NCBI RefSeq assembly: GCF_014466985.1
Contig: NZ_AP022826.1
Location: 930,001-994,000, forward strand
From: Nitrosophilus labii
Lineage (GTDB): Bacteria; Campylobacterota; Campylobacteria; Campylobacterales; Nitratiruptoraceae
Direction: 5' to 3'
Length of the DNA stretch: 64,000 nucleotides
Under the pieces are notes generated by a model. It saw nothing but the letters and a program-made list of their open reading frames with translations, was not told the origin of the DNA and searched no databases. Both the position numbers and the translations under genes were made by a program. Position 1 is the stretch's first letter; each line of letters begins with the position of its first letter. Of this stretch, positions 1 to 64,000 are shown in pieces.

Positions 1-230
1 ATTCTATCCTCTTTTTTATTTCCTGTTACAAAAAAGCAAGGACAATATCTTTTGCCGTAAATCAGTTTATTTCTGGTAAGTCCAAACTGTATGGATTTGT
101 TTATTTCAGGGTCTGGGTTATATTCCCATCCAAACTGTTTTATAACTTTATCAGTAAACTCTATCGTTTTTTTTAGTTCTTCCTGAAATTCTGATGATTC
201 AGGATCTATTTTTTTTATCTGCTCACTCAT
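1..230 (-). CDS. Ferredoxin-thioredoxin reductase catalytic subunit-like protein (3' end outside window)
   Basis: Only the N-terminal 76 codons are inside the window. The frame opens with ATG (complement of 228-230) behind a GGGAG ribosome site and reads MSEQIKKIDPES. Near residues 55-70 it has LTRNKLIYGKRYCPCFFV, which matches the family signature of the ferredoxin:thioredoxin reductase catalytic chain (a regulatory run, then a CPC pair ligating the 4Fe-4S cluster beside the redox disulfide). The other cysteine motifs (CPC and CHC in the family) would lie past the window edge. The family passes electrons from ferredoxin to thioredoxin-like partners in the cytoplasm. It is divergent from the DUF502 gene, with 70 nt between their starts. 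Family call fairly sure; partner unknown. Confidence 0.7.
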   Translation of the reverse strand, partial: MSEQIKKIDPESSEFQEELKKTIEFTDKVIKQFGWEYNPDPEINKSIQFGLTRNKLIYGKRYCPCFFVTGNKKEDR

Positions 231-300
231 ATAAACTCCCGATTATCCAGTAATATTTTGATAAAATAATAGCATATCCAATTTTATATAAAGGTTTTAT

Positions 301-909
301 ATGAAGAGGTTGTTAAAAAAGCTATTTAGATATCTTTGGCTTGGTACTTTGTCAATTTTGCCACTTTTAATAGTCATACAGATATTTTTTTGGCTCCAAA
401 AAGTTTTGTTAGGATACTTCTATAAAGCTTTTGCTATTTCTGAGGAAAATTATATATTTATAGGTTCCATGTTTTTTATTATATTTCTTTTTTTGATGGT
501 TGTTGGGTACTCTATAGAAAAGTACGGAAAGTCTATATTTATAGCGTTTATAGACAATCTTATGCAAAATATACCTCTTTTAAAAACTATTTATAACTTT
601 GTCAAAGATTTTTTAAAGATGATTTTTGCCACCAAAGAGTCTGAAGTTTTTAGAGAAGTGGTTTTAGTACCTTTTCCAAATAGACATCTAAAATCAGTAG
701 GTTTTGTAACAAATGTACTAGATGAAGAAAATATTGTAGTTTTTGTACCTACTTGTCCTAATCCTACTTCGGGTTTTACGGTAATAGTCAAAAAAGAAGA
801 AGCTCATTTTATAGATGTTGGAATAGATGAAGCTATGAAGATGATAATCTCAATTGGAGCCGTTGCGGAGGATGAATTTAAAGATAAGATCATTGATAGA
901 TTAAAGTAG
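301..909 (+). CDS. DUF502 family inner-membrane protein
   Basis: A 202-residue protein with two strong membrane segments near the N-terminus (about residues 13-35 and 50-70), a basic N-terminus (MKRLLKKLFRYLW) and a soluble C-terminal half. The layout, the PLLKTIYNFVKDF stretch after the second segment and the central V..PFPN...VGFVT block fit the DUF502 family, whose biochemical role is not established. The ATG at 301 follows AAAGG. It is divergent from the FTR-like gene and convergent with argG, the two being separated by a 16-bp inverted repeat. Confidence 0.75.
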   Translation: MKRLLKKLFRYLWLGTLSILPLLIVIQIFFWLQKVLLGYFYKAFAISEENYIFIGSMFFIIFLFLMVVGYSIEKYGKSIFIAFIDNLMQNIPLLKTIYNFVKDFLKMIFATKESEVFREVVLVPFPNRHLKSVGFVTNVLDEENIVVFVPTCPNPTSGFTVIVKKEEAHFIDVGIDEAMKMIISIGAVAEDEFKDKIIDRLK

Positions 910-916
910 TTTGTAT

Positions 917-962
917 AATTTGGTATATTGGTTGGTTTTAAAAAATACCAATATACCAAATT
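917..962. terminator. Perfect 16-bp inverted repeat between convergent genes (likely bidirectional terminator)
   Basis: AATTTGGTATATTGGT at 917-932 is the exact reverse complement of 947-962, with a 14-nt AT-rich loop. It sits between the stop of the DUF502 gene (909) and the stop of argG (971), where a shared terminator is expected. The stem is long but AT-rich. The core TTGGTATATTGG recurs at 31691-31702 (separate entry). Confidence 0.6.
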
Positions 963-970
963 CTTAATAA

Positions 971-2188
971 CTAATTTTTTCTAACATGCCCCTCGATAAT
1001 GAATCTAAGAGCGTTTAGCTTTATAAAACCTTCTGCATCTTTTTGGTTATAAACGTCATCCTCTTCAAAAGTACTAAACTCCGGTGCGAAAAGAGAATTT
1101 GGTGATTTTCTACCGACCACCGTTACATTACCTTTATAAAGTTTTAATTTAACTGTTCCGTTAACGTTTTCTTGTGTTTTATCTATGGCTGCTTGTATCA
1201 TCTCTCTCTCTGGTGAGAACCAAAATCCGTTATAGATAAGTTCGGCGTATGTTGGCATAAGTTTATCTTTCATGTGTGCCTCTTCTCTATCCAACGTTAT
1301 AGACTCTATAGCTCTGTGAGCCTTTAGCATGATTGTACCGCCTGGAGTTTCGTAGCAGCCTCTACTCTTCATTCCAACAAATCTATTTTCTACTATATCG
1401 ACTCTTCCTATACCGTGTTTGTTTCCGTATTCATTCAGTTTTGCAAGTAATTTGGCTGGAGTTAATCTCTCACCGTTTATAGCTACCGGGTCTCCTTTTT
1501 CAAACTCTATTTCGATATATTCAGGTTTGTTTGGTGCATTTTCCGGAGAATTAGTCCATCTCCACATATCTTCTTCAGGTTCACTCCAAGGATCTTCCAA
1601 AATCCCTCCTTCATATGAGATATGAAGAAGATTTGCGTCCATAGAGTAGGGGCTTTTTTTACCGTGTTTTTCTATAGGGATACCGTGTGACTCAGCAAAT
1701 TTGAGAAGTTTTTCTCGTGAGTTTAGATCCCATTCTCTCCAAGGAGCTATGATTTTTATATTTGGATTTAGAGCTAGGTATGCTATCTCAAATCTTACCT
1801 GATCGTTTCCCTTTCCTGTTGCACCGTGAGCTACGGCGTCCGCCCCAACTTTTTTAGCTATCTCTATCTGCTTTTTGGCTATCAAAGGTCTAGCTATGGA
1901 GGTTCCTAAAAGATACTCACCTTCATAGATAGTGTTTGCTCTAAACATTGGAAACACATAATCTCTTACAAACTCCTCTTTTAGATCCTCTATAAAAATA
2001 TTTTCAGGTTTTATACCTAGTTTCAAGGCTTTTTCTCTAGCTGGCTCTACCTCTTCTCCTTGTCCTATATCGGCTGTGAAAGTTACAACTTCGCACTTAT
2101 AAGTGTCTTGAAGCCATTTTAGTATGATGGAAGTATCTAAACCACCGCTGTAAGCCAAGACGACTTTTTTTACCTCTTTTTTCGCCAT
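971..2188 (-). CDS. argG: Argininosuccinate synthase
   Basis: Joins citrulline and aspartate with ATP to make argininosuccinate, the next-to-last step of arginine synthesis, in the cytoplasm. At 405 residues it is the usual bacterial length. The PP-loop AYSGGLDTS lies at residues 12-20, followed by the family blocks [21 protein letters not shown] (about 120-132), [11 protein letters not shown] and [11 protein letters not shown]. The ATG at 2188 is preceded by AAAAGGAAGAG. It is divergent from rsmD and stands alone; no other arginine gene is adjacent. No ARG-box-like operator could be picked out by eye. Confidence 0.97.
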
Positions 2189-2216
2189 ACTCTTCCTTTT
2201 TGTTGTGAAAATTTTA

Positions 2217-2246
2217 TTGAAATGATATCCAAAAAAAGTTTATGAT
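2217..2246 (+). promoter_or_regulatory. Sigma70-type promoter for rsmD
   Basis: TTGAAA (2217-2222) and TATGAT (2241-2246) are separated by 18 nt, with the rsmD start 34 nt downstream and GAAGGAGTAGGAG as ribosome site. This is inferred from sequence match only. Confidence 0.45.
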
Positions 2247-2280
2247 AAAATTGAACTAAAACTTTATGAAGGAGTAGGAG

Positions 2281-2877
2281 TTGAAAAAAGAGCTCTCTAC
2301 TAAAATCATAGCCGGAAAATATAAAGGCAAAAAGATAAAACTCCCCTCAAAAGAGGTAACTAGAAGTTCCAAAAATATCTTAAGAGAGTCTCTTTTTAAC
2401 ACTCTTCAATATGAAGTTATAGACAAAAACTTTGTTGAAGTTTTTGGCGGCAGCGGTAGTGTGGGTCTTGAGGCATTAAGCAGGGGTGCAAAACATGTCT
2501 ATTTTATAGAATTTGATAGACAATCTTTTAAAACTCTTTCCCAAAATACTAAACTTTTAGATGAAAAATCTTGTACGGTTATTTTAGGCGATGCTTTTGA
2601 GAGGTTATTCGATGTGATAGATGAGCTTCAAAAAAAAGATGAGAGGGCATATTTTTATTTTGATCCTCCTTTTTCTATAAGAGAAGGTATGGAAGATATA
2701 TATGATAAAGTTTTTGAGCTTATTAAAAAAATTCCGGAAAATGTAACTGAAATGATCATCATAGAGCATATGACAAAGATGGATATGCCTGATATTATCG
2801 GTAAATATAAATTTTTGAAAAAAAGGAAGTTTGGAAAAAGTTCTCTTAGCTATTATATGGTGGAGAGAGAATCTTGA
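2281..2877 (+). CDS. rsmD: 16S rRNA (guanine(966)-N(2))-methyltransferase RsmD
   Basis: Methylates N2 of G966 in 16S rRNA, late in 30S assembly. The 198-residue protein has the N-terminal KIIAGKYKGKKIKLP stretch typical of RsmD, the SAM-binding motif EVFGGSGSVGLEALSRGA (about residues 53-70) and the catalytic DPPF near residue 128. The start is TTG at 2281 behind a strong AAGGAGTAGGAG, with no better ATG nearby. Its stop overlaps the TTG start of the next gene by 4 nt (TTGA), so the two are probably translationally coupled. Confidence 0.93.
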   Translation: MKKELSTKIIAGKYKGKKIKLPSKEVTRSSKNILRESLFNTLQYEVIDKNFVEVFGGSGSVGLEALSRGAKHVYFIEFDRQSFKTLSQNTKLLDEKSCTVILGDAFERLFDVIDELQKKDERAYFYFDPPFSIREGMEDIYDKVFELIKKIPENVTEMIIIEHMTKMDMPDIIGKYKFLKKRKFGKSSLSYYMVERES

Positions 2878-3689
2878 AAAATAGAGCCGGCGTGCCTTAT
2901 GTAAGTATAGCTATTTTAGTACTGATAATATTTTTATCTTTTTTTGGGGATCTTTTTTATAACAAATCTGCTTATGAACTGAATAAAGAGGCAATTTTGC
3001 TTCCTCCATCTTTAGATCATCCATTTGGTACCGATAGACTAGGTAGGGATCTTTTGGCAAGAGTGATAAAAGGGGGTAAAATATCTTTAACTATAGGTGT
3101 CGGAAGTGCTTTGATTGCCTCTTTTATTGGCTTGATAGCAGGAGTTAGTGCGGGTTATTTTAGAGGAAAAATTGATAAAAGTTTTGTAATAATTGTGGAT
3201 CTTTTCTTAACTTTTCCAACATTTTTTCTTCTTTTAGCATTGGTTAGCTACATAGAAGCTTCTAGTTTGGTTTTAATAGTTGTTATTTCGATAACTGGTT
3301 GGATGACAACGGCTAGAATGATAAGAAGTGAGAGTTTTGCGATAGCTAGCAAACCTTTTATCAAAATATTGCAGATAGCAAAAACTCCTTCATATAAAAT
3401 AATATTAAAATATTTTGCTCCTTTAATAGCTCCTATATTTTTTATAAGTTTTACTTTTGGCGTAGGAGGTGCAATATTAAGTGAATCTGGACTAAGTTTT
3501 TTGGGTCTGGGAATAGTTCCGCCTCAAATGAGCTGGGGTTCTATTTTAAGCGAAGGAAAAGAGGTTATAGATATAGCTTGGTGGGTAAGTTTTTTCCCGG
3601 GTCTAATGATATTTTTGATTACTTTTTCGTTGATAAATATTTCAGATTATTTACAAAGCATTACTAATAAAAAAGAGAAATTAATCTAA
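2874..3689 (+). CDS. ABC transporter permease, OppC/DppC family
   Basis: An inner-membrane subunit of a peptide- or nickel-type ABC importer. It is 271 residues with an N-terminal membrane segment (about 8-25), the family block HPFGTDRLGRDLLARV before the second segment, about five further helices, and the EAA-like loop (SKPFIKILQIAKTPSYKII, then GLSFLGLGIVPPQMSWG) that contacts the ATPase. It starts at TTG 2874 inside the rsmD stop. The usual OppB, binding protein and ATPases are not adjacent; that split is common in Campylobacterota. The substrate cannot be told. Confidence 0.85.
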   Translation: MKNRAGVPYVSIAILVLIIFLSFFGDLFYNKSAYELNKEAILLPPSLDHPFGTDRLGRDLLARVIKGGKISLTIGVGSALIASFIGLIAGVSAGYFRGKIDKSFVIIVDLFLTFPTFFLLLALVSYIEASSLVLIVVISITGWMTTARMIRSESFAIASKPFIKILQIAKTPSYKIILKYFAPLIAPIFFISFTFGVGGAILSESGLSFLGLGIVPPQMSWGSILSEGKEVIDIAWWVSFFPGLMIFLITFSLINISDYLQSITNKKEKLI

Positions 3690-3765
3690 TTATGTTAAAA
3701 TTTTCATAAAGATTTCTTAAAATTGTTCAACTATCTATCAAGAAAGCTTATTGAAAGGTGGCAAT

Positions 3766-4725
3766 ATGGAAACAAATAACAATACCTTGCCTGAAGTAAA
3801 AAAAGGCAAAACGACTACTGAATTGATTTCAGAAGCTTTAAAGTGTGTTCAAAAGGTTGAAGAGGAGTTAAAAAAAGAGATAGAGGAGTACAATCAAGCC
3901 GTTACTAGATTTGAGGTTTTGAAAGATGAAGTTTTATCTAAAACCGTAAACGATTTTCACTCTATCATAGTTCAATTAGAAAATAACGATTTTGTTGTAA
4001 AAGATAAGGAGGAGTTTGAAAAAGACGAAGCCCTTCAAAAAAAAGAGTTTAAACAAGAAGATAAAAAAGAGTTGGCTATACCTAGTTTTAAAAAGTTTAG
4101 CAGAATGGTAAAATCGTTAATTATTTTTTTAGTCTCATTTGGAGCAATTGCTGGTATAGGGATTGTAAAATCGGGTATAGATATAAAAGATCCTCAAGAC
4201 ATACTTCAAAATATCGAAAAAGTAGTTACCACTTTGGGAAGTTTTATACAGGCTCCTTTTGGCGATGCTACTATTTTTGGATATCTTTTACTCGTAGGCG
4301 TTCCTCTTGTTTTAACCGGTCTTTACTGGTTAATAACGGGTATGATAATAGAAAAGAAAAATTATAAAAAAGCTCTTGAGATTTATAATGAAGCAAAAGA
4401 GTATGAGTCTCAAAGAGTTGCTGAAATAGAGGATATAAAAGAGAGTAGAGGAAAGTTTGAAAGCTTTTACGAAAATCTAAAAACTTTAAAGGTCTTTTTG
4501 GAAGAGATGAATTCTAAACTTAAAAGGATTCTGCATCTAGAGGGTAAAGATGTGGAAAATTTTCATGAAAAGTCGAAAAAAGATCTGCAAACATCAAAAG
4601 AGATTGAGGATGTGATATTGGAGGTTATGGTGGTGAATATCGAGGCAGATCGAGAGAATTTCGATAAAGTTTTAAAAGAGTGCGATGAGTTTGTTCAAGA
4701 GTATAAAAGAAGACTCTATGCTTAA
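3766..4725 (+). CDS. Unknown coiled-coil protein with two membrane segments
   Basis: No family recognised. About 319 residues: a charged, helical N-terminal third (ELISEALKCVQKVEEELKKE), two central hydrophobic stretches (SLIIFLVSFGAIAGIGIV near 117-135 and YLLLVGVPLVLTGLYWLIT near 164-183), then a long Lys/Glu-rich C-terminal helix likely to form a coiled coil. I chose ATG 3766 because GAAAGGTGG sits just upstream; an in-frame TTG at 3751 lacks such a site. The end overlaps the aspartoacylase start by 8 nt (4718-4725), so the two are probably co-expressed. The shape suggests a membrane scaffold, but no function is claimed. Confidence 0.75.
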   Translation: METNNNTLPEVKKGKTTTELISEALKCVQKVEEELKKEIEEYNQAVTRFEVLKDEVLSKTVNDFHSIIVQLENNDFVVKDKEEFEKDEALQKKEFKQEDKKELAIPSFKKFSRMVKSLIIFLVSFGAIAGIGIVKSGIDIKDPQDILQNIEKVVTTLGSFIQAPFGDATIFGYLLLVGVPLVLTGLYWLITGMIIEKKNYKKALEIYNEAKEYESQRVAEIEDIKESRGKFESFYENLKTLKVFLEEMNSKLKRILHLEGKDVENFHEKSKKDLQTSKEIEDVILEVMVVNIEADRENFDKVLKECDEFVQEYKRRLYA

Positions 4726-5554
4726 AAGAGTAGTTATAACCGGTGGAGTTCACGGAAACGAATTGACCGGTGCTTTTTTAGTTAAAAAGTGGCAAAAAAC
4801 GCCTTTAGTTACTAAAAATATAAAAATAGAGTATCTTTTAGGAAACCCTAAAGCGTTCAAAGAGTGTAGAAGGTATATCGATTATGATCTAAACCGCTCC
4901 TTTTCAAAAAAAGCACTATCAAAAGATTCGTATATTTATGAGTTTGAAAGAGCCAAAGTTTTAAAAGAGAGGTTAAAAAGTTGCGATTTTTTAATAGATA
5001 TACATACTACAACGGCAAATATGGGTATGACTATAGTTTTATCCAAAGATGATCCTCTCTCAAACTTAGTCGCTAAGAAGCTATCTTTAGAGTTTGATGA
5101 TGTAAAGATTCTTAGATGGTTTTCAACTAGTGAGGGAGATTTTATAAATTCTGCGGTTCCTCACAGTATAACTTTAGAAGCTGGAGCAATATGTCAAGGT
5201 GTTTTAGAACCTAGAATCTTTTTTAGATGCGAAGAGATTGTAAAAAGAGCAGTTGAAATTTTAGATAGTGAGATTAATCAAGATAAGTTTGAAATAGGTA
5301 AAAGTGTTGAAGTTTACGATATTGTTAAAATCGTGGATTTTCCAAGAGAAGAAAACGAACCCTCGGCAATGATACATCCGAATATTTTAGGAAAAGATTA
5401 TTTCCAATTAAAAAATGGAGAACCTATCTTTGTAACTTTGGAGGGAGAAACTATACTTTACGATGGTGAGCCTCTTTATGCAGTTTTTATAAATGAAGCG
5501 GCATATTATGAAAAGAAAATAGCTTTTTGTCTTTGCGAAAAAAGCAAAATTTAA
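4718..5554 (+). CDS. Aspartoacylase family zinc amidohydrolase
   Basis: A member of the M14-like aspartoacylase / succinylglutamate desuccinylase superfamily, which removes acyl groups from N-acyl amino acids. With the ATG at 4718 it is 278 residues and starts MLKRVVITGGVHGNELTG, whose H and E are zinc ligands. Next come RYIDYDLNRSF (the family R..DLNR.F) and IDIHTTTANMG, which closely matches the aspartoacylase D.H.TT.NMG motif, then an E-G-GAICQGV block. A start at 4685 would add 11 residues overlapping the upstream gene and has no ribosome site. It is convergent with kdsB. The acyl amino acid substrate is not known. Confidence 0.85.
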   Translation: MLKRVVITGGVHGNELTGAFLVKKWQKTPLVTKNIKIEYLLGNPKAFKECRRYIDYDLNRSFSKKALSKDSYIYEFERAKVLKERLKSCDFLIDIHTTTANMGMTIVLSKDDPLSNLVAKKLSLEFDDVKILRWFSTSEGDFINSAVPHSITLEAGAICQGVLEPRIFFRCEEIVKRAVEILDSEINQDKFEIGKSVEVYDIVKIVDFPREENEPSAMIHPNILGKDYFQLKNGEPIFVTLEGETILYDGEPLYAVFINEAAYYEKKIAFCLCEKSKI

Positions 5555-5574
5555 AAGGAGCTTAAAGCCCTTTT
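5553..5574. terminator. Bidirectional terminator between aspartoacylase and kdsB
   Basis: AAAAGG (5553-5558) pairs with CCTTTT (5569-5574), with an inner GCT/AGC pairing. It overlaps the stop codons of both convergent genes, so each transcript would end in a U-rich 3' arm. Confidence 0.55.
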
Positions 5575-6278
5575 GATTTCAGTGTTCTTTGCAGATCATG
5601 AGGCGTATCTATACCGAAACTTTCCGTTTTTACCTCTACTAATGCCACTTTATATCCATGATAAAGAGCTCTTAGTTGCTCTAGTTTTTCAATATCTTCC
5701 AAAGGAGCCGGTTCTAAAGAACAAAATTTCTCTAAGTTTTTTCTAGAAAAGCCGTATATCCCCAAATGTCCTTTATACTTTTTAGTATCTCCTCTAGGGT
5801 AGGGTATTAGGCTTCTTGAAAAATATAGGGCTATATTGCTGCTATCAGTTACAACTTTAACTAGATTTGGATCTTTAGCTTCCTCTTTCTCAACCAATTT
5901 GTAAGCGCTGTTCATTAAGATGTTTTCATTTTGAAGATTCTTTTTTGTAAGAACAAAAACCTTTTTTACAACCTCTTTTTCTATAAAAGGTTCATCAGCT
6001 TGAACATTTATGATAATCTCATTTTTGTCTAGTCCTAGTTTTGCGGCTGCTTCATTTATTCTATCGGTACCGCTTTTATGATTTTTGCTAGTAAGTACCG
6101 CTTTAAATCCGTAATCGTTTGATATTTTTACAACTTCCTCGCTATCAGTAGCAATTACGACTTTATCTATATCTTTTACGGCTTTAGCCGTTTTTACAAC
6201 CATTGGAACACCATCGATTTTAGCTAGGATCTTATTTGGAAATCTAGTAGATGCCATACGCGCAGGAATAATAATCAT
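5562..6278 (-). CDS. kdsB: 3-deoxy-manno-octulosonate cytidylyltransferase (CMP-Kdo synthetase)
   Basis: Activates Kdo with CTP for lipopolysaccharide inner-core synthesis. At 238 residues it has the N-terminal nucleotide site IPARMASTRFPNKIL (about 3-17), VVIATDSEEV, the NVQADEPF magnesium/sugar site (about 93-100), SRSLIPYPRG, HLGIYGF and the C-terminal IDTPHDL. The start ATG at 6278 follows a GAGGTAAAA site. It is divergent from the trmN6-like gene with 50 nt between starts. Presence confirms a Gram-negative outer membrane with Kdo-containing LPS. Confidence 0.96.
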   Translation of the reverse strand: MIIIPARMASTRFPNKILAKIDGVPMVVKTAKAVKDIDKVVIATDSEEVVKISNDYGFKAVLTSKNHKSGTDRINEAAAKLGLDKNEIIINVQADEPFIEKEVVKKVFVLTKKNLQNENILMNSAYKLVEKEEAKDPNLVKVVTDSSNIALYFSRSLIPYPRGDTKKYKGHLGIYGFSRKNLEKFCSLEPAPLEDIEKLEQLRALYHGYKVALVEVKTESFGIDTPHDLQRTLKSKGL

Positions 6279-6328
6279 TTTTACCTCATAAATTTTTGCT
6301 ACAATTATAACAAAAACTAGGAGTAGTT

Positions 6329-7021
6329 TTGATTATTTATCAACCTAGTGACGGATACTGTTATAATAGTGATACTATTTTTTTGTACGATTTTTTAAGA
6401 AATTTCAAAATCAAAGGAAATATTTTAGATATTGGTTCTGGTTCAGGTGTTTTGGGGCTTTTAGTAGCAAGAGATTTTCCAGTTAATCTAAGTGCAGTAG
6501 AAAAGCAGGATAAGATGGTTTTTTTTACAAACCTCAACGCCAAAGTTAACGGTATAGATATAGATGTAAAAGTAGGGGATTTTCAAAACATTGAGTTTGA
6601 AAAAAAATTTGATTTTTTAATCTCCAATCCACCTTTTTATCATGAAAATGTGATAAGAAGCAAAAAAGAGGAGATCGATATTAGCAGATACGTTATGTAT
6701 CTTCCTCTTGAAGATATGTTGAAAAAAACAAATAAGATATTAAAACCCAAAGGCGCTCTAATCTTTTGTTATGATGCGAAGCAGCTTCAAAGGTTGATTT
6801 CACTTTTATCTAAATATAAATTCACAGTTGAAGCTATAAAATTTATACATCCAAAAAAGGATAAAGAGGCGAATCTAGTTATGATATATGCTAAAAAGAG
6901 TTCCAAATCTTTATGTAAGGTTTTTCCGCCTTTGATAGTATTCGAAGATGGAGAGTATACAAAAGAAGCTATGAAGGCTTTTGAAAAAGCGGGGGTACAC
7001 AGTATAAAATGCAAGATATAA
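6329..7021 (+). CDS. tRNA1(Val) N6-adenine methyltransferase-like protein (TrmN6/YfiC type)
   Basis: A class I SAM methyltransferase of 230 residues: QPSDGYCYNSDTIFLYDFL at the start (the family's P..GyR.. dDa.lL region), SAM motif I DIGSGSGVLGL (about 31-41) and the catalytic NPPFY (about 96-100), as in N6-adenine or N5-glutamine methylases. TrmN6 modifies A37 of tRNA1Val; this homologue may do the same. The TTG start at 6329 is behind AGGAGTA. It overlaps the Cys-cluster gene by 13 nt and begins a run of four overlapping genes ending in trpC. Confidence 0.8.
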   Translation: MIIYQPSDGYCYNSDTIFLYDFLRNFKIKGNILDIGSGSGVLGLLVARDFPVNLSAVEKQDKMVFFTNLNAKVNGIDIDVKVGDFQNIEFEKKFDFLISNPPFYHENVIRSKKEEIDISRYVMYLPLEDMLKKTNKILKPKGALIFCYDAKQLQRLISLLSKYKFTVEAIKFIHPKKDKEANLVMIYAKKSSKSLCKVFPPLIVFEDGEYTKEAMKAFEKAGVHSIKCKI

Positions 7022-7392
7022 TAAAAAAAGATGGATATAAGTTTTTTTTCTATCCAAAAGCCTGTGAAAGCTGCGAAGGAAGGTGTTGTAGAGGTGAAAG
7101 CGGCTATATTTGGGTTAATAAAAAAGAGATAGAAGATATCGCGAAATTTTTAGATATAAATGAAGAGGAGTTTATAAAAAATTGTCTAAAAAAGGTAAAA
7201 TATAGATTTAGTATTAAAGAGATATTTGTTGGTGGCGAATACCAGTGTCTTTTTTTTGATTATGAAAAAAAAAGATGCGAGATATATCCGGTAAGACCTA
7301 CCCAGTGCAGAACTTTTCCCTTTTGGAATAGATATAAAGATGAAAAAAATATAGAAGAGGTTAAAAAAGAATGCCCTGGAATAATAAGATAG
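7009..7392 (+). CDS. YkgJ-type cysteine-cluster protein
   Basis: A 127-residue protein rich in ordered cysteines: CESCEGRCCRG near residue 19, CLFFDYEKKRCEIYPVRPTQCRTFPFW near 78-104 and a last Cys near the C-terminus. This spacing defines the CxxCxxxCC / YkgJ (putative zinc- or iron-chelating) family, found in many bacteria without an assigned reaction. It overlaps the preceding methyltransferase (13 nt) and the following lipoprotein gene (22 nt), implying one transcript. Confidence 0.8.
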   Translation: MQDIIKKDGYKFFFYPKACESCEGRCCRGESGYIWVNKKEIEDIAKFLDINEEEFIKNCLKKVKYRFSIKEIFVGGEYQCLFFDYEKKRCEIYPVRPTQCRTFPFWNRYKDEKNIEEVKKECPGIIR

Positions 7393-8663
7393 TTTCGTTA
7401 ATTTTAATTATCATATTCTCTTTTTTTACTGGATGTTCCTTAAAACAGCCTCAAAAAGAGAGCAAATACTGTTGCCCAAAACTTTTTGAAGATGAAGACA
7501 GATTTATAATGACCGCTTTATATTTTAAACAGCTTGGAGCATATAGAGACTCTGCAAAACTATTTAACATTTTGTATAAGAAAACTAAAAGAGTTGAATA
7601 TAAAATAGAAGAGATTAAAAACTATATTATTATTAGAGATTATGAAAAAGCTAAAAGAGAGTCTTTAAAAGCATTAAAAGAGCATCCAAACAATTTAAAA
7701 CTTCTAAGACTAACAGCCGTTATATTTTTTCATTTGAAAAATCTTAAAAAAGCTCAAGAATATATTCAAAAAGCAATAAAAATGGCAGACAAACCACAAG
7801 ATTATGAGTTTTTAGCTTCACTCTATTTGGCTCAGAAAAAATATGAGTTGGCACTTAAATATTATCAAAGTGCATATACGATTAAACCAAACGATAAAAC
7901 CGTTGATCAGATGGCGACAATAATGTTTTTATATCTTGATAAAAAAAATGAAGCTATCGCATATCTTGAAACTCATAGCAGAATGTACGGATGTTCTAAA
8001 AAAGTTTGTCAAAAACTCGTCAGTTTTTACGGAGCAATAAATGATATAGACGGTTTGCTTTCCGTATATAAAAGATTATATGAGAAATTTAAAGAGGATA
8101 GTTACGGCTTTAAGATAGCAGAGATCTATATATATAAAAAAGAGTATGACAAAGCTATAAATTTTTTAGAAGAGACTAGACTTGATGATGAATTGCTATT
8201 AGAACTTTACAAAATGACAAAAACTTATGATAAAGCCGCACAACTAGCAAATAGATTATACATAAAAACAGGAGATTTAAACTATTTGGCACAAAATGCT
8301 ATATTTGAGTTTGAATCTTCTAAAATAAAAGATGAAAAACTTTTAAAAGATGTCTCTTATAAAATCGAAAAGGTTATAAAAAGTGTAAAGAATAGTCTTT
8401 ATCTAAACTATCTAGGTTATCTTTATATCGATTTCGATATTGACATTGATAGAGGGATAGAGCTTGTCAAAGAGGCTTTAAAACAAAACCCGGAGTCTCC
8501 TTTTTATCAGGATTCTTTAGCGTGGGGATATTATAAAAAGGGTCGATGCAAAGAGGCATGGGAGTTGATGGAAAAAGTTGTCAAGAAGCTTGGTTTAAAG
8601 GATGAAGAGGTAAAATTGCACTACCAAAAGATTAAAGATTGTATAGAAAAAGGAGAGAGGTGA
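7371..8663 (+). CDS. TPR-repeat lipoprotein
   Basis: A 430-residue exported protein. A hydrophobic signal (residues 7-19) ends in the lipobox FTGC with Cys22, so it is probably lipidated and anchored in the periplasm. The rest is a chain of helix pairs with TPR spacing ([41 protein letters not shown], and a C-terminal [23 protein letters not shown]). TPR lipoproteins scaffold periplasmic complexes; the partner is unknown. Its TGA overlaps the GTG start of trpC. Confidence 0.8.
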
Positions 8664-9448
8664 TACTTGACGAGATTATAAAAAAGACTAAAGAGGATTT
8701 GAAAAAAAGAAAAAAAGAGTTTCCCCTAGATTGGCTAGGACGCAGTCTTGCTTATAACCCTTTCGTTCCAAGACCGGTCGAACCAGCTTTAAGATCAACA
8801 AAAGATAACCCTTATAGAATAATAGCGGAGGTAAAAAAGGCAAGTCCTAGCAAAGGGGTTATAAGAGAGGATTTTGATCCTATAGATATTGCAAAAGAGT
8901 ATGAAAAAGGGAGTGCCGACGCACTTTCAATTTTAACCGAACCCCACTATTTCAAAGGTGATATTGAGTATATTACTCAAATAAGAAGATATGTACCGAT
9001 GCCTCTTCTTAGAAAAGATTTTATTATAGATAAATATCAACTTGTGGAGGCTTTAGTTTACGGAGCCGATTTTGTACTTTTGATAGCAAAAGCTCTTTCT
9101 AGAAAGGAGCTTAAAGAGCTTTTAGAGTACACTTGGCATCTTGGGATGGAAGCTCTTGTGGAGATACATGATAAAAAAGATTTAATTAAAGCTATATTTG
9201 CAGGAGCAAATATAATAGGTATAAACCATAGAAATTTAGAGACTTTTGAAATGGATATGACTCTTAGCGAAAGATTAGTTCCTTTAATACCTAACGGAAA
9301 GATAATCGTAGCTGAGAGCGGTATAAACTCCCATGAACAGATAAAAGAGTTGCATAAGATAGGTGTTGACGCCTTTTTGATAGGTGAACATTTTATGATA
9401 CAAGAGGATATTTCAAAAGAGGTTAAAAAGATAAAGGGTTTGGCGTAG
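8660..9448 (+). CDS. trpC: Indole-3-glycerol phosphate synthase
   Basis: Closes the indole ring of tryptophan by converting CdRP to indole-3-glycerol phosphate. It is a TIM barrel with all key loops: [46 protein letters not shown] and GEHFM. I place the start at GTG 8660 (262 residues) because AAAGGAGAGAG lies directly upstream and the GTGA gives a 4-nt overlap with the lipoprotein stop; an upstream TTG at 8639 is less likely. No other trp genes are nearby, so the pathway is split. Confidence 0.95.
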
Positions 9449-9462
9449 TTATCTCTCGATAG

Positions 9463-9909
9463 CTAGCCAAGCAGTTTTTTAGCCGTTTGATTTATTCTTT
9501 TTCCATCAGCTACAGAAGCTAGTTTTTTAGTAGCAACTCCCATAATTTTCCCCATATCTTTTAACGAAGTAGCTCCAACTTCTTCTATGATTTTTTTGAG
9601 TTCTGCTTCAAGCTCTTCATCGCTAAGCTGTTTTGGAAGATATGATTTTAGTATTTGTGCCTCTTTTATCTCTTTTTCGTAAAGATCTTCCCTGCCGGCA
9701 TCTTTATACTGTCTCGCAGACTCTTCTCTTTGTTTGACGCTTTTTTGAATTATTTTTATGATATCTTCGTCACTAAGCTCTTTTCTTGAATCTACTTCTA
9801 CTTGTTTTATTGCACTCATTAAAAATCTTACTGTATCTCTTTTGAAAGTATCTTTTTCTTTCATGGCTATTTTAAGATCTTCTTGCAATTTTTTTTTCAA
9901 TTCACTCAT
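9463..9909 (-). CDS. GatB/YqeY domain protein
   Basis: A 148-residue stand-alone YqeY-like protein: ..KDTFKRDTVRFLMSAIKQVEVD near 20-40, the central VKQREESARQYKDAGREDL stretch, ILKSYLPKQLSDEEL, and the C-terminal MGKIMG.ATKKL..ADGKRI block shared with the tail of the GatB amidotransferase subunit. It may bind tRNA or help amidation of mischarged tRNA, but this is unproven for stand-alone members. It is convergent with trpC and divergent from the DksA-like gene. Confidence 0.88.
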   Translation of the reverse strand: MSELKKKLQEDLKIAMKEKDTFKRDTVRFLMSAIKQVEVDSRKELSDEDIIKIIQKSVKQREESARQYKDAGREDLYEKEIKEAQILKSYLPKQLSDEELEAELKKIIEEVGATSLKDMGKIMGVATKKLASVADGKRINQTAKKLLG

Positions 9910-10029
9910 CTGCTCTCCTTTTTAAAATTAAGAAAAATTATAACAAATATTAGATAAAAATCTTATTTATTAATTTTCAAACAAGAATAATATGATAGAA
10001 TTTTTTCAAAATTTTTTTGGGGGAAAAGA

Positions 10030-10380
10030 ATGTTGGAGTTAGACTATTTTAAAGAACTGCTTATAGAGAGAAAAAAACAGATAGAGAAAAATATATTAGA
10101 AACAAATAGTGAACTTGAAGAGTTAAAAAGTGTAGAAATAAACGATGATGGCGATTATGCTTCGTTGTGTACCAATAACCTTATAGATAATGCTATTAAT
10201 GAACAGCAAGTTAACGAGTTAAAAGAGATAGAAGAGGCTCTTAAAAAGATTGAAAATGGTACTTATGGGACTTGTGAAATGTGTGGAGAACCGATAAGGA
10301 AACTTAGACTGAAAGTTAAACCGTATGCCAAATATTGTATTGTATGTCGAGAGATAGTTGAAAAAGAACCTGTACGTTAA
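10030..10380 (+). CDS. DksA/TraR-family zinc-finger regulator
   Basis: A 116-residue protein with an N-terminal coiled coil, the DxxDxA-type tip motif DDGDYA (about residues 38-43) and a C4 zinc finger CxxC-x17-CxxC (residues about 84-108). DksA proteins insert the coiled coil into the RNA polymerase secondary channel and, with ppGpp, adjust rRNA and amino-acid promoters. Retention of both acidic tip residues and all four cysteines suggests activity. It is shorter than E. coli DksA (151), as in other Campylobacterota. ATG 10030 follows GGGGGAAAAG. Confidence 0.88.
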   Translation: MLELDYFKELLIERKKQIEKNILETNSELEELKSVEINDDGDYASLCTNNLIDNAINEQQVNELKEIEEALKKIENGTYGTCEMCGEPIRKLRLKVKPYAKYCIVCREIVEKEPVR

Positions 10381-10526
10381 TAATAGAGCTCTTTTATAAA
10401 ACCATCTCTAAATTAAATAAATTTTAATTGAGCTTTAAAAGAGTTCTTACATAGTTTTAGAATGGCTATCTTGTCATTCTGAGCATTATAAAAATAAAAT
10501 TTTATAGAAATTTAATTTGTAGAGTT

Positions 10527-10730
10527 CTACTCTTTATCTAAATAACGAACATAACTTTTTAAGATTATTTCATAAATTATTTGGGCTTCTTCCTCATTTT
10601 GAAATATCCACTCTACACTTCTTTTGGAAAAATGAAATATTATTGTTGAGTTTTTTCTAGTAAAACTCTCTACATTATAAAGATTTACGGGTTCAAAGCT
10701 TTTATAAGAGATTATTAAAGGCACTTTCAT
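10527..10730 (-). CDS. Small unknown protein (67 aa)
   Basis: No family recognised. It begins MKVPLIISYKSFEPVNLYNV and has alternating beta-like stretches (STIIFHF, SVEWIF) followed by a helix (EEEAQIIYEIILKSYVRYL). A good ribosome site (AAAGGATT) precedes the ATG at 10730, and it is divergent from another small gene 44 nt away whose C-terminus has a similar beta-beta-helix pattern. Coding status is supported by the ribosome site and the amino-acid make-up, not by homology. Confidence 0.55.
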   Translation of the reverse strand: MKVPLIISYKSFEPVNLYNVESFTRKNSTIIFHFSKRSVEWIFQNEEEAQIIYEIILKSYVRYLDKE

Positions 10731-10774
10731 TACAATCCTTTATATAAGAGATTAACTTATTTTAGGATCATTTT

Positions 10775-11044
10775 ATGAAAATATCAATAAAAGATACCGA
10801 ATTTAAGATAAAAGATATTAAAAATATATATCCGAGTGCGATTGTAAGTTTTTGGGGCGAGGAAAAGACACCAATATCCCTAGATTGGTTAGAGCAAAAC
10901 AGAGATAAAGTAATAGTTCACTCTTATGCTATTTTAATACTTTTTAAAAATTCCTCACAAAAAATTGAGATACATTTTAATGAATATGAAGAGATGATGG
11001 ATAGTCTCAAACTACTTTTTGAAAAAATAAAATCTTTAAATTAA
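10775..11044 (+). CDS. Small unknown protein (89 aa)
   Basis: No family recognised. A short beta-rich protein (MKISIKDTEFKIKDIKN..., AILILF, KIEIHF) with a C-terminal helix (EYEEMMDSLKLLFEKIKSL). AGGA lies 7 nt before the ATG at 10775. It is divergent from the 67-residue protein and lies 66 nt before motA, so it may share regulation with the stator genes. The C-terminal pattern resembles its divergent neighbour, hinting at paralogy. Confidence 0.6.
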   Translation: MKISIKDTEFKIKDIKNIYPSAIVSFWGEEKTPISLDWLEQNRDKVIVHSYAILILFKNSSQKIEIHFNEYEEMMDSLKLLFEKIKSLN

Positions 11045-11110
11045 AAAAAATCGTATAAATTCCGATAATTAAGTAATAAAATATATAAATTTTTACTCGT
11101 AGGATTGTAA

Positions 11111-11869
11111 ATGGATATAGCTACTTTAGTAGGTATGATAGGTGCATGGCTTTTAATAATCATATCTATAGTCATAGGCGGAAGTCCTATGGCTTTTGTG
11201 AATGCTCCCTCTTTACTTATAGTTGTAGGTGGTGGTTTAGCTGCCGCAATGGCCGGTTTTCCTATGAAGGACTTTATAAATGGCGTCAAAGCTATTGGGA
11301 AAGCTTTTAAACCAAGTTCACCAGACCCGTTGGAGACAATAGATTTTTTAGTTGAAACTATGAAAAAAGCTAGAAAAGAGGGGATTTTGTCTTTAGAAGC
11401 AGATATAGACAAATATTATGAAAAAGATAGGCTGCTTGGCGATATTATGAGAATGCTTATAGATGGACAAGACATAGAAGAGATTGAAAGTAATGTAGAA
11501 AATGCAATGGCTCAAATAGATCAAAAACTCTCTACGGAGATCAATGTTTGGGACTCACTAGGAGAACTTTTTCCGGCTCTTGGAATGATAGGTACTTTGA
11601 TAGGCTTGATTCAGATGCTACAAAATCTTTCTGATCCTGCCGCTCTTGGTCCAGGTATGGCAGTTGCTATGATTACGACGCTTTACGGTGCTATATTGGC
11701 AAATGTTTTTTGTATTCCTATTGTTAAAAAACTTAAATATTATAAAGATGTCGAGTTAATGTTCAAAGAGTCTTATCTGATAACTGCAAAAGCGATTGAA
11801 AAAGGTTTGAATCCTAACTCTTTGCAGCAAAAACTAGCTGCTTTATACGGTGTTGAAGTTGGTGACTAA
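11111..11869 (+). CDS. motA: Flagellar motor stator protein MotA/PomA
   Basis: The ion-channel A subunit of the flagellar stator, which transmits torque to FliG. At 252 residues it has four membrane helices: MDIATLVGMIGAWLLIIIS (1-20) and APSLLIVVGGGLAAAMAGF (30-50), a large cytoplasmic loop, then the conserved ELFPALGMIGTLIGLIQML and GPGMAVAMITTLYGAILAN (about 150-200). The opening MD.ATL.G.IG is PomA-like. It lies 2 nt before the first of two motB genes, all in one direction. Confidence 0.95.
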   Translation: MDIATLVGMIGAWLLIIISIVIGGSPMAFVNAPSLLIVVGGGLAAAMAGFPMKDFINGVKAIGKAFKPSSPDPLETIDFLVETMKKARKEGILSLEADIDKYYEKDRLLGDIMRMLIDGQDIEEIESNVENAMAQIDQKLSTEINVWDSLGELFPALGMIGTLIGLIQMLQNLSDPAALGPGMAVAMITTLYGAILANVFCIPIVKKLKYYKDVELMFKESYLITAKAIEKGLNPNSLQQKLAALYGVEVGD

Positions 11870-11871
11870 AA

Positions 11872-12570
11872 ATGGCAAGAAAAAAGAAAGAGGAGTGTAA
11901 AAGTGTTCCCGGCTGGCTTGTAAGCTTTGGAGACTTGATGTCTCTCCTTTTAACTTTTTTTATTCTTCTTTATTCTATGAGTACCATATCTTTAGAAAAA
12001 TTTTACCAGTCAATCAGAGGTATTACCGAAGCTTTTGGAGGCAGAACGTTAAAGAGCGAAGATAAAATAATTCAAGGGAAAAAAGTTGAATTAGATTTTC
12101 CTATGTATCCAAAAATAAAGAAGAAAAAAGCCGTACAAAAAAAACTTAATGAAGTCAAAGATATGTTACAAAAAGCCGGTTTAAATGCGGAAGTAGTTTC
12201 GCATGGAAGTTTGATCAAGTTAAGACTTTTTAGTGACAAAATATTCCCCTCAGGTAGTGCATATCCTTATAAAAATGTCATTCCATATATCATGACTCTT
12301 TGTGAAAAACTTAGAGATACCGGCTTGCCGCTTATAATAGTCGGACATACCGATAACGTTCCTATTAGAGGCGGAAGGTTTAGAAACAACCTTGAGTTAT
12401 CTGCCGCAAGGGCTACAAACATATTAAGACTTTTTTTAAAATGCGGATACGAGCAAAAAGCTTTGGCGGCTGAAGGAAGAGGCGAGTTTGAACCTATAGC
12501 TCCTAATGATACGCCGGCTAACAGAGCAAAAAATAGAAGAATAGAGTTTGTAATAGACTTATCTGTTTAA
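11872..12570 (+). CDS. motB: Flagellar motor stator protein MotB (copy 1)
   Basis: The peptidoglycan-anchored B subunit of the stator. It is 232 residues: a basic N-terminus, one membrane helix with the ion-binding Asp21 in SFGDLMSLLLTFFILLYSMS, a plug/linker, and a C-terminal OmpA-like domain (IIVGHTDNVPI, then LELSAARATNILRLF and RAKNRRIEFVI) that binds peptidoglycan. This copy keeps the full OmpA-like signature. It follows motA by 2 nt and precedes a second motB by 9 nt. Confidence 0.93.
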   Translation: MARKKKEECKSVPGWLVSFGDLMSLLLTFFILLYSMSTISLEKFYQSIRGITEAFGGRTLKSEDKIIQGKKVELDFPMYPKIKKKKAVQKKLNEVKDMLQKAGLNAEVVSHGSLIKLRLFSDKIFPSGSAYPYKNVIPYIMTLCEKLRDTGLPLIIVGHTDNVPIRGGRFRNNLELSAARATNILRLFLKCGYEQKALAAEGRGEFEPIAPNDTPANRAKNRRIEFVIDLSV

Positions 12571-12579
12571 GGAAATATA

Positions 12580-13290
12580 ATGGCAAAAAGAAAAAAAGAG
12601 GAGTGTAAAAGTATACCAGGTTGGCTGGTTAGTTTTAGCGATCTTATGTCACTCCTTTTGACTTTTTTTATATTGTTATACGCCATGAGTACTGTAGATA
12701 TTACAAAAGCAATGAAATTTATATCCTATTTTCAAGGTGAAGATCCAAAGTTTGTTCCGGACCAATCGGCAATAATGCCTCCCATAGTTCCCTTTTCAAC
12801 AGATGTAGTTTTAAAGATAAAAAAAAGAATAAAAAAACTCCTGCCTATCTCATCGTACCAGATAGTTGCAACAAAAGAGTATGCTCTTATAAGAATGTTT
12901 GATGACGTTTTTTTTGAACCTAACTCTTATAAACTTACTACAAAAGCAAAAAAAGCTCTTAATGAGATTGCGGAAACTTTGAAAATTATTCAAAAAGATT
13001 TGAAACAAAAGAAGATAAAACTGAAAATAGCAGGACACACTTCAGAGTCTACTCCGGATAAGAAAATCAAAGGAGTGAATGACTCTTGGGATCTTTCTAT
13101 TAAGAGAGCTACTACTGTTGCTGAATATCTGATATTTAAAGGTATTGATCCCTCTTTAATTGCCGTAACGGGTTACGGAGATACAAGACCTCTATATAAA
13201 TGGAAGCATCCTATGCTTCAAAGAAGAAATAGTAGAGTAGAACTATACATAATGGTTGATGCCGAAAGAAAACAAAAGCAGAAGCGTTAA
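12580..13290 (+). CDS. Second MotB-like stator protein (copy 2)
   Basis: A tandem paralogue of motB, 236 residues. The first 38 residues are almost identical to copy 1 (KKEECKS.PGWLVSF.DLMS), including Asp21 in the membrane helix. After that it diverges: the linker differs and the OmpA-like domain is looser (KIAGHTSESTPDKKIKG, then LSIKRATTVAEYLIFKG and QRRNSRVELYIM). It may form an alternative stator with the same MotA or a mixed MotB dimer. Proteins of the dual-B kind are known in polar flagellar motors, but the role here is inferred. Confidence 0.88.
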   Translation: MAKRKKEECKSIPGWLVSFSDLMSLLLTFFILLYAMSTVDITKAMKFISYFQGEDPKFVPDQSAIMPPIVPFSTDVVLKIKKRIKKLLPISSYQIVATKEYALIRMFDDVFFEPNSYKLTTKAKKALNEIAETLKIIQKDLKQKKIKLKIAGHTSESTPDKKIKGVNDSWDLSIKRATTVAEYLIFKGIDPSLIAVTGYGDTRPLYKWKHPMLQRRNSRVELYIMVDAERKQKQKR

Positions 13291-13293
13291 ATA

Positions 13294-14646
13294 TTATAAC
13301 TCCTCTTTTTGGTGCTGAAGAGTTATAAACTGGTCGTTTAGTTTTTGGATAAAGGTTTTTGATCTGTCTATAAGATTATGTAAATAGTTTTTAATCTTTT
13401 TGTTTGTTGCTTTAGAAGGTGCCAAAAGATATGGTTTATACCATTTTGTTTGAAAAATAAAAGAAGATTTTAAAAAGCTGTTTTCTATTTTCTTTGCCAT
13501 AAATTTTGCTATAAAACTTTTTGCTTTGAAATGTAAAAACAGAAAAGCTAAAATTAAAAACCCTATGAGGCCGTAAACAACATATGAGGATGCTCCTAAA
13601 TTTTTTATATATAAAACTATCACACTAAAAAGTGCAATTGTTAAGATATCGGTAATTAAGAGTATAGTTCTAAAACTACTTAATCTCTCTTTCAAAAGAG
13701 GCAAATTTTCTAAAATCTCATTAGATTTTGTTTTTATATTTTTTACTATTCTATAGGCTCTATCAATCAGTACTTTATCTATTTTTTCCAAAATCTCTAT
13801 TAAATCCTCATCTTTTTTCTTCTTTAATCTCTCTTTTTGCTCTTCATTTTCTATTTTTGCTGCACTTTCGTTGTAAATAGCGTAAAATTTTCCGCTTACT
13901 ATCCCTTTTTGAGATAGTGCCCTTTGCCATGCTCCTATAATATCTTCTAGATTGTCCTCTTTTGCGCAAGTATCTATCTGGTTTAGGATATATAAAATCT
14001 TATCTGCGTCTTTGTGATTTTTTGCTACCTCAACAAGGTGGTTTAGTGTATCCCTCATAGCTCCTGGTTCTGGGTGTCTAGCATCAAAAAAGATTAATAC
14101 CAAATCAGAAATGTCGATGATATGTCTAGTAATTTTTAGAGTCTCGTCTCTTTGAACATCTGCATCAAAACCCGGAGAATCTATAAGGATTTTTCCTTTT
14201 ATATTTTCTGTATTTACCGTTTTTAGCTGTAAATACCTGTTAATACTCGTTTCGGTATTGTCAATCTTTTCTATCTCTTTTGAAATATTGTAAAAAGGAA
14301 ATCTAGGATCCGCATCAAGAGCGACTCCCGGCAAAGTTATGACTTCACTATTTTTAGAATAACAAATCACGGTAAATTTATTATCTACGGCTTGATTTCC
14401 GGTAGTTTGGATTTTTTTACCCAGATATTCGTTTATAAAACTAGATTTGCCGGATGAAAAAGTTCCCAAAACAGATATAAGGGGCCACCAAGAGATCTCT
14501 TCAGTAAATGTTTTGTTTTCATCCAAAAAACCAAGCTTTTTAGCTATCTTGTCAAGTTCTTCATACTCATTTATAACTTCTACTAAAACAGGATTTTCTT
14601 GGGTCAGATGCTCTTTTAGTTTTTTATATCTCTCTTTTGGCTTCAT
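13294..14646 (-). CDS. Dynamin-family GTPase with C-terminal membrane hairpin
   Basis: A 450-residue large GTPase: P-loop GTFSSGKSSF (about 61-70), a G2 region T-T-GNQAVDNKFT, G3 DSPGFD (about 167-172) and G4 NQID (about 220), then helices and two hydrophobic stretches (TILLITDILTIALFSVIVLYI and YVVYGLIGFLILAFLFLHF, about 325-375). Bacterial dynamin-like proteins remodel or tether membranes. Many are encoded as pairs; this one stands alone here. It is convergent with motB copy 2 (3 nt apart) and divergent from the nitrite/sulfite reductase. Confidence 0.82.
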   Translation of the reverse strand: MKPKERYKKLKEHLTQENPVLVEVINEYEELDKIAKKLGFLDENKTFTEEISWWPLISVLGTFSSGKSSFINEYLGKKIQTTGNQAVDNKFTVICYSKNSEVITLPGVALDADPRFPFYNISKEIEKIDNTETSINRYLQLKTVNTENIKGKILIDSPGFDADVQRDETLKITRHIIDISDLVLIFFDARHPEPGAMRDTLNHLVEVAKNHKDADKILYILNQIDTCAKEDNLEDIIGAWQRALSQKGIVSGKFYAIYNESAAKIENEEQKERLKKKKDEDLIEILEKIDKVLIDRAYRIVKNIKTKSNEILENLPLLKERLSSFRTILLITDILTIALFSVIVLYIKNLGASSYVVYGLIGFLILAFLFLHFKAKSFIAKFMAKKIENSFLKSSFIFQTKWYKPYLLAPSKATNKKIKNYLHNLIDRSKTFIQKLNDQFITLQHQKEEL

Positions 14647-14747
14647 TTAAAACCTTATTCTTAGTTTTTTTGAAGTATAACAAAATGAGTATCTTTTTTC
14701 AATTATTGATATAATTTCAAAAAAGTATTTAACAAACGGTATAAAGT

Positions 14748-16388
14748 ATGAAACTAAATAAAATCGAAAAACTAAAGTTAAAGCTAAAACCTTTTGATTA
14801 TTACAAACAACTAGATTGTCTAAACCCAAACAATCTAAGCGAAGCAGATAGATTTTATCTTAAAAATTTTGGTATTTACAATACAAAACTAGAGCCCCAA
14901 AAATTTATGCTTCGCTTACGTATAACGGCTGGTAGAATAGAACTTGAAGAACTAAAAAAAGTCCTTTTTTATGCAAAAAAATTTGATGCAAAAATATTAC
15001 TAACAGCTAGAGCCCAGATAGAGCTGCACAATCTTGATTTTGAATCTGTTTTGCATATCCACAAAAACCTAGAAATTGAGCATATTTCATCTTGGCAGAC
15101 ACTTACAGACAACTTTAGAAACATTGTCACTGATCCACTTGACGGAGTAGGGGAGAATAGTTACTTTGAAGTCTATCCCTTGATTTTACAGATGCAAAAA
15201 CTTTTTTTGAAAAATCCCGATTTTGTAGGGATGATTCCAAGAAAATTCAATACAGCAATAAGTGCAAACTCAAAAAATATCTCCTCTTTTTTTAGTAATG
15301 ACTGTTATTTTGCTTTGGCGGAAAAAGATAAAAAAATCGGTTTTAATCTCTATCTTGGAGGTAAAAACCTCGCTATCGCTAAAAATGCGGATATTTTTGT
15401 AATAAAAGAAGAGGTTACTAAGCTCTTTGAAGCAATCATAAAAGCTTATAAAAAATATGGTCTTAGAGAAAACAGAACAAAAGCGAGGCTATACCATCTT
15501 ATACAAGACATTGGCATGGATGGATTTAAAGAGAAGATAAAAGAGTATTACAATAAAGAGTTTATAAACGCAGGGGAACTTATTTGCGAAAAATATAAAA
15601 AAGTTGATGACTGGTTCAATCTAAAAAACGAAACTTTTGCATATAGATTTAAAAGCCGATATGGAGAGATAGATATCGAAACGTTTGAACAAATAGTAGA
15701 TTTTGTTCAAAGTAGCGGTAGCGAAATAAGAGTAGGTATAGATCAAAATCTATATATTATAGGATTAAAAGAGCAAAAATTCCCAATCTCTTCCTTGTCT
15801 CAAAACCAAAATATAATAACTTGTGCCGGAAGCAGATACTGTATATATTCGCTTTTTGATACAAAAAAAGAGGCCGACAAACTTATACTAGAAAAGATAA
15901 ATACATTAAATATTAAAATAGGATACAGCGGATGTCTTAAAGGTTGCGGTAGGCATATTTTAGCCGATATTGGTTTTGTAGGTATTAGAACAAATCTTTT
16001 TGGAGAGGTTGAAAGAGGTGTTAGACTTTATATCGGCGGAGAATATACGAAAGGGAAAAGAAGTGCTAGGATGATATACTGGGCTGTACCTTTGAGAAAA
16101 TTAAACAATCTCTTAGAAATCATAATCGATGAATTTCAATACAGCGGTTATGAGGATTTTGAAGAGTTTTCAAAAAATATTTTAAACAGATATACAGAAG
16201 AGTTTTTAGCTTTTTGGTTTTTAGCAAAACTTTATACCAAAAAAGAGTTATTGTTAAATAAGAGCGAAAAAAATCTTATAAAACATTTTGAAAAAGAAGA
16301 TTTTTTTAAAAATGATCTTCATCAAACAATCAAAATCTTAGAAAAAATAGTTTTTTCAAACATAGATTATTTTTTAGAGACTTCGTAA
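14748..16388 (+). CDS. Nitrite/sulfite reductase (siroheme, 4Fe-4S)
   Basis: A ferredoxin-type siroheme reductase, reducing nitrite to ammonia or sulfite to sulfide in the cytoplasm. At 546 residues it has the two-fold repeat of the family (N-terminal ferredoxin-like half LRLRITAGRIE; middle RTKARLYHLI) and the cluster motif C359-x5-C365-x30-C396-x3-C400 (CAGSRYC, CLKGCGR), which holds the 4Fe-4S/siroheme. In assimilatory nitrite reductases the second pair is usually NGCPNSCG, so GCLKGCGR is a variant. No nitrate reductase or sulfur-assimilation genes are adjacent, so the substrate is undecided. Its last 22 nt overlap the end of a convergent gene. Confidence 0.85.
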   Translation: MKLNKIEKLKLKLKPFDYYKQLDCLNPNNLSEADRFYLKNFGIYNTKLEPQKFMLRLRITAGRIELEELKKVLFYAKKFDAKILLTARAQIELHNLDFESVLHIHKNLEIEHISSWQTLTDNFRNIVTDPLDGVGENSYFEVYPLILQMQKLFLKNPDFVGMIPRKFNTAISANSKNISSFFSNDCYFALAEKDKKIGFNLYLGGKNLAIAKNADIFVIKEEVTKLFEAIIKAYKKYGLRENRTKARLYHLIQDIGMDGFKEKIKEYYNKEFINAGELICEKYKKVDDWFNLKNETFAYRFKSRYGEIDIETFEQIVDFVQSSGSEIRVGIDQNLYIIGLKEQKFPISSLSQNQNIITCAGSRYCIYSLFDTKKEADKLILEKINTLNIKIGYSGCLKGCGRHILADIGFVGIRTNLFGEVERGVRLYIGGEYTKGKRSARMIYWAVPLRKLNNLLEIIIDEFQYSGYEDFEEFSKNILNRYTEEFLAFWFLAKLYTKKELLLNKSEKNLIKHFEKEDFFKNDLHQTIKILEKIVFSNIDYFLETS

Positions 16389-16744
16389 AAAGCTTTTAAT
16401 ATATTTTCTAACATCTTTTTATCTGGAACTGGGTAGTTTTTTTGGTATGTAACATTAAATATTGGTAAATCTTTTCCATACTGAAACTCATACTCTCTTT
16501 TTAATCTCTTTACCATATTTAAACCTTCATCATAATTTGTAAAAAGTGCAGACAAAATATAAAGATCATCTTGAAGATGAAAAAGATAGTCAGATTTTCT
16601 AAAATGATCCAAAAAATCCTTCTCATCGATACTCATTACAAGCAAAGTTATCGGAATCTCATATCTTTTTGCTCTAAAAATATCTTTTTGAAAAGGTGTT
16701 TTTATTTTTTCAAATACATCATCTATATTAATATTCAAAGACAT
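16367..16744 (-). CDS. Possible degenerate GGDEF-like protein (125 aa)
   Basis: A short protein with FRAKRYEIPITLLVMSIDE (about 23-41) resembling the first strand of GGDEF domains (A.R...PLsLl.lDiD), and RKSDYLFHLQDDLYILSAL (about 49-67) resembling the R.sD..fR.GGDEF..l. hairpin, but with QDDLY where the signature would be and the helix between them shortened. If truly related, it cannot make c-di-GMP and may bind a nucleotide or a partner. ATG 16744 has GGAGATCGAGATG upstream. Its stop end overlaps the reductase gene by 22 nt. The family call is my inference. Confidence 0.55.
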   Translation of the reverse strand: MSLNINIDDVFEKIKTPFQKDIFRAKRYEIPITLLVMSIDEKDFLDHFRKSDYLFHLQDDLYILSALFTNYDEGLNMVKRLKREYEFQYGKDLPIFNVTYQKNYPVPDKKMLENILKAFYEVSKK

Positions 16745-16845
16745 CTCGATCTCCTTTTTAAACTCTGAATTATTATATCAAAAAAAGAAAAAGTTATAAA
16801 TGTTTTCAAATTTTTTGCTCAATTTATTTGGATATGCTAAATAAT

Positions 16846-16876
16846 CTTGATATTACTCGACTAAATTTGATACAAT
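16846..16876 (+). promoter_or_regulatory. htpG promoter with HspR-operator-like (HAIR-type) site
   Basis: CTTGATA-N7-ACTAAAT (16846-16866) resembles the HspR-associated inverted repeat CTTGAGT-N7-ACTCAAG. It overlaps a -35 TTGATA (16847-16852), 18 nt before the -10 TACAAT (16871-16876). The same layout precedes cbpA-hspR and clpB in this window, which supports a shared repressor. Direct proof would need footprinting. Confidence 0.6.
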
Positions 16877-16901
16877 TTCAAAAAAACTTAAAGGAGGAGT
16901 T

Positions 16902-18716
16902 ATGGCAAAACATACATTTAATGCCGAGGTAACAAAACTACTCCATCTAATGATCCACTCTCTTTACTCAAACAAAGAGATCTTTTTAAGAGAGCTTATA
17001 TCAAACGCTGCAGATGCTCTGGATAAACTTCATCTTTTGACGCTAACTGATGAAAAGTATAAAGGTTTTGGTTTTGAGCCTAAAATCACAATAACAATAG
17101 ACGTAATTGAAAAAAGGCTTATTATAAGCGATAACGGTATAGGTATGGATGAAGTAGAACTTGTTGAAAACTTAGGAACTATAGCAAAAAGCGGAACAAA
17201 AAGTTTTTTGGAAAATTTAAGCGGGGACATTAAAAAAGACGCCCAGCTAATAGGGCAGTTTGGAGTAGGATTTTATAGTGCCTTTATGGTTGCAGATAAA
17301 GTAGAAGTTGTAAGTAAAAAGGCTGGAGATGATAAAACCTGGATCTGGAGAAGCAGTGCAGAAGATGAGTTTGAGATAGATGAGGCTGTTAGAGAGTCTC
17401 AAGGAACCGATGTGATACTCTACATCAAAAAAGATAATGAAGAGTTTTTAAACGAATATAGAATCAAAGAGATCGTAAAAAAATATAGCGATCACATCCC
17501 TTACAAAATCTTTTTGAAAATTGGCGACAAAGAGGAGCAAATTAACAGAGCCAGCGCATTGTGGAAACTTTCAAAAAACGAAATTAAAGAGGAAGAGTAT
17601 AAAGAGTTTTACAAAACTATATCTCATGACAATAACGATCCTCTTTATTGGATACATACAAAAGCCGAAGGTACATTAGAATATACTACACTATTTTATA
17701 TCCCCTCAGTAAGGCCTATAGATCTTTTTAGAGCCGATTATGAACCAGGAGTCAAACTTTACGTAAAAAATGTGTTTATAATGGACGATAAAGAGTTGTT
17801 ACCAGTTTATTTAAGATTCATTAGAGGTATTATAGATTCTGAAGATCTTCCTTTAAATGTTAGCAGAGAGATGCTACAACATAACACCATATTGGCAAAA
17901 ATCAAAAAATCTTCAGTAAAAAAGATACTTACGGAGCTTAAAAAACTTAAAAATCACGATAGAGAAAAATATATAAAATTTTGGGAACTATTTGGCAAAG
18001 TATTAAAAGAGGGTCTAGTGAGCGATTTTGAAAATAGAGAGACTCTTTTGGAACTAATGCTGTTTAAAACATCAAAAAGTGACGAATATATCGATTTTGA
18101 AACATATATTAAAAATATGAAAGAAAATCAAAAGTCTATTTACTATCTCATAGGAGAAAAAGAGCTAAAAGACTCTCCGTTGCTTGATAGATTCAAAAAA
18201 GAAGAGATGGAAGTAATACTTTTCAATGATGAAATAGATAGTTTCGTTATCCCTTCAATAACAGAGTATAAAGAGAAAAAATTAAAATCTGTCTCTTCAA
18301 CCGAAGTTGATGAAGATTTCGAAAACACAAAAATAGATGATGAAAAATATAAAGATTTGATAGAGGCTATAAAAAAACCTTTGAAAGAAAAAGTAAAAGA
18401 TATAAGAATCACTTCTAGACTAGTAGATAATCCTGCTTGTCTTGTTTTTGATAAAGATGATCCTGAGTTTCAAACATACATAATGTTAAAACAGATGGGA
18501 CACTTCGATGCCAAAGAGCCTAAAGCGGTTCTTGAGATCAATCCTGAACATGAAGTGTTTACGAAGATGGTTTTAAAAAATGACTACTCTTTAGCAAATG
18601 AAGTAGCTGAAGTGATCTATAACGAAGCGAGAGTTTTAGAGGGTATGGAGATAGAAGATGCTGCAAAATTTGCAAAAAGCCTAAATACCATCTTGTCAAA
18701 AGCCCTGGAAAAATAG
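16902..18716 (+). CDS. htpG: Molecular chaperone HtpG (Hsp90)
   Basis: An ATP-dependent dimeric chaperone of the cytoplasm. The 604 residues hold the GHKL ATPase domain (LRELISNAADALDKL, DNGIGMD, GTIAKSGTK, GQFGVGFYSAFMVA), the middle domain (YIPSVRP.DLF, VKLYVKNVFIMDD, DLPLNVSREMLQ) and the C-terminal dimerisation region. ATG 16902 follows AAGGAGGAG. It sits just upstream of the GGCT, cbpA and hspR genes and has its own HspR-like operator, so it is very probably heat-induced. Confidence 0.97.
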   Translation: MAKHTFNAEVTKLLHLMIHSLYSNKEIFLRELISNAADALDKLHLLTLTDEKYKGFGFEPKITITIDVIEKRLIISDNGIGMDEVELVENLGTIAKSGTKSFLENLSGDIKKDAQLIGQFGVGFYSAFMVADKVEVVSKKAGDDKTWIWRSSAEDEFEIDEAVRESQGTDVILYIKKDNEEFLNEYRIKEIVKKYSDHIPYKIFLKIGDKEEQINRASALWKLSKNEIKEEEYKEFYKTISHDNNDPLYWIHTKAEGTLEYTTLFYIPSVRPIDLFRADYEPGVKLYVKNVFIMDDKELLPVYLRFIRGIIDSEDLPLNVSREMLQHNTILAKIKKSSVKKILTELKKLKNHDREKYIKFWELFGKVLKEGLVSDFENRETLLELMLFKTSKSDEYIDFETYIKNMKENQKSIYYLIGEKELKDSPLLDRFKKEEMEVILFNDEIDSFVIPSITEYKEKKLKSVSSTEVDEDFENTKIDDEKYKDLIEAIKKPLKEKVKDIRITSRLVDNPACLVFDKDDPEFQTYIMLKQMGHFDAKEPKAVLEINPEHEVFTKMVLKNDYSLANEVAEVIYNEARVLEGMEIEDAAKFAKSLNTILSKALEK

Positions 18717-18718
18717 AG

Positions 18719-19066
18719 ATGAAAAATGAGTATCTTTTTGTATACGGAACACTGCAAAGGGAGTTTAACAACCCCTTTGCTAAATTTTTGAGAAAAAATA
18801 CCGTTTATTTAGGTATAGGATATATTAGAGGGAAAAAATACCAAATAAGCTGGTATCCTGGAGTAAAAAAATCTTTTTTTAAAAAAGACAAAGTATACGG
18901 AGAGCTTTACAGAGTCGAAAATCCAAAAAGACTCTTTAAAGTTCTCGATAGATACGAAGATGCTACAATATACAATATCGGAAAGTATGAATATATTAGA
19001 AAAAAATGGCCTGTAATCATAAATAATAAATTATACAAAGCTTGGGTATATTTTTATAAAACTTGA
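18719..19066 (+). CDS. Gamma-glutamylcyclotransferase-like (GGCT/AIG2) protein
   Basis: A small 115-residue protein with the family start EYLFVYGTLQR, the central G.GYIRGKKY.I.WYPG and VYGELYRV, then LDRYEDA with the conserved Glu expected to act as acid/base. Members cyclise gamma-glutamyl amines or peptides to 5-oxoproline, though many bacterial ones are uncharacterised. It begins 2 nt after the htpG stop, so it likely rides on the heat-shock transcript. Confidence 0.85.
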   Translation: MKNEYLFVYGTLQREFNNPFAKFLRKNTVYLGIGYIRGKKYQISWYPGVKKSFFKKDKVYGELYRVENPKRLFKVLDRYEDATIYNIGKYEYIRKKWPVIINNKLYKAWVYFYKT

Positions 19067-19096
19067 TTGACTGTGACTAAACTTTTATGATATAAT
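19062..19096 (+). promoter_or_regulatory. cbpA-hspR promoter with HspR-operator-like (HAIR-type) site
   Basis: CTTGATT-N7-ACTAAAC (19062-19082) covers the -35 TTGACT (19067-19072); the -10 TATAAT (19091-19096) is 18 nt downstream. The left arm matches six of seven bases of the HAIR consensus and the right arm five. Because hspR is in the transcribed operon, this would be an autoregulatory loop. Confidence 0.65.
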
Positions 19097-19128
19097 TACA
19101 GTAAAATAAATTATAGAGGAGGGCTTCA

Positions 19129-20007
19129 GTGAATAAGAGTCTATATGAAACATTGGGAGTAAGCCCTGATGCGACACAAGATGAGATAAAAAAAGCATAC
19201 AGAAAACTTGCTAGAAAATATCATCCTGATATCAACAAATCTCCAGACGCGGAAGAAAAATTCAAAGAGATTAACGCCGCATATGAGATTTTAAGCGACC
19301 CTGAGAAAAGAAAGCAGTATGATCAGTACGGTGATGCAATGTTCGGCGGTCAAAACTTCCACGATTTTGCACAGCAAAATTTTCAAGGCGGCGTTGATTT
19401 AGATGAGATATTAAGGTCTATTTTCGGTGGCGGTTTTGGCGGTTTTGAAAGTAGAGCAGGAGGTTTTGGTGGTTTTGGCGGTTTTGAAGATTTTGCCACA
19501 CCAGATCTTGATCTGCATGCTAAAATCACCATTCCTTTTAGAACGGCGGTATTGGGCGGAACTCACTCTATCACCGTAAACGGTGAAACCTTTGATGTTA
19601 GAATACCGCCTGGCGTTAAAAATGGAGATACTTTAAGAATTAGGGGAAAGGGTAAGAGTTTCCAAGGAAAACGAGGAGATCTACTTTTAAAAGTAGAGGT
19701 GGCCCATGACCCTGAATATGAAAGAGAAGGAGACAACCTTTATAAAACTATAGATATACCTTTAAAAACTGCAATGTTTGGCGGCAAAGTAAAAGTCAAT
19801 ACTCTTGAAAAAGAGATCACTTTGAAAGTTCCTAAAAATACAAAGTGCGGTCAGAAATTTCGCGTCAAGGGTCTTGGTGTATTAAATAGAAAAACTAAAA
19901 TGAAAGGAGATCTGTACTTAAGAGCAAATATTATTTTGCCAAAAGTAGAAGAGTTAGAACCAGAGCTTGCTAAAATAATGGAAGAGAAACTTCCCGGAGG
20001 TGAATAA
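19129..20007 (+). CDS. cbpA: DnaJ-family co-chaperone CbpA
   Basis: A J-domain co-chaperone for DnaK. It is 292 residues: a J domain (1-68) with HPD at 32-34, a Gly/Phe-rich linker (GGGFGGFES...), then two C-terminal substrate-binding beta domains (about 120-285). The cysteine-rich zinc finger of true DnaJ is absent, which identifies the CbpA/DnaJ-type-II class. The start is GTG 19129 behind GAGGAGGGC. It overlaps hspR by 1 nt, the standard cbpA-hspR operon of Campylobacterota. Confidence 0.95.
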
Positions 20008-20387
20008 TGTATGGATATGACGAACCGGTTTTTTTGATAAGCGTCGTAGCTAAAGTTTTAAAAATTCATCCGCAAACTTTGAGACAGTATGAAAGAGAAG
20101 GGTTAATAACCCCTTCAAGAACCGAAGGCAAAATGAGACTCTACTCTCAAAGAGATATAGATAGAATCAAAATGATTTTGAGGCTTACTAGAGAGCTTGG
20201 AGTAAACTTAGCAGGAGTTGATATCATTTTAAGACTTAAAGATCAGATAAATGAAATGGAAAGAGAGATAGAGGAGTTAAAAGAGGAGCTTGCCGAGTGT
20301 AAAGCCCAAGGATATGTTCCTAAAAATAGAGCAGTAGTAGCTAGAAAAAACAATTATGAAATTATTATATTTGATGATGAAGAGTAG
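20007..20387 (+). CDS. hspR: MerR-family heat-shock repressor HspR
   Basis: A 126-residue repressor with an N-terminal winged helix of MerR type: VFLISVVAKVLKIHPQTLRQ (helix-turn-helix, about 7-28), YEREGLI.PSRT.GK.RLYSQRDIDR and a C-terminal coiled coil (NEMEREIEELKEELAECK) for dimerisation. HspR binds HAIR operators, often with DnaK as co-repressor, and falls off on heat shock. Its own operon, htpG and clpB all carry a candidate site in this window. Translation is coupled to cbpA (1-nt overlap). Confidence 0.95.
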   Translation: MYGYDEPVFLISVVAKVLKIHPQTLRQYEREGLITPSRTEGKMRLYSQRDIDRIKMILRLTRELGVNLAGVDIILRLKDQINEMEREIEELKEELAECKAQGYVPKNRAVVARKNNYEIIIFDDEE

Positions 20388-20400
20388 GGTAGCCTACTCT
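20381..20400. terminator. Hairpin spanning the hspR and murA stops
   Basis: AGAGTAGG (20381-20388) and CCTACTCT (20393-20400) pair around a GTAG loop. The hairpin includes the hspR stop codon and the last codons of convergent murA. There is only a short U-tract on the plus strand, so termination strength is uncertain. Confidence 0.5.
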
Positions 20401-21656
20401 TTGAGTCTCTCTATATCGGCGCCAAGAATTTTTAATTTTTTCTCCAATGCTTCATATCCTCTATCTAGATGATAAATTCTGTGTACCTTTGTCGTTCCTT
20501 TTGCAGTAAGTCCAGCTAAAACCAAAGCGCTACTTGCTCTAAGATCCGTAGCCATAACGTCTGTGCCAAAAAGTTCAGTTGGTCCATTTACGGTAGCGGT
20601 ATTTCCTTTTAGATGAATATTCGCACCAAATCTCATAAGTTCGCTTACATGCATAAACCTATTTTCAAAGAGTCTTTCTTCTATGATAGATACTCCTTCA
20701 GCTTTAAGCGCCAAAGCCATAAATTGAGCCTGCATATCAGTAGGAAAACCGGGATATTCTGAAGTTATAATCTCTACAGGTTTAATTTTTTGGGCAGATT
20801 TTATCGTTATTTCCCTTTTCTTTACATCTAAATCGTATCCCATCTGAATCAATTTTGTAATAATCGCATCCATATGGAAAGGTTCGACATCTTTAACGGT
20901 GATTTCAGAGTTGGTTATTGCTCCTGCACACAGATAGGTCCCTGCTTCTATACGGTCTGGAATAACTTTGATATCATCAAAACATAAAAGTTCTCCTTCG
21001 GTACCTTTGATTTTTATCTCATCAGTTCCAATCCCTTTTATCTCTACGCCTGCGCTTTTTAAAACTTCACAAAGTTGCACCACTTCAGGCTCTTTTGCAG
21101 CATTTACGATAGTCGTTTCGCCTTTTGCCAAGGCTGCGGCCATTACAATATTTTCCGTTCCTGTTACGGTAACTTTATCAAATATTATATGAGCGCCCTT
21201 TAATCCGTTTTTGGCTTTAGTAATGACATAGCCGTTTTTTATCTCTATAGAAGCCCCCATACTCTCCAATGCTTTTAGATGAAGGTCTATAGGTCTTTGC
21301 CCTATGGCGCATCCACCGGGTAAAGAGACTTCGCAATGACCAAATCTTACTAAAAGTGGCCCCAAAACCAATATAGAGGCTCTCATAGTTCTAACGATAT
21401 CATATATGGCCGTTGTACTGTTTATTGTATTGGTATCTATGATTGCCCTATTTTTTTCAAAACTATATTTTGCACCAAGAATCTCCAAAAGATTTAAAAG
21501 AGTCCTTATATCTTTAACATCTGGTAGATTGGAAATTTCTACACTGTTTTTTGCCAAAATTGTTGAGGCTATTAGGGGAAGGGCTGCATTTTTGGCCCCG
21601 GATATTTTTACTTTTCCAGAAAGTTTTTTGCCTCCTTCAATTTTTAAAAAATCCAT
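20394..21656 (-). CDS. murA: UDP-N-acetylglucosamine 1-carboxyvinyltransferase
   Basis: The first committed step of peptidoglycan synthesis, adding enolpyruvate from PEP to UDP-GlcNAc. At 420 residues it has the N-terminal [21 protein letters not shown], the active-site loop [15 protein letters not shown] with Cys near 116 (the fosfomycin-sensitive residue) and the C-terminal [13 protein letters not shown] (about 370). The Cys is present, not Asp, so fosfomycin sensitivity would be expected. ATG at 21656; convergent with hspR. Confidence 0.97.
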
Positions 21657-21750
21657 ACAAACCCTTTTAAATATTTTGGGTAATTATAACTAAAACATTA
21701 TTAAAGATATTTATGATATTATTTAATATGTACTTATTTTGGGAGTAAAA

Positions 21751-22176
21751 ATGGACTCAAAAATTGAACGACTAAAAAGATTAACAGAAAAGATTGTCAG
21801 TTATGAAATTCTTAGAAAAAGCAATATCGAAAAACTTAAAAAACTTTATATGGAACTTGAGATCAAAGAAAAAGTAGAAGACTTTGAAAAGCTTTTTGAT
21901 TTTAAAGCTATGAATCTAAGCGGTGTCTCTTTAAGCGAAAATGAGTTAGGAAAAATTAAAGAGGGAAAATATATACAGATAATAGCAATATATAAAAATG
22001 ATGAAAATAAAATGAAAAATATTAATCTGAAATATTTTGGCAGAGCAGAAAAGGTAGATAAAAAATTTTTAGATAAAATAGTTGAATTTGTAATTAGATG
22101 GAGGTTAGAAAAAAGTTTCAAAAATATGGAGCATTATAAAAATCTTATAAAATTGATAGAAGAGGGAAAAGAGTGA
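21751..22176 (+). CDS. Unknown charged helical protein (141 aa)
   Basis: No family recognised. Almost wholly Lys/Glu-rich and helical: MDSKIERLKRLTEKIVSYEI, then KIKEGKYIQIIAIYKNDEN and a C-terminal VRIRWRLEK-like helix pair. I chose ATG 21751 after TTTTGGGAG; a TTG at 21739 is a weaker start. It overlaps the next gene by 4 nt (GTGA), so the two are likely co-translated. Confidence 0.65.
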   Translation: MDSKIERLKRLTEKIVSYEILRKSNIEKLKKLYMELEIKEKVEDFEKLFDFKAMNLSGVSLSENELGKIKEGKYIQIIAIYKNDENKMKNINLKYFGRAEKVDKKFLDKIVEFVIRWRLEKSFKNMEHYKNLIKLIEEGKE

Positions 22177-22733
22177 TAGAAGATAAAATAAAATGGAATA
22201 AAAAGTATCAAACACAAAAATATAATACAAATCCATCTGAAATCATAAAAAAGTTTTACTATTTAGCCAAAGAAAAAAAAGCGCTGGACCTAGCTTGCGG
22301 AATAGGGCGAAACAGTATATTTCTAGCTTCAAAAGGATTTTATGTAGATGCGGTAGATATTTCCGATGTTGCTTTGAATAAAATAAAAGGATATGAAAAT
22401 ATCAATACTATTGAAGCTGATCTAGATAACTTTTCAATCAAAGAAAATCTTTACGGACTTATTTTGTGTATCAACTTTTTAAATAGGAATATTTTTGAAA
22501 AAATGAAAAGAGGATTAAAAGAAGAGGGGATTTTAATATATGAAACTTTTGTATATTCACAAAAAAATGAAGAAAATATGAATAGAGACTATCTTTTAGA
22601 AAAAGATGAACTGCTTAGAGCTTTTTTGGATTTTAATATTATTTACTATGAAGAAAAGTTTGTTTTAAATGAAAAAGGAAAAAACGTTTTAAAAGCATAT
22701 CTTGTTGCTAAAAAAGAAAAATGTTTCCGATAA
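22173..22733 (+). CDS. SAM-dependent methyltransferase (TehB-like, class I)
   Basis: A 186-residue class I methyltransferase with motif I ALDLACGIGRNSIFLASKG (about 37-55), VDAVDISDVAL (acidic end of beta2), an EADLDNF block and GLILCINFLNR (motif IV region). It resembles the TehB and small-molecule methyltransferase group, substrate unknown. The GTG start at 22173 overlaps the stop of the preceding gene. It is convergent with the TetR regulator, 4 nt apart. Confidence 0.8.
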   Translation: MIEDKIKWNKKYQTQKYNTNPSEIIKKFYYLAKEKKALDLACGIGRNSIFLASKGFYVDAVDISDVALNKIKGYENINTIEADLDNFSIKENLYGLILCINFLNRNIFEKMKRGLKEEGILIYETFVYSQKNEENMNRDYLLEKDELLRAFLDFNIIYYEEKFVLNEKGKNVLKAYLVAKKEKCFR

Positions 22734-22737
22734 AACG

Positions 22738-23367
22738 TCAATTTAAAGTTATACTCTCCCAAAAAAAATCCACATGCTTTTCAAATATAGTGGAAAGCAA
22801 GGTAGTCGGTTTGTTGTCAAGTCTCAAAAGAGTAACATGCAATCTATAATAAAACAGAGGTGCAAAAAACTCTTGAGCCATTAACATAGGATCGGAATGT
22901 TTTATTAAACCCTCTTGCATCATTACAAAAAAAGCTTCTGAGAGCTTTTTGATATTGTCTTGGTAGAAATATTTCAAAAAAAGCTCTCTAACTTCACTAT
23001 TTTGCATAAGCTCAAGCAAGATAATTTTAAAAAATTTCTCGTTTTTTACATCAAAAGTAATTAGCTTTATTGATGCTGCATATTCGGATAAAAACCTTTT
23101 TCCTCTTTTCGCACTTTCACTTACCGGTTTTCTTTCGAAAAAATCCGCAAAAGGGGAGGAGAAAAGATCCTTCATAATCTCTTTAAAAATCTCTTCTTTA
23201 TTTTTAAAATGGTTATAGATAGCGCTCTCTCTTATACCTACAGCTTTTGCTATCTTTCTTACAGAGGCTCCTTTATATCCGTAAAGCGAGATGAGCTCAA
23301 GTGCTGCATCTAAAATCTTTTCTTTAGTACTTTTTTCACCGTTATTTTTAGAAAAGTTCGACTCCAT
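22738..23367 (-). CDS. TetR/AcrR-family transcriptional regulator
   Basis: A 209-residue repressor: helix-turn-helix ILDAALELISLYGYKGASVRKIAKAVGI (about 17-45) with the recognition helix RESAIYNHFKNKEEI, and a variable ligand/dimer domain behind it. Its ATG at 23367 faces a 285-nt region that holds four matching palindromes (see 23388-23498), the usual place for an autoregulated TetR operator. Divergent from it are the candidate dif site and xerH. No efflux pump is in the window, so the ligand and other targets are unknown. Confidence 0.88.
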   Translation of the reverse strand: MESNFSKNNGEKSTKEKILDAALELISLYGYKGASVRKIAKAVGIRESAIYNHFKNKEEIFKEIMKDLFSSPFADFFERKPVSESAKRGKRFLSEYAASIKLITFDVKNEKFFKIILLELMQNSEVRELFLKYFYQDNIKKLSEAFFVMMQEGLIKHSDPMLMAQEFFAPLFYYRLHVTLLRLDNKPTTLLSTIFEKHVDFFWESITLN

Positions 23368-23387
23368 GGGACCTCCACTCTATTAAA

Positions 23388-23498
23388 TTAACAAACGTTC
23401 ACCAAGCTCAATTTTATAATTAACAACTGTTCATATAATATTTTTATTTAATTAACATTTGTTCACCATATCGACAAAAGTATATTAACACATGTTAA
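23388..23498. promoter_or_regulatory. Four phased TetR-type operators
   Basis: Four 14-bp dyads TKAACA-N2-YGTTMA lie at 23388-23401 (TTAACAAACGTTCA), 23420-23433 (TTAACAACTGTTCA), 23452-23465 (TTAACATTTGTTCA) and 23485-23498 (TTAACACATGTTAA). Start-to-start distances are 32, 32 and 33 bp, about three helical turns each, so all would face the same side of the DNA. The last has perfect half-sites. They start 21 bp upstream of the tetR start codon, fitting direct autoregulation, and also lie upstream of xerH on the other strand. Confidence 0.75.
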
Positions 23499-23545
23499 CT
23501 TAATTGTTTTTTATACAAATAGTGCAAATAAAAGCACCCAGCTAA

Positions 23546-23573
23546 AAGTTTGAAAATTATAGTTTTCAATACA
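23546..23573 (+). other. Candidate dif (difH-like) Xer recombination site
   Basis: A 28-bp site with two 11-bp arms around a 6-bp core: TTGAAAA - TTATAG - TTTTCAA is an exact 7-bp inverted repeat (23550-23569) within looser arms. Xer sites have this 11-6-11 shape, and in Campylobacterota the dif site lies close to xerH, here 80 bp away. I cannot compare it to a curated difH consensus, so this stays a candidate. If right, it marks the chromosome dimer-resolution site near the replication terminus. Confidence 0.5.
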
Positions 23574-23652
23574 AAATTATAAAAATGAAATTAATAGTTA
23601 ATTTGCTATACTCTTATTGTCAAGTTTTCAATAAAAAATTTCAAGGTGACAA

Positions 23653-24717
23653 ATGAAGTATCCTTTAGATTTCAAGGATAATTTTGAAAAGACTCTTCTT
23701 TTTTGGATAGAGAGATTTATAAGATATAAATTAACATCCCTATCGAATCGTCTTGTAAAAGACAAAAATAGTGTTGCTGAAGTTATCAACTCTTTAGTCA
23801 AAGGAACATCTTCTATAAATGAACTATCTATTCTTGTTAAAAAAGCAAGAAATGCGGGTTTAAGCGGAATAAATACATACTACAAACCTCTTGAAAAGCT
23901 TTACAGTTATCTTACCAAACTAGGACTTGCCTCAATGAAAGAGATAGACGAAGAGATGATAATAGATTTTTTAACCTCTTCAACCGGCGGACTTAGCGAT
24001 GCTTCTAAAAAAAACCATCGAATAGCTATGATAAACTTTTTTTCATATATAGATAAACAAAATCTTGAGGATGATGGAAGTTCACATGTTTTTGGCATAG
24101 AGTTAAAAAATTGGGGCGGACTTAGAGGAAAAGCGGGACAAAAACTTCCTGTATATTTGACGGAAGAAGAGATATCAAGATTTATAAAGGCTATTGAAAC
24201 CTACCCTTTTAGGTGTGAAGTTGCAGCAAGAAACAGAGCTTTGATAAAAACCATATTGTACACCGGTATAAGAGTTTCAGAAGCAACTAACCTAAAAATT
24301 AAAGATATTATCCCAGATAGTGACATATATCTTTTAAAAATTACAGGAAAAGGAAATAAAACAAGAGTAGTTATGATAAAATCTAAGCATATAAAAAAAG
24401 ATCTAGATGAATGGCTAAGTTTTAGAAATTGTCAAAAAGATCTTCTTTTTTGCAATAAAAAAGGTACTACCCTAACCCAGGCTTACGTAAGCCGGATGGT
24501 TGAAAAAATTTTGATAAGTGCAGGTATAAAAAAAGAGAAAAATGGAGCTCATATGTTAAGACATACCTTTGCAACACTTTTATATCTAAAAAGTAAAGAT
24601 TTGGTTCTGGTTCAAGAGGCTTTGGGTCATGCGAGTCTTGATACTTCAAGAATATATACCCATTTCGATAAGAACAAGCTTTACAAAGCTGCTAGCATAA
24701 TGGATGATATTAAATAA
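23653..24717 (+). CDS. xerH: Tyrosine recombinase XerH
   Basis: A single Xer recombinase of Campylobacterota that resolves chromosome dimers at dif. It is 354 residues, longer than XerC/D (about 300), as expected for XerH. An N-terminal core-binding domain (about 50-170) precedes the catalytic domain with Arg207 (TGIRVSEA), Lys233 (GKGNKTR), His300-x2-Arg303 (HMLRHTF), His326 (LGHAS) and the nucleophile Tyr335 (RIYTHF); all six are present. ATG 23653 follows TTTCAAGGTGAC. A TGCTATACT extended -10 lies at 23604-23612. Its activity at the cell division septum depends on FtsK in related species. Confidence 0.94.
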   Translation: MKYPLDFKDNFEKTLLFWIERFIRYKLTSLSNRLVKDKNSVAEVINSLVKGTSSINELSILVKKARNAGLSGINTYYKPLEKLYSYLTKLGLASMKEIDEEMIIDFLTSSTGGLSDASKKNHRIAMINFFSYIDKQNLEDDGSSHVFGIELKNWGGLRGKAGQKLPVYLTEEEISRFIKAIETYPFRCEVAARNRALIKTILYTGIRVSEATNLKIKDIIPDSDIYLLKITGKGNKTRVVMIKSKHIKKDLDEWLSFRNCQKDLLFCNKKGTTLTQAYVSRMVEKILISAGIKKEKNGAHMLRHTFATLLYLKSKDLVLVQEALGHASLDTSRIYTHFDKNKLYKAASIMDDIK

Positions 24718-24730
24718 TATGGAGGAAGAT

Positions 24731-25024
24731 ATGAAAGAGTGCAGGTCGTTGGAAGAAATTAGAAACGAGATTGACAAAATAGATGAAGAGATAGTAAAAC
24801 TTATAGCCGAAAGAAGCAGATATGTAAAGCAGGCCGCCAAGTTTAAAGTTAGCGTTGATGAGATAAAAAGTGATGAAAGAATAGACGATGTTTTAAATCA
24901 CGTAAGACATCTTGCGGCAACTTTGGGAATATCTCCAAACTTAGTGGCCGATATCTTTAAAATCTTAATAAACAAGATGGTTGAGATGGAGATAGAGGAG
25001 TTTAAACACGGCGGAGCCTATTGA
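24731..25024 (+). CDS. Chorismate mutase, AroQ type
   Basis: A small helical AroQ-fold protein: LEEIRNEIDKIDEEIVKLIAERSRYVKQAAKFK (conserved Arg, Lys and Glu of the active site), DERIDDVLNHVRHLAA and a C-terminal IFKILINKMVEMEIEE helix. It converts chorismate to prephenate for Phe/Tyr synthesis; a PchB-like isochorismate-pyruvate lyase is a less likely alternative. Start ATG 24731 has GGAGGAAGAT in front (97 residues). It follows xerH by 13 nt and has its own terminator. Confidence 0.85.
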   Translation: MKECRSLEEIRNEIDKIDEEIVKLIAERSRYVKQAAKFKVSVDEIKSDERIDDVLNHVRHLAATLGISPNLVADIFKILINKMVEMEIEEFKHGGAY

Positions 25025-25036
25025 TAGGCTTTTTTT
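25015..25036 (+). terminator. Rho-independent terminator of the chorismate mutase gene
   Basis: AGCCTA (25015-25020) pairs with TAGGCT (25025-25030) around TTGA, followed by six T. The stop codon lies in the hairpin. This is a clean intrinsic terminator ahead of convergent purH. Confidence 0.8.
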
Positions 25037-25046
25037 ACCGCCAATT

Positions 25047-26567
25047 TTAATGCAAAAAGTGTCTCACTCCTGTAAAATATAGAGCTATTCCGTGCTCATC
25101 GGCAGCTTGTATAACTTCATCATCCCTAATGCTACCGCCAGGCTCTATTATCGCTTTAACTCCTGCTTCTGCTGCGGCATCAACCGAGTCTCTAAAAGGG
25201 AAGAAAGCTTCACTAGCCATTGCACTTCCACTAACATCAATACCTAACTCTTCTGCCTTTTTCAAAGCACATTTAGCAGCATCTACCCTACTAGTCATTC
25301 CCATACCAACTGCTACCATAGCACCATCTTTGACATAAACTACACAGTTTGATTTTGTGAGTGCTGCGATTTTCCAAGCCATCATCAAATCTTTTTTATC
25401 TTCAATAGCAGCTTTACTAACCTGTTTTGCTTCCAATACCTCTTCCTCTTTTATAATATCGGCATCTTGATAAACAAATCCTCCTTCAATATGCTTAAAA
25501 TCAAACAAATCGCCGCTTATTTCGAGTTTACTTTTACCTAGATCAAAAAGTTTGATTCTTTTTTTGTTTGCAAATACCTCTTTAGCCTCTTCAGTTATGG
25601 TTGCGGCTACTAAAACTTCTACGAAGATTTTATTGATCTCTTCTGCTAGCTCTTTCGTTACTACGCCGTTTACGGTAACTACACCTCCAAAAGCGCTTAC
25701 CGGGTCACACTCTAGCGCTTTTTGCCAAGAAGTTATAAGGTCATCTTTAAGCGCGGCTCCGCATGGGTTACCGTGTTTTACTATAACCACACTACCCTTT
25801 CCAAGACTTACCGCAATCTTCATACAGGCGTTTATATCGGTGAGATTGTTAAAACTTGCTTCGCCTTTTAAAACGTTTAAATTAGCGTAAAAGTCTTCAA
25901 ACTCATATAGTGCTCCTCTTTGGTGAGGATTTTCTCCATATCTAGTGTTGAAAACTTTTTTTCCTACTATAAACTGTTTATCTCCAAAGCTATCATTGAA
26001 CCTTTTGTTCATATAGTTTGCTATGGTCGCATCGTAGCTTGCAGTATGTTCAAAAGCTTTTATCATCAAATCCCTTCTAAATTCCAAAGAGTTTTTATCG
26101 TTTTTTAAGGCATCTATAACTTTGTTATAATCATTAGGATCCGTAACGATAATTACGCTTTCGAAATTTTTTGCAGCACTTCTAACCATAGTCGGCCCGC
26201 CAATATCTATATTTTCTATAATCTCTTCAAAATTTTCCGTTCTTTGTATAGTCTCTTTAAAAGGATATAGGTTTACGCATACAATATCTATCGGCTCTAT
26301 CCCAAGTTTCTTTGCCTCTTGAAAATGATCCACTTTATCTCTTCTAAAAAGTATTCCTCCGTGAATATATGGATTTAGCGTTTTTACTCTCCCGTTAAAA
26401 CACTCAGGAAAATTTGTAATTTCACTTATTTCCGTTACTTCCAAACCGGCATCTTTTAAAACTCTCCAAGTACCTCCCGTACTTATTATCTCATATCCTA
26501 GTTCGATAAGCTCTTTTGCAAATTCAACTATACCCGTTTTATCACTAACACTTAACAATGCTCTCAT
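25047..26567 (-). CDS. purH: Bifunctional AICAR formyltransferase / IMP cyclohydrolase
   Basis: Performs the last two steps of IMP synthesis. At 506 residues it has an N-terminal IMP cyclohydrolase domain ([42 protein letters not shown]) and a C-terminal AICAR transformylase domain ([14 protein letters not shown] near 209, [40 protein letters not shown] at the end). ATG 26567 has a weak AAGGATTTT site. The other purine genes of this window (purL, purC, purS, purQ) are in separate places. Confidence 0.97.
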
Positions 26568-26630
26568 TAAAATCCTTTAATTGAAAAATTTTTTAATAAT
26601 TATATCTAGTTTAAGTTAAAGAGGAGTAAA

Positions 26631-26669
26631 ATGAAAAAGATAGTAAGGAATGAAAAAATTTCTATTTAG
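26631..26669 (+). CDS. Possible 12-residue leader peptide upstream of ldh
   Basis: A short frame MKKIVRNEKISI with an excellent AAAGAGGAG site 6 nt before the ATG, ending in TAG 44 nt before the lactate dehydrogenase start. A frame this short can be chance, so I give it low confidence. It could be a translated leader or the remnant of a decayed gene. Confidence 0.25.
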   Translation: MKKIVRNEKISI

Positions 26670-26712
26670 TCAAATATATGAATAAACATCATTTTTAAAT
26701 AAAGGGCAAATT

Positions 26713-27643
26713 ATGCATATTGGAATCATCGGTGCCGGCAATGTAGGAGTCGGGGTGGCAGACGCTCTTACTTATCTAGGTATAGGTAAAAAAATAACAC
26801 TTTATAATAGACATATTGAGAAAGCTTTAGGAGAAATTTGGGATTTAAGTGATGCTACTCCTTTGTTAAGAGGAACAATGGAGTTTGTTGCAACCGATGA
26901 TTATAATGATTTGAGTAATTGCGAAATTATTGTCATTACCGCCGGAATTAAACAAAAAAAAGGACAAAACAGACTTGAACTTCTTGGCGAAAATTATAAA
27001 ATCGTTAAAAATATAATCGAAAATTTGGATAGAGTAAACCTAGAAGCAAAAATTATAATAGTAACCAATCCGGTAGATATACTTACAAAAATAGCCATAA
27101 AAATATCAAAAAGAGATAAAAACTATATTTTTGGAAGTGGAACAGTTCTTGATAGTATAAGATTTAGAGAAGCTATAGGTGAAAAGATAAAGGTAAATAG
27201 AAGAAATATATATGCTTATATAATAGGTGAACACGGTGACAGTGAATTTCCATTATGGTCGGCTTGTCGTATTGGTCCCGTAGAACTTGATAGCTTTGAT
27301 ATTGAAAATCTAGAAGAATTCAAAAAAGAGATATCAGATAAAGTTAGACAAAGAGCTTATGAGATCATAAAAAAGAAGGGGTTTACAAAACAAGCTATAG
27401 TAACTTCGGTAGCGCTTCTGGTTAAATCGATAATATTTAACGAAAAGGGAGTTTATACGGTTTCTGTGCCGATAAACGATATATGGATGTATTAAATGCG
27501 ATGTTTGTTTATCTATTCCTTGCATTATAGGTAAAAATGGGATAGAAAAAAAACTATCGATTAAATGTACTGAAGAAGAGTATAAAAGTTTAAAAAAGAG
27601 TGCCGAGAAACTTGATAACGTTTATAAACAATTGGGTATTTAA
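26713..27643 (+). pseudogene. L-lactate dehydrogenase, frameshifted near the C-terminus
   Basis: An NAD-dependent 2-hydroxyacid dehydrogenase: GIIGAGNVGVGVADAL (Rossmann loop), KQKKGQNR with Gln at the position that in lactate dehydrogenases (not malate, which has Arg) sets pyruvate specificity, GSGTVLDSIRFR and GEHGDSEFPLWS (catalytic His). The frame stops at 27495, about 50 residues short. Continuing in the next frame from 27500 gives DVCLSIPCIIGKNGIEKKL to a stop at 27643, the expected C-terminus. The shift is +1 (equivalent to loss of 2 nt), just after an (AT)3 tract at 27478-27485. Could be a true mutation, slippage or an assembly error. Confidence 0.75.
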
Positions 27644-27655
27644 AGGTGATTAAAT

Positions 27656-28579
27656 ATGAGAAAAAAAATAGAAAATATTAAATTTCCTTGGCAAACACCT
27701 AAGCCTTCTGAAGAAGACCCAAAATCTTTAGAACTTGTTAACAAGATTATGAATAGTCCTTCTTATAAACTTTCGATTGAAGATATAGAATTTTTAAAAT
27801 CGGACGATACTAGAGGCTTGAGACTACAACTAGACTATCTAAAGCCTGAATTAGCTATGAAAAAGTATGGTATAAAGCATACTATAGTGGTTTTTGGAAG
27901 TGCGAGAATAAAAGAGTCTAAAACAGCATTAAAAGAGCTTGAGAAAATAAAAAGACTCTTAGATAAAAATCCTGATTCAAAAAGTTTGTTAAAACGGCTG
28001 AGAATTATCGAAAAAATGGTTGAAAAAAGTATCTATTATGAAGAGGCTAGAGAATTTGGAAGACTAGTTGGAAAAGCTGGGAAAGGACCTAAAGACAATA
28101 CCGTTACTTTAATGACCGGAGGAGGTCCGGGAATTATGGAAGCCGCCAATAGAGGAGCTTATGACGTAGGTGCAATAAGTATAGGACTAAATATTCAACT
28201 ACCACATGAGCAGTTTCCAAATCCTTACATAACTCCGGATCTATGTTTTCAATTTCACTACTTTGCTATTAGAAAACTTCACTTTTTACATAGAGCCTGT
28301 GCTTTGGTTGTTTTTCCGGGAGGCTATGGAACTTTAGATGAACTTTTTGAAACGCTTACTCTGATACAAACGGGAAAAAACAGGTCTATACCCGTAGTTC
28401 TTATAGGAAAAGAGTACTGGAGCAAACTAATAGACTTTAAAGTATTGGTTGAAGAAGGTACGATAGATCCTGAAGAACTTAAGATTTTCACTTTTAAAGA
28501 GAATGCAAAAGATGCTTGGGAGCATATTATAGGGTGGTATAAAAAAAGAGGTATTTCACTATTTGATAAAAAGGAATAG
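27656..28579 (+). CDS. LOG-family protein (TIGR00730-like, nucleoside monophosphate phosphoribohydrolase-related)
   Basis: A Rossmann-fold protein of 307 residues carrying VVFGSARI, LMTGGGPGIMEAANRGAYDVG and the family signature PGGYGTLDELFETL. LOG enzymes hydrolyse nucleoside 5'-monophosphates; the bacterial ones also include regulators of nucleotide pools. This one has a roughly 75-residue N-terminal extension and an insert (about 90-115) compared with short LOG proteins. It starts 12 nt after the ldh remnant and runs into ppsA by 2 nt. Confidence 0.85.
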   Translation: MRKKIENIKFPWQTPKPSEEDPKSLELVNKIMNSPSYKLSIEDIEFLKSDDTRGLRLQLDYLKPELAMKKYGIKHTIVVFGSARIKESKTALKELEKIKRLLDKNPDSKSLLKRLRIIEKMVEKSIYYEEAREFGRLVGKAGKGPKDNTVTLMTGGGPGIMEAANRGAYDVGAISIGLNIQLPHEQFPNPYITPDLCFQFHYFAIRKLHFLHRACALVVFPGGYGTLDELFETLTLIQTGKNRSIPVVLIGKEYWSKLIDFKVLVEEGTIDPEELKIFTFKENAKDAWEHIIGWYKKRGISLFDKKE

Positions 28580-28581
28580 CA

Positions 28582-30975
28582 ATGAGCGAATTTATAAAAT
28601 GGTTTAAAGATTTAAGCATCGAAGATATCTCAGAAGTTGGTGGGAAAAACGCTAGTTTAGGTGAGATGTACAATAATTTAACAAAGTTAGGAGTAAATAT
28701 TCCCAACGGATTTGCCGTAACCGCTTCTGCTTACAAATATTTTTTTACGAAGAACGGATTATGGAAACCTTTAAAAGAACTTTTTAAAGATTTTGAAGCG
28801 GAAAATATAGACGAATTAAAAAGAGTTGGCAAGATTGCACGAGAGCTTATTATGAAAGCTAAAATTCCGGACGACTTAAAAAAAGATATTTTACAAGGGT
28901 ATAAAAGTTTAAAAAAAGAGTATGGAGAGGGAGTCAGTTTGGCGGTTAGAAGTTCTGCTACCGCTGAGGACTCCCCTACTGCCTCTTTTGCAGGACAAAA
29001 CGAGTCATATCTAAATATCAAAGGCGAGGAAAATTTGCTTCAGGCATATAAGATGTGTCTAAGCTCAAACTTTACGGACAGAAGCATTAGTTATAAATAT
29101 TCTCACGGATTCGATCCCTTAAAAGTATACCTTTCGGTTGTTATAATGAAAATGGTAAGAAGCGATATGGCAAGTAGCGGAGTTATGTTTTCTATCGATA
29201 CCGAAAATGGATTTAAAGATGTTATATTTATAAATTCGGCTTGGGGTTTGGGTGAAAATATAGTTCAAGGCACTATTGAACCAGATAGTTTTTATGTACA
29301 TAAACCGACTTTGAAGCAAGGTTATAGAGCAGTTTTAAAAAGAAAGTTGGGAAATAAAGAGAAAATGATGATATTTAGTAAAACGTTACATAAAGCTATT
29401 CTTGCTGAACAATTTACAAAAAACATAAAAACGCCAATTGAAAAAAGATTAAAATACTCTTTAAGTGATGAAGAAGTTCTAAAACTTGCGGATTGGGCTG
29501 TAAAGATTGAAGAGCATTACGGTAAAATCTATAAACAGTATATGCCTATGGATATGGAGTGGGCAAAAGACGGTATAGACGGGGAACTATATATTGTTCA
29601 GGCTAGACCTGAAACCGTACACTCTCAAGAGAAAGCGTCATACTTTGAAATATACAGACTTTTGGAAAAATCAAATATTTTACTTACTGGCAATGCGGTT
29701 GGTGAAAAGATAGGTTCCGGTAAAGTGAAAATTTTACGCTCAATGGCGGAGTCGGAAAAATTTAAAAAGGGAGACGTTTTAGTCGCACCTACTACTAGTC
29801 CCGACTGGGAACCTGTTATGAAAATAGCAAGCGCCATTATAACAGAAACTGGAGGAAGAACCTGTCATGCGGCTATAGTAAGTAGAGAACTTGGCAAACC
29901 TGCGATTGTGGGAGCAAAAAACTCTACTAAGATTTTAAAAGAGAACCAAGAGGTAACGGTTAGTTGTGCCGAAGGAGAGATTGGAAAAGTATATGACGGG
30001 ATTTTAAAATTTGAAATAGAAAAAGTTGATGTTTCCAAGCTTCCAAAACCTAAAACAAAAATTATGATGAATCTAGGCAATCCGGAGTTGGCTTTTTCTT
30101 TAGCAAAACTTCCAGTTGACGGTATAGGGTTGGCTAGAATGGAGTTTATTATAAGCAACTACATAAAAGCGCATCCGATGGCCATTAAACATCCGGAACT
30201 TTTAAGCGATACCGAAAGAGCCCTGTTGGACGAACTATCTTTTCCATTTGACGGAGATATGGAAGAGTTTTTTATCAAGACTCTAAGCGAAGGGGTAGCT
30301 ACTATAGCTTCTTCTGTGTATCCCAAAAAATGTATAGTTAGAATGAGCGATTTTAAAAGTAATGAATACGCAAATCTTTTAGGAGGTAGACATTTTGAAC
30401 CAATAGAAGAGAATCCTATGTTAGGATTTAGAGGTGCCGCTAGATATACGCATCCAAACTATGCGGAAGGTTTTGAACTAGAGTGTAAAGCCATGAAAAG
30501 AGCAATCGAAGTAATGGGATTTGACAATATCTATCTTATGATTCCATTTTGTAGAAGAATTGAAGAGGCAAAAAGAGTAAAAGAGGCTTTGGCAAAAAAT
30601 GGTTTAGGGGATGTAAGTGTATATATGATGTGTGAAATTCCAAATAATGTAATATTAGTTGATGAGTTTTTGAAAGTTTTTGACGGTATAAGTATTGGTA
30701 CCAACGATTTGACTCAACTTACTTTAGGAGTCGATAGAGACAGTGAAATAGTATCATTTGATTATGATGAAAGAGATGAAGGGGTTAAAAGGATGGTAAA
30801 AATGGCGGTAGAGGGCGCCAAAAGAAATAACAAATATTCCGGACTTTGTGGTCAAGCTCCAAGCGACTATCCGGAGTTTGCCGCTTTTTTAGTTAAAATT
30901 GGAATAGAAAGTATAAGTTTAAATCCCGATAGCGTACTAAAAACTATTAAAGATATCTCAAAATTGGAGGAGTAA
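28582..30975 (+). CDS. ppsA: Phosphoenolpyruvate synthase (pyruvate, water dikinase)
   Basis: Converts pyruvate and ATP to PEP, AMP and phosphate; it feeds gluconeogenesis and, in autotrophs using the reductive TCA cycle, carries fixed carbon to sugars. It is 797 residues: N-terminal ATP-grasp (VGGKNASLGEM, SLAVRSSATAEDSP, SFAGQNESYL), the phosphohistidine domain with His429 in GGRTCHAAIVSRELGKPAIVG, and a C-terminal PEP-binding barrel (GIGLARMEFI, SIGTNDLTQLTLGVDRD, SGLCGQAPSDYPEF). It overlaps gpmA by 1 nt. Confidence 0.95.
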   Translation: MSEFIKWFKDLSIEDISEVGGKNASLGEMYNNLTKLGVNIPNGFAVTASAYKYFFTKNGLWKPLKELFKDFEAENIDELKRVGKIARELIMKAKIPDDLKKDILQGYKSLKKEYGEGVSLAVRSSATAEDSPTASFAGQNESYLNIKGEENLLQAYKMCLSSNFTDRSISYKYSHGFDPLKVYLSVVIMKMVRSDMASSGVMFSIDTENGFKDVIFINSAWGLGENIVQGTIEPDSFYVHKPTLKQGYRAVLKRKLGNKEKMMIFSKTLHKAILAEQFTKNIKTPIEKRLKYSLSDEEVLKLADWAVKIEEHYGKIYKQYMPMDMEWAKDGIDGELYIVQARPETVHSQEKASYFEIYRLLEKSNILLTGNAVGEKIGSGKVKILRSMAESEKFKKGDVLVAPTTSPDWEPVMKIASAIITETGGRTCHAAIVSRELGKPAIVGAKNSTKILKENQEVTVSCAEGEIGKVYDGILKFEIEKVDVSKLPKPKTKIMMNLGNPELAFSLAKLPVDGIGLARMEFIISNYIKAHPMAIKHPELLSDTERALLDELSFPFDGDMEEFFIKTLSEGVATIASSVYPKKCIVRMSDFKSNEYANLLGGRHFEPIEENPMLGFRGAARYTHPNYAEGFELECKAMKRAIEVMGFDNIYLMIPFCRRIEEAKRVKEALAKNGLGDVSVYMMCEIPNNVILVDEFLKVFDGISIGTNDLTQLTLGVDRDSEIVSFDYDERDEGVKRMVKMAVEGAKRNNKYSGLCGQAPSDYPEFAAFLVKIGIESISLNPDSVLKTIKDISKLEE

Positions 30976-31667
30976 TGAAACTAATACTTCTAAGACACGG
31001 ACAAAGCCAGTGGAACGCTAAAAATCTTTTTACTGGTTGGATTGACGTAGATTTAAGTGAAAAGGGGAAAAATGAGGCAAAAAGAGCCGGCGAGCTTCTA
31101 AAAGAGGCATCTCTTTTTCCCAATATATGTTATACATCATATCTCAAAAGAGCTATTCATACCGCACAGATTGCTTTAAATTTACTTAATTGGGAACATA
31201 TAGACATTATTAAAAGTTGGAAGCTAAACGAAAGACATTACGGAAACTGGCAAGGAAAAAATAAAGATGAAGTAAAAGCAGAATATGGAGAAGAGCTTTT
31301 TATGGCCGTTAGGAGAGGTTATGATACTCCACCACCTCCAATAGAGCCAACCGATGAAGATTATGAAAAAAGACTTCCGGTAGATAAAAAGTATGAAAAT
31401 ATAGGTTATCATCCAAAAAGCGAATCGTTAAAAGATACTAGAGAAAGAGTTGTAGAGTACTTTTTTGAAGAGATTGTTCCGTCGTTGTTGGTTTATGATA
31501 GCGTAATGATAGCCGCTCACGGAAACTCACTAAGAGCTTTGATAATGTTTTTGGAAAAAATAGAACCGCAAGAAGTATCAAAAATAGAGATTCCAACGGG
31601 AGTTCCTATTGTTTACGAACTGGATAGTGAATTGAAAATTAAAGATAAAAAGGTTTATATAGATTAA
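30975..31667 (+). CDS. gpmA: 2,3-bisphosphoglycerate-dependent phosphoglycerate mutase
   Basis: Interconverts 3- and 2-phosphoglycerate. At 230 residues it opens LILLRHGQSQWNAKNLFTGW with the phosphohistidine His8, then NERHYGNWQGKNK (family Glu) and AAHGNSLRALIMFL (second catalytic His). The cofactor-dependent type is less common in Campylobacterota than the GpmI type, which I state from general knowledge. It shares its first base with the ppsA stop codon. Confidence 0.96.
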   Translation: MKLILLRHGQSQWNAKNLFTGWIDVDLSEKGKNEAKRAGELLKEASLFPNICYTSYLKRAIHTAQIALNLLNWEHIDIIKSWKLNERHYGNWQGKNKDEVKAEYGEELFMAVRRGYDTPPPPIEPTDEDYEKRLPVDKKYENIGYHPKSESLKDTRERVVEYFFEEIVPSLLVYDSVMIAAHGNSLRALIMFLEKIEPQEVSKIEIPTGVPIVYELDSELKIKDKKVYID

Positions 31668-31689
31668 AGTGTTGGTGTTAAAGTTGTAT

Positions 31690-31728
31690 ATTGGTATATT
31701 GGGAAAAATAAAAAAACCAATAACCAAA
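31690..31728 (+). repeat. Intergenic hairpin repeat after gpmA
   Basis: ATTGGTATATTGG (31690-31702) is an imperfect inverted partner of CCAATAACCAAA (31717-31728). The 12-mer TTGGTATATTGG is identical to that of the hairpin at 917-962. This 137-nt gap (31668-31804) also has further CCAATA-type words. It may be a terminator-like repeat; no gene is visible. Confidence 0.4.
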
Positions 31729-31804
31729 CCACCTATACATAAATATACCATTACACTTTTTTCCAATATCCAATGTCTTATGTCCAACTTCTAAAGGAAA
31801 TATC

Positions 31805-33193
31805 ATGGTTACAGTTACTTCCCATGGTGCGGCAAAAACCGTTACCGGCTCATGCCATTTAATGGAGTTTGAAAACGGTTTAAAAGTTTTAATCGATTGT
31901 GGTATGTATCAAGGAGCAGAAGAAGATAAAAACTATGAACCTTTCGGCTTTGATCCTAGAAAAATAGATTATCTGCTTTTAACTCACGGACATTTAGATC
32001 ATGTTGGGCGTATTCCTCTTTTAGTAAAACAGGGTTTTAAAGGTATTATCGTAGCGACCTCGGCGACGTTTGATCTTGCAAAAATAGTTCTTTTAGATAG
32101 TGCGAAACTTATGGAAGAGGAGTATAAAACCAGATTCAAAAAAGCGCAAAGAAAAGGCAAAGAAAGAGAGGTTAAAAAACCTTTATATACGATAAAAGAT
32201 GTAAAATCTGTTTTTAAACAAAAAAAAATAAAAGTAAAATATGAAAAAAAAATAGAAATATCAAAAAATGTCATAGCCGTTTTTAAAGATGCCGGACATA
32301 TTATAGGTTCCGCTTTTATCGAAATCGTATATTTTAAACATAATGCTAAAAAAAGAGTCATTTTTAGCGGAGACTTAGGCAATAGATATAACAATGTCCT
32401 ACCCTCGCCCGCAAAACCGAAAGCGGCGCAAACAGTATTTATAGAGTCCACTTATGGAGATAGATGTCATAGAACATATGAAGATAGTGTCGATGAGTTT
32501 AAAAATGCTGTAATCGAAACTATATCAAATAAAGGAAACGTTTTAATCCCCTCTTTTGCTATAGAACGTACTCAACAGATTTTAGCTATTTTTAAAGAGA
32601 TGGAAATAAAAAGAGAACTTCCTAGTAACGCCAAAGTTTTTTTAGATAGTCCTATGGCTATAAAAGCTACTAAAATCTATAAAAGATACAAACACTTACT
32701 TTCAAACCGTTACAAAAAGTTTGGTAATCCATTTAGTTTTTCACAATTAAGACTCGTAACAAACATAGAAAATTCAAAAAAGATAAACGATTTAAAATGG
32801 GGAAACATCATCATAGCCGGAAGCGGTATGTGTAACGGAGGCAGAATCTTACACCATTTAAAACATAGACTTTGGAATGAAAAAAATAGCGTAATTTTTG
32901 TAGGATTTCAAGCAAAAGGTACGCTTGGACGCGAGATTGTTGATGGGGCAAAAACTGTAAAAATATTTGATGAAGATATTATAGTAAGGGCAAAAATATA
33001 TACTATAAACGGTTTTTCAGCACATGCAGATCAAAAAGAGCTTTTAGAGTGGATAGAAAAGATCGACAACTTAAAAAATATATTTTTAATTCATGGGGAA
33101 GAGAATAAGCAAACTATTTTTAAAAAAGCTATTGAAAACTATACTGGATTGAACGCTCATATAGTAGAACCTAACGAAAAAATATTTATATAA
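31805..33193 (+). CDS. Metallo-beta-lactamase / beta-CASP RNase-like protein
   Basis: A 462-residue metallo-beta-lactamase-fold protein of the CPSF73/Ysh1-like group: LTHGHLDHVGRIP (HxHxDH zinc motif, about 59-71), DAGHIIGSAF, FSGDLGN, and a C-terminal beta-CASP domain (AIERTQQIL, SGMCNGGRILHHL, GTLGREIVDGAK, NGFSAHADQKELLEWI). Such enzymes cut or trim RNA. Archaeal members have an N-terminal KH domain; none is seen here. It follows gpmA and precedes the CoA ligase by 13 nt. Confidence 0.85.
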   Translation: MVTVTSHGAAKTVTGSCHLMEFENGLKVLIDCGMYQGAEEDKNYEPFGFDPRKIDYLLLTHGHLDHVGRIPLLVKQGFKGIIVATSATFDLAKIVLLDSAKLMEEEYKTRFKKAQRKGKEREVKKPLYTIKDVKSVFKQKKIKVKYEKKIEISKNVIAVFKDAGHIIGSAFIEIVYFKHNAKKRVIFSGDLGNRYNNVLPSPAKPKAAQTVFIESTYGDRCHRTYEDSVDEFKNAVIETISNKGNVLIPSFAIERTQQILAIFKEMEIKRELPSNAKVFLDSPMAIKATKIYKRYKHLLSNRYKKFGNPFSFSQLRLVTNIENSKKINDLKWGNIIIAGSGMCNGGRILHHLKHRLWNEKNSVIFVGFQAKGTLGREIVDGAKTVKIFDEDIIVRAKIYTINGFSAHADQKELLEWIEKIDNLKNIFLIHGEENKQTIFKKAIENYTGLNAHIVEPNEKIFI

Positions 33194-33206
33194 AAGGCTA
33201 TTTTTT

Positions 33207-35117
33207 ATGAAAGAGTATGAAGTTTACGAGTTTTTGAAAAGTTACGGTATAAAGACTCCGCAATACAAAATATTCGATATCGATAAAAAACTCTTTTTCA
33301 ACAAATTTCCGGCTGTTTTGAAAATATTATCAAAAAAGGTAGTACATAAAAGTGACGTGGGTGGTATAAGAGTCGGCATTGATAGTAATGAAGAGTTGCA
33401 ACAAGCTAGAAATGAGATGGTTTTATCTCTTCAAAAAAACGGTATTTTTCTAGATTCGGAAGATAAATTTATTGTCCAAGAAACAGTACGGGGTGAAGAG
33501 TTTTATATAGGAGGCGTATATGATGATATATTTGAAGAGGTTTTGCTTTTTGGAAAAGGTGGAACACTTATAGAGATAGAAAAAGATGTTTGCTATATAG
33601 ATACCGCATCTGAAGAAAGCGAGATCTTAAAAAGCTTTAATACTACAAAAATCTCTAAAATTTTTCCAAATTTCAGAGGCAAAGAGTATAAAATCGAATA
33701 TGTTTTAGAGGTTATTAAGAAGTTTCAAAAACTGTTTTTAAAAGAAGATATAACCGAATTTGATATAAATCCATTGATATATACCGATAACGGTTTTATA
33801 GCTGTAGATGCTAGGATGAGATTTGGTAAACCTGACAAAAAAAGGAAAAAAGTTCGAAAATATGATATTTTTCAAAACAAAAAGATTGCAATTTTTGGAG
33901 CAACTGACAAAAAAGAGAAAGTTGGCTACGCAATTGCCAAAAACTCTCTAAAAAGTAGTTGCGATATATACTTTGTAAATCCAAGATTAAAATCTCTTTT
34001 TGACAAAAAAGTTTACACAAGTGTGGAAGAACTCCCAAATATTGATACTGCAATCATAGCGATACCTTCGCATTTGGTACTTGAACTTGTCATGAAACTT
34101 GCAAAAAAAAGGGTTCAAAATATTATAATTATCTCTGCGGGTTTTAAAGAGAGCGGGAATAAAGAGTTAGAAGAGAAGATAAAAAAAGTCGCCGATGATT
34201 TCGGACTAAACGTTATAGGCCCAAACTGCTTGGGTATTTACGACGCCTCCAAAAATCTAAATCTTACTTTCGCAACGGACAATATTTTAGCCGGGGATAT
34301 TGCTCTTATCTCTCAATCGGGAGCCGTTTTAAGCGCACTGTTAGATAAAGCATATTCACACTCTATCGGTTTTTCTCATATACTCTCTTTAGGAAATATG
34401 GTTGACTTTGATTTTACGGATGCCGTAAGAAATCTTCAAAACAAAAATGAGTGTAAGTTTATCAATATTTATGCGGAAGGTCTTCAAGATGGCAAAGAGT
34501 TTTTAAAAGCTATAAGAGAGAGTAAAAAAACCGTTTTTATCTACAAAACCGGAAAATCAGCTGAGGCGAAAAGAGCGGCTTTCAGCCATACGGGTAATAT
34601 AAGTGGCGATTATGAGATGTTAAAGAGTCTTTGCTATGCGGCAGGTGCTGTTATAAAAGATGACATCGAAGAACTTGTCTTTTCACCTAAATTTCAAAAT
34701 TTTGATGAGGTACTCATCATCACTAATGCTGGAGGTCCTGGAACTATTTTAACCGATATTGTCACTCAAAGTGGAAAGAAACTTTATAACTTAAAAAAAC
34801 ATGAGATAGAAATGCTAAACAAAGTATTGCCAGATACCTGGTCAAAAAACAATCCGGTAGATATTATCGGCGATGCAACTTCTGATAGATATCAAAAAAC
34901 ATTAGAGATACTTTACAATGAAAAGCTTTTAATATTTGTAGTCGTTACCCCTCAGTATATGACAGATTCGTTAAATATAGCCAAAATTGTAGCTGGTTAT
35001 AAAAACATCGTTCCCGTATTTTTCGGTGAAGAAAACTTTAAAGATGTTTTTGAGTATTTTAAAAAAGATGGAATTCTCTATTTTAACGATTTGGAAAATA
35101 TCAAAAACATACTTTAA
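33207..35117 (+). CDS. ADP-forming acyl-CoA (acetyl-CoA) synthetase, fused beta-alpha
   Basis: A 636-residue fusion catalysing acyl-CoA + ADP + Pi to acid + CoA + ATP. The ATP-grasp (beta) half comes first (about 1-215, FPAVLKILSKKVVHKSDVGG, IVQETVRGEEFYIGG), then the CoA-binding/ligase (alpha) half (about 225-636) with the family block VIGPNCLGIYD, LISQSGAVLSA, and the phosphohistidine SHTGN (His461). The usual bacterial order is alpha then beta, so this order is notable. With ppsA, gpmA, gap and pfkA it suggests substrate-level ATP from acyl-CoA. Confidence 0.85.
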   Translation: MKEYEVYEFLKSYGIKTPQYKIFDIDKKLFFNKFPAVLKILSKKVVHKSDVGGIRVGIDSNEELQQARNEMVLSLQKNGIFLDSEDKFIVQETVRGEEFYIGGVYDDIFEEVLLFGKGGTLIEIEKDVCYIDTASEESEILKSFNTTKISKIFPNFRGKEYKIEYVLEVIKKFQKLFLKEDITEFDINPLIYTDNGFIAVDARMRFGKPDKKRKKVRKYDIFQNKKIAIFGATDKKEKVGYAIAKNSLKSSCDIYFVNPRLKSLFDKKVYTSVEELPNIDTAIIAIPSHLVLELVMKLAKKRVQNIIIISAGFKESGNKELEEKIKKVADDFGLNVIGPNCLGIYDASKNLNLTFATDNILAGDIALISQSGAVLSALLDKAYSHSIGFSHILSLGNMVDFDFTDAVRNLQNKNECKFINIYAEGLQDGKEFLKAIRESKKTVFIYKTGKSAEAKRAAFSHTGNISGDYEMLKSLCYAAGAVIKDDIEELVFSPKFQNFDEVLIITNAGGPGTILTDIVTQSGKKLYNLKKHEIEMLNKVLPDTWSKNNPVDIIGDATSDRYQKTLEILYNEKLLIFVVVTPQYMTDSLNIAKIVAGYKNIVPVFFGEENFKDVFEYFKKDGILYFNDLENIKNIL

Positions 35118-35119
35118 CC

Positions 35120-35206
35120 CAGGTTTGTAAAAGAATATCTCTTTTTTCATTTATATTTGAGATTTATACGGCGAGCGCCAATACGATAAATCTATCTTAA
35201 AACCTG
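35120..35206 (+). other. Foldback structure in the leader of gap
   Basis: The 152-nt gap between the CoA ligase and gap folds as nested pairs: CAGGTTT (35120-35126) with AAACCTG (35200-35206), AGATTTAT (35160-35167) with ATAAATCT (35186-35193) and an inner GGC/GCC (35170-35179). No U-run follows, so it is not a standard terminator. It could be a structured 5' leader; no known riboswitch was recognised. Confidence 0.35.
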
Positions 35207-35269
35207 AATTTAATAAAAGTATTGGTAAAATTTTAAAAATTTATAAATTTTAAAAATGTAGGAGTCTTA

Positions 35270-36283
35270 ATGAAAAAAGTAGCGATAAACGGTCTTGGAA
35301 GAATAGGAAAGATGGTTCTTTGGCACTATGTAACAAACAAGCCTGAAAACGTTGAGATAGTTATAGCAAACGGAGGAAGCGGAACTCCTGAAGATTTGGC
35401 GTATATGCTTGAGTTTGACTCAGTTCACGGTAGATTTCCGGCAGCCGTTGAGTATGATGACAACTCTTTAACAGTTGGCGGACAAAAAATCGAAATAGTT
35501 GACGAAAGAGACCCATCTAAGCTTCCTTGGAAAGAAAAAGGTATAGATATAGTTCTTGAGTGTACAGGAAAATTTACTAAAGGGGCAGATGCTGCAAAAC
35601 ATATAGAAGCTGGTGCTAAAAAAGTTCTTATTTCAGCTCCCGGAAAAGAAGTAGATTTAACCGTAGTAATGGGAGTAAATCATGACTGGTATAAACCAGA
35701 GGAACACCATATAATCTCAAATGCAAGTTGTACAACAAACTCTTTGGCTCCAGCTATGAAAGTTTTGGAAGAGATATTTGGCGTGGAGTATGCTTCAGTT
35801 ACGACAGTTCACGCTTATACCTCCAGCCAGGTAACGATCGATAGGAAAAAACCCGGAAAACATAGACGAGGTCGTGCCGCGGCGGTAAATATCATCCCAA
35901 CAACAACAGGAGCTGCAACTGCAACAACAAAAGTTATTCCTTCCTTGGAAGGTAAAATGAACGCTATGGCTTTAAGAGTCCCAGTTCCAGACGGAGCAAT
36001 AACTGAAATAGTCGCAAATCTAAAAAAAGAGGTTAGCGCTCAAGAGGTAAACAAAGCCTTTGAAGAGGCAATGCAAGGAGAGCTTAAAGATATTTTAGAA
36101 ATAACCTATAAAGAGGTAGTTTCTACTGACATACTTGGAAATCCACACTCTTCAATCATTGATGGATTATCTACTCAGGTAATCGGCGATAAAATGGTGA
36201 AAGTTCTTGCTTGGTATGATAACGAGTTTGGGTATGCAAAAAGACTTCTTGAGCTAGCAAGTATGGTAGCTTCAAAGATGTGA
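35270..36283 (+). CDS. gap: Glyceraldehyde-3-phosphate dehydrogenase, type I
   Basis: Oxidises or reduces the triose-phosphate step of glycolysis and gluconeogenesis. At 337 residues it has AINGLGRIGKMVLWH (NAD fold), the catalytic ASCTTNS (Cys154), TTVHAYTSSQ, RGRAAAVNIIPTTTGAA and WYDNEFGYA. At the end of the second beta strand it reads VIANGGSG instead of the usual acidic IND, so the Asp that selects NAD over NADP is missing; NADP use is plausible. The gene is 1 nt before pfkA and behind GTAGGAGTC. Confidence 0.95.
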   Translation: MKKVAINGLGRIGKMVLWHYVTNKPENVEIVIANGGSGTPEDLAYMLEFDSVHGRFPAAVEYDDNSLTVGGQKIEIVDERDPSKLPWKEKGIDIVLECTGKFTKGADAAKHIEAGAKKVLISAPGKEVDLTVVMGVNHDWYKPEEHHIISNASCTTNSLAPAMKVLEEIFGVEYASVTTVHAYTSSQVTIDRKKPGKHRRGRAAAVNIIPTTTGAATATTKVIPSLEGKMNAMALRVPVPDGAITEIVANLKKEVSAQEVNKAFEEAMQGELKDILEITYKEVVSTDILGNPHSSIIDGLSTQVIGDKMVKVLAWYDNEFGYAKRLLELASMVASKM

Positions 36284-36284
36284 T

Positions 36285-37244
36285 ATGAATATCGCTATCA
36301 TGGCTAGTGGCGGGGACTGTTCGGGTATGAATCCCGCTACTAAAAGATTTGTAGAGTACTCCATCCAAAACGGTATAACTCCATATTTTATCTATGAAGG
36401 TCTAGAAGGCCTGATAGATAGCAAGATAAAAAAAGCTACCTTTACAGATGTTTCCGGTATCATTTACCGTGGCGGAACGATTATCCGTTCCTCTCGCTCA
36501 AAAAAGTTTTATGAAAAAAAATATCGTCAAATTGCATACGAAAATCTAAAAAAACACTCTATAGAGACTGTTATAGTTTTGGGAGGTGATGGAAGTTTCA
36601 GGGCTTTTGAGATTTTTATCAATGAATTTGGAGTAAATTTTATAGGAATACCGGCAACTATTGACAATGATATCTATGGTACCGAATATTGTCTCGGAGT
36701 TGATACGGCTTTAAATATTATAAGAGGCGCAGTAGATGATATAAGAGATACCGCAAGCAGTTTCAACAGAGCTTTTGTTATAGAGACAATGGGTAGAGAG
36801 TGTGGATATCTTGCCCTTATAACTGCACTTACAAGTGGAGCTGAGATGTGTTTAATACCCGAAGCGTCTTATAATCTTGATAGTTTAAAAAAGAAGTTTT
36901 TAAAACAGATTGATGAAGGAAGAAGATATTTTATAGCAATAGTATCAGAAGGTTTGAAAATAAGTGAGGAGATAAAAGAGTGGTTTGAAAATGAAATCGG
37001 GTTTGAGAGCCGTTTGACAGTTCTTGGTCATATCCAAAGAGGCGGAAACCCTACGGTGTTTGATAGGTTTACGGCTTTTGAATTCGTTACATTTGCTATA
37101 GATTTGGCTTTAAAAGGTGAAAAAAACAAAATCGTAGTTTATAAAAACTCAAAGTTTGAAAGCATCGACTCAAAAATTGCTACTTCAAATATCTATAAAA
37201 TAGACGAAAAATTGATTGGACTAGCAAAAGAGATGATGGAGTAG
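36285..37244 (+). CDS. pfkA: 6-phosphofructokinase
   Basis: The committed step of glycolysis. It is 319 residues with all signature blocks: ASGGDCSGMNPATK (N-terminal ATP region), GGDGSFRA (about 100), PATIDNDIYGTEY (catalytic Asp pair), MGRECGYLAL and VLGHIQRGGNPTVFDR. The GGDGS and the Ala before TIDND (Lys would indicate a pyrophosphate type) point to an ATP-dependent enzyme. Several well-known Campylobacterota (C. jejuni, H. pylori) lack this enzyme, so its presence together with gap, gpmA and ppsA is of metabolic interest. Immediately behind gap. Confidence 0.95.
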   Translation: MNIAIMASGGDCSGMNPATKRFVEYSIQNGITPYFIYEGLEGLIDSKIKKATFTDVSGIIYRGGTIIRSSRSKKFYEKKYRQIAYENLKKHSIETVIVLGGDGSFRAFEIFINEFGVNFIGIPATIDNDIYGTEYCLGVDTALNIIRGAVDDIRDTASSFNRAFVIETMGRECGYLALITALTSGAEMCLIPEASYNLDSLKKKFLKQIDEGRRYFIAIVSEGLKISEEIKEWFENEIGFESRLTVLGHIQRGGNPTVFDRFTAFEFVTFAIDLALKGEKNKIVVYKNSKFESIDSKIATSNIYKIDEKLIGLAKEMME

Positions 37245-37299
37245 ATTTTTCAAAAACTCTATATTATCTATCAAAAGTATTTAGTAATAATAATTTCGT

Positions 37300-38580
37300 T
37301 CAAGTCTGTTTTGAAACAACTCTTCCGGTAAAATAACGCAATAATACTTCAACCAAAAAAGCGAGTAAAAATGAAGCCAATATCCATATACCTACCGTCG
37401 GCAACTTTTTATAAACGTATATTAAACTAAAAACAGCTACCAAAAACGTTCCGAAGATAGAAAAGATTATTAAAATTTTTTTGGCTTTCGTCTCATCTAT
37501 TTTTAAAAGATGTCCTATATGTACGAAACCTTGTACGAGTAATACTATTATGGAAGCTATCAAGGTTATTTCGGATAGATCTAAAAATAGTATCAAAGGT
37601 ATCGTTAAAACGGTACTTACTATAAGTCCTTCGTATGAGTTAAATACGTTGTATTCGTATATTTTTGGAAGTTCTCCCCTTTTTGCCATTGTATAGCCTA
37701 TTTCGGTAACAGAGTACAAAGTAGCATTTATAGCCGATACGGTTGAAAAAAGAGCGGTTGCGGCCATTATCTTAAATCCCAAATCTCCAAAAACAGGTTT
37801 AACCGATTCAGCTAAGGCATAATCTTTTGCTTTTACGATTTCGGGAAGAGAAAGATTACCCATTACTACAAGACTTATACCAACATAAAGTAACATAACG
37901 ATCAAAATAGCTATAATCATAGCTTTTATTATATTTTTTGAGGGATTTTCAATATCTTCTACCGTATTTGTAATAAGACTAAAGCCTTGATAAGCAAAAA
38001 AAGTTATTCCTACAGCATAAAATATATCCATAACGGGAGGAAACTCTTTGGGACTTAAATATTCCGGTTTTATAAAGAAAAAACCCACTATGGTAAAAAG
38101 AGTAAGTATTGTAAGCTTAACGATAACTATAAAGTTTTCCGATTTAGCTACAAAAACTGCGCCTAGAAGATTTATCGTCATAAACGTTAAAAGTATAAAA
38201 ATTGCAAAAAAGTTTGTCCAAAAAGCTCCTGCGTCTTCGATAAAAGTAGATGCATAACTACCAAAAGCTTTCGCTATAGCGGCTAACGTAACTATTTGCG
38301 TAAAATAAAAAAGTACGCTTGTGGCGCCGGAGAAAATACCTTCTCCGTAACATTGAACCAAGTATTCTACCAAACCGCCTCTAGAAGGATACCTTAGAGC
38401 CAGTTTTGCTAACGAGTATCCGTTTAATAAAGCGATCAGACCGCCTAAAAGAAAAGAGAGCCAAACTAGATTGCCGGCTATACTACCGGCTTCACCGACA
38501 ACTATAAAGATACCGACACCTACCATCGAGCCGATACCTAAAAAAACGGCACTCCATAGTCCGAATGCCTTATTAGCCAT
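37300..38580 (-). CDS. APC-superfamily amino-acid permease
   Basis: A 426-residue, roughly 12-helix membrane transporter. It opens with the family motif AVFLGIGSMVGVGIFIVVGEAGSIAGN (helix 1) and carries ALRYPSRGGLVEYLVQCYG, then FFAYQGFSLITNTVEDIENPSKNIIKAMI (helix 6). The substrate cannot be inferred. Its start codon overlaps the purL stop by 1 nt, so it is probably on the same mRNA. Confidence 0.9.
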   Translation of the reverse strand: MANKAFGLWSAVFLGIGSMVGVGIFIVVGEAGSIAGNLVWLSFLLGGLIALLNGYSLAKLALRYPSRGGLVEYLVQCYGEGIFSGATSVLFYFTQIVTLAAIAKAFGSYASTFIEDAGAFWTNFFAIFILLTFMTINLLGAVFVAKSENFIVIVKLTILTLFTIVGFFFIKPEYLSPKEFPPVMDIFYAVGITFFAYQGFSLITNTVEDIENPSKNIIKAMIIAILIVMLLYVGISLVVMGNLSLPEIVKAKDYALAESVKPVFGDLGFKIMAATALFSTVSAINATLYSVTEIGYTMAKRGELPKIYEYNVFNSYEGLIVSTVLTIPLILFLDLSEITLIASIIVLLVQGFVHIGHLLKIDETKAKKILIIFSIFGTFLVAVFSLIYVYKKLPTVGIWILASFLLAFLVEVLLRYFTGRVVSKQT

Positions 38581-40787
38581 TATAAATCTCTTTCAATCTC
38601 TTTAGCAAAAGTGTTAAAGTAGATATCTTTTAGTCTTTCCATATCCATTTCGATATCACAAAGTGTAAACTTTTTACCGCCAACGGTACCAAGAGGGATG
38701 GCAGAAAGCCCTATCTCATTTGCTAGCTCTTCTATAGTGTGCATATTTTTAGGTTCTATCTCTACCAATGCGCGGCTAAATGTTTCGCTAAAAATTTCTC
38801 TGCTGTCTTCAAAACAGAAATCACCCAAAAATCCTTTATCTCCAACTGCAGCCATTTTAGCAAGAGCTATAGCTATACCTCCAACTCCCACATCTTTTGC
38901 GGCTTTTAAAAGCCCTCTTTTGTTTGCTTCTATGACAAAATTCCAAAGTTTTAGCTCTTTTTCATAATCGATTTTAGGCAAAACTCCGGCAACTTTCCCA
39001 AAAAGCTCTTTTAGATACAGACTTCCTCCAAACTCTTTTTCAGTCTCGCCTATAATGTAGATAATATCGTTTTCTTCTTGAAAACAAGATGGAAGTACTT
39101 TCTCTTCAGATTCATTTACTCCTACCATTGCAATTGTTGGTGTTGGATATACACTAACTCCATTTGTCTCATTGTAAAGTGAAACATTTCCACTAACAAC
39201 AGGTGTGTTTAGAGCTTTACATGCCTCTTTTATACCTTCAGTACCTTGAGCAAACTGCCACATAACTTCAGGATTTTCAGGGTTTCCATAATTTAAACAA
39301 TCCGTAATCGCCAAAGGTCTAGCTCCACTCATAGCAACGTTTCTACCTGCTGCCATTACAGCAGCTGCGGCACCGCCTTTTGGATCTATATAGCAGTATC
39401 TTGGGTTACATTTACTGCTCATAGCTATGGCTTTGCCACTCTCTTTTACCCTTATAACACTTGCATCCAAAGTTCCAGGATGTTTTACGGTATTTGTCTG
39501 AACCATTGAGTCATACTGTGTATATACCCAAGATTTATCCACTACTTCTAAAGAAGATAGAAGTTTTTCAAAGGCTTTTTGATTATCTATATGCGGTATC
39601 GTATCGATACTCGTCTCTTTTATATATTCTAGATATTCAGGTTTTTTAGTAGGTCTATCAAGCTCTGGAGCCTCTTCGCTAACCGGTGCTACGGGAACTT
39701 CTGCAACTTTTTCTCCATACCAGTATAGCTCCATTACTCCAGTATCCGTTACTTCACCGATAACTTCTGCGTCAAGGTCCCATTTTTTGAAAATCTCTAT
39801 AACCTTATCTTCGGTTCCTTTTTTAGCACATATAAGCATTCTCTCTTGAGATTCGCTTAGCATAAGCTCATACGGTGTCATTCCCTCTTCTCTCATAGGA
39901 ACTCTATCAAGAAACATCTTCATACCGCTTCCAGCTCGTCCTGCCATCTCAAAACTGCTTGAAGTTAATCCTGCTGCACCCATATCCTGGATACCCACAA
40001 CATAATCCGTTTTGAAAAGTTCCAAACAGGCTTCAAGAAGAAGTTTTTCGGTGAAAGGATCTCCCACTTGTACTGTAGGTCTTAAAGATTTTGACTCTTC
40101 GGTAAAACTGTCACTACTCATAACGGCTCCACCAAGACCGTCACGACCAGTTTTACTCCCAACATAAATAACAGGATTGCCTATACCTTCGGCTCTTCCG
40201 TAGAAAATCTCATCTTTTTTACAAATCCCTAAAGTAAAAGCATTTACCAAGATATTTCCGTTATAGCACTCTTCAAAACTCATCTCTCCGCCGATTGTGG
40301 GAACACCTACACAGTTTCCGTAACCACCGATTCCAGCAACCACTCCTCTAACCAGATATCTTTGATGAGCTCCTATTTCGTCATCTCTTTTAACTTCGCC
40401 AAATCTAAGAGCGTTTAAGTTAGCAACAGGCCTTGCTCCCATAGTAAAAACGTCTCTCAAAATCCCCCCTACTCCCGTAGCGGCTCCTTGATAAGGCTCT
40501 ATAAAACTTGGGTGGTTGTGACTCTCCATCTTAAAAACTGCGGCAATTCCATCACCTATATCTATAACTCCTGCGTTTTCTCCGGGACCTTGGATAACCC
40601 AAGGCGCTTCGGTTGGAAAACCTTTTAGATACTTTTTGCTAGACTTATATGAGCAGTGTTCGCTCCACATTGCACTAAAAATCCCGATCTCTACCAGGTT
40701 TGGTTCACGTCCTAAAATCTTTTTGATATGTTCGTAATCTTGCTCTGTTAATTTATGTGCTTTTAAAATCTCCTGTAGATTTTCCAT
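38580..40787 (-). CDS. purL: Phosphoribosylformylglycinamidine synthase, PurL subunit
   Basis: Converts FGAR to FGAM with glutamine and ATP. At 735 residues it is the small, multi-subunit form that needs PurS and PurQ (both encoded at 61.5-62.4 kb). The blocks [71 protein letters not shown] and [10 protein letters not shown] are present. It leads a two-gene unit with the permease. ATG 40787 follows AAGGAAAAT. Confidence 0.96.
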
Positions 40788-40974
40788 ATATTTTCCTTGA
40801 GATTTAAATTTTTAAGATTTTACAAAAAAAGTGCTAAAGAAGGGATAAATCTATATTTTCTTTAATAATTAAAAATGATTTACTTGATATATTAGATATA
40901 TTATATTAATTTTTAATTTATTTTATTATGATATAGTTAAGGGACTTTATTTTTATTTTATTGTCGAGGACGGA

Positions 40975-42837
40975 ATGGGGGTTAATATTAAAGAGTTCGT
41001 AAAAGAAGAGATGGATAAAAACTATTTTCATTTTTGGATTGTAAAGAAAAATTGGAAATTTTTATACAAAGGAATGTCAAATTTATTGAAAAAAAATGTA
41101 AAAGAGGAAGAACTAAAAAAATTTGGCAAAAAATGTTACGAACTTTCCATACCTTTTGGTGAGATTTCAATATTTTTGGATATCTTTTCTAGAAAATTGA
41201 ATCAGTCGGAAAAAAAAGTTCTTGAAAAAAATAAAAATATTTTTGCAAAAGGATATATCGAAACAAGACTTCCGAAAGAGATAGTGCATTTTACAAACCA
41301 AGTACATAATAATGGTATATTCGTTTCAAAAGACAAAATAGTCATTTCAAGATATCTAACTTACTGGTTAATCGAGTTTATCGAGCATATTCTCTACGAT
41401 AAATCGGTACCTGAAACCACTGAAGAGAAAAGTGATTTTGGCAAATGGCTTAGTGAATATAAAGGGGTATATTTTAACGATGAAAATATAAGAACACATT
41501 TTGCAAATTTAAGTTCATCTATGCATCATACTGCTACCGATGCATTATATTTTTACCATAAAAAAGAGTATTTTTATTTTACCCTTTTATATCTGGATAT
41601 GTTATCTTTTACCTTGCAACTTCAAGGACTTTTAAGCTCACTCTTTTTGGAAGAGAAACTACTTTCATTGTATATGGATCCAATCACGGAAATACCGAAC
41701 AGATTTCAACTACAAAAAGATTTCAAAATTTTCAGAAATCCTACCTTGCTTTTAGTAAATATAAGAGATTTTTCAAAAATAAATACGATATACGGAAACG
41801 ATTTTGGCAACAGCGTTTTAAAGATAGTTGCAAAATATATAGAGACTCTCAATATTATAAAAGTTTATAGAATATTTGCTGATGAGTTTGCTATCCTTGT
41901 TGAAAACGATAAAGTTGCAAAACAGGTTTTTGAAGAGTTGGATGAGAAAATAATCTTAAAAGAGATAAACTACACCATCTCTTTTTATGGTGCATATAAA
42001 GAGCTTTCTGAAACCGCTCTTGAAGAGTGTGAGTCAGCTTTGATAGAGGCAAAAGATAAAAAACTAATCTATGCTAATAAAACTAAGGAACTGATACAAA
42101 AAATCAAAGATGAAATAAGTCTAACAAAAAAACTAAAATCTTATTTAACCACAGATAAAATAGTTCCATATTTTCAGCCTATATACAGTTACAATGAAAA
42201 AAGAGTTATCAAGTATGAGTGTTTAATGAGGATAGAAGATGGAAATAGAGTTTTAAACCCTGGAGAATTTTTAGATACACTTAAAAAACTGCCTCTATAT
42301 GAAGAGTACACTAAAAGTATGATAAAAAAAAGTTTTAGTTATTTTAAAGATAAAGAGTATCAGTTTTGTTTGAATTTCTCGGTACTCGATATAGAAAATA
42401 TATATACAGTATCTTTTTTAAAAGCTATGATCAACAATTATCCAGAAACGGCTAAAAGGCTTATTATTGAACTTGTAGAAACTGAAGCAATAACCAATTA
42501 TGAAATAATAACAAAGTTTATAAAAGATATTAAAAAATTTGGTGTAAAAATTTCATTAGATGATTTTGGAACAGGTTTTTCTAACTTTTCTCAACTTTCC
42601 AAGTTAGATTTGGATTATGTAAAAATAGATGGTTCTATAGTTTCAAATGTATTAAACAACGAGAAGATGAAAAACGTCTATTTTTCCATCTTGGAGTTAT
42701 CGAAAAAGATGGATTTAAAAATCACGGCAGAGTTCGTATCGGATAAAGAGATTTTTGAATTTGTTAAAAATAGCGGTATAGACTTTGCTCAAGGATATTA
42801 TATAGGCAAACCAAAGCCCAATATAATATCAGAGTAG
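40975..42837 (+). CDS. EAL-domain c-di-GMP phosphodiesterase with degenerate GGDEF and a CZB-like sensor
   Basis: A 620-residue signalling protein with three parts. Residues about 1-230 contain SDFGKWLSEYKG followed by HFANLSSSMHHTATDAL, a layout like the chemoreceptor zinc-binding (CZB) domain but without its Cys. Then comes a GGDEF domain (DPITEIPNRFQL...RIFADEFAIL) with FADEF instead of GGDEF, probably inactive as a cyclase. The C-terminal EAL domain looks catalytic: YECLMR (EAL variant ECL), LNFS, ELVETEA, LDDFGTGFS, DYVKIDGS, AEFV and QGYYIGKP. ATG 40975 follows GAGGACGGA. It likely lowers c-di-GMP. Confidence 0.85.
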   Translation: MGVNIKEFVKEEMDKNYFHFWIVKKNWKFLYKGMSNLLKKNVKEEELKKFGKKCYELSIPFGEISIFLDIFSRKLNQSEKKVLEKNKNIFAKGYIETRLPKEIVHFTNQVHNNGIFVSKDKIVISRYLTYWLIEFIEHILYDKSVPETTEEKSDFGKWLSEYKGVYFNDENIRTHFANLSSSMHHTATDALYFYHKKEYFYFTLLYLDMLSFTLQLQGLLSSLFLEEKLLSLYMDPITEIPNRFQLQKDFKIFRNPTLLLVNIRDFSKINTIYGNDFGNSVLKIVAKYIETLNIIKVYRIFADEFAILVENDKVAKQVFEELDEKIILKEINYTISFYGAYKELSETALEECESALIEAKDKKLIYANKTKELIQKIKDEISLTKKLKSYLTTDKIVPYFQPIYSYNEKRVIKYECLMRIEDGNRVLNPGEFLDTLKKLPLYEEYTKSMIKKSFSYFKDKEYQFCLNFSVLDIENIYTVSFLKAMINNYPETAKRLIIELVETEAITNYEIITKFIKDIKKFGVKISLDDFGTGFSNFSQLSKLDLDYVKIDGSIVSNVLNNEKMKNVYFSILELSKKMDLKITAEFVSDKEIFEFVKNSGIDFAQGYYIGKPKPNIISE

Positions 42838-42853
42838 CAAAAAAAGTAGTAAA

Positions 42854-42869
42854 GCCGCGAAGTAGCGGC
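42854..42869 (-). terminator. Hairpin after htpX
   Basis: GCCGC and GCGGC pair around a 6-nt loop, just past the htpX stop. On the minus strand a T-rich run follows. It lies between convergent genes (EAL protein and htpX). Confidence 0.5.
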
Positions 42870-42874
42870 CGTAA

Positions 42875-43753
42875 TTAGACGCTATATCCCATCTCTTTTG
42901 CTACTTTTTTGATGTGCTCAAGTCTTTTTTCGATAGGAGGATGTGAAGAGAAAAGATCTAAAAAGCCTACTATACCGAAAGCTTTCATATCGCTTGAAAG
43001 CGCAACCTGCTCTTTTGGTATCTGACCAAGTTTCGCTAACGCATAGTATATACCTTCAGGCCCATCAAGTTTTACGGCCCCTTCATCTGCTTTATATTCT
43101 CTATATCTACTAAACCACATTGCAAGCATCGTTGCAAAAACAGTAAGCAATATTTCAAGGGCAAAACTTATCATCATATAATACATTGGCGAAGGATTTC
43201 CTTCTTCATCTTTTGGGGCCAGTATGTTCGCAAGAAGTCTAGAGATAAAAAAGACAAATGTGTTTAAAACTCCCTGCAATAGAGTCATTGTTACCATATC
43301 TCCATGTTTTATATGGCTTATTTCGTGTGCTAAAACACCCTCTATCTCTTTTTCATCCATCAAATCAAACAAAGATGTAGATACAGCAACAAGTGAATCG
43401 TTTTTACTCCATCCAGTAGCAAAAGCGTTTGGAGGTCCGTCAAAAATCCCTACTTCCGGCATACCTATACCGGCCTCTTTTGCTAATCTCTCAACTGTAG
43501 AAACCAACCAAGCTTCAGTTTGGTCTTGAGGCGTCTCAATAACTTGAACGCCCATACTCATTTTAGCCATCCATTTGGACATAAAAAGAGATATAAGCGC
43601 TCCACTAAACCCTACGACGAAGGACAATATTAAAAGTCCGCTTATCGTTCCTTGGTCGAGTCTTATACCAAAAAATATCTCTATTAAAAAAATAGTAAGA
43701 TATATGGACGCCATTACGGCTAAGTTCATAATCAAAAAGAGAAATATACCCAT
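42875..43753 (-). CDS. htpX: Membrane zinc metalloprotease HtpX
   Basis: An inner-membrane M48 protease that degrades misfolded membrane proteins. It is 292 residues: N-terminal membrane helices, the zinc motif HEISH in GVLAHEISHIKHGD (about 145), the third ligand Glu in YREYKADEGAV, and further C-terminal segments. Family members are often heat- or envelope-stress-induced, but I saw no HAIR-type site upstream. ATG 43753 has GGAGGGG ahead. Confidence 0.94.
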   Translation of the reverse strand: MGIFLFLIMNLAVMASIYLTIFLIEIFFGIRLDQGTISGLLILSFVVGFSGALISLFMSKWMAKMSMGVQVIETPQDQTEAWLVSTVERLAKEAGIGMPEVGIFDGPPNAFATGWSKNDSLVAVSTSLFDLMDEKEIEGVLAHEISHIKHGDMVTMTLLQGVLNTFVFFISRLLANILAPKDEEGNPSPMYYMMISFALEILLTVFATMLAMWFSRYREYKADEGAVKLDGPEGIYYALAKLGQIPKEQVALSSDMKAFGIVGFLDLFSSHPPIEKRLEHIKKVAKEMGYSV

Positions 43754-43850
43754 TTCCCCTCCTTTAATTTTTTATAAATTGTATCAAAAAAAGAGGATTT
43801 TTTTTACAACTAAAGTATCAAAATGAGATAAAAGAGGAGTTTTGTAACAT

Positions 43851-43878
43851 AAAAAGGGCGCCAAAGTGCGCCCTTTTT
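43851..43878. terminator. Strong terminator after metE
   Basis: AAAAAGGGCGC (43851-43861) pairs with GCGCCCTTTTT (43868-43878), an 11-bp GC-rich stem around CAAAGT, flanked by T runs on either strand. It overlaps the metE stop by 2 nt. Confidence 0.85.
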
Positions 43879-46147
43879 ATAGTTTTACTATTTTTTTTCT
43901 GACACTTTTTGTAGCTGTTACCATATTAGTAAGAGCAGGAATAACCTCTTCCCATTTTCTTGTTTTAAGGCCACAATCTGGATTTATCCAAAGTTTACCG
44001 GCAGGGAAAACGGAGAGTCTATCCGCTATCTCTTTTTCTATCTCTTCTACACTTGGAACCCTAGGAGAATGAATGTCATAAACTCCTGCACCTACCTCTT
44101 TTTGGTAGTTGTAGTTTTTGAAAGCCTCCAGGATTCTGTTTCCGTTTCTAGCTGTTTCTATAGATATAACATCAGCATCCATCGCATCTATAGTATCCAT
44201 AATGTCGTTAAAATCACTATAGCACATATGTGTATGGATTTGAGTTTCAGCACGTGCCGGAGCTGTAGAGATTTTAAAACTCTCAACTGCAACTCTTTCA
44301 TATTCGCTTCTATTTTCATTTCTTAAAGGATAACCCTCTTTAAAGGCTGCCTCATCAACTTGAATTATCTTGATGCCGGCTTCTTGAAGGTCCCTAACTT
44401 CATCAGCAATAGCTAAAGCCATCTGCTTATAGACATTTTCTCTTGGAAGATCGTCTCTAACAAATGACCAGTTCAGCATAGTTACAGGACCTGTTAGCAT
44501 TCCTTTCATAATCTTTTTGGTTTTACTTTGGGCATAAGTAATCCACTCTAGAGTCATAGGTTCTGGTCTGCTCACATCTCCAAAAATAATTGGCGGTTTT
44601 ACACATCTGCTTCCATAGCTTTGAACCCATCCGTTTTGGCTAAAAGTTACGCCTTCAAGCATTTCTCCGAAATATTCTACCATATCGTTTCTCTCAAATT
44701 CTCCGTGAACCAAAACATCTAAGCCAACATCTTCTTGGACTTTTATACAGTAATCAATAAACTCTTTTATTTTTGATTTATACTCATTTTCGCTAATGAG
44801 CCCTTGTTTAAAATCACGTCTTACTTTTCTAACTTCTACAGTTTGAGGAAAGCTTCCTATAGTAGTAGTTGGCAGTATAGGATATTTTAAAACTTCATGC
44901 TGGATTTTTAATCTATCCTCTGCATTAGTATCTCTTTGTTTTTCACTATCTTTTAGATTTTTTAGTCTGTTTTGAACATCAACACTATGAATCTGCGTAG
45001 ATGTTTTTCTAGTTGTATTGGCTTTTTTATTGGCTTCGTATATTTTTTTCTCTTCTTCGTTAAGAGGTTCGTTTTTGTAAAGTTTATCAATAACTTTTAT
45101 CTCATCTAGTTTTTCCAAAGCAAAAGCGAGCCAAGATTTTATATTTTTATCCATTTTCTCTTCATATTTCAGAGTATATGGAACATGAAGTAATGAGCAA
45201 CTTGAAGCCACATAAACTCTATCTTTGTCTATATTTAACGAATTTAGAAATTTAACCTTTTCGTCTATGTCACTTATCCAGATATTTCTTCCGTCAACAA
45301 CTCCCGCAACTAAGATTTTGCCGCTTTTTGCGATTTTTTTCACAGCATTTATATTTTTAGGACCGTGAATAAAATCTAAACCTATACCTTTTATGTTGCA
45401 CTCTGTCAATATATCTACCGCTTCAAGAGCATGCTCAAAATATGTAGATATGAAAATATCAACATTTTCAGCTACATTACCCAGTTTTTCATAAGCAAAT
45501 TTTAGAGCATCTAACATTTTTTTAGTTGGATCTTTAACTAAAGCTGGTTCATCAAACTGAACGGTAACTTTATCATCAAGCTTTGAAATAATTTTCAAAA
45601 TATCCATATAGGCATCCACTGCACTTTTTATCTCATCAAGCGGATCGTTCCCTTTGGTGCCTCTTGAAAAACTAAGAAACGTAACAGGACCGATTATATT
45701 GATTTTAGGTTTTATTTTAAGCTCTTTTGCCTCTGAATATTCTGCAATTATTTTGTCAAGATTTGGTTTAAACTCCTGTTTGGGTTCTATTTGTGGAACA
45801 AAATAGTGATAGTTGGTATTTAGCCACTTTGTCATAGGGAGAGCTTTATGATCTTTATCTCCTCTTGCCATCGCAAAATATCTATCAATGCCGCTTAAGT
45901 CAAGATACTCTTTAGGCTCACAACCTAGCATAACGATAGTGTCGATCATGTTGTCATAAAAACTAAAATCATTTACACTTATAAAATCTACTCCAGCCTC
46001 TTTTTGGTATTTTAAATGTCTATTTCTTAGTTCTTTTGCAACTTTTTGAAGCTCATCTATCTCTATCTGTCCGCTCCAGTATTTTTCCAAAGCAAATTTT
46101 AGCTCTCTTTTCTCACCGATTCTGGGAAAACCGTGAATATAGGTCAT
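43877..46147 (-). CDS. metE: Cobalamin-independent methionine synthase
   Basis: Transfers a methyl group from methyl-tetrahydrofolate triglutamate to homocysteine. At 756 residues it is the full MetE type: the N-terminal half (YIHGFPRIGEKRELKFALEKYW, ...) and the C-terminal catalytic half with LPTTTIGSFPQT, VLVHGEFERNDMVEYFGE, GPVTMLNWSF, VDEAAFKEG, IHTHMCYSDF and PDCGLKTR (zinc ligands His, Cys, Glu, Cys). No MetR-type or S-box element could be recognised by eye in the 87 nt upstream. Confidence 0.96.
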   Translation of the reverse strand: MTYIHGFPRIGEKRELKFALEKYWSGQIEIDELQKVAKELRNRHLKYQKEAGVDFISVNDFSFYDNMIDTIVMLGCEPKEYLDLSGIDRYFAMARGDKDHKALPMTKWLNTNYHYFVPQIEPKQEFKPNLDKIIAEYSEAKELKIKPKINIIGPVTFLSFSRGTKGNDPLDEIKSAVDAYMDILKIISKLDDKVTVQFDEPALVKDPTKKMLDALKFAYEKLGNVAENVDIFISTYFEHALEAVDILTECNIKGIGLDFIHGPKNINAVKKIAKSGKILVAGVVDGRNIWISDIDEKVKFLNSLNIDKDRVYVASSCSLLHVPYTLKYEEKMDKNIKSWLAFALEKLDEIKVIDKLYKNEPLNEEEKKIYEANKKANTTRKTSTQIHSVDVQNRLKNLKDSEKQRDTNAEDRLKIQHEVLKYPILPTTTIGSFPQTVEVRKVRRDFKQGLISENEYKSKIKEFIDYCIKVQEDVGLDVLVHGEFERNDMVEYFGEMLEGVTFSQNGWVQSYGSRCVKPPIIFGDVSRPEPMTLEWITYAQSKTKKIMKGMLTGPVTMLNWSFVRDDLPRENVYKQMALAIADEVRDLQEAGIKIIQVDEAAFKEGYPLRNENRSEYERVAVESFKISTAPARAETQIHTHMCYSDFNDIMDTIDAMDADVISIETARNGNRILEAFKNYNYQKEVGAGVYDIHSPRVPSVEEIEKEIADRLSVFPAGKLWINPDCGLKTRKWEEVIPALTNMVTATKSVRKKIVKL

Positions 46148-46234
46148 CTCTTCTCCTTCTATTTTATATCTTATGTTATAGCTTATTGGCCTAAAAATTT
46201 TTAATAATGAAATGAATCGATTTTTTTGTGGCTA

Positions 46235-46579
46235 TTATATTAAAGGAGGAGAGATACCAGTTTTTGTTTTTCTGCATTTACATATAGGTGGTTTTTTAAT
46301 GCGGGAGAGTTTTAGTATCTTGTGCGCTAAACAGGCGAAAAAAATGTTACAATAACAGGGTTTGTCAGTTTTTAGAGACAAAAATGAAATGGAGTTTAAA
46401 AAGAGTTCAATTATAGGCGGCGGGTCTTCACTAAAGTTTTCATCCTCTTTTTTAAATCTTAAAATTTTTGAAACATAATCTTTATATGAGCGGTTTTTAG
46501 ATGATATTAATATATATGAAGTTGTGGCGGTTATAGCTTGAAGTGTAAAATATTTGCCTTTAAAACCTTTTGCTACCAT
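46235..46579 (-). CDS. Unknown protein downstream of ruvX (114 aa)
   Basis: No family recognised. Starts MVAKGFKGKYFTLQAITATT, has a hydrophobic stretch (IELFLNSISFLSL) and a cysteine-rich tail (DKPCYCNIFFACLAH, ICKCRK). It overlaps the ruvX stop by 7 nt and has no separate promoter, which supports translation, but the composition is weak and it may not be a gene. Confidence 0.4.
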   Translation of the reverse strand: MVAKGFKGKYFTLQAITATTSYILISSKNRSYKDYVSKILRFKKEDENFSEDPPPIIELFLNSISFLSLKTDKPCYCNIFFACLAHKILKLSRIKKPPICKCRKTKTGISPPLI

Positions 46580-46971
46580 TTTTTACTTTCTAAAAATCTC
46601 TCTAAAATTAGTGCTGCGGCAATAGAGTCTATCTTGCCGTCTTTTTTTTGTTTAATTTTGCCTTTTGTAAGCTCTTTTGCTTCATGTGAGGAAAAACTCT
46701 CATCAATAAAAAAAACTTCTCCTTCAAAATCCAAAAGTTTTACAAAATGCTCTACCCTTTTTCTCATCTCATCTTCACTACTTCCACCAATAGGCACACC
46801 AACGACTAAAGTCTCGATATCCCACTCTTTTAAAATCTTACTAACATCATTTGCGGCTTGATTTCTGTTTTTTCTAATAACGACATTTTGTGGTAATACT
46901 ATCTTGCCATCTAAAGATATAGCAAAACCTATCCTTTTTAAACCTATATCTATAGCTGCAAGTTTTTTCAA
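46573..46971 (-). CDS. ruvX: RuvX/YqgF Holliday-junction resolvase-like protein
   Basis: A 132-residue RNase H-fold protein: LAAIDIGLKRIGFAIS (first catalytic Asp), TLVVGVPIGGSSEDEMRKRVEHFVK and FIDESFSSHEA, then KKDGKIDSIAAALILE with the last acidic residue. YqgF/RuvX proteins act in 16S rRNA maturation or junction resolution; RNA processing is the better-supported role. ATG 46971 has AGAGAAT before it. Confidence 0.93.
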   Translation of the reverse strand: MKKLAAIDIGLKRIGFAISLDGKIVLPQNVVIRKNRNQAANDVSKILKEWDIETLVVGVPIGGSSEDEMRKRVEHFVKLLDFEGEVFFIDESFSSHEAKELTKGKIKQKKDGKIDSIAAALILERFLESKKW

Positions 46972-47126
46972 ATTCTCTCCAAATTTTTATAAAATTGTAT
47001 CAAAAATTTTTTATAAAATATCATTTTTTGATTTTTCTTGATTTAAGTTTGATATTTGGCTTTTTTAATTTTTTTTTGAGATTATATCAAAATAGAAAAA
47101 AAATCTCTTTTTAAGATTTAATTTGT

Positions 47127-47326
47127 TAGAAATTGAGTGTTTTGAATAAATAGTAAATTTCGCTCAAGCAAGTTATCATTTTTGCTTTTGGCAACGCTTA
47201 AAAATTTTATTAAAAAGTGCGAACACAAGCGCTCCTTCGGGATTGAGCGCACTTTTTTGCTCTTATGACCAACATAAAATTTTCAAGCTAAAATGATAAA
47301 GCTTTCGCTCAATTTCTATTTATTCA
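47127..47326. ncRNA. Long foldback element (candidate structured RNA or MITE) in the 46972-47362 gap
   Basis: This 391-nt gap holds no gene. A rod-like foldback runs over 47143-47326: 47143-47159 with 47311-47326 (16 pairs, one bulge), 47173-47187 with 47285-47299 (14 of 15) and 47212-47221 with 47248-47257 (10 of 10). 47127-47137 can instead pair perfectly with 47308-47318, which excludes the first stem. The inner loop has a second exclusive pair (GCGCTC/GAGCGC). The shape recalls 6S-type rods, but its ends TA-GAAATTGAG / CTCAATTTC-TA also fit a MITE. The strand of transcription is not evident. Confidence 0.4.
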
Positions 47327-47362
47327 TAGGTTTCAAATTATAAATTTTTTTAGAGATGGGAT

Positions 47363-48034
47363 ATGTTTAAAAATAAGAAACTGATAATTTTTGATTTGGA
47401 CGGAACACTAATCGACAGTGCAAAAAGTTTGGCAAAAGCTTTAAATTTTATGCTAAATTCTCTAGGAAGAACAGATTTTAGCGAAGATACAGTTAGAACA
47501 TGGATAGGAAACGGAGCTCAGATATTGGTAAAAAGAGCTCTAACGGGAAAAAAAGATTTTAATGATGAGGAAATAGATGATGAGCTTTTTAAAAAAGCTT
47601 TAGATATATTTTTGGATTACTACGCTCAAAATTTAACTAAAGAGACAAGTCTCTATCCAAAAGTAAAAGAGAGCTTAGAAACGTTAAAAAATAGTGGTTA
47701 TAGATTGGCGATTGCTACAAATAAACCGACAAAATTTATCAAGCCTATATTAGAGTTTTTTGAGATAAAAGAGCTTTTTGAACTCTATCTTGGAGGAGAC
47801 TCGGTTTCAAAGAAAAAACCTGACCCTCAGATGCTCATTGAAGTTTGCAAAAAAGCGGGTATAAATCCAGATTTTGCTGTAATGGTTGGTGATTCGAAAA
47901 ATGACTCAATTGCCGCCGAGAAGGCTGGGATTGATTTTATAGCTGTTACATACGGCTATAAAGATAATGCCAACTTTTTAGAAACAAAAGTTACAGTAGA
48001 TGATTTTGAAAAAATATTGGATTATTTAAGGTAA
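47363..48034 (+). CDS. gph: Phosphoglycolate phosphatase-like HAD hydrolase
   Basis: A 223-residue HAD phosphatase: IIFDLDGTLIDSAKS (nucleophile Asp10/12), ATNKPTKF (motif II), GDSVSKKKPDP (motif III Lys) and VGDSKNDSIAAEKAG (motif IV). Length and motifs match Gph, which clears 2-phosphoglycolate made by DNA repair or oxygenase activity. It is 3 nt ahead of the FAD oxidoreductase. Confidence 0.86.
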   Translation: MFKNKKLIIFDLDGTLIDSAKSLAKALNFMLNSLGRTDFSEDTVRTWIGNGAQILVKRALTGKKDFNDEEIDDELFKKALDIFLDYYAQNLTKETSLYPKVKESLETLKNSGYRLAIATNKPTKFIKPILEFFEIKELFELYLGGDSVSKKKPDPQMLIEVCKKAGINPDFAVMVGDSKNDSIAAEKAGIDFIAVTYGYKDNANFLETKVTVDDFEKILDYLR

Positions 48035-48037
48035 AAG

Positions 48038-49468
48038 ATGAGTAGAGCCAAAATTGCAATTGTAGGTGGAGGAGTAGCTGGAGTTACTGCAGCTTTAACT
48101 CTAAAAAATTTTGATTTGGATGTAACTCTTTTTGAAAAACAGAGTAGTTTAGTTGGAGGTCCTCCATTTTGTCATCTGCATGCAGGAGGAAATCTTTACA
48201 AAGAGATATCAGATGCCCAATGTATCCAACTTTTGAAAGAATCCATAGATTTTTTACGCTTTTATCCATTTGCAGTAGATTTTAGACCTACAGTTATTGC
48301 TGTTCCAGTTAGAGACAGTGGAGATCCAAAAGATTTGCTGAATAGATTAGAGACTTTAAAAAACAAGTATAAAAAGCTAATAGAAAAAGATCCTAACAAT
48401 AAAGTTTTAGGTGAGCCTCAAAACTACTATAAACTTTATGAGCGGATAGATTTAGAGGCTTTAAAAAACAAAGAACCTATTAACAATCCAAAAAGTTTAG
48501 AAGAGTGGTTAATCCCTATAGCAAAATATGTAAATTTAGAGAACATAAAATATCCTCTAATCATAGTCCAAGAGTATGGTTTAAATCTATTTAGACTGGC
48601 TGCCGGAGCAACTTTGGCACTTCAAAAAGCTAAAAATGTTGATTTGAAGTTAAGTTGTGAAATAGTAAATATAACACAAGAAAAAGAACAATTTGTATTA
48701 AGTTATAAATTTGGTGAAAAAAGAGAAACTAAAAAGTTTGATTATCTCATAAACGCTGCAGGATTTAATAGTGGGATTATTGATGATATGTTAGGATTTA
48801 AAAGAGAAAGACTTATAGAGTTTAAAGCCGCCTATGTAACTAAATGGGAAGATTGTAATATCAAGTGGCCGGAAATCATTTTTCACGGTAAAAGAGGAAC
48901 TCCTCAAGGAATGGCACAATTTACCCCCTATCCGGATGGCTACTTTCAACTTCACGGAATGACAAAAGAGATAACTTTGTTTGATGATGGGTTGGTTAAA
49001 AATCCAGCTTACAGTTCTCATCCAAGACTTAATCAAAAGTTTTTAGATAAAATCTACAAAGGATGGGAAAAAGATGATATAGAAATAAGAACAAAAAACG
49101 CCATAAAACATCTCTCTTCTTTTATCCCCGAATTTGCCAAAAATGCTGTAGTTGCTTCAAAACCGCTATTTGGCGCGCAGCAAATCCCCGGAAATGATCC
49201 GGACTTAAGAGCTGCTGAAATATCTTTTGAAGGCGATAGATATGCAAGATGTGAGATTGTAAAAGTATCTTCAGCCCTTAGTATGACAGATGAGATAGTA
49301 AAAAAGCTAATAGAGCTTAAATTGGTTGATAGCTCATATTATGGTAAAAGAGACTATAACTATCTAAAAGATTTGACAGAAAAAAAGATTTCTATATTAG
49401 CCAAAGAGATAGCAAAAAAAAGAGGTTATCCCGTATCTATGGCAAATAGAGTTTTATATAAGATTTAA
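48038..49468 (+). CDS. FAD-dependent oxidoreductase
   Basis: A 476-residue flavoprotein with the dinucleotide motif KIAIVGGGVAGVTAAL (about 5-20), FEKQSSLVGG, a second FAD-contact stretch FDYLINAAGFNSG, and a conserved end (RCEIVKVSSALSMTDEIVKKL). It belongs to the DAO/malate:quinone-like group in architecture, substrate unknown. It sits 3 nt after gph and is convergent with mnmE. Confidence 0.75.
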   Translation: MSRAKIAIVGGGVAGVTAALTLKNFDLDVTLFEKQSSLVGGPPFCHLHAGGNLYKEISDAQCIQLLKESIDFLRFYPFAVDFRPTVIAVPVRDSGDPKDLLNRLETLKNKYKKLIEKDPNNKVLGEPQNYYKLYERIDLEALKNKEPINNPKSLEEWLIPIAKYVNLENIKYPLIIVQEYGLNLFRLAAGATLALQKAKNVDLKLSCEIVNITQEKEQFVLSYKFGEKRETKKFDYLINAAGFNSGIIDDMLGFKRERLIEFKAAYVTKWEDCNIKWPEIIFHGKRGTPQGMAQFTPYPDGYFQLHGMTKEITLFDDGLVKNPAYSSHPRLNQKFLDKIYKGWEKDDIEIRTKNAIKHLSSFIPEFAKNAVVASKPLFGAQQIPGNDPDLRAAEISFEGDRYARCEIVKVSSALSMTDEIVKKLIELKLVDSSYYGKRDYNYLKDLTEKKISILAKEIAKKRGYPVSMANRVLYKI

Positions 49469-49471
49469 ACT

Positions 49472-50821
49472 CTATTTGCCTAAACAAAACTCTCCAAACA
49501 TTTTATCTAGAAGCTCACTGCTCTCCATCGGTCTTGTTATAGATGCAACAGCCCTTATGGCGTCATTAATGTGATATGCAAAAATCTCAAGCTCTCCCAT
49601 ATCTAGAGGTTCAAATGCCGCTTCTATAGAATTAAGAGCGTTTTTAATAGCGACAATTTGTCTTTTTGAAATAAGCAAAATATCATCGCTTTTTGCATAA
49701 CCATCAAGTATCTTTTTTAACCTATCTATCAAAGGTGATATATCCTTTTTTACACTCAAAAGCAGAGGTTCGAAGTCTTTTACTTTATCAATATCTTTGC
49801 TTGAGCCAAGATCTGCTTTATTTAAAACTATAATGAAATCTTTTTGTTCTTTGAAACTATCAATTAACTCTAAAATCTTCTCATCCTCATCTCCAAACTC
49901 TTTTGATGAGTCAAACATTGCTATAACTATATCGCTCTCTTTGATAGCTTTTATACTTCTTTCAATCCCTATTTTCTCTATCTCGTCTTTTGCCTCTCTG
50001 ATACCTGCAGTATCTACAATCCTGACAAGATGAGTACCGATCTTAACATTTTCTTCAATCGTATCTCTAGTAGTACCTGCAATATCACTAACTATTGCTC
50101 TCTCATATGAAAGAAGTCTATTTAGTAAAGAGCTTTTCCCGGTATTTGGTTTTCCGATTATTGATATTTTAAAACCTTCCAAAAGTCCTACTCTTCTCTC
50201 ACTGGATTCTAGCATATTTTTTAGTCTCTTTTTTAGCTCTTTTAGTTGATTTTTCATAGATTCTGCCATATCTATAGGAAGATCTTCTTCTGCATAATCG
50301 ATATTGACTTCAGCAAAAGCTAAAATTCTAATAAGCACTTCTCTGATATTTTCAATATACTCTTTTAGTTCCCCTTTTAACTGTTTGGCAAGGATTTTTG
50401 CAGCATCTTCACTTTTTGCTTCTATGAGTTTTGCTATAGCTTCTGCCTCGGTAAGATCTATCTTTCCGTTTAAAAAGGCTCTTTTACTAAATTCTCCAGG
50501 TTCTGCTAGTCTTGCTCCATATTCTATTACTGTATCTAAAATCTTTTTTGCTACGATTATACCGCCATGGCATTGAAACTCTATAATATCCTCACCCGTA
50601 AAAGAGTGAGGTGCCTTAAAATATATAACGATTGATTTGTCTATTAGTTCTTCATTTTCATCGTAAAGAGATGTAAGAGTGGCATATCTTGGAGGAAAAC
50701 TCTTTTTTTTCGAGATTTTTTTAGCTATTTCGAGCGCTTTATCACCACTAACTCTAACAATAGCGATAGAGCCAATGCCATGAGATGTGGCCACGGCTGC
50801 AATGGTACTGTTACTGTTCAT
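49472..50821 (-). CDS. mnmE: tRNA uridine-5-carboxymethylaminomethyl modification GTPase MnmE
   Basis: With MnmG it makes (c)mnm5U34 in tRNAs reading split codon boxes. At 449 residues it has an N-terminal tetrahydrofolate domain, the inserted G domain with G1 GKPNTGKSSLL (about 223), DIAGTTRD (G2), DTAGI (G3) and NKAD (G4), and the signature C-terminal CLGK (catalytic Cys). Overlaps the jag gene by 11 nt. Confidence 0.96.
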   Translation of the reverse strand: MNSNSTIAAVATSHGIGSIAIVRVSGDKALEIAKKISKKKSFPPRYATLTSLYDENEELIDKSIVIYFKAPHSFTGEDIIEFQCHGGIIVAKKILDTVIEYGARLAEPGEFSKRAFLNGKIDLTEAEAIAKLIEAKSEDAAKILAKQLKGELKEYIENIREVLIRILAFAEVNIDYAEEDLPIDMAESMKNQLKELKKRLKNMLESSERRVGLLEGFKISIIGKPNTGKSSLLNRLLSYERAIVSDIAGTTRDTIEENVKIGTHLVRIVDTAGIREAKDEIEKIGIERSIKAIKESDIVIAMFDSSKEFGDEDEKILELIDSFKEQKDFIIVLNKADLGSSKDIDKVKDFEPLLLSVKKDISPLIDRLKKILDGYAKSDDILLISKRQIVAIKNALNSIEAAFEPLDMGELEIFAYHINDAIRAVASITRPMESSELLDKMFGEFCLGK

Positions 50822-51725
50822 TTTTCTTATTAAACTGGTTGACTATAATATATTTTTCACCCTGTCTGTTTGTTCTTATGGCAACATACTTATCACGAAA
50901 TTCAGCTCTAAGCTCTTTTAAAGCTATTTGAATCAAAACACCGTCAAGAGGTTTAGTCTGACCCCTACCCTCTTTTTTGATTTTTTCAATTACAGGTTTT
51001 AGATAGTTTTTTACCATCTCTTCTTGAGTTTTTAAAAATTCAGCGATCTCAAGTCTTATTTGTAGATCATATTTTGAGTTTACCCAGTTAAATAGCATAT
51101 ATGAAAGAGCTTTGTATCTATACCCCTCTTTTCCTATCAAAAGTGCCGAATCGGCACCGCTAAATTCGATAAGAACGGTATTTTCATCATAGGGCTTTAC
51201 TTTGATTTTTTCTATATCGAAACAGGAATATTTGAAAAGATCGTTTATATCGTTTTCTATAGTTTGTGCTATCTCTTCTATACTTACACTCTCTTTATAA
51301 AAATCTTGAAATTCGTCTTTGACTTGTGGTAATTCGAATCTTTTCTCTAATTTTTGAGTCTCTTTTGGTTCTTTCTCTTTCTCTTCCTTAACGATCGTTT
51401 GTTTAACTTCAGCTTTAGGCTTTTCTTCCGGCTTTATAATTTCTTTTTTCTCGATTTTTATAGTCTCTTCTACTTTTTGAGGTTTTGTCTCTTGAGTTTT
51501 TTCTACAACTTCATCCTCTTTTTTTTCAAGTTCCCTCTTGATGTCATTTTGCTCTTTTTTCTTACAGGTTGCTATGATTATCGCATTTTTTTTGCCAATA
51601 CCTAAAAAACCTTTAGATGGATTTTGAACTATCTCGATTTCTAAATCCGTTATAGAACAATTTAACTCCTTAGAGGCAAGCTTGTACGCCTCTTCTAGGG
51701 TAGGAGCTTCAATTTTCTTGCTCAT
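50811..51725 (-). CDS. jag: Jag/KhpB RNA-binding protein
   Basis: A 304-residue protein. Jag_N at 1-60 (APTLEEAYKLASKELNCS, GFLGIGKKNAIII), then a highly charged Lys/Glu linker (about 65-140), a KH domain (LLIGKEGYRYKALSYMLF, about 195) and an R3H domain at the end (KPLDGVLIQIALKELRAEF, YVAIRTNRQGEKYIIV). KhpB proteins bind small RNA and mRNA. It overlaps yidC by 4 nt in a conserved operon. Confidence 0.9.
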   Translation of the reverse strand: MSKKIEAPTLEEAYKLASKELNCSITDLEIEIVQNPSKGFLGIGKKNAIIIATCKKKEQNDIKRELEKKEDEVVEKTQETKPQKVEETIKIEKKEIIKPEEKPKAEVKQTIVKEEKEKEPKETQKLEKRFELPQVKDEFQDFYKESVSIEEIAQTIENDINDLFKYSCFDIEKIKVKPYDENTVLIEFSGADSALLIGKEGYRYKALSYMLFNWVNSKYDLQIRLEIAEFLKTQEEMVKNYLKPVIEKIKKEGRGQTKPLDGVLIQIALKELRAEFRDKYVAIRTNRQGEKYIIVNQFNKKNEQ

Positions 51726-53311
51726 TTTGCTTCCTTTTGGACAGCTTTTTTACTCTCAAAAGCTTTATTAACAATAATTTGCTGAATAATTGAGAGAATA
51801 TTATTAACGAACCAATATAGAGTAAGACCTGCCGGGAATGTGATAAAAAAGAAAGTAAATACTATAGGAAGATATTGGAATATCTTCTGCTGCATTGGAT
51901 CTGTAATAGTTGTAGGAGTGATTTTTTGATGAATATACATAGTTATACCCATCAAAATAGGCAAGATAAAATATGGATCCATGACACTTAAATCTTTGAT
52001 CCATAAAATCCACTCAGCACCTTTTAACTCAATGGCGTTTAGTAAAACTCTATATATTGCAAAAAACACAGGTATCTGAAGTAACAGAGGCAAACACCCA
52101 CCCATAGGATTGGCACCATGTTTTTTGTAAAGCTGCATCATATGGGCATTTAGTTTTTGAGGGTCTCCTTTATATTTTTGCTGCAATTCTTTAATTTTAG
52201 GTGACAAATCTTTAAGTTTTTGCATAGAGACCATTCCCTTAAATGTTAAAGGGAAAAGTAAGATTCTGATAAGAATTGTCAAGATAACTATCGCCCAACC
52301 CCAGTTGCCTACAAAGTTGTAAATAGCAAGCAATATTTTAAACATTGGTTTTGCTATAAAGGTAAAAAATCCATACTCTATAACATCTGTAAGCTCTGGA
52401 TTGATATTTTTTAATATATTGTAGTCTTTAGGACCCAAATATCCGCTAATCTCAAAACTCTTTTCACCTTCGACAAAAATTATCGGATTTTCCTCTTCAT
52501 CTTTCGAGATGACTACATTAAGCCCTTTTTTAAGATCGTAAAAGAAAGTAGAGTAGTATCTATCCACAGCGGCTGCAATTTTGGCTTTTCTGAAGCTTTC
52601 TATCCCTTTTGCGTCTCCGTCATCTATCATAGTAATCGTATTGTCAGCCTCTTTTATCAAAACTCCATGGAACGTATATCCATCAACTCTTACATCGGGT
52701 CTAAATCCAGGGGATATAAAATATTTTTTTTCATTAGAGAGATTAACTTTAAGATCATAATGTCCGTCAGGATAGATCTTGATCTTTTTTACCACTTTTA
52801 GATTGGAAAGGTTTTGAGTTAGCGTTAGTTCTACAGGTTTATCGTCTATTTTAATATCTTTTTTATCGGATACATAAGGAACTTTAAAAGCTTCAAGATT
52901 TGTTTTTTCATCACTAAATCTAATTTCTAACGGTTTAGGAAGTTTTGAGTCATTGAAAAGTTTTATATGCTCCCCATTTTCTGTAACGAATCTTTTATCT
53001 TTCAAAACAACCTGTTTTATCCTACCGATATTATCTATTTTCATTGTAAAATGTTTAGAGTCAATTGTAACAAGCTCTTCCCCTAAAAGGGTGGATTGAT
53101 TATCAGATTGCGGTTTGTTTTGACTCTTTTCTTCCACAGTTTCATTGTTTGTTTTTGGTGCGGCTACATTTTCTTGAATCTCTTTTTGGGTCTGTACACT
53201 CTTTGAAGGATTGGATTTAGGCATAAAGAAGTAGTCGTAGATTAAAAAAACTCCTAATGATAGCACTGTCGCTATGATAACTCTTTGATTGGTATCCATC
53301 TTTTCAAACAT
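51722..53311 (-). CDS. yidC: Membrane protein insertase YidC
   Basis: Inserts and folds inner-membrane proteins. It is 529 residues: an N-terminal membrane anchor (ATVLSLGVFLIYDYFFMP), a large periplasmic beta domain, then the conserved five-helix core (NWGWAIVILTILIRILLFPLTF with the central Arg, MQKLKDLSPKIKELQQKYKGDPQ, and ITFPAGLTLYWFVNNILSIIQQ at the end). This is the Gram-negative form. It sits 1 nt after yidD. Confidence 0.97.
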   Translation of the reverse strand: MFEKMDTNQRVIIATVLSLGVFLIYDYFFMPKSNPSKSVQTQKEIQENVAAPKTNNETVEEKSQNKPQSDNQSTLLGEELVTIDSKHFTMKIDNIGRIKQVVLKDKRFVTENGEHIKLFNDSKLPKPLEIRFSDEKTNLEAFKVPYVSDKKDIKIDDKPVELTLTQNLSNLKVVKKIKIYPDGHYDLKVNLSNEKKYFISPGFRPDVRVDGYTFHGVLIKEADNTITMIDDGDAKGIESFRKAKIAAAVDRYYSTFFYDLKKGLNVVISKDEEENPIIFVEGEKSFEISGYLGPKDYNILKNINPELTDVIEYGFFTFIAKPMFKILLAIYNFVGNWGWAIVILTILIRILLFPLTFKGMVSMQKLKDLSPKIKELQQKYKGDPQKLNAHMMQLYKKHGANPMGGCLPLLLQIPVFFAIYRVLLNAIELKGAEWILWIKDLSVMDPYFILPILMGITMYIHQKITPTTITDPMQQKIFQYLPIVFTFFFITFPAGLTLYWFVNNILSIIQQIIVNKAFESKKAVQKEAK

Positions 53312-53312
53312 C

Positions 53313-53642
53313 TCAAACCTTTGTTTTACTAAAATTTTTAATTAAATAATATCGGTTTTTATCTTTTGGTATTAACCAATACTTAATATTTATAGCGTCT
53401 CTTTTTTTTATGCAATCTAACTTCTTGGTAATTATAGGATACTCTATACCTCCTGCAAAAAGTTGATTGCATCTTAGAATTCTTAAAACAATAAAAAATA
53501 TAGCTTTAAAAACATTTTCATTTTCAATACGCCATTTGGCATATTCCGAACAAGTTGGATAGTATCTACAACTCCCCGGCGATATTACCGATAAAAATTT
53601 TTGATAAAAAACCAAAAGCTTCAAGAAAAGTTTTTTAACCAT
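53313..53642 (-). CDS. yidD: Membrane protein insertion efficiency factor YidD
   Basis: A 109-residue protein: LLVFYQKFLSVISPGSCRYYPTCSEYA with the conserved Pro and Cys residues (about 8-34), then VLRILRCNQLFAGGIEYP. YidD helps YidC-dependent insertion at the cytoplasmic face. It overlaps rnpA by 8 nt, the usual rnpA-yidD-yidC order. Confidence 0.93.
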   Translation of the reverse strand: MVKKLFLKLLVFYQKFLSVISPGSCRYYPTCSEYAKWRIENENVFKAIFFIVLRILRCNQLFAGGIEYPIITKKLDCIKKRDAINIKYWLIPKDKNRYYLIKNFSKTKV

Positions 53643-53976
53643 TTTTCAATAACTTAATATTTCGCAATGATTTCTCAAAGCTTTTTTTGATTTTTGCAAA
53701 ATCTACTTCCAATATATCTTTTTTCGCTACAAAAATATAAAGACCAGGCTTTAAAAGATCATAAAACTCTATAAACAGAGCCTTGAGTCTTCTTTTGGCT
53801 CTGTTTCTTTTGACTGCATTTCCAATCTTTTTACTCGCTACAAATCCAACTTTTTTGGCATTGCTTTGCTTATAGAAGATCACGAAGAACGGCGAGTGCC
53901 AACTTTTTCCTCTTCTATAAACATAGTTGAACTCCCTGCTCGATTTTAGCGTCGAGAAATCTTTTATACTGCCAAT
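53635..53976 (-). CDS. rnpA: Ribonuclease P protein component, apparent ATT start
   Basis: The protein cofactor of RNase P, which matures the 5' ends of tRNAs. The conventional start (GTG at 53883) would leave only 82 residues and delete the conserved N-terminus. In the same frame, upstream codons read [19 protein letters not shown], the usual RnpA N-terminal strand region. Before them come only GGC AGT ATA AAA..., headed by ATT at 53976-53974, with AAGGAAG 6 nt upstream and a stop just before. No ATG, GTG or TTG is in frame. With ATT the product is 113 residues, normal for the family. The basic [10 protein letters not shown] motif is intact. Confidence 0.85.
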
Positions 53977-54098
53977 CTTTTTCTTCCTTTAGCACGTCTA
54001 GCGTTAATCACTTTTCTTCCGTTTTTACTTTTCATTCTAACTCTAAATCCGTGAGTTCTTTTTCTTCTAGTGTTGTGTGGTTGATAAGTTCTTTTCAT
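53964..54098 (-). CDS. rpmH: 50S ribosomal protein L34
   Basis: A 44-residue L34: [18 protein letters not shown], then an [20 protein letters not shown] core and a LAV end, near-identical in layout to other L34 proteins. The ATG at 54098 follows GAAGGGG. Its last 13 nt overlap the start of rnpA, so the two are coupled. This gene is too short for a general length cut-off. Confidence 0.97.
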
Positions 54099-54163
54099 CA
54101 ATTACCCCTTCTATATATTTTTTGAAGGCTAAGTTTACTAAAAATATGCTTAAATCTTATTTA

Positions 54164-54194
54164 GCGTTTTATTATATCTCGTCCAATAAAACGC
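54164..54194 (-). terminator. Inverted repeat across the stop of the CBS gene
   Basis: GCGTTTTATT (54164-54173) pairs exactly with AATAAAACGC (54185-54194) around an 11-nt loop, spanning the CBS stop codon. There is no strong U-run after it, so attenuation before rpmH is only possible. Confidence 0.4.
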
Positions 54195-54561
54195 CAATAA
54201 TATCGGTCATTGTAATAATGCCGTGAAGCTCGTTATTATCTATTACCAAAACTCTTTTTATACTATGGCGTACCATCATTTTAGCTACATATTTCATTTC
54301 AACTTTTCTTGTAACACTTATCGCCGGAATAGTAGCTATATCGTATACGTTTAAAAGGTCTATATCTCCTTCTTGTGCCACAATAGCTTGTAAAACGTTT
54401 TTGAAAGTTACAAGTCCATATGCTCCATACGGCCCATTTTTGTCCACAACTACCGACTTTATTTGAAATTTTTTCATAAGCTCAAGCGCTTCTCTAACAG
54501 GAGCCAACTGATCAACAATCACCAGTTTATCTTTTGGAGTCATTATTTCTTCAACTAACAT
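54172..54561 (-). CDS. CBS-domain pair protein
   Basis: A 129-residue protein composed of one Bateman module: first CBS about 1-62 (VEEIMTPKDKLVIVDQLAPV...SVVVDKNG), second CBS about 68-129 (RKVEMKYVAKMMVRHSIKRVLVIDNNELHGIITMTDIIG). CBS pairs bind adenine nucleotides or other small ligands and gate transporters and enzymes. It lies 27 nt after the PII-like gene in one direction, next to DUF1538, which suggests it senses energy state for that transporter. This link is inferred. Confidence 0.85.
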   Translation of the reverse strand: MLVEEIMTPKDKLVIVDQLAPVREALELMKKFQIKSVVVDKNGPYGAYGLVTFKNVLQAIVAQEGDIDLLNVYDIATIPAISVTRKVEMKYVAKMMVRHSIKRVLVIDNNELHGIITMTDIIGVLLDEI

Positions 54562-54588
54562 TTTTTCTCCTTGATTTTATTGAAAATT

Positions 54589-54939
54589 TTAAAGTATTGT
54601 TTTGATTTCACTCTCAAACTTGTGAAGTTCCTCCTTGTTAAGTCCTACTACATGATCTATCGGAAACGTAAAAATAAGTGAACTATTTTCAATGTTATCT
54701 ACATCCAATTTATCTCTAAGTGCTTTTAAAACTTTTAGTGAGAGTCTTCTTGGAAGGATAAACAGAAGAACGGACATGCTCTCTTCCAAAGTTACACCAA
54801 AAAATATCTTTTTCTCTTTCAAACCTATGTTTCTTCCGTTTAAGATAGTAACTGCGCCGGCTCCAGCTTTTTTTGCTTCTTCTATACCTTTTTCTTCCAT
54901 CTCCTGAGGAATGATAGCTACAAGTGCTACAAACTTCAT
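54589..54939 (-). CDS. PII-like (GlnB-fold) regulator
   Basis: A 116-residue protein with the PII-type layout: MKFVALVAIIPQEMEEKGIEEAKKAGAGAVTILNGRNIG (strand, helix, then the AGA.GVTI.. strand of PII), FGVTLEESMSVLLFIL, and a C-terminal LIFTFPIDHVVGL. It lacks an obvious T-loop Tyr, so uridylylation is unlikely. PII-like proteins commonly bind nucleotides and regulate a neighbouring transporter. It starts 3 nt after DUF1538 and precedes the CBS gene, probably one operon. The fold call is from pattern, not from search. Confidence 0.72.
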   Translation of the reverse strand: MKFVALVAIIPQEMEEKGIEEAKKAGAGAVTILNGRNIGLKEKKIFFGVTLEESMSVLLFILPRRLSLKVLKALRDKLDVDNIENSSLIFTFPIDHVVGLNKEELHKFESEIKTIL

Positions 54940-54942
54940 ATC

Positions 54943-56433
54943 TTATCCTTTTCTTTTTAATTCTGCATATATTCCATAGCTCATTACTGTTATCATTGGA
55001 AAAAGCGAGGCAAAGGCTATCAGTCCAAATCCGTCAATTAATGGATCTCTTCCTTCTAAATTTTGAGCTAGTCCCAAACCCAAAGCCGCTACAAGCGGTA
55101 CAGTAACGGTAGAGGTTGTAACACCTCCACTATCATACGCTATAGGTATGATATATCTTGGTGCAAAATATGTCATAATAATTACTATAATATATCCTGC
55201 TATTATATAGTAATGTATCTCTCCTCCCGAAACTATTCTATAAGCTCCAAGAGCTATACCTATAGCAACGCCTAATGCCACAAATACTCTTAAAATTGTA
55301 CTATTTATTCTTTCATCGCTAACTTCTTGCGCTTTGATAGCTATTGCTAAAAGAGCCGGTTCAGCCATAGTAGTGGAAAAACCTATCAAAAATGCAAAAA
55401 GATAAATCAAAAATATCTGTTTCATAGAGGTAAGTTGAAATGCCAAAGTTTCGCCAATAGGAAAAAGTCCGATCTCTAACCCTAATATAAAAGCATACAA
55501 TCCCATAACTACCAAAATAATTCCAAAGGATATTTTACGAAGATGAGGAAGCGCTCTTTTTATAACTCCGTATTGAAAAAACAAAATTACAGCTATAATT
55601 GGCAAAATGTCTTTAACAACTGAGATAAGATCAAAAAAGATCTTTTTTATTTCGAAATGATCTTCATTTATTATCGTATCGGTAACGGCTTTTGCCAATG
55701 AAACAGTTTCATTAGCTCTATTTTGGGCAAAATATTCCGCACCTATACCGTAAAGCTGCACAAAAATCATAGGCGTTAAAGATGCAAAGGCTATCAGCCC
55801 AAATCCATCAATCACGGGATTTCTACCTTTTATACTTGAAGCAAGTCCTATACCTAGAGCCGCAACTAAAGGTACAGTTACGGTAGACGTAGTTACTCCT
55901 CCACTATCATAAGCTAGTCCTATTATCTCTTTTGGAGCAAAAAAAGTTATCAAAACAACCATAACATAACCACTAATGATATAGTAATGGATAGGATGAC
56001 CTAAAATGATTCTAAATACTCCTAAAGCTATTGCAAAACCTACTGAAAACGCTACTGTTAGTCTAAGAAAAAAAGCATCTATCTTTCCACTACTTATAGC
56101 TTCGGCTTTGTCAGCTATAGCTATAAGAGCAGGTTCTGCTATAGTTGTAGAAAAACCGATTAAAAATGCAAAAAGCAGTAGCCAAAAAAGACTTCCTTTT
56201 TTTGCAAACTCTATAGCAAGGTTTTCGCCAACAGGAAAGATACCAAGTTCCAATCCTCTGATAAATAGTGCAAGACCAACAGCAACTATAAAAAGTCCTA
56301 AAATGATAGTGAGAGTATTATCAGGTATTTTCTGTATGATAACTAGCTGAAAAAAAGCCACAACTACTATGATAGGAATAAGATCTTTAAAAGAATTTTT
56401 AAGATCTTTTAAGAAAATCTTCATAAATTCCAT
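54943..56433 (-). CDS. DUF1538 membrane protein (two-fold internal repeat)
   Basis: A 496-residue, many-helix membrane protein made of two similar halves. The blocks [12 protein letters not shown] and [23 protein letters not shown] and [11 protein letters not shown], and [21 protein letters not shown] (present in both halves) mark a duplicated DUF1538 unit. Two inverted or tandem transporter halves are typical of secondary transporters; the substrate is not known. It is the first of three genes with PII-like and CBS proteins, and a separate promoter is likely in the 126 nt before clpB's end. Confidence 0.85.
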
Positions 56434-56547
56434 TTTTTGCCTTGAAAACAGAATAAAATATACTGAAGATTATACTTGAATGTGAGAGAATTTTTATGAT
56501 TTTAGTAAAAAGTATTTAAGAAAAATGTAGTTTGTTACGAAAGGGTA

Positions 56548-56576
56548 ACGGACAAAAGGTTATACCTTCTGTCCGT
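56548..56576 (-). terminator. Hairpin at the 3' end of clpB
   Basis: ACGGACAAAAGGT (56548-56560) and ACCTTCTGTCCGT (56564-56576) pair in 12 of 13 positions around TAT, with the clpB stop inside. The following minus-strand bases are not a clean U-run, so it may stabilise rather than end the mRNA. Confidence 0.5.
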
Positions 56577-59148
56577 TTACGATAACTATCACTTCGTCCC
56601 CATCTGCATCGAAAACTACATCGTCTCCATCTTTTACTTTGTCCTCAAGTATAAGTTCGGCAAGTCTATCCTCAACTAGCTCGTATAAAGCTCTTTTAAG
56701 CGGCCTTGCTCCGTAAACAGGATCAAAACCTGCTTTTGCAACGATTTTTTTCGCACTTTCTGTAAGTTCGATTTTGATATCTCTCTCTTTAAGTTTATTT
56801 TTTATACCTTCAAACATAATATCTACAATCTTAACAATCTCTTGCTCTCCTAAAGGATTAAAAATCACAATATCATCAAGTCTGTTTAGGAATTCCGGTT
56901 TGAAATATCTTTTTAATTCGTCTTTAACGGCTTTTTCTCTATCTTCAGGATCTCTAAACTCCATAATTTTATCACTAGCTATATTGCTTGTCATGATGAT
57001 TATAGTATTTCTAAAATCTACCGTAACACCTTTATTGTCCGTTAGTCTTCCATCATCAAGAACCTGTAACAAGATATTAAAAACATCAGGATGGGCTTTT
57101 TCTATCTCGTCAAATAAAACTACACTGTAAGGTTTTCTTCTTACAGCTTCAGTTAGTTGCCCTCCCTCTTCATAACCAACATATCCAGGAGGTGCACCAA
57201 CAAGTCTTGATACTGCATGTTTTTCCATATATTCGCTCATATCTATCCTAATAAGAGCTTTTTCGGTATCAAATAGAAATTTGGCCAATGTTTTAGCCGT
57301 CTGGGTTTTACCTACACCTGTAGGTCCTAAGAACATAAAACTGCCAATCGGTCTGTTTGGCTCGGAAAGTCCGGCTTTATTTCTTTTAATTGCTCTTGAA
57401 ACCGCTTTGATAGCTTCATCTTGACCTACTACATGTTTTTTAAGTTCATCTTCTACATGCAATATCTTCTCTTTTTCGCTTTGAAGCATTTTAGTTACGG
57501 GAATACCTGTCCATTTGCTAACTATTGCAGCTATCATCTCTTCATCAACCGCATTTTTAAGAAGCGTTCCTGCTTCTTGCATTCTTTGCCACTGCTCGTT
57601 AAGCTCTTTTAGTCTGTTTTCTAACTGAGGGATTTGGCCGTATTCTATCTCGGCTGCCTTATTGTAATCACCCTCTCTTTTTGCTCGTTCGGCCTCAACT
57701 TTTTTCTTTTCTATCTCTTCTTTTGTTTTAGCAATCTCTTTGAAAACTCTTTTTTCGTTTTCAAACTGAGTTTCAAGTTCTCTTTTTTTCTCTTCAAGAT
57801 TTGCTAACTCTTTTTCAATTTCTGCCAGTCTTTCTTCATTTTTTTTGGATTTCTCCATCATCAAAGCCTCTTTTTCAACCAATAATTGTTGAATCTCTCT
57901 TTTGATTTTAGAGAGTTCAAAAGGCTCTGATTCTATTTGCATTTTAAGTTCTGCCGCCGCTTCATCTATAAGATCTATAGCTTTATCAGGCAGATATCTA
58001 TCTGTAATATATCTGGCACTAAGTTTTGCAGCCGCTACTAAAGCACTATCAAGTATCTGAACATTGTGATGAGCCTCTAATCTCTCTTTGATACCTCTTA
58101 ATATCTGTAGAGCTTGATTGATACTCGGTTCTTCAACTTTAACCGGTTGGAATCTTCTTTGAAGGGCTGCATCTTTTTCGAAATATTTTCTATACTCTTT
58201 AAGTGTTGTGGCGCCTATAGTGTGTAGTTCTCCTCTTGCAAGAGCCGGTTTTAAAATGTTTGCGGCATCCATACTTCCTTCGCTAGCTCCGGCACCTACA
58301 ATAGTGTGAATTTCATCTATGAAAAGGATGATGTCCCCGCTCTGTTTTACTTCGTCAACAACGGCTTTTAATCTGTCTTCAAACTCGCCTCTATATTTTG
58401 CTCCGGCAATAAGAGCCGTCATATCAAGAGCGATAACCCTTTTATTTTGAAGGCTTATAGGAACCTCTTTATTTACGATTCTTTGTGCTAATCCTTCTAC
58501 AATAGCTGTTTTACCTACACCAGGTTCTCCCAAAAGTATAGGATTGTTTTTTGTTTTTCTAATAAGTATCTGCATAACCCTATGAATCTCTTCATCTCTA
58601 CCAATAACAGGGTCAAGCTCTCCTTCGGCAGCTTTTTTAGTCAAGTCTATACCGTACTTTTCCAAAGCCTCCAAAGTTTCATCAGCTGTTTGTTTATCGA
58701 TCTTTTTGCCACCTCTAATGGCCTCTAGTGTCTTTTTAAATTCAAAAAGATCTACATATTTGCCAAGAATCTCTTTAAAAACGGGATCGTCTATGTTGGC
58801 TTCTATCCAGGTATCTACAGCTAGATATTGATCTCCGTTTTTTACCATCTGGCCTTCTGCTTTTTGAAGGCTCTCAGCTAAATGTCTTGAGATCTTTATA
58901 TTTTCTTTAGTTATAGATGATACTTTTGGAAGTCTATCCGCAACACTTTTTGCTTCTAGTTCAATAGGGGCTTTATCTATGCCCATTTTATTTAAAGCCT
59001 GATTTAATATGGAAGAACTGTCTGTAAGTAGTGCCCACAGCATATGTGCTACGTCAACTTCAGGATTCTTGTTGTGCAGCGCTAAACTTACTGCAGATTC
59101 TATATTTTCTGTCATCTTATGGGTAAGTTTTTCAAAAATATTACTCAT
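56560..59148 (-). CDS. clpB: ATP-dependent disaggregase ClpB
   Basis: A hexameric AAA+ chaperone that works with DnaK to rescue aggregates. It is 862 residues: N-terminal Clp repeats, NBD1 with Walker [18 protein letters not shown] (about 198) and Walker [10 protein letters not shown], the long ClpB-type coiled-coil middle domain (about 400-520), NBD2 with [18 protein letters not shown] and [10 protein letters not shown], and the C-terminal domain. Its promoter overlaps an HspR-type operator (59185-59205), so it is probably heat-induced. It is divergent from the CtpA gene. Confidence 0.97.
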
Positions 59149-59175
59149 ACCCTACTCCTTTTTTAGTTTTTTGTT

Positions 59176-59205
59176 ATTATACAACTTTAGTCTAGTGATG
59201 TCAAG
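59176..59205 (-). promoter_or_regulatory. clpB promoter with HspR-operator-like (HAIR-type) site
   Basis: On the minus strand: -35 TTGACA (59204-59199), 17-nt spacer, -10 TATAAT (59181-59176), a near-perfect sigma70 promoter. The HAIR-like site CTTGACA-N7-ACTAAAG covers 59205-59185, so bound HspR would block the -35. It matches the sites before htpG and cbpA. Confidence 0.7.
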
Positions 59206-59250
59206 TTTATTTAGTTAAGTAGTTGAGTAGGTTGGGTATGGTGAACGTTG

Positions 59251-59353
59251 CTCCTCACACACACTCATACCCACACCTCATATCACTTATACCTTCAACC
59301 TTCATCCTTACCACCTTCTCCCCTTTATTCCTTCACTCCTCATACTAATAATA
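59251..59353 (+). other. Guanine-free tract in the clpB/ctpA intergenic region
   Basis: 103 consecutive nt contain no G on the plus strand (C, A and T only), with recurring CTCATAC, CACACC and CTTCA-type words. It sits between the clpB promoter and the ctpA start. No gene is seen; it may be a degenerate repeat or spacer. Confidence 0.5.
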
Positions 59354-59426
59354 GAGTTTAGCCAATTTTTATCAATTTTAAACTATAATCACCTTGGTTT
59401 TTCTACAAATTAATAGAGGTAAAATA

Positions 59427-60755
59427 ATGATAAAAATGAGATACTTAACAGCAGGTTTTTTAACTAGCGCTATTCTTAGTTATTCCCTTTTTCAAACTCA
59501 ATTGTACGCTAAAAATGCAGATGAACTAAATATTACGTCTAGATTGGATGCGATAGCTAAATTTACAAAAGTAGTAGGAACGGTTGAAAAATATTATGTA
59601 GATCCTTTAACTATTGAAGATATTATAAATAAAGCTATAGCCGGTCTTCTTAGTAATCTCGACGCTCACTCTTCATTTCTAGACAAAAGACATTTTAAAG
59701 AGTTGAAAATACAAACAGAAGGAGAGTTTGGAGGACTTGGTATTACCGTAGGTATTAGAGACGGTGCTTTGACGATAATTGCCCCAATTGAGGGAACTCC
59801 CGCAGATAAAGCCGGATTAAAAGCCGGTGATATTATCTTAAAAATAGATGATAAATCCACTATCGATATGACTCTTGATGAGGCAGTAAGCCTTATGAGA
59901 GGAAAGCCTGGAACTAAAATCTATCTTACTATAGTTAGAAAAGGTGAACCAAAACCCATAAAAGTTGAAATAGTAAGAGATATTATAAAAATAGACTCCG
60001 TTTATGCCAAGCATATTTTAAATGAGGAAATACTCTATTTAAGAGTAGTATCTTTCGATAAGAAAGTCGTAAACGAAGTTAAGAGATATATCAAAGAGAA
60101 CGAAGACAAAACAAAAGGAATAATTTTAGATTTAAGAAACAATCCCGGCGGACTTTTGGATCAAGCAGTAGGTCTTGTAGATCTTTTCGTAGATAAAGGT
60201 GTAATAGTTTCGCAAAAAGGAAGAATTGACTCTGAAAACAGAGTTTATAAAGCTACGAAATCCGGCACATACAAAAATATCCCGTTAGTTGTTTTAGTTA
60301 ACGGGGGAAGTGCTAGTGCCAGCGAGATTGTAAGTGGTTCTTTGCAAGATCATAAACGTGCCATAATAGTAGGTGAAAAAACATTCGGAAAAGGAAGCGT
60401 ACAAGTAATTTTACCAATAGATAAAAATGAAGCTATAAAACTAACTATTGCAAGATATTATCTTCCAAGCGGAAGAACGATTCAGGCCCTAGGAGTGACT
60501 CCTGATATCACCGTTCATCCAGGAGAACTTAAAGTTCAAGAAGATGAATTTATGATAAAAGAGGCTGAACTTAAAAAACATCTAAAAAGCGAACTTGAAA
60601 AACTAGAGGGCAAGAAAAAAGATGAGAAAAAAGATAAAGAGAAAAAAGATGAAGATGGTCTAATAACCGAAAAAGATCTTAACAAAGACACTCAGCTTAA
60701 AGAGGCTGCCGATATCTTAAAAGCACTAATCATAATAAAATCTAAAAAAGGGTGA
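59427..60755 (+). CDS. C-terminal processing protease (CtpA/Prc, S41 family)
   Basis: An exported serine protease. I take ATG 59427 (442 residues) after AGAGGTAAAATA; a TTG at 59394 is in frame but lacks a site. An N-terminal signal ([17 protein letters not shown]) is followed by [17 protein letters not shown]... (PDZ, about 85-165), then the S41 core with [12 protein letters not shown] (the middle Ser, near residue 297, as nucleophile) and [11 protein letters not shown] with the catalytic Lys. A Lys/Glu-rich tail ([14 protein letters not shown]) is unusual but harmless. It cuts periplasmic or membrane protein C-termini. Confidence 0.93.
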
Positions 60756-60757
60756 AA

Positions 60758-61471
60758 ATGGAAAAAAAAGAGCTTTTATACGAAGGAAAAGGCAAAAAAA
60801 TATTTTTAACGGAAGATGAAAACTTTTTAATTGCAGAGTTTAAAGACGACTTAACCGCTTTTGATGCCGTAAAAAAGGGTTTTGAGAAGGGAAAAGGTGC
60901 GTTAAACTGCCAAATAAGTTCCGAGCTTTTTGAGCTTTTGGAAAAAGAGGGCATTCCTACCCATTACGTAAAAAGACTCAGTGATAGCGAAATGGTTATA
61001 AAAAAAGCCGAAATGATTCCTATCGAAGTTGTTGTAAGAAATATCGCTACGGGCTCTCTAACTAAAAGATTAGGTATTCCAGATGGAACTAAATTACCTT
61101 TTTCCCTTGTCGAATTTTATTATAAAAACGACGATCTCCACGATCCTATCATAAACGACGAACACGCTTTGATACTCGAACTTGCTGAAAGTGAGAGCGA
61201 ACTTGAAGAATTAAAGAGACTCGGACGTGAAATCAACGTTATACTTAAATCTTTTTTCGATCAAAGAGATCTGATTTTGGTAGATTTTAAACTTGAGTTT
61301 GGAAAAGATAGTGATGGCAAAATAATTTTAGCAGATGAGATAAGCCCAGACAGCTGTAGATTCTGGGATAAAAACACTGGTGAAAAGCTTGATAAGGATA
61401 GATTTAGACAAGATTTAGGAAATGTAAAACTTGCATACGAAGAGGTTTTAAAAAGAATATTAAATAAGTAA
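60758..61471 (+). CDS. purC: Phosphoribosylaminoimidazole-succinocarboxamide synthase
   Basis: Makes SAICAR from CAIR and aspartate with ATP. It has [35 protein letters not shown] and [12 protein letters not shown], the SAICAR synthetase signature pair. I chose ATG 60758 (237 residues), although GTG 60752 overlaps the ctpA stop and remains possible. It heads the purC-purS-purQ unit. Confidence 0.96.
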
Positions 61472-61497
61472 TTTTAAATTTGTAAAGGACTAAAAAA

Positions 61498-61740
61498 ATG
61501 AAAGCTATAGTTGATATTTATTTAAAGCCCGGAGTTTTAGATCCTCAAGGTAAAGCCGTTCATCACGCTTTAGAATCATTGGGGTTTAATGAGGTTAATG
61601 ATGTAAGAGTTGGAAAACAGATTATTTTAACTCTTAATGAGAGTGATGAAAATAGAGCAAAAGAGAGAGTAAAAGAGATGTGTGAAACTCTTCTTGCAAA
61701 TACAGTGATAGAAGATTATAAAATAGAGATTGAAAAATGA
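61498..61740 (+). CDS. purS: FGAM synthase subunit PurS
   Basis: An 80-residue subunit that channels ammonia between PurQ and PurL. KAIVDIYLKPGVLDPQGKAVHHALESLGF and the DVRVGKQI stretch match the family. It sits 26 nt after purC and overlaps purQ by 4 nt (ATGA). Confidence 0.95.
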   Translation: MKAIVDIYLKPGVLDPQGKAVHHALESLGFNEVNDVRVGKQIILTLNESDENRAKERVKEMCETLLANTVIEDYKIEIEK

Positions 61741-62408
61741 GAGTAGCGATAGTTAGATTTCCTGGAACAAATTGCGAATTTGATACTGAATATGCCTTTA
61801 ATCATATTGGCTGCGAAACAGAGATTATCTGGCATAAACTACAAGATATTCCTAAAAAAACAGATCTTGTAGTTATTCCTGGTGGTTTTAGTTATGGAGA
61901 CTACCTTAGAAGTGGAGCGATAGCAAGATTCAGTCCTATAATGAAAGCAGTAAAAGAGTTTGCAGATAGAGGTGGATATGTTCTTGGTATCTGTAACGGA
62001 TTTCAGATACTGCTAGAGTCTCATCTACTTCCGGGAGCTATGAAAAGGAATGAAAATCTCCATTTTGTATCCAAATTTCAATATATCAAAGTTTTAAACA
62101 ATGAAAACAGATTTTTATCAAAACTTCAAAAAGGCGATATTTTAAATATCCCTATAGCACATGCTGAAGGTAACTACTTTGTTGAAGAAGATAGATTAAA
62201 AAAGATGTATGATAAAGGACAAATTATTCTTCAATATTGCGACAAAGATGGAAATATCGACAATCCAAACGGTTCAGTTGATGCAATAGCCGGAATCTGT
62301 AACGAAAATAAAAACGTTTTTGGACTTATGCCACATCCTGAAAGAGCCTGTGAAAAAATACTCGGAAGTGAAGATGGAATAAAAATGATTAAAGGATTTA
62401 TCGATTAA
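61737..62408 (+). CDS. purQ: FGAM synthase glutaminase subunit PurQ
   Basis: The class I glutaminase that supplies ammonia to PurL. At 223 residues: [45 protein letters not shown] (catalytic Cys, about 84-92) and [11 protein letters not shown] (His/Glu). It is ATGA-coupled with purS. The larger PurL partner is at 38.6-40.8 kb. Confidence 0.96.
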
Positions 62409-62412
62409 AGGT

Positions 62413-63486
62413 TTGTTAAAGTTTGTTTTTATACCGATTTTGTTGTTAAATCTTTATTGTGAAGAAATAAACCTGGGTATAAGGAGTGATTCCTTATACC
62501 TATCGTATCATGACTTACCTAAAAAAATATTCGTAAATCAGATTTTCCCAGTAACTATAAAAATAATAGTAACCGAAGAAGTATATAAAAATCTCTCATA
62601 CAATTTTGAAAATACAGAAGGAATAATACCTATTAGCAGTGATATTCCCGAACGACAGGAAGGTATTTACATCTATAAAACTTTCTATTTTAAAGCTTTA
62701 ACTCAAAATATTAGACTGCCTGATATTACCGTATATCTTCTAAAAGACAACTATAGTCCCCTTATAAAAGATATATTGCCAGGAAAAAGTATAAAAGCGA
62801 TAAAACTTAATCCTCCTAAAGATTTTTGCAACGTGTTGGCAAATTCTTTGGAAATGAAAAATTTTCAGGCTATTCAATATGATAAGGACCAAAATCTTAT
62901 AGTTATCAACATTGAAGCCAATCTATCAAATTTGGAAGATTTTCATCTAGATTTCGCTGTCAAAGAAGGAATAGAGGAGATATATCAAAACTTTCCTTTA
63001 ACATCAATCACATATTTTGCTATAGTCCCTTCATATTTAAAAAATTTCAAGTTTTCCTTTTTTAATTTATCTAAAAACAAATTTGAACATATATCTAGAG
63101 AAATTGAAGTAAAAGATGAAACCGTAAGCACACAATCGGACATTAGACCAAGTGAAAGTAGCCACAAAACTATAAAAATCATTATTTTTCTATCTATCTC
63201 TACGTTTTTCTTAATAATAGCTCTTTTTAAGAAATCGTTTTTTTATCTTTTTATAGCGTTTATTTTTGGGGGATACGGCGCATATCTCTCAATACCTTTA
63301 AAAACCGTTTGTGTTAAAGAAAATAGTAAAGTTTCATTACTACCAACCAAAAATAGTACTGTGTTTTTTATAACGGATTATAACTTCAAAACAAAAAGAT
63401 TGAACCATACAAATGGTTATACCAAGATAGAACTGCCTAACGGCAAAATAGGATGGGTAAAAGATGAAGATCTTTGCGAAAATTAG
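62413..63486 (+). CDS. Unknown exported protein with a C-terminal SH3-like region (BatD-like layout)
   Basis: No family recognised with confidence. About 357 residues: a weak signal (FVFIPILLLNLYC), a beta-rich ectodomain (about 20-220), a transmembrane segment with a second hydrophobic stretch (KIIIFLSISTFFLIIALF, FYLFIAFIFGGYGAY, about 255-295) and an SH3b-like C-terminus (KVSLLPTKNSTV...YTKIELPNGKIGWVKDEDL). The start is TTG 62413. The order resembles BatD-type membrane proteins, but this is weak. It overlaps plsC by 23 nt. Confidence 0.6.
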   Translation: MLKFVFIPILLLNLYCEEINLGIRSDSLYLSYHDLPKKIFVNQIFPVTIKIIVTEEVYKNLSYNFENTEGIIPISSDIPERQEGIYIYKTFYFKALTQNIRLPDITVYLLKDNYSPLIKDILPGKSIKAIKLNPPKDFCNVLANSLEMKNFQAIQYDKDQNLIVINIEANLSNLEDFHLDFAVKEGIEEIYQNFPLTSITYFAIVPSYLKNFKFSFFNLSKNKFEHISREIEVKDETVSTQSDIRPSESSHKTIKIIIFLSISTFFLIIALFKKSFFYLFIAFIFGGYGAYLSIPLKTVCVKENSKVSLLPTKNSTVFFITDYNFKTKRLNHTNGYTKIELPNGKIGWVKDEDLCEN

Positions 63487-64000
63487 AGGAATTTGGGCTA
63501 CCGTTGTTATTATTGTACTAGTTACATTTAACATTTTTGCATTTTTAATTTTTCCAAAAAGTTACTACAAAAAAATTAAAATCTTCTATACCCGAGCTAT
63601 ATTGATATTTTTAGGTATAAAAGTCGTAACAGAAGGCAAGATTGATAAAGAAGCGAAGATGATTATAATGAATCACTCAAGTTTTATAGATATTCCAGTT
63701 ATTGAAGCCACTTATCCGTTTGATATGGTATGGATAGCTAAAAAAGAGCTTTTTGACACTCCGTTTTTTGGTTTATTGCTTAAACTTCCGGAAAATATAA
63801 GACTTGATAGACAAGATAAAAGAGCCATAATAAGACTTTTAAAAGAGGCAAAAGAAAAAGTTAAAAAAAAGACTATAGCAATTTTTCCAGAAGGTACTCG
63901 TTCTAGTAAAGATAGACTTCTTCCATTTAAACCGGGAGCAAAAGTTATAGCAGATAAACTTAACCTAAAAGTGCAACCTATTGTTATCGTATGTGCAAGA
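63464..64000 (+). CDS. plsC: 1-acyl-sn-glycerol-3-phosphate acyltransferase (PlsC), runs off the window
   Basis: Adds the second acyl chain to lysophosphatidic acid in phospholipid synthesis. The first 179 codons are present: an N-terminal membrane segment (WATVVIIVLVTFNIFAFLIF), catalytic NHSSFID (NHxxxxD, about residues 68-74), ENIRLDRQDKRA and FPEGTRSSKDRLLPFKPGA (glycerophosphate-binding motif). The 3' end lies beyond the window. ATG 63464 overlaps the preceding gene by 23 nt. Confidence 0.9.
   Translation, partial: MKIFAKIRGIWATVVIIVLVTFNIFAFLIFPKSYYKKIKIFYTRAILIFLGIKVVTEGKIDKEAKMIIMNHSSFIDIPVIEATYPFDMVWIAKKELFDTPFFGLLLKLPENIRLDRQDKRAIIRLLKEAKEKVKKKTIAIFPEGTRSSKDRLLPFKPGAKVIADKLNLKVQPIVIVCAR

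Follow-up and report, generated by a model that had tools for sequence, protein, structure and literature searches.

The window analysed here, 64,000 nucleotides of the Nitrosophilus labii chromosome (genome G000; contig NZ_AP022826.1, positions 930,001 to 994,000), contains a gene for a TetR-family protein (tetR) and, divergent from it, a gene for the tyrosine recombinase XerH. An array of four 14-bp dyads lies in the gap between the two genes, together with further elements (window coordinates):

22738..23367, minus strand: tetR, TetR-family protein of 209 aa, presumed binder of the dyads (Pfam TetR_N, 60.6 bits; AlphaFold2 model)
23388..23401, no strand: operator 1, TTAACAAACGTTCA, 20 bp 5' of the tetR ATG, retained in relatives
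23413..23418, minus strand: likely tetR -10 box (TATAAA), read by eye and not returned by the promoter scan
23420..23433, no strand: operator 2, TTAACAACTGTTCA, retained in relatives
23452..23465, no strand: operator 3, TTAACATTTGTTCA, retained in relatives
23485..23498, no strand: operator 4, TTAACACATGTTAA, retained in relatives
23544..23575, minus strand: difH site, TTTGTATTGAAAACTATAATTTTCAAACTTTT, one mismatch in 32 to the reference, sole match in the genome
23585..23612, plus strand: xerH promoter-like site, ATGAAA-16-TATACT, with TG preceding the second hexamer; a consensus match alone
23653..24717, plus strand: XerH tyrosine recombinase of 354 aa (Phage_integrase and Phage_int_SAM_6), whose orthologs are linked to difH

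The TATAAA box is flanked by operators 1 and 2. Operator 4 ends 154 bp from the xerH ATG (23653), and difH sits between the two, with the xerH promoter-like site on its far side as seen from the array. The difH of Campylobacterota was defined by Carnoy and Roten (PMC2731167, Table 2), and the element in the window has two conserved arms around a 6-bp centre, occurs in single copy and lies by xerH near the GC skew switch. The window lies at the replication terminus, since the skew switch falls at about 38 kb (difH being at 23.5 kb) and the contig starts at dnaA.

A preliminary description of this DNA had proposed four TetR-type operators at 32/32/33-bp spacing, placed on one DNA face and belonging to the adjacent tetR. 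The four dyads (starts at 23388, 23420, 23452 and 23485) occur at exactly these positions and spacings, and all match TKAACANNYGTTMA without mismatch. In the whole 2.09-Mb genome this strict pattern recurs at four places beyond the array, each a singleton within an ORF, and the looser pattern WKAACRNNYGTTMW has 20 off-array single places, so that the cluster is unique in the genome. As the looser pattern occurs only about once per 100 kb, four sites in 111 bp are not a product of chance, and the conservation of the array at 139 distinct loci settles its reality.

Clear orthologs of the TetR protein (43–97% identity) are present in about 20 relatives and at 80 public loci, and in 71 of 397 genomes of the class at a threshold of 1e-30. 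The arrays were compared at 139 distinct tetR loci, which represent at least four families (the Nitratiruptor, Hydrogenimonas, Sulfurimonas and Sulfurovum groups). Four sites lie within 200 bp at 103 of these loci, three at 27 and two at five; one locus each has one and five sites, and two have none. The site matrix was trained on these same upstream regions, so that presence of the sites is not independently tested by it, and spacing was left out of the training. All 378 gaps between neighbouring sites (up to 70 bp) measure 21–22, 31–34, 42–44 or 63 bp, corresponding to two, three, four or six helical turns, and none falls off a whole turn. Most loci have three-turn gaps, a single genus within the window's family has two-turn gaps, and family f6 (Sulfurovum group) has four-turn gaps. 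Phase concentration at a period of 10.5 bp is high (R of 0.957, or 0.93 over the 33 distinct patterns). The tetR tree requires at least six changes of the dominant turn class and at least 20 of the full pattern, always by whole turns; the array thereby offers, in nature, a clean experiment on helical phasing. The comparison is strong evidence that selection acts on placement on one face rather than on linear distance; the proposed phasing, for which conserved spacing in relatives had been named as a check, is thus borne out. A Nitratiruptor MAG (L011 and L040) retains difH and an 80% identical tetR but only one good operator, and its array seems to have collapsed.

The array is tied to tetR, as the preliminary description had supposed. 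It accompanies the tetR orthologs with the operators always at the tetR start, and tetR is the sole protein gene common to the array surroundings at 26 of 26 loci from four families. No array was found at the dif or difH loci of tetR-less genomes (L201–L203 and L216), nor at L183 (genome G227), where tetR is a remnant devoid of its DNA-binding domain. Where tetR and dif lie apart, the array is at tetR; we looked for arrays remaining at dif after tetR had moved off and found none. One locus (L194), about 67 kb from dif, carries an intact tetR and no array.

The other conserved neighbour of tetR and its array is dif, not xerH. The preliminary description did not mention difH, or the single sites elsewhere on the chromosome. 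Of 28 near-closed genomes, 27 have dif or difH on the side of tetR that carries the array, at a distance of no more than about 2.1 kb in 26 and of 10.5 kb in G214; in G227, where tetR is broken, the search gave no dif. The linkage covers both genomes with difH and XerH and genomes with classical dif, with dnaA roughly opposite. In two genomes that are apparently those of Sulfurimonas denitrificans DSM 1251 and Sulfurovum NBC37-1, the dif coordinates agree with the published positions (PMC2731167). In the wider set, dif is within 2.2 kb at 73 of the 95 loci that have at least 2.2 kb of upstream sequence; at most of the remaining checkable loci it is about 6–80 kb from tetR, apparently on the same contig. 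Families f17 (Sulfurimonas group) and f6 have a classical dif and no XerH ortholog, and the link between tetR and dif has therefore outlived a change of dif/Xer type. In XerH lineages difH is 91–270 bp from tetR, beside the array; classical dif is 0.2 to 10.5 kb and more away, and in f17 the distance is 0.5–2 kb in almost every closed genome.

Other neighbours of the array (xerH, murA and rnpB) vary across relatives. For example, tetR has xerH next to it in the Nitratiruptor and Hydrogenimonas groups. In another example, murA adjoins tetR in Nitratiruptor, is still within about 35 kb of dif in f6, and lies 0.47–0.77 Mb from dif in f17. Part of f17 has rnpB (RNase P RNA) as the divergent gene next to the array, separating it from dif (L187, 3533-3858; L191, 3837-4179; L196, 3413-3859). 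In the Sulfurimonas group, a partial match conserved at about -400 was discarded, as it falls in or by this gene. The orientation of difH relative to tetR is the same at 22 of 25 loci and inverted at three (L016, L018 and L043). Six tetR-less members of the window's family (G010–G013, G018 and G020) gave no match to difH or classical dif, and three of them have an XerH ortholog, diverged (50–60%) in two; these members may have a dif of another kind, or one missing from the assemblies.

Single sites elsewhere on the chromosomes are biased towards the origin in several genomes. Across 12 genomes, 105 loose off-array sites have a mean position of 0.32 on a scale from origin to terminus, with 76 of them in the origin-proximal 40%; since these genomes are related, pooled p-values overstate the effect, and some lengths were rounded. 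Permuted palindromes of the same composition (359 patterns, sampled stretches of G024 and G000) are unbiased, averaging 0.49 and 0.50. All 12 off-array sites of G024 and 15 of the 20 in G000 lie within 0.4 (Kolmogorov–Smirnov against controls, 8.5e-5 and 0.005, respectively), and in G000 the number of sites is not above control, only their placement differs. In a fresh genome, G139, the 200 kb around the origin contain eight sites, and the 200 kb around dif contain none apart from the array; the control matches number 597 and 579, respectively, and no control pattern favoured the origin by more than five. Sites with the array consensus number 22, 9, 10, 13, 3, 2, 6, 3, 0 and 0 in successive tenths from origin to terminus; those with ends disfavoured in the array are spread more flatly, a split by ends chosen after inspection of the data. 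The origin-biased set is not universal, as the Sulfurovum group (f6), G007 and G009 have merely two to four off-array sites, too few to test. Viewed in context, off-array sites are mostly within ORFs, which fits position markers rather than promoters. A promoter regulon was rejected: the strict off-array sites of G000 are intra-ORF, as are most of the loose ones viewed in context. An identical site, TTAACGCTCGTTCA, occurs near dnaA in G000 (C1, 1988329), G005 (C1, 1807089) and G006 (C1, 1625535), and these copies may be orthologous.

The TetR protein itself is ordinary. Its TetR_N match is far above the cut-off of 24 bits, and 49 of 49 orthologs match the same model. The AlphaFold2 model (pLDDT 87) has an ordinary TetR fold with 372 PDB matches at E 0.001 or better; Foldseek ranks ordinary TetRs first, with FadR, FrrA and MexL among the ligand-binding TetRs that the fold resembles. 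A special role is not indicated by protein sequence or fold alone.

We postulate that a conserved TetR-family protein marks position on the chromosome and has in the array its main binding platform, through which it also regulates its own gene; on sequence comparisons, we give this reading about even chances. Four TetR dimers would occupy the same DNA face next to dif, in the terminus, where the bound dimers would also repress tetR itself, and weaker single sites would cluster round the replication origin and be excluded from the rest of the terminus. The protein is predicted to bind the dyads; cooperative binding to the array is plausible, as is autoregulation of tetR, the TATAAA box being flanked by operators 1 and 2. 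Its placement suggests position marking for segregation or division, rather than mere control of a neighbouring gene. The protein's role in the cell cycle would most likely be to help coordinate segregation or division with dif or the terminus, after the model of SlmA, Noc or RefZ; the probability that it works like these proteins is about a half. Limited full-text searches brought up no nucleoid-occlusion or terminus-organising protein described for this bacterial group, and a full-text search for phased TetR operator arrays was likewise without result. More tentatively, at a little less than even chances, the Nitratiruptor, Hydrogenimonas, Sulfurimonas and Sulfurovum groups may share an undescribed chromosome-position system, in which a dif-anchored array of about four TetR dimers on one face and its origin-proximal satellites would link the position of origin and terminus to division or dif processing. 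A gene that stays at dif despite a changed recombination system and changed neighbours is a direct and testable candidate.

The main rival is an ordinary ligand-sensing TetR autorepressor in an inherited place, in which the four phased operators would make the control of tetR, and in some cases of the divergent gene, tight and switch-like; synteny would explain its presence at dif, and conserved origin-proximal genes or chance the origin bias. The invariable position of the array at the tetR start, with the first two operators around the likely -10 box, agrees with this, as do the predicted fold, similar to that of ligand-binding FadR, FrrA and MexL, and the paucity of other sites in Sulfurovum-group genomes. 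The linkage to dif could be inherited; several draft genomes in which the two are separated keep the array with tetR, not with dif. An autorepressor offers less account of the lack of a conserved target gene, tetR being the sole shared one, of a dif-side position that survives both lost synteny and a change of dif/Xer type, and of an origin bias that permuted palindromes do not share. We regard it as a serious possibility, though on the unlikely side.

Two further readings would tie the array to recombination. In one, the array would fold the DNA at dif as an accessory complex that controls or aligns Xer synapsis. ArgR and PepA act at cer as such accessory proteins, a phased array is suited to DNA wrapping, and difH lies close beside the array in XerH lineages. 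The distance to classical dif varies over kilobases, however, rnpB intervenes in part of f17, and the orientation of difH to tetR is flipped at some loci; we rejected an accessory sequence of fixed geometry since array-dif distances are too variable, and consider the accessory reading as a whole improbable. Still less credible, to the point of being very improbable, are operators that switch xerH and tetR jointly. The two genes are indeed adjacent in two of the groups, but difH and the promoter-like site intervene before xerH in the window, and f17 and f6 retain the array in the absence of an XerH ortholog. As many array-bearing relatives have no such ortholog, we dismissed xerH as the target of the array; control of xerH is not supported by the comparison.

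Marking of chromosome position by the TetR protein, our preferred reading, invites comparison with several known systems. The window contains a normal difH beside xerH, as described for the XerH/difH module of Campylobacterota in the part of PMC2731167 consulted, where the tetR gene and operators are unmentioned. The protein shares the TetR family with SlmA, which acts in nucleoid occlusion in E. coli and whose SBS sites are dispersed yet excluded from ter (PMC6657595, PMC3573117). Like SBS, the single sites here are excluded from the terminus in several genomes; the strongest cluster is nevertheless at dif, where SlmA has no SBS array, and the Sulfurovum group has few sites. The SlmA binding motif also differs from the array motif. 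SlmA inhibits FtsZ upon activation by DNA, and a strong array at dif is an odd fit to a division inhibitor of this kind. RefZ of Bacillus is likewise a TetR-family protein with few near-palindromic RBM sites around the origin, which the origin bias recalls, although the number of sites here varies widely between genomes; RefZ acts in sporulation, and a dif-side array is not reported for it in the portions of the literature searched. The protein is not a member of the SlmA, Noc or RefZ families. RefZ is the best NCBIfam model for 49 of 49 orthologs, at 54.5 bits well under the cut-off of 180; the SlmA model gives 20.5 bits against a cut-off of 120; and ordinary TetRs top the Foldseek ranking, with RefZ in the PDB (6mj1) one among many profile matches. 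MatP also acts at the terminus, through matS sites of the form GTGACRNYGTCAC, loosely similar to the array motif, and is a non-TetR protein; its sites are spread through ter, in contrast to the single cluster at dif here, with no off-array site around dif in G139. Lastly, the autoregulated repressors QacR, AcrR and FadR resemble the protein in fold, and they have an operator at their own promoter, as tetR probably does. The array differs from theirs in its three to four operators, its strict whole-turn spacing and its retention across families.
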